DNA from: Luteolibacter sp.
GTDB lineage: Bacteria; Verrucomicrobiota; Verrucomicrobiia; Verrucomicrobiales; Akkermansiaceae
NCBI GenBank assembly: GCA_030696085.1
Contig: JAUYNL010000057.1
Coordinates: forward strand, 1 to 32,425
Length of the DNA: 32,425 nucleotides
Direction of reading: 5' to 3'
Shown here: positions 1 to 32,425 of the stretch, in pieces
How positions within the stretch are numbered: position 1 is the first letter of the stretch
Layout: every line of letters starts with the position of its first letter
The notes under the pieces: model-generated
Databases searched by the model: none
Told to the model about the DNA's origin: nothing
What the model saw: the letters and a program-made list of their open reading frames with translations, nothing else
Made by a program: the position numbers and the translations under genes

Positions 1-1
1 T

Positions 2-124
2 GCCATCCTCGCGCTCATCAGGCCGGAAGAGCACGCCTCGCTCAACCATGCCTTCCTCCACTACGCCGACCACCGCCCGGATGCCATCCGCCTCCTAACC
101 CAAACGCAGCCTTACAATGCATAA
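2..124 (+). CDS. C-terminal end of an unidentified protein (partial)
   Basis: An open frame enters from the left edge and runs 40 codons to a TAA at 122-124. The peptide begins AILALIRPEEHASLNHAF and ends QTQPYNA. It contains no stop and has the G/C-rich third positions of the neighbouring genes, so it is probably the tail of a gene whose start lies outside the window. Forty residues are too few to name a family. The 119 bases after it lead to the agmatine deiminase gene on the same strand, and I see no clear terminator between them. Confidence 0.5.
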   Translation, partial: AILALIRPEEHASLNHAFLHYADHRPDAIRLLTQTQPYNA

Positions 125-229
125 CCAGCCAATCGCCCTGATCATAAGCGCGGCAGCACGGTGAATCGGCTCCCCACATATTGGATTGCATGTCGATTTT
201 TGGCTTCAACTAGAACTGATAGTGTTTGC

Positions 230-234
230 GGAGG
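230..234 (+). promoter_or_regulatory. Shine-Dalgarno site choosing the ATG at 244
   Basis: GGAGG lies 9 bases upstream of the ATG at 244. The frame stays open upstream to a TTG at 226, but that codon precedes the site, so 244 is the better start. Strong Shine-Dalgarno sites are uncommon in this window, which makes this one informative. Confidence 0.6.
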
Positions 235-243
235 CGGCAATCC

Positions 244-1326
244 ATGATTTCCATCCGTGGTTTTCGAGTGCAGCATCCGCCCATGAGCGCCGCCGCCGCA
301 GGATTCACGATGCCGCCCGAATGGTCGCCGCAGGAGGCTGTCTGGCTGTCATGGCCGGTGGATGACCCGCGCCACTGGGGCGGAGCCAAGAGGGACACGA
401 TGTGGGCGAAATTCGCGGAAATCGCCGCCACCATCTCGCGCCATGAAATCGTGAGAATCAACGCGCCCGGCGGCGATCATGCGGCCATCGCAGCCGCCTG
501 CAACCGGGCGAAGGCGGTGCCGGAACACGTCCAGCTCTTCGACCACCCCCACAACGATGTATGGTGCCGCGACCACGGACCGATTTTCGTCAAACACCGC
601 GAAACCGGCGAGGTGGCCGTCACCGACTGGGAATTCAACGCGTGGGGTGGAAAATTCCCGCCGTGGGACCTGGACAACACGATTCCCGCGCGGATCGCCG
701 AAGCCATCGGCAAACGGGTTTTCAAAGGCGGCATGATCCTCGAAGGCGGGGCGATCGAAATCAACGGCAACGGCCAACTTCTCACGACCGAGGCAGTGTT
801 GCTGAATCCTAACCGAAACCCGCGTCTCGACCGCGGGGACATCGAGCAAGTCCTGCGCGACGGGCTCGGGGTTTCGGAAATCCTCTGGCTCAAACAAGGC
901 ATTGAGGGCGACGATACCGACGGCCATATCGACGACCTCGCGCGCTTCACCGATGCGCGGACGATTCTCGCCTGCATCGACCGTTCCGCCCACAACCGCT
1001 CCATTCTCAACGACAACCTAGCTCGCATGCGTTCGCATCTCGGCCCCAACGGGCGGCCGTTCGAGGTGGTGGAGATTCCACTGCCGGAGGCTTGCGAGGT
1101 CCCCGGCTGGCGTCTGCCGGTGTTGCCGGCGTCCTATGTGAATTTCCTGATTGTGAATGGCGGCGTGCTGGTCCCGACCTTCCGCCAGCGCGCAAATGAC
1201 GACCGCGCAAGGGGCATGATCCGCGAGATGTTTCCAGATCGGGAAATCACCGGAATCGACTGCCTGGATCTCGTCGAGGAAGGCGGCACCCTGCATTGCA
1301 TCTCGCAGCAGCAGCCGGAGGAGTGA
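244..1326 (+). CDS. aguA: Agmatine deiminase (peptidyl-arginine deiminase family)
   Basis: The 360-residue protein matches the agmatine deiminase/Porphyromonas-type arginine deiminase family in length and motifs. It opens with the MPPEWSPQEAVWLSWP block and then shows WCRDHGPIF (about residues 103-111), LEGGAIEINGNG, DTDGHIDDLARF (His near 228) and the C-terminal EEGGTLHCISQQQP. The last of these holds the expected catalytic Cys near 352. Family knowledge: these enzymes hydrolyse agmatine to N-carbamoylputrescine and ammonia in the arginine decarboxylase route to putrescine. The partner aguB (N-carbamoylputrescine amidase) is not next to it, so the pathway assignment is inferred. An extra 20 or so residues precede the conserved start, and a second ATG at 283 is a possible alternative. 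The gene converges on the small membrane gene at 1332. Confidence 0.9.
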   Translation: MISIRGFRVQHPPMSAAAAGFTMPPEWSPQEAVWLSWPVDDPRHWGGAKRDTMWAKFAEIAATISRHEIVRINAPGGDHAAIAAACNRAKAVPEHVQLFDHPHNDVWCRDHGPIFVKHRETGEVAVTDWEFNAWGGKFPPWDLDNTIPARIAEAIGKRVFKGGMILEGGAIEINGNGQLLTTEAVLLNPNRNPRLDRGDIEQVLRDGLGVSEILWLKQGIEGDDTDGHIDDLARFTDARTILACIDRSAHNRSILNDNLARMRSHLGPNGRPFEVVEIPLPEACEVPGWRLPVLPASYVNFLIVNGGVLVPTFRQRANDDRARGMIREMFPDREITGIDCLDLVEEGGTLHCISQQQPEE

Positions 1327-1331
1327 GCGGC

Positions 1332-1556
1332 TCACACGTCGATGGTCCTGCCGGGAGATTCCCTGCGCTTGTTTCCGGATTTGCCAAAAAACGGCAGCCA
1401 GCGCCGGACATCATAACCGAGATAGGCCATGGATTTAACGAACACAATCAGCGCCGTCGCCTCGTCGATGAAGGGCAGCGGGTCGGGAGCCGGTCCGGCG
1501 ATGAGCAGGTAAAGTCCTGATAGAACGGCGAAGGACCAGGCGATTTTGCGTTTCAT
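1332..1556 (-). CDS. Small membrane protein, DUF1232/YkvA-like
   Basis: The 74-residue product starts with a hydrophobic segment (about 5-22, [20 protein letters not shown]). It continues with [32 protein letters not shown], given here as blocks [22 protein letters not shown] and [11 protein letters not shown] short helix, a proline-rich turn, then an acidic-aliphatic helix is the pattern of the DUF1232 (YkvA) family of small membrane proteins, whose function is unknown. The basic tail ([11 protein letters not shown]) is probably cytoplasmic. It diverges from the membrane gene at 1637, with an 80-base shared upstream region, and converges on aguA. Family assignment is by resemblance only. Confidence 0.6.
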
Positions 1557-1636
1557 GGCGGCAGCTTATCACGAATCACACCCGTCGCAACCTGCGGGCT
1601 TGATCCGGCCGCCGGACTGGAGAAACTATCGCCATC

Positions 1637-1969
1637 ATGGATCCTTACCTATTGAAAACGCTGCACCTCGCCGGTGCCTTCGGCTTGTTCGCATCGCTCG
1701 GGGCCTCACTGCTGGCGGGCTCCGGCAAGAAATCCGCCTCCATGCTGCACGGAATTTCACTGCTGCTGATCCTGCTGGTGGGTTTCGCGATGCTGAAAAA
1801 ACCGCCGATGGACCAATCCTGGTGGATGATTAAACTAGGCCTGTGGCTCTTCATCGGTCTTGCTCCCGTCCTGGCGAAACGCAAGGTGCTTCCAGCGCCG
1901 GTGGTGCTGGTGTTCACGATCACCGCCGCCGCAACGGCCGCCTGGCTGGGCCTGAGCAAGCCGTTCTAA
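1637..1969 (+). CDS. Four-helix integral membrane protein, unknown function
   Basis: The 110-residue protein is almost all membrane segments, at about residues 5-26, 34-52, 62-80 and 84-104, joined by short charged turns (GSGKKSAS, KKPPMDQSW, AKRKVLP). No catalytic motif is visible. The helix layout, including a His-containing first helix (LKTLHLAGAFGLF), resembles small SirB/CopD-like membrane proteins, but I would not assign it to either. The start ATG follows a region shared with the divergent DUF1232-like gene. A 139-base gap separates it from lutA. Confidence 0.65.
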   Translation: MDPYLLKTLHLAGAFGLFASLGASLLAGSGKKSASMLHGISLLLILLVGFAMLKKPPMDQSWWMIKLGLWLFIGLAPVLAKRKVLPAPVVLVFTITAAATAAWLGLSKPF

Positions 1970-2108
1970 TCAGATTTTCTCCACTTTCACGCTAAACCAC
2001 ATCGGCATGCCGTGACAGTTGGACACGCAGGCAATAAAGAGCCGTAGTTGCTGTTTTCAAGGTTGCGCACGCAGCCTCAATCCCTAGCTTGTGGAAAACG
2101 AATTTCCC

Positions 2109-2864
2109 ATGACCCATCCCACCGCCCGTCCACTCGGCAAACGCGTGCTCCTGATGGGCACCTGCCTCTGCGATGCCTTTTACGACGATGTCGCCCGCGC
2201 CACTGTCGAAGTGCTCGAACATCTCGGATATTCGGTGGATTACCCAGAGGATCAAACCTGCTGCGGACAGCCCGCATTCAACTCCGGCGAGTGGAGCGCA
2301 TCGCGCAAGGTCGCCAAACACGCCGCCGAAGTCTTCGCCGGCGATCTTCCGGTGATCGTGCCCTCCGGTTCCTGCGCGGCGATGAACCGCCATGGCAACC
2401 TGCTCCAGCACGAGGAAAACCCGGACCCCGCCATCACCTCGCTTGCAAACAGGACGTGGGAGGTCATCGATTTCATCTTCAACGGCATCGGCATCAAGAG
2501 CTGGCCCGGCAGGTTCGAAAAACCCACCCGCATCGCCTTCCACCGCTCCTGCCACAGCCGCGGCACTCATACGGGAGAAGCCGTCCGCACCTTGCTCGCC
2601 TCCATCGAAAACGCCGAAGTCATCCCTTTCGGCCAGCAGGAACAATGCTGCGGCTTCGGCGGCACCTTCTCCGTCACCTTCCCTCACATCTCGGGCCAGA
2701 TGGGCACGCTGAAGCTCGACCACATCCTCGATACCAATCCCGACATGCTCTGCGGCATTGACATGTCCTGCCTCATGCACCTCAGCGGCCTCGCCATCAA
2801 CCAAGGCCGCCCGATCCCGCACAAGCATACGATCCAGATCCTCCGCGACACTCTCCTGTCATGA
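2109..2864 (+). CDS. lutA: L-lactate oxidation (Fe-S)-binding protein LutA
   Basis: The 251-residue protein has two cysteine-rich CCG domains. The first runs from GTCLCDAFYDDV to TCCGQPAFNSGEW. The second runs from HRSCHSRG to QEQCCGFGGTFSV and ends with FPHISGQMG. That is the LutA/YkgE arrangement, also found in GlcF and heterodisulfide reductase subunits. Family knowledge: LutA works with LutB and LutC as a cytoplasmic iron-sulfur complex that oxidises L-lactate to pyruvate. I chose the ATG at 2109, just before the conserved core; an upstream GTG at 2091 is possible. Its stop overlaps the lutB start by 4 bases (ATGA), so translation is probably coupled. Confidence 0.88.
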   Translation: MTHPTARPLGKRVLLMGTCLCDAFYDDVARATVEVLEHLGYSVDYPEDQTCCGQPAFNSGEWSASRKVAKHAAEVFAGDLPVIVPSGSCAAMNRHGNLLQHEENPDPAITSLANRTWEVIDFIFNGIGIKSWPGRFEKPTRIAFHRSCHSRGTHTGEAVRTLLASIENAEVIPFGQQEQCCGFGGTFSVTFPHISGQMGTLKLDHILDTNPDMLCGIDMSCLMHLSGLAINQGRPIPHKHTIQILRDTLLS

Positions 2865-4255
2865 TCGGCAACCAACTCATCGACCTCTACGCCCGGACGA
2901 TTTCCGACGAAAAACAGCACTCGGTCAGCGACGGGGCCGCGGCCGGAACCGAGAAGCGATATCAGGTTCTGCACAAGGACTATCAGAATCCCGACGTGTT
3001 GCGGAAACTCGCGGCCTCCATCAAGGACCACACGCTCCATCACCTCGGCGACTATCTCGCGAAAGCCGAAAAGGCGCTCGTTTCACGCGGAGTGAAGGTG
3101 CATTTCGCCTCCACCGGCGATGACGCGAAACAAACGATTCTCTCGATCCTGCAAGGCCATGGCGTCACCAGTCTGACCAAATCCAAGTCGATGGCCGCCG
3201 AGGAAATCCACCTCAATCCGTTCCTCATCGAAAACGGCATCGAGTGCCTGGAGTCCGACCTCGGCGAGTTCATCATCCAGCTCGACGACGACATCCCGTC
3301 GCACATCGTCAAGCCGATCATCCACAAGAACCGCCGCGAGATCGCCAAGACATTCCAGCGCGAGGGCATCGCCGCGGATTACAACGACGATCCGGAAACC
3401 ATCACCCGCCGCGCGCGGGCTTACCTGCGGGAAAAGTATTTCAAGGCCCAGGCCGGCATCACCGGCGCGAACTTCGTCTGCGCGGACACCGGACGCATGT
3501 TGTTAGCGACCAACGAGGGCAACTCGCGCTTCGGCATGGCTCCGGTGCCGCTGCACATCGCGCTGGTCGGCATCGAGAAAATCATCCCGCGCGAGAAGGA
3601 TCTATCGGTTTTTCTCAACTTGTTAGGACGCTCCGCCACCGGCCAGCAGCTCACGGTTTACACCGAGTTCATCAACGGCCCGCGCTCCGCCAACCAGCCC
3701 GACGGCCCGGAGCACATGCACGTCGTCTTCATGGACAACGGCCGCACCGATGTGCTCGCATCCAACTGCAGGGAAATCCTCCGCTGCATCCGCTGTGGCG
3801 CCTGCCAGAACGTCTGCCCGGTCTATCGCCAGGCGTCCGGCCACGCCTACCGCTCCACCTACGGCGGCCCCGTCGGCGCGGTGCTCACTCCATTGCTCTT
3901 CGGCGATCGTTTCCCGGAACTCGCCGACCTCCCCAAAGCCTCCTCGCTCTGCGGTGCCTGCAACGAAGTCTGCCCCGTGGACATTCCCATCCCCGATTTG
4001 TTACTCCGGCTCCGTGACAAGGCCCACCGTGAGCACGTCCACTCACCCGCCGCGATTCCAATGTCTCCCTTCGCGATCCTCGCGACCTCGCCATCACTCT
4101 GGCGCACGGCGATGACGATGAGCAAGGCGATGAATCATCTGCCCATCCAGGTAGCCCCCATCAAGCCGCTCCAGGATTGGCTGGGCCAGCGCACGCTGCC
4201 CGAATCCCATGGCGGGGATTTCAGGAAGTGGTACAAAACGCGCAAGAAGGGATAG
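2861..4255 (+). CDS. lutB: L-lactate oxidation iron-sulfur protein LutB
   Basis: The 464-residue protein matches LutB/YkgF in length and plan. An N-terminal LUD (DUF162) domain carries LTKSKSMAAEEIHLNPFL and the middle block AGITGANFVCADTGRMLLATNEGN. Two ferredoxin-type clusters follow: CIRCGACQNVCPVY near residue 308 and CGACNEVCPVDIP near 364. The C-terminal tail ends FRKWYKTRKKG. LutB should bind two [4Fe-4S] clusters and pass electrons during lactate oxidation. It follows lutA with a 4-base overlap. The next gene should be lutC, but a uvrA remnant on the other strand begins within a few bases of the lutB stop. The C-terminus itself looks complete. Confidence 0.9.
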   Translation: MIGNQLIDLYARTISDEKQHSVSDGAAAGTEKRYQVLHKDYQNPDVLRKLAASIKDHTLHHLGDYLAKAEKALVSRGVKVHFASTGDDAKQTILSILQGHGVTSLTKSKSMAAEEIHLNPFLIENGIECLESDLGEFIIQLDDDIPSHIVKPIIHKNRREIAKTFQREGIAADYNDDPETITRRARAYLREKYFKAQAGITGANFVCADTGRMLLATNEGNSRFGMAPVPLHIALVGIEKIIPREKDLSVFLNLLGRSATGQQLTVYTEFINGPRSANQPDGPEHMHVVFMDNGRTDVLASNCREILRCIRCGACQNVCPVYRQASGHAYRSTYGGPVGAVLTPLLFGDRFPELADLPKASSLCGACNEVCPVDIPIPDLLLRLRDKAHREHVHSPAAIPMSPFAILATSPSLWRTAMTMSKAMNHLPIQVAPIKPLQDWLGQRTLPESHGGDFRKWYKTRKKG

Positions 4256-4257
4256 CA

Positions 4258-4488
4258 CCCGATATCCCCGCCGCCGTCTCCGGCTTCGGGACCGAGGTCG
4301 GGGATCCAGTCCGCTTCGGCGGCGATGGCCATGTGGTGCTCGATGACGACGACGGTGTGGCCTTCATCGACAAGGCGGTGGAGGATGTCGATGAGGCGGC
4401 GGATGTCTTCTTGGTGGAGGCCTGCGGTGGATTCTTCGATCAGATAGAGTGGGCGAGGGCTCGACGAGTTGGAGATCGTCTCGCCAAG
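4258..4488 (-). pseudogene. uvrA: uvrA C-terminal fragment (excinuclease ABC subunit A remnant)
   Basis: Reading the minus strand from 4488 gives an open stretch with the end of a UvrA second ATPase domain. The blocks are LYLIEESTAGLHQEDIRRL, IDILHRLVDEGHTVVVIEHH, MAIAAEADWIPDLGPEAGD, then GGG. In intact UvrA these are the Walker B/D-loop (normally DEPTTGLH), the helix after it, the switch histidine (VIEHN) and the DLGPEGGDGGG turn. There is a stop (4489-4491) just upstream. The family likeness ends at the GGG, within about 15 bases of the lutB stop. Only about 75 residues of a protein of more than 900 remain, with no visible start. The D-E to E-E and P-T to S-T changes at Walker B suggest either a divergent UvrA lineage or decay. 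Confidence 0.75.
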
Positions 4489-4616
4489 TCAGATGGGGCA
4501 TGACAAAAATGTTCCATTATGCGGCGAGATTGGAATGAGGAGCGTTCCAGAAGGTTTTCCAGATCGGCAACCAGAGTGCCGCCGGGTTGGGCGCAGCGGA
4601 AAGCGGAAGGCGGCGA

Positions 4617-4979
4617 TCAGCTTGTGGACTTCTTCCTGCCGGGCGAGGTCGAAGGTTTTGCCGTCCGAGGTTTTTGTTTGATGTCTGATTTGCGCTCCTG
4701 ACGGGATTTTTCGGAAATTTCGTTCACATGTCCGTCGATGAGCGATTTGAACTTCTCATAGGCGGCGATGTTTTCCTCGACGGTGGCGACTTGGTCGCGG
4801 GGTATGTATTCGGTGATATTGCGGCCGTTCTCGCGGTGCTGGAGGTTGTAGTAGGGTTGACCGTCCGGGCCGGTGCGGATGATGGCGAGGTGACCGCGTT
4901 CCATGCGGGTGATGGCGGCCAATTGTCTGATGCGCCCGGGAATTTCGGTGGTCTTCACGGGATTGGTATATGTATTCAC
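4617..4979 (-). CDS. Small DUF6788-like protein, probably transposon-derived
   Basis: The 120-residue product has a conserved-looking middle: GRIRQLAAITRMERGHLAII, then GPDGQPYYNLQHRENGRNI, then TEYIPRDQVATVEENIAAYEKFK. A strongly basic, low-complexity tail follows (KQKPRTAKPSTSPGRKKSTS). A basic helix, a PYY-x-L-x-x-R-x-x-G strand and IPRDQV followed by a helix resemble the DUF6788 proteins that often sit next to transposase genes. No transposase follows it here. The frame can start at a GTG at 4979, inside a perfect inverted repeat. A promoter-like pair (TTGCCG at 4992-4987 and TATACC at 4970-4965, 16 bases apart) would instead favour the GTG at 4958, giving MKTTEIPGRIRQ. Whether it is expressed is unknown. 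Confidence 0.5.
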   Translation of the reverse strand: MNTYTNPVKTTEIPGRIRQLAAITRMERGHLAIIRTGPDGQPYYNLQHRENGRNITEYIPRDQVATVEENIAAYEKFKSLIDGHVNEISEKSRQERKSDIKQKPRTAKPSTSPGRKKSTS

Positions 4980-4984
4980 ATATA
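4967..4984. repeat. Perfect 7-bp inverted repeat at the start of the DUF6788-like gene
   Basis: TATATGT, 4 bases, ACATATA. It overlaps the GTG at 4979 and sits between the proposed -35 and -10 elements, in an A/T-rich patch unlike the surrounding sequence. It could be an operator, or part of a mobile-element end. Confidence 0.5.
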
Positions 4985-5114
4985 ACCGGCAACAAAAAAT
5001 ACCCTGACAGGCGGAATTTCAAGCCGCTCTAAAAAAGCTGTTCTGCCCCCCCGCCGGGCCACAGTGGAGTTGGCGCTTGAATGTTGCTCTCCGGGGCACT
5101 AGTCCGGGGGCCGC

Positions 5115-5720
5115 ATGGATCCAATGCACCCCTATGAGAAACTCTCGCTGTTCACGATCGGCCTGATTCTGGCCGCTTGGTTGATTGGCAGCCATGCGCT
5201 GATGTTGGCCAAGCCGGCGATGGTGCAGGGATTCCTGAAAAAATTTCCGCGCAACCAAGGGACGGGGCAATTTCTGTTGGGCGTTGGTCTGGCGTGGTTC
5301 TGGCTGTTGATCGCTCCAGACAACATGGGGATGATCAGCAACCTGGCCATGGATTTGGGGGAATTTAACGGAGCCAAGCCGCTATTGCGCATTCTGGTGC
5401 CGGTTTCAATGGTTCTGGTGGCCACCAGCGTGCGGGATTTTCTCGCTGTGCGGGCACTCGGCGTGGTGGGGCTGATGGCCGCTTCGCCTTTATTGGAATC
5501 GGCTTTTCTGAAGGATCCTGGCTCGCGCTTGTTGGTGCCGGTTTACGCCTACGCCCTGCTCACGGCCTCCATGTTCTGTGTCGGCATGCCGTATTTGTTT
5601 CGCGACGCGGTCACCTGGGTCACTGCGGATTCCAAACGCTGGACGCTGGCATCTCTCGCGGGACTGGGCTACGGAGTTGCGACCTTGATTTGCGCGTTCG
5701 CATTCTGGCGGACGTACTGA
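5115..5720 (+). CDS. Integral membrane protein, unknown function
   Basis: The 201-residue protein has about six predicted membrane segments, near residues 10-30, 50-70, 90-108, 112-130, 136-158 and 174-196. The loops are short and mostly basic (LKKFPRNQGTG, ADSKRW). No enzymatic motif stands out, and I do not recognise the family. The start could be 5115 (MDPMHPYEKLS) or the ATG at 5124. It follows a 135-base spacer containing no gene, and its 3' end faces the entericidin-like gene on the opposite strand. Confidence 0.7.
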   Translation: MDPMHPYEKLSLFTIGLILAAWLIGSHALMLAKPAMVQGFLKKFPRNQGTGQFLLGVGLAWFWLLIAPDNMGMISNLAMDLGEFNGAKPLLRILVPVSMVLVATSVRDFLAVRALGVVGLMAASPLLESAFLKDPGSRLLVPVYAYALLTASMFCVGMPYLFRDAVTWVTADSKRWTLASLAGLGYGVATLICAFAFWRTY

Positions 5721-5775
5721 GCTGACCTTCAGAAGGTTTTCCGGAAGGTGGGTGCCTCGATGGGCGGGACCGGCC

Positions 5776-5955
5776 TCAATAGACAGGTGCTCCCGAGGTA
5801 TCGCCACCGCCACCACTGCCGCCGCTCGCCTTGTCAGCGGTCTTTTCCATACCTTCGCCGGCAATCCGCAGGTCGCGGCCCAGTCCGATGAAGGTGTTGC
5901 AGGAACTGGAAAACATGGCGGACGCAGCAAGAACGATCAATAGAATGGTTTTCAT
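5776..5955 (-). CDS. Entericidin A/B-like small lipoprotein
   Basis: The 59-residue protein starts with a lipoprotein signal (MKTILLIVLAASAMFSSSC, lipid Cys at 19). It continues NTFIGLGRDLRIAGEGMEKT and ends in a Gly-Ser-rich tail. The Cys-Asn-Thr start and the G-x-G-x-D-x-x-x-A-G-E pattern are typical of the entericidin (EcnA/EcnB) family of tiny cell-envelope lipoproteins. Those were described in enterobacteria as an antidote/toxin pair linked to osmotic and stationary-phase lysis. Only one such gene is present, so a pair cannot be claimed. The ATG at 5955 is preferred over an adjacent GTG. It lies 85 bases downstream of the exonuclease gene on the same strand. Confidence 0.75.
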   Translation of the reverse strand: MKTILLIVLAASAMFSSSCNTFIGLGRDLRIAGEGMEKTADKASGGSGGGGDTSGAPVY

Positions 5956-6040
5956 CACGCGTTTTCAATAGCTCAAATTCAGCGCTCTGCAAGCGGATAT
6001 TGTAAGGATTTCTTAATCAACGGGCGCAATCAGCCAATTC

Positions 6041-6643
6041 TCACGCATCCATCTGGCGAAGGGCATGAAAGACCTGGATCGCCGCGTAGGCGTCGTTGGC
6101 CGCGTAGAGCAACTGCCGTTCGCTGAGTTGTTGTGCCGCCCAATTGGAAGTGGTGATGGACTTCGACTTGTGGAGTCTGCGCTGGAACAGCATGGCCACG
6201 GCGGAGGTGGCACCGATCGTGTTGCGGTAGCCGAGCTGCTTGAACGATCGGCCAAGATCGATGATCGAGGACGGACGGACGCCGAAACGCTGTGCAATCT
6301 GGTGCAGGTCGCCTTTCAGGTCGAATCCGATTTTGGTGAGTTGTGAGGAGACCAGCAGCTCGATGATCGCCTCCTGGCTGGCGGTGATGTGTGAGTGGAA
6401 AATGAAGGCTTTTTCGACGGTGGCGAACTGAAAGACATGCGGACCTTCCGACTTCTGCCCTTTGCGGAAAGTCGGTTTTGATTCGGTGTCAAAACCCACC
6501 ACTTCCGCCCGCATCAGTTCCGCGCGGGCGATCCCGGCCTGTCGCTCGTCCGAAACCACGAACACGGACTCCAGCCCCAATCCCTCGAATGGCTCCATGG
6601 CAGCGATCTCGGTCTTGTGGGGCGGGGATTTCAAGTTGTTCAT
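6041..6643 (-). CDS. 3'-5' exonuclease, RNase D-like (DEDDy)
   Basis: The 200-residue protein is a stand-alone DEDDy exonuclease domain. Exo I is GFDTES (Asp52, Glu54). Exo II is KIGFDLKGDLHQIAQRFG (Asp108 or Asp112). Exo III is LLYAANDAYAA (Tyr180, Asp184). All four acidic ligands and the tyrosine are present, so it should be an active two-metal nuclease on RNA or DNA 3' ends. At this length it lacks the HRDC domains of full RNase D. It resembles the short 3'-5' exonuclease domain proteins of WRN-exo type. The start at 6643 has no clear Shine-Dalgarno site; MEPFEGLGL at residue 16 is an alternative. It diverges from the UPF0173 gene across a 159-base region. Confidence 0.85.
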   Translation of the reverse strand: MNNLKSPPHKTEIAAMEPFEGLGLESVFVVSDERQAGIARAELMRAEVVGFDTESKPTFRKGQKSEGPHVFQFATVEKAFIFHSHITASQEAIIELLVSSQLTKIGFDLKGDLHQIAQRFGVRPSSIIDLGRSFKQLGYRNTIGATSAVAMLFQRRLHKSKSITTSNWAAQQLSERQLLYAANDAYAAIQVFHALRQMDA

Positions 6644-6802
6644 GTGGTGTTAGCGTCGGAAGGGGAATGAAAACCGGATGCACCGGCTTTGCAATGTTTG
6701 CGTGCATCTGCATGCCTGATGCCCAGCCCACTTCGGGTTTCAGATGCGCGGTCGGGCAGCGAGCATATCTTTCCCTTCCATTCGCTCGATTTCAAATCCA
6801 AC

Positions 6803-7504
6803 ATGGCCTCCATCATGAATATCACTTGGTTCGGACATTCCGCCTTCCGGCTCGATTTCGACGGGCATGCCATCCTCATCGATCCTTTTTTCACCGGCAA
6901 TCCGGTTTTCACCGGAGATCCGGGAAACGCCTCAAAAGGGATTTCCCACATCCTTCTCACCCACGGCCATAGTGACCATGTGGGCGACACCATCGCCATC
7001 GCCGGAAAAACCGGAGCCAAAGTGGTCGCCAATTTCGAAATCTGCATGTGGCTCGCCTCGCAGGGAGTGAAACACATCGATCCCATGAACCTCGGCGGCA
7101 CCATCGAAGAGGATGGCTTCAGCGTGAGTCTGGTGCGCGCGGACCACTCGTCCTCTGATCAGAACATTCCACTCGGAAATCCTGGCGGCATCATCGTCAA
7201 GGCTCCGGACCAGCCGGTGGTCTATCACATGGGCGATACCGAAATTTTCAGCGACATGGCGCTCATCCATGAACTGCACCAACCGGAAATCGCGATGATT
7301 CCCATTGGCGACCGCTTCACCATGAGTCCGCGGACGGCGGCGCTGGCCGTGCGGCGGTATTTCACGCTAAAAGCCGTGATTCCGTGCCATTACGGATCGT
7401 TTCCGATCATCGAACCCACTGCGGACGCATTCGTGGAGGCCCTGCGCGGCCACCCCACCCGGGTGATTGTTCCACCGATGGGCGAGGCGGTGGCGGTTTC
7501 CTGA
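6803..7504 (+). CDS. UPF0173 metal-dependent hydrolase (metallo-beta-lactamase fold)
   Basis: The 233-residue protein begins [15 protein letters not shown] and has the metallo-beta-lactamase signature [10 protein letters not shown] (residues 53-62; His54, His56, Asp58, His59). Further ligand regions are [22 protein letters not shown] and IPCHYGSFP. The WFGHSAF start and the overall length match the UPF0173 (YtkL-like) group of predicted zinc hydrolases, whose substrate is not established. The frame is open back to 6689, but that extension has no family likeness. The start is either 6803 or the ATG at 6815 (MNITWFGHS), and neither has a clear Shine-Dalgarno site. Its 3' end faces the DUF2062 gene, 11 bases away. 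Confidence 0.87.
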
Positions 7505-7515
7505 GAAACCAATCA

Positions 7516-8085
7516 TCACTTCACCGGGGTCTCGACCGGGGCCATGACTGTTACCGCGGCTTTGCGGCGGCGCACCGGCAGGTGATGCGGCATGATGGCC
7601 GAGAACAGATGCACCAGCGGGTAGGCGCAGAGCACAAGCAACACGCCGGAAACTGTCATGCCGAGGATGAAACTCGCGGCGTTGAGTTCGCCGATTCCCG
7701 GTACCTCGAAATGCACTTTGGTGAGGAAGTGCGGCATCGGCACCGAGAGCGAATCGCGCAGCCACTGGCCGAGGCGGAACTGCCCGTAAAGCACGGGCGG
7801 GGTGGTGATCGGATTGGTGATCCAGCAAGCCGCGATCGCGAAAGGCACGTTGGCGCGCAAACGCATCGCGATGAGTGCCGCCGGGATCATCTGAAAGGGC
7901 ATGAGCATCATCGAGAAGAACAAGCCGATGGCCAGGCCGGTGGCCACGGTGTCACGGCATGGAATCCAGAGCGCCCGGTTGGCGATGGGCCGGGAAAGCG
8001 TTCGCCACCATGGCCGGTGCCGCAGTTGCGGGTGCCGCAGGGACTTGAGCGCCTGCCGGACCAGTCTGAGATAGCGTTTCTTCAT
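7516..8085 (-). CDS. DUF2062 domain membrane protein
   Basis: The 189-residue protein starts MKKRYLRLVRQALKSL and has a basic N-terminus (RHPQLRHRPWWRTLSRPIANRA given in part). The typical DUF2062 block follows: TVATGLAIGLFFSMMLMPFQ, MIPAALIAMRLRANVPFAIA, then CWITNPITTPPVLYGQFRLG. The NPITTPP motif is diagnostic. A third membrane segment (FILGMTVSGVLLVLCAYPLV) precedes a basic end. DUF2062 proteins are inner-membrane proteins of unknown function, sometimes fused to or near glycosyltransferases. The frame is open 29 codons further upstream, but the ATG at 8085 matches the family start. It diverges from uppP, with 104 bases between the two starts. Confidence 0.85.
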   Translation of the reverse strand: MKKRYLRLVRQALKSLRHPQLRHRPWWRTLSRPIANRALWIPCRDTVATGLAIGLFFSMMLMPFQMIPAALIAMRLRANVPFAIAACWITNPITTPPVLYGQFRLGQWLRDSLSVPMPHFLTKVHFEVPGIGELNAASFILGMTVSGVLLVLCAYPLVHLFSAIMPHHLPVRRRKAAVTVMAPVETPVK

Positions 8086-8189
8086 GCGGGATGCGGAAAG
8101 ACCTTGCAACGATCCGTCCTGATTGCAGGACAAGCAACCGCAAATGCCTTGCAGGCCGGCGGCGGCGTTCACAAAGTGCGCGCGAAATC

Positions 8190-9080
8190 ATGGAACCTTG
8201 GCAAGCATTTCTACTGGGCATCATCGAAGGCATCACCGAATACCTGCCCGTCAGCTCCACCGGGCACCTGCTCGTCGCCCAGCATCTGATGGGCATCGGC
8301 ACCCAGACGCCGCAGGCCAAGGCCGCGGCGGACACTTTCGCCATCTGCATCCAGGGCGGCGCGATCCTCGCCGTGATCGGACTTTATTACAAACGCGTCA
8401 CCCAGATGGTGCTCGGCGTCTGCGGCCAGGACCGGGAGGGGCTAAAGCTCGCCATGGCCATCCTCATCGGCTTTCTTCCCGCAGCCGTCATTGGCCTGCT
8501 GCTCAACGATTGGATCGAGGCGAAACTTTTCGGCATGCGGCCGATCATCTTCGCCTGGGTGCTGGGCGGTGTATTGATTCTTGCCGCAGCCCGCTGGTCG
8601 CGGCGCAAGCCTGCGAATGGCGGCGGCATGGAGCTGCTGGATATGACCTGGAAAATGGCGCTGCTCATCGGTCTGCTGCAATGCGTGGCGATGTGGCCGG
8701 GCACCAGCCGCAGCCTGATGACCATCGTCGGCGGCTTGTTGGTGGGACTCTCGGTGCGCGCGGCGGTCGAGTATTCATTCTTGTTAGGCGTGCTCACCCT
8801 CACTGCGGCCACCGCGAAGAAGGCGCTGTGGAAAGTGGACGCGCCCGGGGTGGATGCCCAGTATGACGTCTGGCTCGGCGGGGCGAGGCTGATGTGGGAG
8901 AGTTACGGCCCCCTACCCTTGCTGGTGGGCGTGGTGGCGGCCACCATTTCCGCGGCGCTGGCGGTGAAATGGCTGGTCTCCTACCTGCAAAGCCACGGGC
9001 TATCGCTCTTCGGCTGGTATCGGATCGCCATTGGCACGGTGATCGGCGGCCTGGTGGCGGCGGGGGTTTTCACCGCGTGA
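8190..9080 (+). CDS. uppP: Undecaprenyl-diphosphatase UppP (BacA)
   Basis: The 296-residue polytopic membrane protein carries both signatures of the BacA/UppP family: EGITEYLPVSSTGHLL at residues 13-28 and MWPGTSRSLMTIVGGL at about 168-183. The catalytic Glu and Ser lie in the first motif and Arg174 in the second. It removes a phosphate from undecaprenyl diphosphate, recycling the lipid carrier used for peptidoglycan, O-antigen and other glycans. Loss or overexpression changes bacitracin sensitivity in other bacteria. I placed the start at 8190 (MEPWQAFLLGIIEG) because it matches the family N-terminus; the frame is open further upstream without likeness. Eight or so membrane helices are visible. 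The gene converges on the unknown membrane gene at 9091. Confidence 0.95.
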   Translation: MEPWQAFLLGIIEGITEYLPVSSTGHLLVAQHLMGIGTQTPQAKAAADTFAICIQGGAILAVIGLYYKRVTQMVLGVCGQDREGLKLAMAILIGFLPAAVIGLLLNDWIEAKLFGMRPIIFAWVLGGVLILAAARWSRRKPANGGGMELLDMTWKMALLIGLLQCVAMWPGTSRSLMTIVGGLLVGLSVRAAVEYSFLLGVLTLTAATAKKALWKVDAPGVDAQYDVWLGGARLMWESYGPLPLLVGVVAATISAALAVKWLVSYLQSHGLSLFGWYRIAIGTVIGGLVAAGVFTA

Positions 9081-9090
9081 ATCGCTCGTG

Positions 9091-9909
9091 CTAACAGAAG
9101 CGGACCATGTCCTTGATGAACTGCCCCCATAGGAAGATCAGGCCGCGTTTGGAGTATTGGAAATGGCCGTCGCCGGTGAGGCGGATGATGCCGGTGTTGA
9201 GGTTGTGATCGAGTTGGCGGCGCATCTCGGATTCGATCGAGTTCTCGATTTGCTCGGGATCGGGCATGCGCAGGCGGTCTGTGGAAACCTTGGAGCGACT
9301 GAGGTAGGACTGGTGGTCGCGCAGAATATGGTGGAAGCAATTTCGGCTGCATGGCACATGGTTCCAGCTCACATCCGGCGGGCAGCGCAGCGTGGGGGCG
9401 AAGGGGAAATTGGTGGTGCGCCAGATCCGGCCATCGCAATCGTGGGAGGTGATGGAAATGAAAGCAAAGGCGACATCGCTCTGCTCGCAGAGGCAGACGG
9501 CGGCCACGGCGCGTTCCTCTGGATGCCAGAACAGGCGGAAGAACTGGTGCATGCCGTCCCATTCCCATCCACAGTCCGAGACATGTTCAAAGCCGGCTTC
9601 CTCCATTGCGGCGGCGGCGGCCGTGGCATTCGGGAAAAACGAGGGGTTTGGAATCCGGCGGTGCTCCAGCCGGTTTTCGATCGGCAGGCGCATCCGGCGG
9701 ATGCGGGTGAGCAGTTCGATCCACGGCAGGAACAACCACAGCAGCACGCCCATCAAACCAGCCAGCAGGCTGTCGGCCAGGAAGTAGAACAGGCAGAAGC
9801 TGGCACCCAGAAGAATGATGGCGCCGAGTTTTCGCAAACCCACGGAGTGGGCGGTGCGCAGTGCCGCGGCGAGGACCAGAAGGCCGATTACGATCAGGGT
9901 TTCACGCAT
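9091..9909 (-). CDS. Unknown membrane-anchored protein
   Basis: The 272-residue protein begins MRETLIVIGLLVLAAALRTA and has two to three membrane segments within the first 70 residues (about 3-20, 25-42 and 46-62). A soluble region of about 200 residues follows. That region has patterned Trp, His and Cys positions, including FEHVSDCGWEWDGMHQFFRL, ITSHDCDGRIWRTTNFPFAP and CSRNCFHHILRDHQSYLSR, and ends FLWGQFIKDMVRFC. I do not recognise the family. The soluble part looks like a compact alpha/beta domain with no obvious catalytic motif. The frame is open to 10098, but that extension runs across the terminator region. The start at 9909 is preferred. Confidence 0.65.
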   Translation of the reverse strand: MRETLIVIGLLVLAAALRTAHSVGLRKLGAIILLGASFCLFYFLADSLLAGLMGVLLWLFLPWIELLTRIRRMRLPIENRLEHRRIPNPSFFPNATAAAAAMEEAGFEHVSDCGWEWDGMHQFFRLFWHPEERAVAAVCLCEQSDVAFAFISITSHDCDGRIWRTTNFPFAPTLRCPPDVSWNHVPCSRNCFHHILRDHQSYLSRSKVSTDRLRMPDPEQIENSIESEMRRQLDHNLNTGIIRLTGDGHFQYSKRGLIFLWGQFIKDMVRFC

Positions 9910-10032
9910 GGAGATGAGGCGAAGGCGGAGATGCGATTTTCCGCACTGGCACTGGGAACGAGTCCCATGCTTCATGGTCCTGCGCAAGCGCTTGTTTTCC
10001 CTGTTAGCCGCCTGCGGAGCATCCGGAACCCT

Positions 10033-10072
10033 GATAAAACAAGGGCCGTGCCGGGCGAATGCCGACACGGCC
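10033..10072 (-). terminator. Intrinsic (rho-independent) terminator after the phosphoribosyltransferase gene
   Basis: Positions 10044-10054 (GGCCGTGCCGG) and 10062-10072 (CCGACACGGCC) pair over 11 base pairs with one C-A mismatch around a 7-base loop. Read on the minus strand, the stem is followed by CTTGTTTTATC, a T-rich tract. It lies about 140 bases past the stop of the gene at 10210-10905 and would separate it from the gene at 9091-9909. Confidence 0.7.
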
Positions 10073-10120
10073 GTCGATTTCCGCCAGAGTTTCCGCATGC
10101 GCGGCGCCTCCGGCTGGTCC

Positions 10121-10175
10121 GGGGGGGATCAAATGGGGGGGGGCTGTGGTTTCGGGGGGAATCTGGGGGGGGGGG
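10121..10175. repeat. Cluster of four long G runs (possible G-quadruplex)
   Basis: On the plus strand there are runs of 7 G (10121-10127), 9 G (10135-10143), 6 G (10154-10159) and 11 G (10165-10175), separated by 5-10 bases. This spacing suits an intramolecular G-quadruplex. The transcript of the neighbouring minus-strand gene would carry the C-rich complement, so the G runs are on its template strand. Confidence 0.75.
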
Positions 10176-10209
10176 AGGGATTCAGCAGGCGATATTTGTT
10201 TGCGTGGTT

Positions 10210-10905
10210 TTATCGGTTCAGCAATTGCCGCACTTCGGCCGCCGTGGGTGGGCGATCATCGAACCATTTCGCCGCCCGCACCGGAGCGGAATACTCGGCC
10301 AAAGTCACCACCTCGTCCGCTTCAAGGCGCAGATCGCAAGCGGCACGATGGCAGGTGGTCGGCATGGCTATGACGACATGTTCGGCATGCTGCCTGCGCA
10401 ACAAGCGGATGGCGTTGCGCAAGTCCGCGCAGGGTGAACTACCGTCATCGACGAGAATCACCGTGCGATCCGCGATTTCAAGCGACGGGCGCTGGTTGCG
10501 GTAGAGCTTTTCCCGCCGGGCCAGTTGCAATGATTTCTTGAGCACCGCGCGGTGGATTTCCTCATCTTCGAGGTGCAGGCGGTCGATCATCGCGCCGTTG
10601 AGCATGCGCACCCCTCCACTGGTGATCGCGCCCAAGGGCGTGCGGCCGCAAGAGGGAGTCATGATCCGGTTGATGAGTAGAACATCGAATGGCAGATCCA
10701 GAATGCAGGCGATCTCCGCGGCGACGCACATGCCCCCCTTGGGCAGGGCAAGGACAAGCACATCAGAAACGCCGGCGAATCGCTTGAGCCGCCCGGCGAG
10801 CACCCGGCCAGCCTCCTGGCGGCTGCCGAATCGTCTGGGAATGATTGCTTGTGGGGGGAGTGAACTCGGAGTTTGGATCGATTGCGGATTCATGGCTTTG
10901 GGCAT
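10210..10905 (-). CDS. Phosphoribosyltransferase-fold protein with altered PRPP loop
   Basis: The 231-residue protein follows the plan of the stand-alone phosphoribosyltransferase-domain proteins related to ComF/HprT folds. It has RFGSRQEAGRVLAGRL, then VLALPKGGMCVAAEIACILD (normally LPRGGVPVA), a middle segment PLGAITSGGVRMLN, and the PRPP-binding strand RTVILVDDGSSPCADLRNAI (about 150-170). In active members that loop reads VDDGIATGAT; here the T-G-T is replaced by S-P-C, so PRPP binding is doubtful. The two acidic residues of VDDG are kept. The start may be 10905 or MNPQSIQTPS at 10893. The real product is unknown. A terminator lies downstream, past a C-rich trailer. Confidence 0.8.
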   Translation of the reverse strand: MPKAMNPQSIQTPSSLPPQAIIPRRFGSRQEAGRVLAGRLKRFAGVSDVLVLALPKGGMCVAAEIACILDLPFDVLLINRIMTPSCGRTPLGAITSGGVRMLNGAMIDRLHLEDEEIHRAVLKKSLQLARREKLYRNQRPSLEIADRTVILVDDGSSPCADLRNAIRLLRRQHAEHVVIAMPTTCHRAACDLRLEADEVVTLAEYSAPVRAAKWFDDRPPTAAEVRQLLNR

Positions 10906-11061
10906 CGTTGTAGCCTATTTTTGAAGCACCAGGCGATCCGAGGGGAGCTAGAGCATAAACACGCGAAAGGTTTTGGCTATGGCGTGAAGCGCCTGATCGG
11001 CGTACGGGATTAGCGCGATGCGGCGTACGCAAAACCAGCAGGCATCGCATTTCCCGGGCTC

Positions 11062-11736
11062 TCAGGATTGGATCAATCCGACTTCGACCCAGCGGATGGC
11101 GTGGCGTGTCAGCTCGTTGCTATCGGCGAGGCCGAGTTTCTCGCGGATGTGGGCGCGGTGGGCGTCGAGGGTGCGAGGGCTGATGCCGAGTTGGCTGGCG
11201 ATCTCATGGTTGCTCTTGGCGTGTCCGATGAGTTCGAAAACTTCCATTTCGCGATCAGTGAGGCATTCCAGGGGATATCCCGGTTTGGTGGGATTTTTTC
11301 CTGAAGAAAGAGTGCGGAGGAGATGGTCGGTCACCGTTTGGCTGGCGAAGATGCCTCCAGCCAGCACCACGCGGATGGCCTCCAGCAGGCGGTCCGGCGG
11401 CGTGTCCTTCATGACATAGCCGCGGCCGCCGGCACGCAGCACGCGTTCGGCATAGACCATCTCATCGTGCATTGAGAGCACGATGATGGGGATTTCCGGG
11501 TGGGTGGCGCCGAGATCCTTGATGAGTTCCAGACCGTTGCGCCCCGGCAAGGTGAGATCGGTGATGATGAGGTCCGGTAAATCGGAATCCATATGGGCGA
11601 GCGCCTCCTGCACGCTGCCCGCCATGCCGCAAATGCTCAGGCCGGTCTCTGCGGTGATCAGGCGTCCGAGTCCCTCGCGCAACAGCGGGTGATCATCTAC
11701 CAGCAGGATTTTGGATATCCGGTTGTTATCACTCAT
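11062..11736 (-). CDS. NarL/FixJ-type response regulator (receiver + LuxR HTH)
   Basis: The 224-residue protein has an N-terminal receiver domain with the acidic pocket DDHPLLREGL (14-15), phosphorylatable Asp60 in LIITDLTLPGRNG, Ser/Thr position VLSMHD and Lys110 in GYVMKDTPPDRL. A LuxR-type helix-turn-helix follows at about 155-215, with LTDREMEVFELIGHAKSNHE and IASQLGISPRTLDAHRAHIR. It should be a DNA-binding transcription factor switched on by phosphorylation. Its gene is the last of a four-gene operon, and its ATG overlaps the stop of the PAC2 gene by 4 bases. The PAS kinase two genes upstream is the obvious partner. Its targets cannot be told from the sequence. Confidence 0.93.
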   Translation of the reverse strand: MSDNNRISKILLVDDHPLLREGLGRLITAETGLSICGMAGSVQEALAHMDSDLPDLIITDLTLPGRNGLELIKDLGATHPEIPIIVLSMHDEMVYAERVLRAGGRGYVMKDTPPDRLLEAIRVVLAGGIFASQTVTDHLLRTLSSGKNPTKPGYPLECLTDREMEVFELIGHAKSNHEIASQLGISPRTLDAHRAHIREKLGLADSNELTRHAIRWVEVGLIQS

Positions 11737-12689
11737 GGCGGTGTGGCATTCGGAGATGAACCCGGGTCCTTGAACAGATCGAGAAACCGGTCTTCATACT
11801 CATGGAACAATCCCAGCCTGTCGAGTTCCTGTTTGAGCTCGAAGGCGCGCGATCGGTCTTCCCGGGCCTGGCTGAACAAAAGTTCGATGTGCTGGCGGTC
11901 GGCATCACCGGCGCGAGGGCCGCCCTGTGCGACTGCGGGTTCCGGCAGGTGGCCGGGCTGCGAATGAGCCTCCTCCACGGCATGCTCCATGCGGACCAGG
12001 AAATCCTCCAGTGTCTGCTCCACCGTCTCGGCATGTTCCATCAACTCGGCGAAATCGAGCTCGATGCCGGTCATCGCGCTGAAGAATTCGAGCACCGCGA
12101 GCGCGGCCTTTGGAAATGGAATCTGAGAGAAAACATGGGGGATCTCCCCGAGCAGGCAGCCGCCGGGAAGCCCGCTTGCTGCCGCCATGCCCAGAAGCAC
12201 TCCGTTGAGCCCGCTGATGTTGCCGTTTTCCAGGATCCGCACATCGAGTTGCTTGAACTCCGCGAGGGTGGCGCGGTCGATGGCGGCGCCGAACACATGC
12301 GACTCCTGTTTCGGCCGCATCGCCGTGGCCATGGCGGCGAAGGTGAAGACCCGCCGCACGCCCAGGGTCTTTGCCTGCTTGATGAGTTTGCGGCAGAAGG
12401 CACCACCCCTGGCCGGCGGCTGCGCCTCGCCGATGAAGACGATGAGATCGCGCCGACGCTCCGGATCGTTCCAAAGGAAGAGCCGGCTGCGCGGCAGGCG
12501 CTGCGTGAGAATCAGGCCGTCCTTCACCTCGATTTGTTCGATATCAAAAAACTCGGTGGCGGGAAATTCCAGCAGCAGGTGCATGCCGAGTTTGGCCATC
12601 AGATAATATCCTGCGGTGATCGCCACACCGCCCATGCCGGGCCATACCGCCACCAACCACGGATCATGAAGTTTTTCTTCCGCGGTCAT
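11733..12689 (-). CDS. PAC2 family protein (proteasome assembly chaperone 2-like)
   Basis: The 318-residue protein begins with the PAC2 signature PWLVAVWPGMGGVAITAGYY near residue 10. It continues with RDLIVFIGEAQPPARGG, VRRVFTFAAMATAMRPK and NISGLNGVLLGMAAASGLPG, then CLLGEIPHVF. These blocks match the bacterial/archaeal PAC2 (DUF75) family in order. The last third (about 230-318) is helical, acidic and Gln/Glu/Arg-rich, probably a coiled coil. PAC2 proteins are known as proteasome assembly chaperones in eukaryotes; their role in most bacteria is unestablished. Here the gene lies between a histidine kinase (30-base gap) and its response regulator (4-base overlap), so it is probably part of that signalling unit. 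Confidence 0.85.
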   Translation of the reverse strand: MTAEEKLHDPWLVAVWPGMGGVAITAGYYLMAKLGMHLLLEFPATEFFDIEQIEVKDGLILTQRLPRSRLFLWNDPERRRDLIVFIGEAQPPARGGAFCRKLIKQAKTLGVRRVFTFAAMATAMRPKQESHVFGAAIDRATLAEFKQLDVRILENGNISGLNGVLLGMAAASGLPGGCLLGEIPHVFSQIPFPKAALAVLEFFSAMTGIELDFAELMEHAETVEQTLEDFLVRMEHAVEEAHSQPGHLPEPAVAQGGPRAGDADRQHIELLFSQAREDRSRAFELKQELDRLGLFHEYEDRFLDLFKDPGSSPNATPP

Positions 12690-12719
12690 GATAACAATCT
12701 CGCGCGATGGGCGCGGCAG

Positions 12720-13853
12720 TCAAGTGTGGGAAAGCGTGCAGGTGACCATGGTTCCGCCATTTTCCGGAGTGGAGAACGCCAGACTGCCGGAGATGATGTC
12801 CGCGCGGTAATTCATGATGCGCAGGCCCATGCCCTTGCGGCGCGGGCTTGGCTTGGGCAGGCCCGCCCCATTGTCGGTCACCACCAGCGTGGTGCGTTCG
12901 GCTTGTGATGCCAGATCGATGAGGATGTCGGTGGCCTTACCATGATTCACTGCGTTGGTGACGGCTTCCTGGGCGATTCGATACAGGTGGGTGGCCACGC
13001 TGTCCGTGAGCACCGGTTCGCAGGCGGGGCCGGTGAAGCGGCAGCTCACTTCGAAAATCCCGGAAGTCCTTTCCGCCAGATCGGCGAGCGCGGCCATCAG
13101 CCCGCCGGATTTCATGGCCACCGGATGTAGCCCGCGGGCCAGCGAGCGGGTGAGGGCCAGCGCGTCATTGAGCAGGCTGGTGATCTTTCCGGCCTGATCG
13201 GCGGCGGGGGAGGAACGGTTCAAGAGGGCGCTGGCAAGCAGGTGGCTCATGTAGGAAATGCCGACGAGGCGCTGGCCGAGGTCGTCATGGAGATCGCGCC
13301 CGATGCGTTGTTGCTCGCGTTCGCTGATCTCGAGGATTTCCTTTTCGAGCCGGCGGCGGGCGGCCATTTCCTTGTGGAGTTTTTCATTGGCCCGGCGCAG
13401 CGCGTTGGTGCGTTCCAGGACGCGGGCCTCCAATTCGCTGTTGAGCTTGCGGATGACTTCCTCGTTGCGAACATGCTCGGTTACATCCCGGATGAAACTG
13501 ATGATGAGCAGCCCGCTGCCGGTGTGCAACGGGCTGATGCGGATATCTGCGGGAAACTCAGTGCCGTCCCTGCGCCGGGCGCGCAGCGTCCTGTCGGAGC
13601 CCAGCGTGTGCTTGACGGGTGCCGCCACATATTCCGCGCGATGTGAGGAATGGGATTTCGCGAGACTTGTGGGGATCAGTATTTCCACCGCCTGCCCCAA
13701 TAACTCGTCGCGGGCATAGCCGAACATCCGCTCGGTTTGTGAATTGATTCGCTCGATGGACCCCTCCGTGTTGACGATCACGATGGCATCGGGCGCGGCT
13801 TCGAGCAGTCCGTGAAACCAAGCCGCGTTGTTGAGACCATTCATCGGACTCAT
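12720..13853 (-). CDS. PAS-domain histidine kinase (NarX/DegS type, HisKA_3)
   Basis: The 377-residue protein has no membrane segment. A PAS domain covers about 10-127 (LEAAPDAIVIVNTEGSIERI, MFGYARDELLGQ, then ISPLHTGSGLLIISFIRDVT). A coiled-coil linker covers 128-180. The dimerisation domain carries the phosphoacceptor His189 in RIGRDLHDDLGQRLVG. The ATPase domain has an N box (AQEAVTNAVNHG), a G1 box (VVTDNGAGLP) and a G2 box (KGMGLRIMNYR). The C-terminus ends TCTLSHT. It is a cytoplasmic sensor kinase of the family that pairs with NarL-type regulators, as encoded at 11062-11736. Its start overlaps the stop of the upstream eRF1-like gene by 4 bases. The PAS ligand is unknown. Confidence 0.93.
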   Translation of the reverse strand: MSPMNGLNNAAWFHGLLEAAPDAIVIVNTEGSIERINSQTERMFGYARDELLGQAVEILIPTSLAKSHSSHRAEYVAAPVKHTLGSDRTLRARRRDGTEFPADIRISPLHTGSGLLIISFIRDVTEHVRNEEVIRKLNSELEARVLERTNALRRANEKLHKEMAARRRLEKEILEISEREQQRIGRDLHDDLGQRLVGISYMSHLLASALLNRSSPAADQAGKITSLLNDALALTRSLARGLHPVAMKSGGLMAALADLAERTSGIFEVSCRFTGPACEPVLTDSVATHLYRIAQEAVTNAVNHGKATDILIDLASQAERTTLVVTDNGAGLPKPSPRRKGMGLRIMNYRADIISGSLAFSTPENGGTMVTCTLSHT

Positions 13854-14302
13854 AGAAAGCGCTTCTCCATTTCCACCAGCGGGGATCGGGTCAGGTCCGC
13901 CCCCACGCTGGATGAGAGGGAATTGCGGGAGTCCTGGGAGAGCAGTCCCTTCAGGCGGGATAAAATCGGCTTGGGTGCGGCGAGGATCCAGGGGGGATGT
14001 CCTTCCGCCGCCAGCGCATACTCGACGCGCGCGGCGATTTGTCTCAGGGCGTTGCGTTCGATTTCGTCCTGAAGATGGTGCTCCTCACCGTGGGACATGC
14101 CGGTCTCAAAACCCACCGCTCCGCCGCGTGCGAAGCGGCCTGCCTGGTCGGTCACGGTTTCCTGCATGGATTTCACATGCACCTTGCCGGATTCCCCGGC
14201 TTCCTCGATGAGATGTTCCTGTTCGATCGGGTCCTCGCCGGCTTCGCGATATTTCAGAACCCTCAGGTTTCCTAGATTGGCTGCGATGATGATCTTTTTC
14301 AT
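13850..14302 (-). CDS. Host-attachment family protein (bacterial eRF1-like)
   Basis: The 150-residue protein begins MKKIIIAANLGNLRVLKYRE and has KVHVKSMQETVTDQAGRF in the middle. The later helix-strand unit is NALRQIAARVEYALAAEGHP then PWILAAPKPILSRLKGLLSQ. It ends in DLTRSPLVEMEKRFL. This order (strand with an ALFE-like start, a D-x-x-G-R-F turn, a late A-P-P/K strand and a DLT-x-x-P-x-x-E tail) is the Host_attach/baeRF family. Those proteins resemble eRF1 domain 2; one was named for attachment of Agrobacterium to host cells, but their general role is unknown. The start at 14302 matches the family; the frame is open to 14398. It is the first gene of the kinase/PAC2/regulator operon, overlapping the kinase start by 4 bases. 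Confidence 0.78.
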   Translation of the reverse strand: MKKIIIAANLGNLRVLKYREAGEDPIEQEHLIEEAGESGKVHVKSMQETVTDQAGRFARGGAVGFETGMSHGEEHHLQDEIERNALRQIAARVEYALAAEGHPPWILAAPKPILSRLKGLLSQDSRNSLSSSVGADLTRSPLVEMEKRFL

Positions 14303-14471
14303 GATGGGGCGGATGGTTGATAGGATGAGGTCGGCGACCTGAAAGGTGAAACCGACACTTGGACCTGGCTGGATTTCACTCTGGGGAAATCCGCGCAATC
14401 AGCGAAATCTCCGGGTGCATCACGCGATGCGCATAGGGGAATCGCGAACGCGGCGGCTTCCGGGCTGGCGT

Positions 14472-14801
14472 TCAGACGTTTTTCGTCCGGTGGATGAAGT
14501 CCGCCCAGTGATAGTTCCAGACATGCAGCCACGGATGATGGCCATGTTCATCCGAGGCCATATACGCCGAGCACGCGACCCCGGCGATCCACGCCACCGG
14601 AACCAGCAACAGCGAAGCCCCCAGAGTGCCGAAGACGAGGAGTCCGGCGATGAAGGCCACCAGCACGTTGCCAAGAGTTAGAATTCCGAATCCGGAGAGA
14701 TAATGGTGTTTGTAGAGATGCCCCAGCCCGGGAACCACGCTCAGGCCGACGGCCACTTTGTTACGATCCACGCGTTTCCATGCTTCGATAATTTCTTTCA
14801 T
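14472..14801 (-). CDS. Small membrane protein, TM2/DUF5683-like
   Basis: The 109-residue product starts MKEIIEAWKRVDRNKVAVGL and has VVPGLGHLYKHHYLSGFGIL, followed by two long membrane segments (about 38-58 and 62-84). It ends with a His/Trp-rich tail (SDEHGHHPWLHVWNYHWADF). The PGLGHLY-x-x-x-x-x-x-G-x-x-I pattern resembles TM2-type and DUF5683-type membrane proteins, where a conserved G-x-G-x-x-Y turn leads into the first helix. Function is unknown. I used the ATG at 14801; the frame is open 14 codons further. It lies 169 bases upstream of the host-attachment gene on the same strand, probably in its own transcript. Confidence 0.65.
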   Translation of the reverse strand: MKEIIEAWKRVDRNKVAVGLSVVPGLGHLYKHHYLSGFGILTLGNVLVAFIAGLLVFGTLGASLLLVPVAWIAGVACSAYMASDEHGHHPWLHVWNYHWADFIHRTKNV

Positions 14802-15099
14802 GGCGGTAATAGAGGTTTTGAGACTGTTGCAAGTTCTCACCATGGCCTCGATGGCGCAAGGTGAAAGTCACGAGACATCCGGAATCCGTGGCGGCGAGGA
14901 TCGGACTTTGAAGAGGGAGGGGCGGAGATGAGCTGGCGCGCGACGTCCCCCGGATGGATTGGAGCGGGAATGGTGAGCCGGCGCGACGCCGATCAAATTG
15001 AATTCGAGCTTCCCGCCGCAATCACATCCATCTTAACCTGGGCTAGGAAGACGAGTAGGATGCCCATGACGGCACGCCATGTTCCAATGACTAAAACGC
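14802..15099. other. Gene-free divergent upstream region
   Basis: These 298 bases lie between the divergent starts of the small membrane gene (14801) and the permease (15100). They should hold both promoters. I found no convincing -35/-10 pair, repeat, hairpin or small coding region. A short ATG frame at 15087 closes after six codons and overlaps the permease start. Confidence 0.5.
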
Positions 15100-17469
15100 G
15101 TGATTGATCCGCTCGACAGAAAGCTGCTGCGTGACCTGGGCCGGATGAAGGGCCAGGTGGTGGCGGTGAGCCTGGTCATGGCCTGCGGGCTGGCAATGAT
15201 GATCATGACGCGCAGCTTGATCCTGACGCTGGAATCAACCCGCAGCGCATACTATCAGCAGTATGCGTTTGGCGATGTGTTCGGATCGCTGAAACGCGCG
15301 CCCCTGGCGGCTGCGGAGCGTCTGGCCACGCTGCCGGGCGTGGCGGGTGTGGAAACCCGCGTGGTGGTGGATGTGACGTTGGATCTTCCCGGCCTGGCGG
15401 AACCGGCGACGGGGCGCATCGTTTCGCTGCCCGAGGACGGGGGCACCCAGAAGCTCAACCGGGTATTCCTGCGCAAGGGCCGCTTTCCCCGGCCGGATGA
15501 TCGGCGTGAGGTGCTGCTCGGCGAGGCCTTCGCGGAGGTCAACGGCCTGCAACCCGGAGATTCGCTGGTGGCGGTGATCAACGGCCGCCGCGAAACCCTG
15601 GTCATCTGCGGCATCGGGCTTTCTCCGGAGTTCGTGTTCGAGGCGCGCCCCGGGGAAACCCTGCCCGACCACGAGCGCTTCAGTGTGATGTGGATGAATT
15701 ACCGCGCGCTGGCCGTGGCCTATAACATGGACGGCGCGTTCAATGATCTGGTCATCGATCTCGCGCCGGGCGCATCCGCCGAGCCGGTGATCGAGGAGGC
15801 GGACCGGCAGCTCGTGACCTACGGCGGCGGCGGTGCCTACACCCGCAAGGATCACCCCAGCGCGCAGCGCCTCGATGACGAGATCCGCGTGCTGCACTCG
15901 CTGTCGGTGGCCTATCCGCTGGTGTTCCTGAGCGTGGCGGCCTTCATGGTCAATGCGGTGCTCTCGCGCATCGTGCGGCTTCAGCGCGAGCAGATCGCGC
16001 AATTAAAGGCGCTGGGTTATTCATCGCGCCAGGTGGGCATTCACTATCTCAAGTTCGTGCTGGTTATCGGCACGCTCGGCACGCTCATCGGCGGCATAGC
16101 CGGAAGATTGATGGGCGGCGGCCTGGTGGACCTCTACACGCAGTTTTTCCTCTTTCCCTCGCTGCGTTTCACTCTGGATTACAGCGCACTGGGGCTGGCA
16201 CTGCTGGTCAGCCTGGGAGCCTCGGTATCGGGCGTGCTCAGCGTAGTGCGGCAGGCGGTGAAACTGCCGCCGGCGGAGGCGATGCGGCCGGAACCCCCTG
16301 CGGATTTCAAGCCATCGTTCTTCGAGCGCATCGGCCTGACCTACCTTTTCAGCCCCGCCTTCCGCATGGCGCTGCGCAATATCGAGCGGCGGCCATGGCA
16401 GGCGGGATTCACCTGCTGCGGCCTCGCGCTGGCCACCGGACTGATGGTGCTGCCCGGCGCGATGAGCGACAGCATCGACCACCTGCTCACCTTCCAGTGG
16501 AACAGCGCGCAACGCCACGACGTGGCCGTGTTTCTAACCGAACCAAGCTCCGGAAAGGGTTTCCACGATCTCGAACACCTGCCCGGAGTGATCCGCGCGG
16601 AGCCGGTCCGCAGCGTGCCCGCACGGCTGAAATACGGCCACCGCCAGCGAAAACTCTCCATCACTGGCATCTCGAAAGGCGCGGATCTCAATCGCTTGCT
16701 CGATGCGAACGAGCATCCCATCGAAATGCCTTCCGAAGGACTCCTGATGTCCGAAAAACTCGCGGAAATCCTCGGCGCGCGCATCGGCGATGCGGTGCGC
16801 GTGGAGGTGCTGGAAGGCCGCCGCTCCACCATGGAGGTGCCCATCCGCGGACTGGTCACGGATTTCGCCGGGGTGTCCGCCTACATGGACATCACCGCCC
16901 TGCAGCGCATCCTCAAGGAGGGCGATACGGTCAACGGCGCCTATCTCGCCGTGGACCACAAGCACTGGGACCGCTTCATGCGCGAGGTGAAGGACACGCC
17001 GCGAGCCGCGTTTGTGATGGTGAAACGCGACCAACTCGCCGCTTTCCGCGAAACCACCGGCAATAGTATCGGCATCATCCGCAAGCTCTACTTCGTGCTC
17101 GCCACCATTGTCGCCTTCGGCGTCGTTTATAACAGCGCGCGCATCGCCCTCTCGGAGCGCAGCCGCGAGCTCGCCACCCTGCGCGTCGTCGGCTTCAGCC
17201 TGCGCGAAGTGCGCGGAGTGCTCGTCGGTGAGCTGGCCGTGCTGGTGCTGTTAGCCATTCCAGCGGGCCTGCTTTTCGGCCGCGGCCTGGCGCTGCTCAT
17301 CATGTCCTCCTTCAGCACCGAAACCGTGCGCCTGCCCATTCTGATCAACCACTCGACCTATGCGATCGCCGTGGTGGTGGTCCTCACCGCCGCCGTGTGC
17401 TCCTTCACGCTGGTCAGCCGCATGCTGGGGAAACTCGATCTCGTCGGCGTCCTGAAGGCGCGGGATTGA
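15100..17469 (+). CDS. ABC transporter permease, double FtsX/MacB-type domain
   Basis: The 789-residue protein starts at a GTG (MIDPLDRKLLRDLGRMKGQV) and has the layout of large bacterial FtsX-family permeases. It has one membrane helix at about 17-40, then a periplasmic region (MacB_PCD-like) to about 265. The first FtsX unit at about 268-390 contains LSRIVRLQREQIAQLKALGY and the turn RQVGIHYLKF. A second anchor follows at about 430-455 and a second periplasmic region to about 660. The second FtsX unit, about 665-785, contains ARIALSERSRELATLRVVGF and SLREVRGVLVGELAVLVLL. These permeases act in lipoprotein, lipid or drug export with an ATPase and often a HlyD-type adaptor. Such an adaptor is encoded at 18865, after an intervening gene on the other strand. 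No ATPase gene is in the window. Confidence 0.88.
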   Translation: MIDPLDRKLLRDLGRMKGQVVAVSLVMACGLAMMIMTRSLILTLESTRSAYYQQYAFGDVFGSLKRAPLAAAERLATLPGVAGVETRVVVDVTLDLPGLAEPATGRIVSLPEDGGTQKLNRVFLRKGRFPRPDDRREVLLGEAFAEVNGLQPGDSLVAVINGRRETLVICGIGLSPEFVFEARPGETLPDHERFSVMWMNYRALAVAYNMDGAFNDLVIDLAPGASAEPVIEEADRQLVTYGGGGAYTRKDHPSAQRLDDEIRVLHSLSVAYPLVFLSVAAFMVNAVLSRIVRLQREQIAQLKALGYSSRQVGIHYLKFVLVIGTLGTLIGGIAGRLMGGGLVDLYTQFFLFPSLRFTLDYSALGLALLVSLGASVSGVLSVVRQAVKLPPAEAMRPEPPADFKPSFFERIGLTYLFSPAFRMALRNIERRPWQAGFTCCGLALATGLMVLPGAMSDSIDHLLTFQWNSAQRHDVAVFLTEPSSGKGFHDLEHLPGVIRAEPVRSVPARLKYGHRQRKLSITGISKGADLNRLLDANEHPIEMPSEGLLMSEKLAEILGARIGDAVRVEVLEGRRSTMEVPIRGLVTDFAGVSAYMDITALQRILKEGDTVNGAYLAVDHKHWDRFMREVKDTPRAAFVMVKRDQLAAFRETTGNSIGIIRKLYFVLATIVAFGVVYNSARIALSERSRELATLRVVGFSLREVRGVLVGELAVLVLLAIPAGLLFGRGLALLIMSSFSTETVRLPILINHSTYAIAVVVVLTAAVCSFTLVSRMLGKLDLVGVLKARD

Positions 17470-17512
17470 GGAGGCAATGGCCGGAGCCCGCGAATCGGGT
17501 GACATGCTCTGG

Positions 17513-18661
17513 CTAACTGGTTTGTTCCAGCGCATTCAGGCAAGCCAACAAGGGAATCGCCTCAACTTTTTCATGAAGGTGGTAGCGATCGGTACCTGGA
17601 TAGACGATCCAAGCGTGATCCAATGACAAGTCCTGGAGAGCCGAGTGCAGGGATTTGGTCATGCCGGGGGCATCGTTGTATTTGAATTCGAATCCAATCC
17701 TTTTGCCCTTATGAAACAGGAGGAGATCCAGTTCCGCCCCTGCGTGGGTGGCCCAGAAATAGGCGTTGCGGGACTGGGTGCGCGCAAGAATGCTCTCCAA
17801 TGCGAAACCTTCCCATGACGCACCCAGCTTCGGATGGGATTGCAGATCGGTGAAACCACCCATGCCAAGCAGTTGATGGACGATACCGCTGTCACGAACA
17901 TAGACCTTCGGTGCCTTCACCTGGCGTTTTTTGAGATTCTCGTGCCACGGCAGGAGCCGGCGCACCATATAGGTGCCGGTGAGCACGTCGAGCCGGTGGC
18001 GGATCGCCGACTCCGAGATTCCCAGTGAACGGCCCAACTCGGAGCCATTCCAAAGTTGACCGTGATAGTGGGCCACCATGGTCCAGAACCGCCGCATGGA
18101 GTCGGCCGTGATCGTGATGCCGAACTGCGGGATATCGCGTTCGAGAAAAGTCCGTAGAAAGCCCTCCCTCCAGAGCACGCTGGATTCATCATCCGGAGCC
18201 AGGAAGGAGCGGGGAAATCCGCCGCGCACCCACAGCTTCCGCAGGTCTTCGGAGTTCGTCTCCCAGCAGTCAAACCCCGCCAAATCGACAAAACCCACGC
18301 GTCCGGCCAGTGATTCGGAGACGCCTTTGATCAGATGCGGTGAGGCGCTGCCCAAAAGGAGAAAGCTTGCGGGAACGGGATCGCGATCAAGCAACACCCG
18401 CAACAGTTCGAACAGATCCGGACGTCTCTGCACCTCATCCAAAACCACCAGGCCGCGAAGACCCTGCAGGGCCTGCATGGGTTGTTCCAAACGCCGGAGG
18501 TCCACAGGATTCTCCAAATCAAAATGATGGCACTCACGTCCGGCCCCATACTGCCTCGCCAAGGTCGTCTTGCCGCACTGCCGCGGCCCCAGTAAAGCCG
18601 TCCCCGGATGCACCCGAAACGAGGCATCCAGCATCTCATGGTAATGCGAACGAGCCAGCAT
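17513..18661 (-). CDS. AAA ATPase with DUF4143 domain
   Basis: The 382-residue protein has an N-terminal AAA_14 domain with Walker A GPRQCGKTT (25-33), Walker B LVVLDEVQ (Asp75, Glu76) and a sensor-like LLGSASPHLIKGVSESLAGR. A DUF4143 domain follows: RRLLPWHENLKKRQVKAPKV, YVRDSGIVHQLLG, GASWEGFALESILA, then a PD-(D/E)XK-like AELDLLLFHKGKRIGFEFK. This is the common AAA_14-DUF4143 architecture, widespread and often strain-variable, with no settled role. The acidic and lysine positions of the C-terminal nuclease-like motif (ELDLLL and EFK) are kept. The gene points against its neighbours and separates a permease from its likely adaptor, which suggests later insertion. A 14-bp inverted repeat lies just upstream of its ATG. 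Confidence 0.88.
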   Translation of the reverse strand: MLARSHYHEMLDASFRVHPGTALLGPRQCGKTTLARQYGAGRECHHFDLENPVDLRRLEQPMQALQGLRGLVVLDEVQRRPDLFELLRVLLDRDPVPASFLLLGSASPHLIKGVSESLAGRVGFVDLAGFDCWETNSEDLRKLWVRGGFPRSFLAPDDESSVLWREGFLRTFLERDIPQFGITITADSMRRFWTMVAHYHGQLWNGSELGRSLGISESAIRHRLDVLTGTYMVRRLLPWHENLKKRQVKAPKVYVRDSGIVHQLLGMGGFTDLQSHPKLGASWEGFALESILARTQSRNAYFWATHAGAELDLLLFHKGKRIGFEFKYNDAPGMTKSLHSALQDLSLDHAWIVYPGTDRYHLHEKVEAIPLLACLNALEQTS

Positions 18662-18672
18662 GCGGAGATTTT

Positions 18673-18711
18673 ACCTTGAAAATCCGATGGTGTGAAGCGG
18701 ATTTTCAAGGT
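18673..18711. repeat. Perfect 14-bp inverted repeat upstream of the AAA/DUF4143 gene
   Basis: ACCTTGAAAATCCG (18673-18686) and CGGATTTTCAAGGT (18698-18711) are exact reverse complements around an 11-base spacer. It begins 12 bases from the ATG of the minus-strand ATPase gene, so it lies in that gene's leader or promoter. It could be an operator, an RNA hairpin masking the ribosome site, or one end of an inserted unit. Confidence 0.8.
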
Positions 18712-18864
18712 TCTTCCCGCGCAAACTCCTCGGATTCACCTCGTTCCGGCTAGGTCTCGATGTGCGGCGCAAGTTGTGAAAGGTGGTGCGTTTGGCAATG
18801 GCGGATTTGCGGATGGCCAGCTTGCATGCCCGCTCTCCGTGGTCCACTGTCGCCCAGCGACTGC

Positions 18865-20127
18865 ATGGCGACCCCCGAAACATCCGGCTCCGAAGGAGAC
18901 GCCCCTTGGGAAACCAAGCCCGATCCCTCCGGCAGGCATCTGCTCCGCCGCTTGCTGCCGTGGCTGGGCGTGCTGCTGCTGCTCACGCTCATCGGCTGGG
19001 GCTTGTGGCCCAAGCCTATCGTCATCGAGACCGGCGTGGTCGCCCGCGCGCCGCTCACCGTGCGGGTCTCCGAGGAAGGGAAAACCCGCGTCAGAAACCG
19101 CTATGTCGTCGCCGCCCCCGTCGCCGGAAACATGCGCCGCGTGGCGCTCAAACCCGGCGATGCCGTGGAAGCCGGGAAAACCATTCTATCGCGCATCGAG
19201 CCGGTCGCCGCGCCGCTGCTCGACCCCCGCGCCCGCTTGCAGGCGGAAGCCGTCGTTTCCATGCACGAGGCGGCCCGCAAGCAGGCTGCGGAATCGCTGC
19301 AAGCCCTGCGCGCCGCCCTCATGCTCGCCGAGGCCGAACGCGACCGCATGCGCTCCGTGACCCGGGACGGCACGCTCTCCGATTCCGACCGCGACCGCAT
19401 GGAGGCGGATGCCTCCATCAAGGCCGCGGAAGTCCGCGCCGCGGAGTTCTCGCTGCAAGTGATCGATTTCGAACTCGCGCAAGCCCGCGCCGTGCTTGAG
19501 CGCCCGCTGGCCATGACCGCGGGAAACCTTGTCGAAGTGAAATCCCCGGTGTCCGGCCGCGTGCTGGCCGTCATGCGCGAGAGCGAAACCGTCGTCTCCC
19601 CGGGCATGGACATCCTCGAGATCGGCGATCCGGCGGACCTTGAGATCGAGGCGGAAATCCTCTCGCGGGATGCCGTTTCCATCCGCCCCGGCGACCTGGT
19701 GGAAATCGAACAATGGGGCGGCGAGTCCCCTCTCAAGGGCCGCGTGCGGCGGGTGGAGCCCGCGGCGTTCACCAAGATCTCCGCGCTCGGCGTCGAGGAA
19801 CAGCGCGTGATCGTGCTCAGCGACCTGGTCGATCCGCCGGAGGCCGCCATGAAGCTCGGCGACCGCTATCGGGTGGAGGTCCGCGTGGCCGTGTGGCACG
19901 CGGACGACGTGCTGGTGGTTCCGGCGGGAGCCCTGTTCCGCGAGGGCAACGCGTGGAAAACATTTATCTATCAGGATGGCGGTGCCCGCCTCGTGACGAT
20001 CGATGCCGGGCATTCCGACGGACGCCTCACCGAGGTCCTCTCCGGCCTCAAGCCGGGCGACAAGGTGCTGCTGCATCCGCCGGACACCGTGAAGGACGGA
20101 TCATCCGTTAGGGAAAGGGCGCGCTGA
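18865..20127 (+). CDS. HlyD-family periplasmic adaptor (efflux/ABC export)
   Basis: The 420-residue protein has a cytoplasmic N-terminus of about 24 residues, a membrane anchor (LLPWLGVLLLLTLIGWGLWP) and a barrel-sandwich half (VVAAPVAGNMRRVALKPGDA). A long alpha-hairpin at about 115-210 is rich in Ala, Glu and Arg. The second half follows (VKSPVSGRVLAVMRESETVV), then beta-barrel and membrane-proximal domains ending VLSGLKPGDKVLLHPPDTV. That is the MacA/HlyD adaptor plan. It should link an inner-membrane transporter to an outer-membrane channel. The permease at 15100 on the same strand is the likely partner. The ATG at 18865 is chosen because the frame upstream has no likeness to the family. 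The region before it is shared with the divergent ATPase gene. Confidence 0.88.
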   Translation: MATPETSGSEGDAPWETKPDPSGRHLLRRLLPWLGVLLLLTLIGWGLWPKPIVIETGVVARAPLTVRVSEEGKTRVRNRYVVAAPVAGNMRRVALKPGDAVEAGKTILSRIEPVAAPLLDPRARLQAEAVVSMHEAARKQAAESLQALRAALMLAEAERDRMRSVTRDGTLSDSDRDRMEADASIKAAEVRAAEFSLQVIDFELAQARAVLERPLAMTAGNLVEVKSPVSGRVLAVMRESETVVSPGMDILEIGDPADLEIEAEILSRDAVSIRPGDLVEIEQWGGESPLKGRVRRVEPAAFTKISALGVEEQRVIVLSDLVDPPEAAMKLGDRYRVEVRVAVWHADDVLVVPAGALFREGNAWKTFIYQDGGARLVTIDAGHSDGRLTEVLSGLKPGDKVLLHPPDTVKDGSSVRERAR

Positions 20128-20136
20128 GCAGACCTT

Positions 20137-20949
20137 TCAAACCGCCACCGGTGCCGCGATGTGCGGATGCGGTTCGTAGTTTTCCAGACGGATGTCATCG
20201 ATGGTGAAGGCGTCGATGCTTCTGACCTTCGGGTTCAGCCAGAGTTTCGGCAGCGGGCGCGTTTCCCGTGAAAGCTGGAGCGCCGCCTGCTCGAGATGGT
20301 TGGAGTAGAGGTGGACGTCGCCGAAGGTGTGGACGAAATCGCGCGGCTCGTAGTCGCAGACATGCGCCACCATCTCGGTGAGCAGCGCGTAGGAGGCGAT
20401 GTTGAACGGCACGCCCAGGAACAGGTCCGCGCTGCGCTGATAGAGCTGGCACGATAGCCCGGGACGGCCGCCCTCGGGAGCCTCGTGAACGTAGAACTGG
20501 AACAACAGATGGCAGGGTGGCAGCGCCATCTGGTGGATCTGGCCGACGTTCCACGCCGAAACGATGTGGCGGCGGGATAGCGGGTTGCCCACCAGCCCGT
20601 CGATGAGCAGGTGGATCTGGTCGATCGTCCGGCCCTCGGGGGTCGGCCAGGCACGCCATTGTTTGCCGTAAACGGGGCCGAGTTCGCCTTCCTCGTCCGC
20701 CCACTCGTTCCAGATGGTCACGCCGTTTTCCTTGAGGTAGCGGGTGTTGGTCTCGCCGCGCAGGAACCACAGCAACTCATGAATGATCGAGCGCAGGTGG
20801 AGTTTCTTGGTCGTCACGCAGGGGAATCCCCCGCGCAGGTCATAACGCGTCTGCCGTCCGAAAACCGAGACCGTCCCCGTGCCCGTGCGGTCCGCGCGGT
20901 GTTCCCCGTTTTCCAGCACATCGCGCATCAGATCGAGGTAGGCTTTCAT
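20137..20949 (-). CDS. thyA: Thymidylate synthase
   Basis: The 270-residue protein matches ThyA throughout. It opens [15 protein letters not shown], then [20 protein letters not shown], the [20 protein letters not shown] block, catalytic Cys146 in [14 protein letters not shown], and the dUMP/folate site from [20 protein letters not shown] to [10 protein letters not shown]. The C-terminus ends [10 protein letters not shown], as expected. It methylates dUMP to dTMP with methylenetetrahydrofolate, in the cytoplasm. No dihydrofolate reductase gene is adjacent. The open frame extends far upstream to 21888, but that part is antisense to the CBS gene; the ATG at 20949 fits the family. It converges on the HlyD gene, 9 bases away, and diverges from the CBS gene. 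Confidence 0.97.
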
Positions 20950-21022
20950 GCCCGCGATCAAGCCATGCCCTACCCGTGCCCGGCAAGAAAGAAGGACCCG
21001 GCAAATCAAGTTTGCTGGGATC

Positions 21023-21051
21023 TTGACGCCACCGGAGCGAGGGGCCAGATT
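21023..21051 (+). promoter_or_regulatory. Candidate sigma70-like promoter of the CBS gene
   Basis: TTGACG at 21023-21028 and CAGATT at 21046-21051 are 17 bases apart, 27 bases before the ATG at 21079. The -35 is near consensus and the -10 is poor (3 of 6). Confidence 0.25.
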
Positions 21052-21078
21052 TTCAGAAACACCAAAACCAATAAAACC

Positions 21079-21528
21079 ATGGAAATTCACGGAACGGTTA
21101 GGGACATCCTGCAAAACAAGGCCGGCGAACTCTGGACCACCTCGCCCCAGGACACGGTTTACGACGCCATCCGCCTGATGGGGGAGAAAAACATCGGAGC
21201 CCTCATCGCCATGGACGGCGAGCAGGTCCTGGGCGTGCTCTCGGAGCGCGACTACAGCCGCAAGGTCGCCCTCCAGGGCCGGACCTCGCGCGACACGCTG
21301 GTGGGCGACATCCTCACTCTCCCGGCGATCACCGTGTGCGGCGCGGACAGCATCGAAACCTGCATGCAATTGATGACCACCCGGCGCATCCGCCACCTCC
21401 CTGTCGTCGAGGACGGCCGCCTCACCGGCCTGGTGTCCATGGGCGATCTGGTCAACTGGGTGATGCATTCCCAGCGCCACACCATCCAACAGCTCCAAGG
21501 CTACATCTCCGGCGAATACCCGGGCTGA
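21079..21528 (+). CDS. Two-CBS-domain protein
   Basis: The 149-residue protein consists of two CBS repeats. The first, about 8-68, has [20 protein letters not shown] and [18 protein letters not shown]. The second, about 75-135, has [20 protein letters not shown] and [18 protein letters not shown] short C-terminal helix follows. Stand-alone CBS pairs bind adenine nucleotides or other ligands and act as sensors. The two ERD/SMGDL turns that contact ribose phosphate are intact, so ligand binding is likely. No partner enzyme is adjacent. The promoter candidate at 21023 would serve it, and the XRE gene 87 bases downstream could be cotranscribed. Confidence 0.9.
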
Positions 21529-21615
21529 GAAGAGTGCGGCGTTTTTTAGCTGCCATTCCGGACTTGCCGGCAGGGAGCGGAAGATGGATAAGCGTCTCTG
21601 GAAAGGTGCGCGCGC

Positions 21616-21903
21616 ATGCCCCCCAGGCCCCCTCAAGATCCATTCACCAAACGCGACCTCGCCCACTTCGCCAGCCGCCTGCGCAAGTGGCGCAACGGAC
21701 GCGGCTTGATGCTCAAGCAAGTCGCCAACGAATTTGGCGTCGCCGAGGCCACCTGGAGCCGCTGGGAGAAACAGGAGCGCTTCCCGTCCCCGGCCAAGCT
21801 CCGCCTGCTCGCCGAGTTCATCGGCGTGCCGATCTGCTGCTTCTTCTATCCGGAACCCGGCTCCTGCCCGCACTGCCCGGGTAACCACCAGGGCAAACCC
21901 TGA
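21616..21903 (+). CDS. Small XRE-type HTH regulator with Cys-rich tail
   Basis: The 95-residue protein has a helix-turn-helix of Cro/C1 type at about 28-72: [20 protein letters not shown], then [21 protein letters not shown] cysteine-rich end follows ([20 protein letters not shown]). Four Cys lie within 16 residues in a CC-x10-C-x2-C pattern, which could bind a metal or act as a redox sensor, though this is inference. It would bind DNA as a dimer; targets are unknown. AAGGTG at 21603-21608 is a fair ribosome site 7 bases before the ATG. It follows the CBS gene on the same strand; the lipoprotein genes begin 141 bases later. Confidence 0.8.
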
Positions 21904-22044
21904 TCTCCCGACTTACCAATCTGTCAAAACGCGCGGCTTGCTTGGTCACAGGCACTGCCAACACGATGCAAGGCGACACCTGATTTTTGGAACCTAAGAA
22001 TGCCACAATCGGTTTTACTCAGGCATTGCCACACACAACCACAC

Positions 22045-22557
22045 ATGAAACTGAAATACATCATCCGATCCGCATCGTTGGTCGTCCCCTCGCTCCTTTT
22101 GTGCAACTGCGCCACTATTTTTGGCGGAGCCACCAAGAAGGAGGTCAAACTATCAAGTAATCCCCCCGGAGCCATCGTCCGTGTCACGGATAAAAATGGT
22201 GACGTCATTCATCAAGGGGTGACACCCACCTCCATAGCCCTTACCAGATCCGCCGGATACTTCACTCCCGCCTCATACAACGCGAGTTTCGTGAAGAAGG
22301 GCTATCCACAACAGAATGTCGATCTCAAGGCCAGCGTGAATCCCTGGTACTTCGGCAATATCGTGTTCGGCGGGCTGATTGGCCTGGTCATTGTGGATCC
22401 TCTCACCGGAGCCATGTGGACGCTGGACGATGAATGCACCGCGCAAATGCAAACGGGAACGACCGCGAAGAACGACTCGGGTTCCCAGCCGGTCCGGATC
22501 GTCGAGCGCTCGAAGATTCCTAAAGAATGGGAGTCCCACCTGGTTGCGGTTCGATGA
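22045..22557 (+). CDS. Lipoprotein with PEGA-like domain
   Basis: The 170-residue protein has a lipoprotein signal peptide (MKLKYIIRSASLVVPSLLLC, then NCATIFGG), with the lipid Cys at 20 or 22. The next part, VKLSSNPPGAIVRVTDKNGD, followed by GVTPTSIALTRS, resembles a PEGA repeat, a surface beta domain in which a short peptide substrate turns into a T-P loop. A later block, NPWYFGNIVFGGLIGLVIVD then PLTGAMWTL, is typical of a family of envelope lipoproteins. It should sit in the outer membrane or periplasm; its role is unknown. I placed the start at 22045 because it begins a proper signal peptide. It leads a run of three lipoprotein genes. Confidence 0.8.
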   Translation: MKLKYIIRSASLVVPSLLLCNCATIFGGATKKEVKLSSNPPGAIVRVTDKNGDVIHQGVTPTSIALTRSAGYFTPASYNASFVKKGYPQQNVDLKASVNPWYFGNIVFGGLIGLVIVDPLTGAMWTLDDECTAQMQTGTTAKNDSGSQPVRIVERSKIPKEWESHLVAVR

Positions 22558-22607
22558 TTCTCGAAAAAACCGGAAATCCGGGATCGCCGTGCATGCCTTT
22601 TCACCTC

Positions 22608-23081
22608 ATGAAAACCACCAGCAACAAGCGGCACTGGATGTCGCGCATTCTGAAAACCGGCGCCGTTGTGGCGCTTGTGTCCGCACTGAGCAGTTGCTCG
22701 GTCCACGAGAACACCCGCCAGATTTCGCCGAGTTTCAGCGAAACCGGCGTCACCAAGTTGCGGTCGTTCCATGTCCGCAAGCATGCGGACGATGATTACA
22801 ACCTCGCCGAGGACATCGCCGCTGAGTTGCAGCGGATGGGTTATCGCGCCACCAGCGGCACCGCTCAATCCCCTCCCGGCCGCGTGGACGCCGTGCTGTC
22901 CTACAAGGATCGCTGGGTTTGGGACATGACGATGTACATGATCAGCCTGGACGTCCAATTGCGCGAACCCGGATCGGATGTGATTCTCGCCACCGCAAAA
23001 ACCGTCCGGTCATCGCTGATCCGGAAGTCGCAACAGGAAATGGTCCGGGAAACCCTCACCAAACTTCTCAAAAACCAATGA
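22608..23081 (+). CDS. Lipoprotein, unknown function
   Basis: The 157-residue protein has an N-terminal basic stretch, a hydrophobic segment and the lipobox LSSC at 27-30 (VVALVSALSSCSVHENT). The mature part has an alternating pattern: VTKLRSFHVRKHADDDYNLA, EDIAAELQRMGYRA, then AVLSYKDRWVWDMTMYMISL. It ends in a helix (KSQQEMVRETLTKLLKNQ). The layout recalls DUF4136-type lipoproteins, with a strand, a helix pairing with the G-x-x-A turn, and a strand-rich end. I cannot assign the family with certainty. It follows the previous lipoprotein by 50 bases, and its stop overlaps the start of the next gene by 4 bases (ATGA). Confidence 0.7.
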   Translation: MKTTSNKRHWMSRILKTGAVVALVSALSSCSVHENTRQISPSFSETGVTKLRSFHVRKHADDDYNLAEDIAAELQRMGYRATSGTAQSPPGRVDAVLSYKDRWVWDMTMYMISLDVQLREPGSDVILATAKTVRSSLIRKSQQEMVRETLTKLLKNQ

Positions 23082-23599
23082 ACGCGATCACTCGATTCTT
23101 GATGTCCGGCATCATTTCTCTATCAGGATGTGTGCTCGTCGGGTGTGGCAGCGCCAGGCCCGATGCCATGATGCCCGCCGCCGTGACCGCCTCGCACCGC
23201 AGCGGCAAGCCCATCCAGGCCCACGTCGCAGGTGGCGCGGAATACACAGCCATGGGAGGTCCGGGAATCACCAATGAGGAGTTCAAACAGGCCCTCGAGT
23301 CCTCACTCGTTAAAAGCGGCTCATTCCAAAGCGCCGGCCCGGGCGGCTATCAGCTCGAAGCCTTCATCGCCGACATCGACCAACCGGTGATGGGTTTCAG
23401 CATGCGCGTCAACATGGATGTCAGCTACACCTTGCGCCGGGGAGGCTCGATCATCTGGCGCAAGAGCATCCGCTCCACCTATGTGGCCGCCACCGGCGAG
23501 GCCTTCGCCGGGGCCCTCAGACTGCGCAAGGCCACCGAGGGCGCCGCCCGTGAAAACATCGTCGCCCTGATCCGCGCGCTCGACGGGCAACGACTCTGA
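23078..23599 (+). CDS. Lipoprotein, unknown function
   Basis: The 173-residue protein has a lipoprotein signal with lipobox VLVGC (lipid Cys23) and a mature domain. That domain contains GPGITNEEFKQALESSLVKS, GSFQSAGPGGYQLEAFIADI, then a Tyr-rich strand VNMDVSYTLRRGGSIIWRKS, and ends KATEGAARENIVALIRALDG. The order (helix, strand, helix, paired strands, helix) suggests one compact alpha/beta domain, as in small outer-membrane lipoproteins that act as assembly or resistance factors. I do not recognise a named family. Its start overlaps the stop of the upstream lipoprotein, so the two are probably coupled and may work together. Confidence 0.72.
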   Translation: MNAITRFLMSGIISLSGCVLVGCGSARPDAMMPAAVTASHRSGKPIQAHVAGGAEYTAMGGPGITNEEFKQALESSLVKSGSFQSAGPGGYQLEAFIADIDQPVMGFSMRVNMDVSYTLRRGGSIIWRKSIRSTYVAATGEAFAGALRLRKATEGAARENIVALIRALDGQRL

Positions 23600-23760
23600 G
23601 GTCCCGCACGCTCAACGATCCCTCCTTCACGCCCAATGTTTCGACTTTTCCGGCGAATATCTGGTGTGAGGGGGGCGGGATAGGGCTTGCCCAGGGGCCG
23701 TAAGTTCCCCGAAAATTCTCTTCACTCGCGGGCGCTGCCGACCTAGAGACTGGCTTCGTC

Positions 23761-26700
23761 ATGTCCGAAATCCCCACCCGCCCAGGAAAACTGATGGCCG
23801 CCAACCGCGGCGAAATCGCGATCCGCATTTTCCGCTCCGCCAACGAACTCGGCCTGCGCACGGTCTCGATCTTCGCCGAGGAGGACCGCTTCTCGATCCA
23901 CCGCTTCAAGGCGGATGAGGCCTATCCGCTCGATGCCTCGAAGGGCCCGGTCGGCGCGTATCTGGATGTCGAGGGCATCGTCGCGCTCGCCAAGCAGAAG
24001 GGGGTCACGATGATCCATCCGGGCTACGGATTTCTATCGGAAAACGCCGCGTTCGCCCGTGCCTGCGCGCGGGAGGGCATCATCTTCATCGGGCCATCGC
24101 CGGAGTTGTTGGAAAATATGGGCGACAAGACCGCGGCCCGCACGCTCGCCCACAAGTTCAAGGTGCCCACCCTGCCGGGCACCGAGGAAGCCATCACCGA
24201 TCCGGACCAGGCCCTGACCGTCGCGCACGAGATCGGTTTCCCGCTCATCATCAAGGCGGCCTTCGGCGGCGGCGGTCGAGGCATGCGCGTGGTGGAAAAA
24301 CCGTCACAACTCCCCGCGCTGCTCGCAGAGGCGCAGAACGAGGCGCTCAATGCCTTCGGAAACCCGGCGGTTTTCCTCGAAAGATATATCTCCCGCGCCA
24401 AGCACATCGAGGTGCAGATTCTCGGCGACCAGCACGGCAATGTCGTCCACCTTCACGAGCGCGACTGCTCGGTGCAGCGCCGCTATCAGAAAGTCGTCGA
24501 GGTGGCTCCGGCGATGCATCTCGATCCGAAGATCCGCAAGGATCTCTGCGAGGCCGCGGTCAAGCTCGCCAAGGGCATCGGCTACAACAACGCCGGCACC
24601 GTCGAGTTTCTCTATGACATGGACCAGAACGACTGGTTCTTCATCGAGATGAACCCGCGCATCCAGGTCGAGCACACCGTGACCGAGTGCGTGACCGGCA
24701 TCGATCTGGTTCGTTCGCAGATTCTCGTGGCACAGGGAAATCCTCTCTTCGGCGAGGAAGTCGCCATCCCGCCGCAGGACGAGATTCCCTGCATTGGCTT
24801 CGCCATCCAATGCCGCGTCACCACCGAGGATCCGCTGAAGAATTTCTCGCCGGACTACGGCCGCATCCTCAACTACCGCTCGGCCGCGGGATTCGGCATC
24901 CGCCTGGACGCCGCTTCGGGCGATGCGGGCTCGGTCGTCACGCCATATTATGACTCGATGCTGGTGAAGATCACCGCCATGGGCCGCGATTTTCCCACTG
25001 CCTGCCAGCGCATGGACCGCGCTCTGCGCGAGTTCCGCATCCGCGGCGTGAAGACGAACATCCCGTTCCTGGAAAATGTCATCGCCGATGAAACATTCCG
25101 CTCCGGCCAGGCGCACACCAAGCTCATCGATACCAAGGCCGAGCTCTTCCAATTCCGCCCGCGGCGCGACCGGGCGACCCGCACGCTTTCCTATATCTCG
25201 GACATCACGCTCAACGGCAACCCCACCGCGAAGGGCTGGAAACCCGCCGCCGCGCTGCCCAAGGCCCATGTGCCGGACTCGCTGGTCATCGAGCACCAGG
25301 CGAAGGTCCCCAAAGGCAGCCGCGATGTCCTGCTGGATCTCGGCCCGGAAAAATTCTGCCAGTGGATCCTTGATGAGAATCGCCTGCTCGTCACCGACAC
25401 CACGCTGCGCGACGCGCACCAGTCGCTCATCGCCACCCGCATGCGCACGCATGACATGCTGCGCGTGGCGGAGGCCGTCGCCCACCGCGTGCCGCAGCTT
25501 TTCTCGCTGGAAATGTGGGGCGGCGCCACCTTCGACACCGCGATGCGCTTCCTCAGCGAGTGCCCGTGGGAGCGCCTCCGCCGTCTGCGCGAGAAGATCC
25601 CGAACCTCTGTTTCCAGATGCTTTTCCGCGGCTCGAACGCCGTTGGTTATTCGAACTATCCGGACAACGTGGTCGCCGGATTCGTGAAACACGCGGCGGA
25701 CTCCGGCATGGACATCTTCCGCATCTTTGACTCGCTCAACTACCTGCCCAACATGCAGGTGGCCATGGAAGCCGCACGCGATCACGGCAAGGTGCTCTGC
25801 GAGGCGGCAATCTGTTATACCGGCGATATCAACGATGAAAAACGTGATAAGTATTCACTGGAATACTACATCGCGAAGGCCAAGGAGGTCGAACGCATGG
25901 GCGCGCACATCCTAGCCATCAAGGACATGGCCGGCCTGTGCAAACCGCTCGCAGCGCGCAAGCTCATCACCGCGCTTAAACAGGAGATCGGCATCCCCAT
26001 CCATTTCCACACCCACGACACCTCCGGCCTCAACGCCGCCTCCGTTCTGGCAGCCTGCAATGCCGGCGTGGACATCGTGGACCTCGCCATCGCCTCGATG
26101 TCCGGCTCCACCTCGCAGCCGAACCTCAACTCCGTCTCCGCCGCGCTCGCCAAGACCGAACGCGATCCGGGCCTCGATTTCAACTCGCTCAACGAGCTGT
26201 CCGATTACTGGGAGGAAGTGCTCGGTTATTACAAACCCTTCGACTCCGCGCCGCGCGCCGGCTCCGCCGAAGTGTATGAACACGAAATGCCCGGCGGCCA
26301 ATACACCAATCTCCGCGAGCAGGCGAACTCCATGGGCCTCGGCCAGCGTTGGCGCGAGATCGCCCGCACCTATGCCGATGTGAACCAGCTCTTCGGCGAC
26401 ATCGTGAAAGTCACGCCCTCGTCCAAAGTCGTCGGTGACATGTGCATGTTCCTCGTCACCCGCGGCATCAAGGCGGCGGATGTGCCGAAGCTCAAACCCG
26501 GCACCATCGACTTCCCGGAAAGCGTCATCGACATGCTTTCCGGTGGCCTCGGCCAACCCGACGGCGGCTGGCCGTTGGATGTTCAGAAAGTCGTGCTCGG
26601 CAATAAAAAGGCCACCACCAGGCGCCCTGGCGAACTCGCGGAACCCGTCGATCTGGAAGCCACCCGCGCCGAACTAACAACCAAGCTCGGCCGCCGGGCC

Positions 26701-27240
26701 TCCGACGACGACCTCTACTCGCACCTGATGTATCCGCAGGTTTTCGCCGACTTCACCGCCTTCAAATCCAGATACGACGACCTCAGCGGACTGCCGACAC
26801 CGGCGTATTTCTACGGCCTGCACCTCGGCGAGGAAATCGAGATCGAGATCGATCCCGGAAAAATCCTCATCATCAAGCTCATCTCCATCGGCGAGGCGGA
26901 TGGAGCCGGCCGCCGCACCCTGTTCTATGAACTCAACGGCATGCCGCGCGAATCCTCGGTCTTCGATCATTCGCTCAAGGCCGTTTCCAAGGCCAGCCGG
27001 CCGAAAGGAGAGCCCGCCAATCCCGCCCACGCCTGCGCGCCGATGCCGGGCATGGTCACCGAGGTCGCAGTTTCCGTAGGCCAGGAAGTCAAGGCGGGTG
27101 ACAAGCTCGTCGTGCTCGAAGCCATGAAAATGCTCACCACCGTCAGCGCCAGCTTCGATGGGACCATCGGCGAGGTTCTGGTGGCAAAGGGCGACCGGGT
27201 TGATAGCGATGATCTGCTGGTGCGGCTTGCCACGCACTGA
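23761..27240 (+). CDS. pyc: Pyruvate carboxylase
   Basis: The 1159-residue protein has the full single-chain pyruvate carboxylase plan. The biotin carboxylase half (about 10-465) begins LMAANRGEIAIRIFRSANEL, with the ATP-grasp glycine loop FGGGGRGMRVV near 168 and EMNPRIQVEHTVTE. The carboxyltransferase starts near 543 (LVTDTTLRDAHQSLIATRMR), with LFRGSNAVGYSNYPDNVV, Lys721 in AIKDMAGL and the metal ligands His750/His752 in HFHTHDTSG. The biotin domain at the end holds EAMKM, with biotinyl Lys1123. It makes oxaloacetate from pyruvate, bicarbonate and ATP to refill the TCA cycle or feed gluconeogenesis. No start other than the ATG at 23761 looks likely. It stands alone, with 161 bases free before it. 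Confidence 0.97.
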   Translation: MSEIPTRPGKLMAANRGEIAIRIFRSANELGLRTVSIFAEEDRFSIHRFKADEAYPLDASKGPVGAYLDVEGIVALAKQKGVTMIHPGYGFLSENAAFARACAREGIIFIGPSPELLENMGDKTAARTLAHKFKVPTLPGTEEAITDPDQALTVAHEIGFPLIIKAAFGGGGRGMRVVEKPSQLPALLAEAQNEALNAFGNPAVFLERYISRAKHIEVQILGDQHGNVVHLHERDCSVQRRYQKVVEVAPAMHLDPKIRKDLCEAAVKLAKGIGYNNAGTVEFLYDMDQNDWFFIEMNPRIQVEHTVTECVTGIDLVRSQILVAQGNPLFGEEVAIPPQDEIPCIGFAIQCRVTTEDPLKNFSPDYGRILNYRSAAGFGIRLDAASGDAGSVVTPYYDSMLVKITAMGRDFPTACQRMDRALREFRIRGVKTNIPFLENVIADETFRSGQAHTKLIDTKAELFQFRPRRDRATRTLSYISDITLNGNPTAKGWKPAAALPKAHVPDSLVIEHQAKVPKGSRDVLLDLGPEKFCQWILDENRLLVTDTTLRDAHQSLIATRMRTHDMLRVAEAVAHRVPQLFSLEMWGGATFDTAMRFLSECPWERLRRLREKIPNLCFQMLFRGSNAVGYSNYPDNVVAGFVKHAADSGMDIFRIFDSLNYLPNMQVAMEAARDHGKVLCEAAICYTGDINDEKRDKYSLEYYIAKAKEVERMGAHILAIKDMAGLCKPLAARKLITALKQEIGIPIHFHTHDTSGLNAASVLAACNAGVDIVDLAIASMSGSTSQPNLNSVSAALAKTERDPGLDFNSLNELSDYWEEVLGYYKPFDSAPRAGSAEVYEHEMPGGQYTNLREQANSMGLGQRWREIARTYADVNQLFGDIVKVTPSSKVVGDMCMFLVTRGIKAADVPKLKPGTIDFPESVIDMLSGGLGQPDGGWPLDVQKVVLGNKKATTRRPGELAEPVDLEATRAELTTKLGRRASDDDLYSHLMYPQVFADFTAFKSRYDDLSGLPTPAYFYGLHLGEEIEIEIDPGKILIIKLISIGEADGAGRRTLFYELNGMPRESSVFDHSLKAVSKASRPKGEPANPAHACAPMPGMVTEVAVSVGQEVKAGDKLVVLEAMKMLTTVSASFDGTIGEVLVAKGDRVDSDDLLVRLATH

Positions 27241-27264
27241 GCCTGCCATTTTCGCTGCGAGTCC

Positions 27265-27283
27265 CACGCGATCACGTGATATC
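27265..27283 (+). repeat. 19-bp element, copy 1 (upstream of GT2 gene)
   Basis: CACGCGATCACGTGATATC lies 159 bases upstream of the GT2 start at 27443 and 24 bases past the pyruvate carboxylase stop. It contains the perfect palindrome ATCACGTGAT. The same element with one change occurs at 28449-28467. It may be a binding site for a shared regulator. Confidence 0.7.
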
Positions 27284-27442
27284 ATTCAGGACGGGCACGT
27301 GGCATTTACTTGCCATGGGTCCGCTTTTGGGATTCATAATTTGATTGAAGCCGCAAGGTGGAGCCCCGGCACATTGCGTGCTTGCTGGCTTCCGCTCCCG
27401 CACCCGGCCCTCCGGCACCTCCCCACCCGTCCACCTACCTCC

Positions 27443-28414
27443 ATGCCGTCTCAATCCGAGCCATCCTCCGCTCCGGCTTCCCTGCCGACGCTCAGCATCG
27501 TCATTCCTGTTTTCAACGAGGAGCCCGTGATCCCCGAGTTGCTGCACAGGCTGCTCGCGGTTTTTGACAAGCTGCCGGACTTGCGTTGCGAGACCATCTT
27601 CGTGGATGACGGATCCCGCGATCGTTCGGTGGAAATGCTCACGGCGGCCGCGGCCGGTGACGCCCGGCTGCGCGTGATCCGCCTGACCCGCAATTTCGGC
27701 CATCAACCGGCCCTCACCGCCGGACTGGCCCACGCCGGCCACGCCGACGCGGTGGTCACGATGGATGCCGACCTGCAGGATCCGCCCGAGCTCATTCCCG
27801 AAATGGTGGAGGCTTGGCGCGGTGGTGCCGAAGTGGTGCTGGCCGTCCGGCGCTCGCGGCAGGAAGGTGGCTTGCGCCGTGTCGGTTTCGAGGCCTTTCA
27901 CCGGTTGTTCGGCTCCTTGAGTGATTTTCCGGTGGAGGCAAACACGGGCACCTTCGGCTTGCTGGGGCGATCCGCGGTGGAAGCATTCAATTCACTCGGG
28001 GAGCGGCATCGTTTCTTCCCGGGCTTGAGGACCTGGCTGGGATTCCGGCGTGCGGAGGTCTTCTATGATCGCGACGAACGGGCGGCCGGCACACCGGCGC
28101 AGACGATGGGCCGCTTGATTCGTTACGCGATGGATGGCGTGTTCAGTTTTTCGTCCCTTCCCCTGCGACTGCTGACCTACATCGGCTTGATCATCGCGAC
28201 ATGCGGTGGCGGTATCGGCCTGTTTTTCGTGGTGCGGCGGCTGATGGGTTATGAAATCGCCTTCACCGGCTTCACCACCCTGGTGACCCTGGTGTTGTTT
28301 CTCGGTGGCGTCCAACTGGTGGCCATCGGCGTGCTCGGTGAATACCTCGGGCGCATTTACGATGAGGTGAAACGCCGGCCCTTGTATCTCGTCAAACCGC
28401 CGTCCGCCCCATGA
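27443..28414 (+). CDS. GT2 glycosyltransferase, GtrB/dolichol-phosphate type
   Basis: The 323-residue protein has an N-terminal GT-A domain with IVIPVFNEEPVIPELLHRLL (20-39), FVDDGSRDRS (53-62), TRNFGHQPALTAGLAHA (82-98) and the metal-binding MDADLQDPPELIPEM (107-121). Two C-terminal membrane helices follow (about 240-262 and 270-295, YIGLIIATCGGGIGLFFVV). This is the plan of polyprenyl-phosphate sugar synthases (GtrB, ArnC, DPM1-like). It would move a sugar from a nucleotide sugar to undecaprenyl phosphate at the cytoplasmic face of the membrane. Which sugar cannot be told. The ATG at 27443 begins the conserved part; upstream sequence in frame is not family-like. It leads the surface-glycan gene set. 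Confidence 0.9.
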   Translation: MPSQSEPSSAPASLPTLSIVIPVFNEEPVIPELLHRLLAVFDKLPDLRCETIFVDDGSRDRSVEMLTAAAAGDARLRVIRLTRNFGHQPALTAGLAHAGHADAVVTMDADLQDPPELIPEMVEAWRGGAEVVLAVRRSRQEGGLRRVGFEAFHRLFGSLSDFPVEANTGTFGLLGRSAVEAFNSLGERHRFFPGLRTWLGFRRAEVFYDRDERAAGTPAQTMGRLIRYAMDGVFSFSSLPLRLLTYIGLIIATCGGGIGLFFVVRRLMGYEIAFTGFTTLVTLVLFLGGVQLVAIGVLGEYLGRIYDEVKRRPLYLVKPPSAP

Positions 28415-28448
28415 CTTTCCACGGTATCCGCCTCCTTTCGGTGTGATT

Positions 28449-28467
28449 CACGCGATCACGTAATATC
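28449..28467 (+). repeat. 19-bp element, copy 2 (upstream of propeller gene)
   Basis: CACGCGATCACGTAATATC matches the element at 27265-27283 except for G to A at position 14. It lies 68 bases before the ATG at 28536. The change breaks the ATCACGTGAT palindrome. Confidence 0.7.
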
Positions 28468-28518
28468 CGCCGGCCCTTTTCACGATAGCCTTCCAATTCC
28501 AATCGGGTCCTCCCGCCT

Positions 28519-28528
28519 CCCCCCCCCC
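28519..28528. repeat. C10 homopolymer immediately upstream of a start codon
   Basis: Ten consecutive C lie 7 bases before the ATG at 28536, where a ribosome-binding site would be expected. Such tracts are prone to length change by slippage. Confidence 0.7.
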
Positions 28529-28535
28529 GCATTCG

Positions 28536-30098
28536 ATGCCGCTTTCCTCCTCCACGCGACTTGAGAAAATTCCAGCCGTGCCCGCTATTCTCGGGCTGCT
28601 CTGGGCCTTCGGGCGCGGGCTGCTTCTGCTAGGGATCGCCTATCTGCTGCGCCACCCGCTGCTCGATGCCATCGAGGGGGCCTTTGACATCGTCGGCATC
28701 ACGGAATTCGCCATCGACGTCGCCGGCACGCCGCTGACACGGCTGCTGCTCGTGGCGGGCGCAGGCATCGGTTACTTCGCCGTGGCCAGGATTTGCTCCC
28801 GTTTTTTCCCCCGTCATGGTTATGGGTTGGCCCTCGCATGCGCACTGCTTTGCACGGCTGCTTTCACCTGGAAAGTCGGCGGCGGTGCGGCAGTGGTCGT
28901 GCTGGTCACCCTCATTCTCGCCGCGAACTGGGCGCAACTCGCGGACTTGAAGCGCATCGGCATCGGCAGCCGCCTGCTCTCCCGCGTGATTGTGATTCCG
29001 CCGGCGGTGGCCGAGGTTTTCTTCGTCAGCCGATATCTGGATTGGGTGGGCTCGTTGCTGCGGCGTGAGGCCGGAGCCGCGCTGGCTGAGCGGCCGCGCA
29101 TCCTGCCCGGCGCGTTGATCGCCGCGCTGGCGCTGGCCATGTTGATTCCGGGAGACAAGCTCGCCCGCTTCGAGCGCGCCATGCGCTCCGGCCCGGATGT
29201 GCGTGTGTTTGCCACCGGGGATTTCAATGATATCGCCTTCGACGCCAAGGAAAACCGCCTGCTCGCCACCGGCCATGGCGTGCCGCGGGTGCTCGGTTTC
29301 AATGTGGCGGATCTTTCCGCAGCGCCGATCGAGGCGGACGTCGAAACCGGTTGTGCACAGGGTTTCGAGTTTGATCCGGCAAGCGGCGAGCTCTTCATCT
29401 ACAACGGCGACACCCGCAAAATCGTGGTTCTCGACACGCGCACGCTCGCCCTCAAACGCGAGATCAACGCGCCGGACATTTCCCCCGGCGATCCCTGGAT
29501 CAAACAATGCCCGCGCTCCGGAACGCTCACCATCGCTTCGGAGGCCGATGAGCAACAGGGCAATCCTTTCGTGGTCTTCGATCGCGCGAGTGGAAACGTG
29601 CTCGACAAGCTCGACCTTGAGGCGGGCAACCTGCTGGTCCACCCGGACAAACCCATTCTTTATGCGAACTTCTTCCGCCGTGTCTGCGGAGTCGTGGCAT
29701 ACGATCTTGAAAAGCGCGCCATCCTGGCGAAAACCCCCACCGATGCCCGCACCGACCGGATGGCATTCGATCCGGTGAAGCGGGAGTTGCTGATGGCATC
29801 TCCCGTCGAGGGCCGGATCCAGTGCTTCGACGCGCTCACATTGGCACCGAAAGGTCCCTTCAAGGCGATCCTCGGCGTGCGGGTGATCACGGTGGACGAG
29901 GCGAATGACGCGATGTTCGTCGGCAGCCTGATCACCGGCCGGATCGCGCTGATGGGTCTCACCGACCGCAAGGTCAAACAAGTCTGGTATCTCGGCCCGT
30001 GGCTGCGCTCGATTGTGATCGCTCCGGGAACCGGAATCGCCTACGTTTCCTCCCAGAAAGGGTTGTATGAACTCAACTACGATCACCGCAATCGATGA
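28536..30098 (+). CDS. Membrane protein with C-terminal seven-repeat beta-propeller
   Basis: The 520-residue protein has about five membrane helices in residues 16-206, then an extracytoplasmic domain from about 222. That domain shows seven repeats of about 40 residues, each ending in a strand and turn: FNDIAFDAKENRLLATGHG, GFEFDPASGELFIYNGDT, KQCPRSGTLTIASEA, NLLVHPDKPILYANFF, RMAFDPVKRELLMASPVEG, RVITVDEANDAMFVGSLITG and SIVIAPGTGIAYVSSQKGLY. They look like YVTN/YncE-type propeller blades. I do not recognise the whole architecture. A membrane bundle carrying a propeller suggests a sensor, adaptor or glycan-binding protein of the surface locus. It overlaps the acyltransferase start by 32 bases and has the 19-bp element and C10 tract upstream. 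Confidence 0.72.
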   Translation: MPLSSSTRLEKIPAVPAILGLLWAFGRGLLLLGIAYLLRHPLLDAIEGAFDIVGITEFAIDVAGTPLTRLLLVAGAGIGYFAVARICSRFFPRHGYGLALACALLCTAAFTWKVGGGAAVVVLVTLILAANWAQLADLKRIGIGSRLLSRVIVIPPAVAEVFFVSRYLDWVGSLLRREAGAALAERPRILPGALIAALALAMLIPGDKLARFERAMRSGPDVRVFATGDFNDIAFDAKENRLLATGHGVPRVLGFNVADLSAAPIEADVETGCAQGFEFDPASGELFIYNGDTRKIVVLDTRTLALKREINAPDISPGDPWIKQCPRSGTLTIASEADEQQGNPFVVFDRASGNVLDKLDLEAGNLLVHPDKPILYANFFRRVCGVVAYDLEKRAILAKTPTDARTDRMAFDPVKRELLMASPVEGRIQCFDALTLAPKGPFKAILGVRVITVDEANDAMFVGSLITGRIALMGLTDRKVKQVWYLGPWLRSIVIAPGTGIAYVSSQKGLYELNYDHRNR

Positions 30099-31221
30099 TG
30101 TCGGAGAGCGGGCGGCCGTCGTGCCGCGTCCGCACCAGCATATGCCCTCGCTCGATGGATTGCGCGGCGTCGCGATCATTCTGGTGGTGGTCTATCATTT
30201 CCTGGCATCGATGCACGCGGAGTTCACCATCAATCAAAAGCTCGCCCGCTGGAGCGAACTCGGATGGTCGGGAGTCGATCTGTTTTTTGTTCTCTCGGGT
30301 TTCCTGATCACGGGCATTCTTTATGATGCGAAGAACACGCCGCGGTTTTTCCGCAACTTCTACGCGCGCCGGGCACTGCGCATTTTTCCGCTCTATTACA
30401 CCGCGCTGGCGGTCGTGATCGCGATGACGCCGTTGCTCATGCACATGAAGCTGCAGGGCACCGCCAATCCGGGCTGGATCTCGATCTACGCGACAAATTT
30501 CGTGATCGCCGCCAAGGGTGCGGGATCCTTCGGCATCCTGGATCACTTCTGGTCGCTGGCTGTGGAGGAGCATTTCTATTTTGTCTGGCCTGCGATCGTG
30601 TTCCTCCTCAGCCGCGGCAGGCTTATGGTAGTGGCGGCCTGCGCCTGTGTGATCGCGCCTTGCCTGCGCTACGCCGCCTGGGACGGGGGGGCGTCGCTTC
30701 CCGTAGGGGCTTACATGCTCACCCCGATGCGCATGGACTCGCTCGCCGCCGGAGCCTTCATCGCGCTGATGGTCCGCGGGCCGAAGGGCATGACCGGACT
30801 CATCAAGCCGTCCCTGATCGTTGCCGGCACCGCGCTGGCCATGTTCCTGGCAATGGTGCTCGTGCGGCAAACGAAAAGCTCCATGGATCCCTGGATCGGC
30901 ATCCTCGGATTATCCACGCTCTGGTTGTTTTACGGGGCCACGCTGATCCTCGCGCTCAACTGGACGCCGCTGAAAACCGTGATGTCGCTGCCCGTGCTGC
31001 GCTGGTTCGGCAAATACTCATATGGAATGTATGTGTGGCATCCGATCATCTTCATGATCGTTTTCCACAACGATGTGGCGCGTGGAATCCGTCATGGCGG
31101 CGGGCCCGTGCAGATGCTCGCCACCGGTGCGGTCGCGCTCGGCCTGATGTTCGCGATCACCCTTGCGAGCTGGCATCTTTGGGAGAAGCAGTTCCTGAAG
31201 TTCAAGGGACGCTTCGCATGA
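30067..31221 (+). CDS. Acyltransferase 3 family membrane protein (OafA/YrhL-like)
   Basis: The 384-residue protein is a typical acyltransferase-3 with about ten membrane helices. Motifs in order are MPSLDGLRGVAIILVVVYHF (26-45), GVDLFFVLSGFLITGIL, RRALRIFPLYYTALAVV, DHFWSLAVEEHFYFVWP (conserved catalytic-type His and Glu-Glu-His) and a late YSYGMYVWHP. Family members O-acetylate sugars of O-antigen, peptidoglycan, exopolysaccharide or antibiotics from the inner membrane. Here the target is probably the glycan built by the adjacent GT2 genes. AAAGGG at 30057-30062 supports the ATG at 30067, which overlaps the previous gene by 32 bases. MPSLDGLRG at 30142 is an alternative start, with a shorter N-terminus. 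Confidence 0.92.
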   Translation: MNSTTITAIDDVGERAAVVPRPHQHMPSLDGLRGVAIILVVVYHFLASMHAEFTINQKLARWSELGWSGVDLFFVLSGFLITGILYDAKNTPRFFRNFYARRALRIFPLYYTALAVVIAMTPLLMHMKLQGTANPGWISIYATNFVIAAKGAGSFGILDHFWSLAVEEHFYFVWPAIVFLLSRGRLMVVAACACVIAPCLRYAAWDGGASLPVGAYMLTPMRMDSLAAGAFIALMVRGPKGMTGLIKPSLIVAGTALAMFLAMVLVRQTKSSMDPWIGILGLSTLWLFYGATLILALNWTPLKTVMSLPVLRWFGKYSYGMYVWHPIIFMIVFHNDVARGIRHGGGPVQMLATGAVALGLMFAITLASWHLWEKQFLKFKGRFA

Positions 31222-31227
31222 GACATG

Positions 31228-32169
31228 TCACCCGTCGCTGGATTCCGTGATGATGTAGAGCGGACGGTTCTTGGTTTCGAGATAAGTTTTCGCGAGATAG
31301 TTGCCGAGAATTCCCACCGAGAAGAGCTGGATGCCGCCGATGAACAGAACCACGCTCATGAGCGACGGATAGCCCGCGACGGGATCGCCCCACAGGATGG
31401 TTTTGACGACCACCACACAAATCATCACGAAGGCCACGAGGCAGAGAATGATGCCGGCGAGCGAGGCGAAGATCAGTGGCGAGGTGGAAAACGCGGTGAT
31501 CCCATCGATGGAGTAGAGCAGGAGCTGGCGGAACGACCACTTGGTCACGCCGGCCGCCCGTTCGGTGTTTTCATATTCGAACCAGCGGGTTCTGAAGCCC
31601 ACCCATGAGTAGATTCCTTTTGAAAACCGGTTGTATTCCTTGAGCGATAGGATGGCATCAGTCATTTTCCGGGACATGAGCCTGAAATCACGCGCGCCAT
31701 CGACAATGCGCGCGTCTGAGATTCCAGACATCAGCCGGTAAAATACGCGAGCGAAGATCGAGCGGATGAGCGGCTCTCCCTTGCGTGAGACGCGCCTTGT
31801 GGCGGCGCAATCGTAGTTTCCCGATAGCACCGTCTGATACATCTCCGGCAGCAGCGCGGGAGGGTCCTGAAGATCGGCGTCCATCACCGCCACGTAGGCG
31901 CCGCGCGCTGCCTCCAGCCCCGCGAGCAGGGCCGCCTCCTTGCCGAAATTCCGGGAAAACGACAGATATCGGACTGCAGGGTCCGCCTGGTGAAGCTCCT
32001 TGAGGATCGGCAGGGTGTTGTCCTGCGACCCGTCATCCACGAGGATGATTTCGAAGGACGCGCCGGCCATGAGCGCGCGGATCCGTTCCAGTTCGGCGTG
32101 AAACAGGCGCAGCACGGCCTCTTCATTATAGCAGGGGACCACGATCGTGATGTCAGGACGCTTGTCCAT
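31228..32169 (-). CDS. GT2 glycosyltransferase, GtrB/ArnC-like
   Basis: The 313-residue protein has the GT-A domain ITIVVPCYNEEAVLRLFHAE (7-26), ILVDDGSQDNTLPILKELH (42-60), SFSRNFGKEAALLAGLEAA and VMDADLQDPPALLPEM (95-110). A basic, Arg/Lys-rich middle leads to two C-terminal membrane helices (ASLAGIILCLVAFVMICVVV and SVVLFIGGIQLFSVGILGNY). This is the polyprenyl-phosphate glycosyltransferase plan, distinct from but related to the GT2 at 27443. The start is the second of two adjacent ATGs (32172 and 32169). AGGAGG at 32176-32181 is 6 bases from the second and only 3 from the first. It points toward and meets the acyltransferase gene 6 bases away. Confidence 0.9.
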   Translation of the reverse strand: MDKRPDITIVVPCYNEEAVLRLFHAELERIRALMAGASFEIILVDDGSQDNTLPILKELHQADPAVRYLSFSRNFGKEAALLAGLEAARGAYVAVMDADLQDPPALLPEMYQTVLSGNYDCAATRRVSRKGEPLIRSIFARVFYRLMSGISDARIVDGARDFRLMSRKMTDAILSLKEYNRFSKGIYSWVGFRTRWFEYENTERAAGVTKWSFRQLLLYSIDGITAFSTSPLIFASLAGIILCLVAFVMICVVVVKTILWGDPVAGYPSLMSVVLFIGGIQLFSVGILGNYLAKTYLETKNRPLYIITESSDG

Positions 32170-32175
32170 CATGCG

Positions 32176-32181
32176 CCTCCT
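32176..32181 (-). promoter_or_regulatory. Strong Shine-Dalgarno site of the minus-strand GT2 gene
   Basis: Read on the minus strand, AGGAGG lies 6 bases before the ATG at 32169 and 3 bases before the ATG at 32172. The spacing favours 32169. It is the clearest Shine-Dalgarno match I saw in the window. Confidence 0.65.
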
Positions 32182-32425
32182 TTCCGGCAAAAATCGCGTT
32201 TCCGCCCTGTTTTTCCGCGGGAGGATGGGATCAACTGCAACATGACCGGACATTGGAAACTTCCGCATTCATCGTCAAGAAGCCATTGCTTCACGTCTCC
32301 GCGGAACCAGGGCGATTGGCGGGAAATCGAGTAGGCATTGATGGTCAGGGATTCCGCAATTTTGGATAGACAAAGCCGCTCATTTTGCCATGGTAGTGAC
32401 GACATGATCGCCACCGCACCTCAGA

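Follow-up and report, generated by a model that had tools for sequence, protein, structure and literature searches.

PbaA and PbaB, the archaeal homologs of PAC1 and PAC2, share their fold with a PAC2 protein encoded by Luteolibacter sp., at about 25 per cent identity in the structural match. PbaB is described as tetrameric and as binding both the proteasome and unfolded protein through its C-terminal arms (PMC3605417, available sections). The ribosome hibernation factor Balon (Psychrobacter; Rv2629/Msmeg1130) shares its middle-domain fold, and the lack of a GGQ motif, with a baeRF protein encoded at the same locus, a protein whose fold resembles eRF1 just as closely. Stress operons are reported to contain Balon homologs, and hypoxia to induce Rv2629/Msmeg1130 (PMC10901736, available sections). 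The baeRF-1 families and Host_attach, as defined by Burroughs and Aravind, likewise consist of a single core domain; the available sections of PMC6514570 state that most such proteins are thought to be catalytically inactive and report baeRF neighborhoods with a ribosome hibernation factor, and the main text of that paper contains neither 'PAC2' nor 'histidine kinase'. The DosRS(T) system of the mycobacterial hypoxia/dormancy regulon likewise combines a HisKA_3-type kinase with a NarL-type regulator, but its sensor domain differs from that of the Luteolibacter kinase. The DosRS(T) regulon includes a baeRF-type protein and a phosphoribosyltransferase-domain (PRTase) protein; we know of no PAC2 protein in it. 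A link from the Host_attach genes to a Burkholderia low-oxygen locus was considered and dropped; in the sections available, the two papers concerned give 'attachment to host cells' a different meaning. In the open literature searched, we found no description of a baeRF-PAC2 pair or of its association with a NarL-type regulator, in line with a first-pass annotation of the locus, which knew of no such system.

We analysed a stretch of 32,425 nucleotides (contig JAUYNL010000057.1; hereafter the window), in which four minus-strand open reading frames encode, in 5' to 3' order, a Host_attach/baeRF protein (150 aa; 13850-14302), a PAS-HisKA_3-HATPase_c sensor histidine kinase (377 aa; 12720-13853), a PAC2 protein (318 aa; 11733-12689), and a NarL/FixJ-type response regulator (224 aa; 11062-11736). 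The baeRF and kinase genes overlap by 4 bases (13850-13853), as do the PAC2 and regulator genes (11733-11736), and the kinase and PAC2 genes are separated by 30 bases (12690-12719), exactly as the first-pass annotation had placed these co-directional genes. The baeRF start codon is an ATG at 14302, with Met at the same place in 15 of 16 homologous stretches; the mechanical list of open reading frames holds a longer version that starts with TTG at 14398. Downstream of the regulator, on the same strand, lies a PRTase gene (10210-10905; PF00156, E 6.4e-8), which also adjoins the regulator in genome G022, is one gene further away in G050, and may belong to the same regulon as the four genes. Upstream of baeRF, a minus-strand gene for a small conserved protein (123 aa; 14472-14843; no Pfam family above cut-off) recurs in G069, G014, and G022 and possibly has its own promoter.

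The baeRF protein belongs to Host_attach (PF10116; 51 bits against a cut-off of 26.7; E 2.9e-13) and falls below the cut-off of baeRF_family12 (PF18856; 25.5 bits, cut-off 27.7). The nearest PDB folds to its predicted model (pLDDT 78.2) are Balon (Z 11.3) and the eRF1 middle domain (Z 10.9), which are tied; in Balon, the match covers the middle domain alone (residues 133-254 of Msmeg1130). The PDB yielded no sequence match at E 5, and the best Foldseek hit, at 1.1e-3, fell short of E 0.001. Across 17 aligned sequences, there is no conserved GGQ of the kind expected in an active eRF1-type release factor. Unlike Balon, with its three-domain architecture, the protein is a 150-aa single domain, and its neighbor gene encodes PAC2 rather than RaiA. 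It thus models as a lone protein resembling the eRF1/Balon middle domain without GGQ, and since the other Balon domains are missing, ribosome binding does not follow from the fold.

The PAC2 protein is a member of its Pfam family (PF09754; E 1.4e-36; 126.7 bits against a cut-off of 25.8), and Foldseek matched its predicted model (pLDDT 84.6) best to PbaB (E 3.3e-16), then to PbaA and Rv2125, and also to nucleoside phosphorylases and nucleosidases (E about 3e-5 to 1e-4). Unlike PbaA and PbaB, it lacks a C-terminal HbYX, bears a helical tail at the end of the arm, is paired with a baeRF gene, and occurs where no proteasome-fold protease was found. Specifically, none of 39 aligned PAC2 sequences, two of them truncated, has Tyr in the second-last place. 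A profile search of 74 genomes for a proteasome-fold protease (PF00227, the fold of 20S, Anbu, and HslV) was negative in all 19 PAC2-bearing genomes covered (16 with an orthologue and 3 with a divergent PAC2, out of 32), this one included, whereas 10 of 14 controls were positive. A missed gene is conceivable in one genome that is 96 per cent complete, but is unlikely because 19 genomes in a row were negative. These searches show the pair to have no apparent proteasome-fold protease to serve.

The conserved tail (about residues 262-309; 11763-11906, minus strand) is also carried by a second, unnamed family. When the PAC2 profile was run against 387 genomes, with the best 5 candidates per genome scored, whole-PAC2 matches appeared in at least three (G000, G108, G499) and matches to the C-terminal part alone in at least 89 others. 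The second family consists of proteins of about 230 residues, with no PDB match better than E 0.11, and its tail-less form is present in 39 of 40 good genomes of this order that were searched, a count from which G014, matched by the PAC2 tail alone, was left out. We rejected the idea that the tail was traded between PAC2 and the second family, because the tail-less form occurs as well in the 20 genomes of that search that gave no PAC2 match.

Among 195 related genomes, we identified 27 PAC2 orthologues. The baeRF gene lies directly upstream in 19 of them, and in this genome and G069 the kinase gene stands in between; the remainder comprise one in which baeRF is 1.9 kb downstream with Hsp20, two at contig edges, and three without adjoining baeRF (G108, where baeRF is elsewhere, and G037 and G059, with none at E 0.001). 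The same order recurs on the Opitutia contig L036, outside the 195-genome set. The flanking genes differ on both sides of the pair, yet the order of baeRF followed by PAC2, their strand, and their closeness are constant. Within the 74 genomes taken as one genus (G000-G073; all kinship labels read 'same genus', and 14 of the 74 are unlabelled, namely 46, 48, 49, 52-54, 57, 58, 60, 64, 66, 70, 72, and 73), 23 have both genes, 2 PAC2 alone, 3 baeRF alone, and 46 neither (Fisher P = 8e-14); the corresponding numbers for all 195 are 24, 3, 11, and 157 (P = 3e-19). These lists required baeRF at E 1e-25 or better and the regulator at 68 per cent identity or more, and the P-values overstate the association because the relatives are kin to one another. 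The distances of baeRF and PAC2 correlate at 0.78 given a control gene, a value reached in 0 of 5000 permutations. Within the genus, the presence of PAC2 is patchy.

Window-type baeRF was beside none of the PAC2 genes at 34 planctomycete and 2 Chloroflexota loci, nor beside the 5 divergent verrucomicrobial ones (30-32 per cent identity; G016, G021, G032, G097, G160), which are not counted among the 27; the PAC2 gene of G499 has no baeRF within 1.5 kb upstream. Two loci (L031, L032) that repeat L073 and L074 were dropped, and L033 is the same as G035.

The conservation counts indicate that the arrangement is more than chance, and comparison of the genomes shows baeRF and PAC2 to be co-inherited in this genus, in the same order amid different surroundings. 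The evolutionarily kept unit is the baeRF-PAC2 pair and not the four-gene set. The first-pass annotation had described PAC2 as built into a two-component operon and had suggested surveying genomes for the same gene order. That exact form exists in this genome and the full order recurs in G069, but the widely conserved part is baeRF and PAC2 alone. The proposed link between PAC2 and the eRF1-like protein is borne out: the two go together, and chiefly in one clade the NarL-type regulator is associated with them as well.

The domains of the kinase (PAS_9, HisKA_3, HATPase_c) and of the regulator (Response_reg, E 2.5e-27; GerE, E 3.1e-15) are those of a HisKA_3/NarL two-component system. The closest PDB sequences to the kinase are the PAS domain of FixL, matching a PAS domain at about residues 13-132 (13458-13817, minus strand), and the kinase core of DesK; the match to DosT/DevS is weak. 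The FixL match suggested heme-based oxygen sensing, and His68 aligns within it without gaps, at what we take to be the position of the FixL heme ligand. We keep heme sensing only as a lead, because it is not retained in the nearest kinase orthologue, that of G069, which lacks the segment bearing His68. The kinase is rare, occurring at 65 per cent identity or more in 3 of the 195 genomes (a partial match in G019 has 61 per cent). One of the three, the sister genome G022, keeps the order baeRF-kinase-regulator-PRTase without any PAC2 match, and its kinase match begins at residue 137, past the PAS domain. The regulator or a fragment of it is beside 5 of the 19 direct baeRF-PAC2 pairs, mainly in one clade; locus L065, in the two-component clade, is open on its downstream side and shows no regulator. 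No such kinase was detected at E 1e-25 in six genomes in which PAC2 adjoins the regulator (G050, G071, G030, G007, G065, and G062, the last with a regulator fragment).

The pairs without two-component genes share a promoter-like element. In all 14 such pairs, the motif CTTGC[GA][GA], a pattern composed after the sequences were seen, precedes baeRF at -55 to -59, and it occurs there in none of the 8 baeRF loci with two-component genes (7 with PAC2, plus G022); it is also missing from the G014 locus, which is cut on the side where a kinase or regulator homolog would be sought. Combined with a spaced -10-like part, it gives 22 sites in 96 loci, 14 of which are the pairs without two-component genes, although several sites scored singly are unremarkable (up to 64 of 100 shuffles were as good). 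The differences in promoter element and two-component genes fall largely on one clade split and therefore represent few independent events. The element resembles a heat-shock sigma-32 promoter in its consensus only (CTTG...CCAT), and on reading the stretches upstream of ClpB, Hsp20, and DnaJ-like genes in two other genomes, not of the same genus, we saw no such element. Neither an alignment of four close loci nor a palindrome scan of 14 revealed a site before baeRF for the regulator to bind, and the region scanned, that upstream of baeRF alone, contained no shared palindrome as a candidate for the common box of a DosR-type regulon. Between positions 9000 and 15100, there were no sigma-70-like promoters and 4 terminator-like sites, against 5.2 expected.

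Elsewhere, PAC2 genes occur in stress islands. The planctomycete island L194 (about 10 kb) encodes a PRTase, a CBS protein, a hydrolase, a baeRF of family 7, PAC2, a NarL regulator, a PAS kinase, and Hsp20. Stress markers accompany PAC2 at 9 of the 34 planctomycete loci and at 4 of the 5 divergent ones from Verrucomicrobiota, versus 0 of 18 control loci, a comparison that favors the PAC2 loci because the marker proteins came from them, having been chosen after they were sighted there. Most PAC2 loci (up to 19 kb) also exceed the control loci in length (9-14 kb; L106, L107, and L115 were left out, no such gene being called there), and several planctomycete loci share a genome (G885, G916, G945). 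Among the 28 verrucomicrobial orthologue loci, just 4 have a classic stress marker and 2 a nearby PRTase.

How the four genes relate functionally can be read in several ways. The first-pass annotation suggested that PAC2 and the eRF1-like protein may modulate or respond to the PAS kinase. As modulators, they would be accessories in signalling, binding the kinase or the regulator to tune phosphotransfer, and the position of PAC2 between these two genes, overlapping the latter, would suit that role, as would the planctomycete island in which kinase, regulator, and PAC2 follow one another on one strand. However, neither a regulator nor a kinase homolog adjoins 14 of the 19 direct pairs in the stretch fetched (cut on that side in G014), the six PAC2-regulator genomes have no such kinase at E 1e-25, G022 has the kinase without PAC2, and kinase-regulator neighbors exist in other genomes without a PAC2 match (e.g. 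G184:C12, G173:C4, G159:C113). We regard this signalling role as improbable, and action of the two proteins on the kinase finds no backing in these distributions. With the kinase so rare and the regulator beside 5 of the 19 direct pairs, 'respond to', which makes baeRF and PAC2 the output, is the more plausible part of the suggestion.

Family membership and the PbaB/PbaA-like fold would fit a conventional role in assembling or activating proteasomes, but with PF00227 not found in this and the 18 other PAC2-bearing genomes searched and no HbYX-like end, that role is strongly disfavored and almost certainly wrong. Still improbable, and ranked by us below the signalling role, is an enzyme that acts on nucleosides or nucleotides with the neighboring PRTase; a PRTase gene is indeed near PAC2 in the window, G050, and several islands, and near the regulator in G022, but the matches to nucleoside phosphorylases and nucleosidases are far below that to PbaB and show a common fold only, and a PRTase is rare at the orthologue loci. 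The most credible alternative, though itself rather unlikely, is a loose stress island held together by shared transfer or regulation, in which baeRF and PAC2 have no physical partnership. The patchy presence in the genus and the other stress islands that house PAC2 without adjoining window-type baeRF speak for it; the constant order of the pair in changing surroundings and the distances that track each other beyond the control gene speak against it, but would fit co-transfer too.

We consider the chances about even that the core of the locus is a two-gene baeRF-PAC2 module for translation or proteostasis in times of stress, which in one branch has come under a two-component system. The baeRF protein would bind ribosomes and, like Balon, silence them or keep them in hibernation, and PAC2 would form a PbaA/PbaB-like oligomer with flexible arms ending in the helical tail, in the place taken in PbaB by the HbYX that docks on the proteasome. 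The tail may hold another partner, whether unfolded chains, ribosomes with baeRF bound, or whatever the second tail-bearing family binds. Relatives that lack two-component genes have a conserved promoter-like element of the pair's own; in the window's clade, where the element was not found, the NarL-type regulator appears to have joined the operon, here together with the PAS kinase. Kinase and regulator would thus supply control, and baeRF and PAC2 the output. Because the regulator joined where the element was not found, kinase and regulator most likely switch on the pair and the neighboring PRTase gene, much as DosRS controls hypoxia genes. A bolder version, which we hold tentatively and think unlikely, is that bacterial PAC2 without a proteasome has been re-purposed, so that a complex of PAC2 with the lone eRF1-like domain parks or rescues ribosomes under stress through the tail that replaced the docking motif, and that both families share a third partner, of which the same tail on the widespread protein (about 230 residues) would be the mark.

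The constant eRF1-like partner gene, the replaced C-terminal docking element, and the exchange of promoter element for two-component regulator make the role of PAC2 proteins in bacteria that lack a proteasome a testable question. They also point to a second way, besides RaiA neighborhoods, in which baeRF proteins with a single domain may work.

Two genes, encoding baeRF (a single eRF1-middle-domain-like protein of the Host_attach type) and PAC2, are co-inherited in a fixed order and form part of the four-gene run in the window. As described in the first-pass annotation, four minus-strand genes with two 4-base overlaps and one 30-base gap are present: baeRF (13850–14302; Pfam Host_attach, 2.9e-13), a kinase (12720–13853; PAS/HisKA_3/HATPase_c), PAC2 (11733–12689; Pfam PAC2, 1.4e-36) and a NarL-type regulator (11062–11736; Response_reg/GerE). 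A small unnamed gene lies upstream of the run and a gene with a phosphoribosyltransferase (PRTase) domain downstream. The genome to which the window belongs, as contig C74, measures 3.77 Mb and is 96 per cent complete; the closest named PAC2 matches are records labelled Akkermansia or Akkermansiaceae. Elsewhere in the window, 6041–6643 encodes a 3'–5' exonuclease-like protein with 72 per cent identity over 189 residues to the product of the gene that follows PAC2, in the opposite direction, at locus L053 and six other loci; the L053 homologue matches Pfam DNA_pol_A_exo1.

PAC2 matches were found in 32 of 195 related genomes (27 orthologues with at least 53 per cent identity and 5 distant matches at 30–32 per cent); baeRF was looked for in the same genomes, and neighbourhoods were fetched and inspected. 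The earlier proposal that PAC2 and the eRF1-like protein are built into a two-component operon fared unevenly in this survey: baeRF–PAC2 adjacency is widespread, with baeRF immediately upstream on the same strand at 19 of the 27 orthologue loci, but the kinase stands between them at only 2 (the window genome and genome G069). At one further locus (G105), baeRF lies 1.9 kb downstream of PAC2, behind an Hsp20 gene; at two (G065 and G051), the contig start cuts the baeRF side and baeRF is on another contig; and three orthologues have no adjacent baeRF. Outside the 195-genome set, the pair occurs on an Opitutia contig (L036), and genome G499 has PAC2 with no baeRF in the 1.5 kb upstream. Flanking genes on both sides of the pair vary among loci, and therefore conserved surroundings alone do not hold it together. 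Among the 74 genomes taken as one genus, 23 have both genes, 2 PAC2 only, 3 baeRF only and 46 neither (Fisher 8e-14), and the corresponding counts for all 195 are 24, 3, 11 and 157 (Fisher 3e-19), P-values that overstate independence because the genomes are related. Pairwise distances of PAC2 and baeRF across 19 genomes are correlated (0.86), also with a control gene held fixed (0.78; 0 of 5000 permutations as high).

An intact regulator directly follows PAC2 at seven loci (the window and L045–L050), is a fragment at L055 and lies one gene further on at L060. In the PAC2 tree, which requires two changes and carries a long-branch warning, a supported ten-member clade unites the window, L045–L050 and L055 with L052 (genome G014; truncated on the side of the regulator) and L065 (G051; open there, without a regulator). 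Of the 17 genomes with a regulator orthologue (at least 68 per cent identity), 13 also have PAC2; some of these orthologues are at other genomic sites. The kinase, at 65 per cent identity or more, is restricted to the window genome, G069 and G022. The G022 run comprises the small gene, baeRF, the kinase (matching only past the PAS domain), the regulator, the PRTase gene and the next gene, and a PAC2 search of that genome gave no match. Related kinase–regulator neighbours also occur in other families of the order, in genomes without a PAC2 match. In this clade, therefore, a pre-existing baeRF–PAC2 pair has apparently been joined to a pre-existing two-component system.

The regulator exchanges with a promoter-like element. 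In all 14 pairs without adjacent two-component genes (the Opitutia contig counted), CTTGC[GA][GA] is located at a fixed distance, −55 to −59 from the baeRF start codon, followed after 16–18 bases by nATnnT (for example, L073:10206 and L036:7446). The CTTGC[GA][GA] element is absent from all eight baeRF loci with two-component genes (seven with PAC2, plus G022) and from the one locus of G014. The spaced pattern, which was written after viewing these sequences, occurs 17 times in 32 loci (900 kb, both strands), 13 times upstream of baeRF, and 22 times in 96 loci, 14 times upstream of baeRF; thus, among the loci at hand, it is nearly specific to the baeRF operon. Single sites were equalled in 0 to 64 of 100 shuffles and are not always better. 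We read the element as the pair's own putative promoter, possibly of heat-shock type, which may have been lost where the regulator took over.

No proteasome-fold protease was found alongside this PAC2: PF00227 (20S, HslV, Anbu) was found in none of the 19 PAC2-bearing genomes searched (19 of the 32, the window genome included, among 74 searched), with 10 of 14 control genomes positive. The PAC2 model (pLDDT 84.6) matches PbaB, PbaA and Rv2125. The C-terminal arms of PbaB are described as carrying a proteasome-docking HbYX and capturing unfolded protein (PMC3605417). Whereas HbYX is at the arm ends of PbaB, the window-type PAC2 has there a low-confidence linker and then a conserved tail of three short helices, LF..A..DRSRAYELKQELDRL..F.EYEDRFLDLF, and tyrosine is second from the C-terminal end in 0 of 39 PAC2 rows. 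The same tail is present in planctomycete and Dehalococcoidia PAC2.

The least expected result is that this tail is shared with a second family. The PAC2 profile matches 92 of 387 Verrucomicrobiota genomes, 3 over the full profile and 89 in the C-terminal part only; all 27 fetched of these 89 belong to one other family of about 230 residues. Across the genomes surveyed, proteins of this family measure about 175–235 aa (for example, L102:994–1665, L078:1066–1761, L042:3014–3721 and, on contig C28 of the window genome, L105:1231–1767). For the members tried, neither Pfam nor NCBIfam gave a match above cut-off, and PDB gave none. Profile–profile comparison of the families gave 98.3 per cent (E 1.4e-14), with a clear match in the tail, and one pairwise match reached 55 per cent over about 45 residues. 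The second family was found in 50 of 52 genomes searched, always stopping short of the tail, with the PAC2 tail as the sole other match; among the 40 good genomes searched in this order, 39 have it and G014 lacks it. Elsewhere in Verrucomicrobiota, it often ends in the very tail seen on PAC2. Tail matches occur in 29 of 201 Chloroflexota genomes, and ten inspected loci comprise eight of the second family and two of PAC2. As two families have one docking-like end, a common partner is suggested. At four Chloroflexota loci, a 200-aa unnamed protein directly precedes the second family (L042:2387–2989, L226:7579–8175, L228:7339–7935 and L229:4908–5504), at L042 behind what look like groES–groEL. 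In two Chloroflexota loci, L220 and L221, the gene for a PAC2 bearing this tail is divergent from a putative branched-chain amino-acid-type ABC transporter operon.

The baeRF model (pLDDT 78.2, weak around residues 55–67) retrieved Balon, eRF1 and Pelota in Foldseek (best E 1.1e-3, probability 1.00; nothing at 0.001 or better). VIA-align alignments to the middle domains of Msmeg1130 (Z 11.3, rmsd 2.8, 122 aligned) and human eRF1 (Z 10.9, rmsd 3.2, 121 aligned) tie, and therefore the predicted fold is that of the eRF1 middle domain, not of Balon in particular. A conserved GGQ is absent among 17 baeRF sequences. Most baeRF-1 families are described as probably catalytically inactive translation regulators (PMC6514570). 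Balon genes are reported to belong to stress operons, and hypoxia to induce Rv2629 and Msmeg1130 (PMC10901736).

In Planctomycetota, where PAC2 profile matches occur in 28 of 246 genomes, the window's baeRF type is next to PAC2 at 0 of 34 loci, so the pair is verrucomicrobial as far as seen. One planctomycete locus (L194) combines PRTase, CBS, hydrolase, full-length baeRF family 7, PAC2, NarL regulator, PAS kinase and Hsp20 genes. At two further loci, both a NarL regulator and a relative of that full-length baeRF are no more than about 6 kb from PAC2; thus, PAC2 lies near baeRF proteins of two families. Stress-island markers, which were picked from PAC2 loci, are near PAC2 at 9 of the 34 planctomycete loci and, in the verrucomicrobial set, at 4 of 5 divergent and 4 of 28 orthologous loci; none was found at the 18 control loci, which are shorter. 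Some planctomycetes have several genes for PAC2 with the tail (for example, genomes G916, with L212 on contig C24, and G945, with L213 on C31); at one locus, two such genes point in opposite directions and one of them adjoins a gene for a universal stress protein.

The first-pass annotation knew of no such system. In the open PMC library, no paper combining PAC2 with baeRF or Host_attach was found, and no paper linking PAC2 to a two-component system appeared among those listed. In the mechanism we propose, baeRF would act at the ribosome, PAC2 would form an oligomeric holder whose tail docks on a partner, and the kinase and regulator would switch the operon. We give even chances to baeRF and PAC2 forming a stress-time translation and proteostasis module, and consider a ribosome-side role for PAC2 about half as probable.
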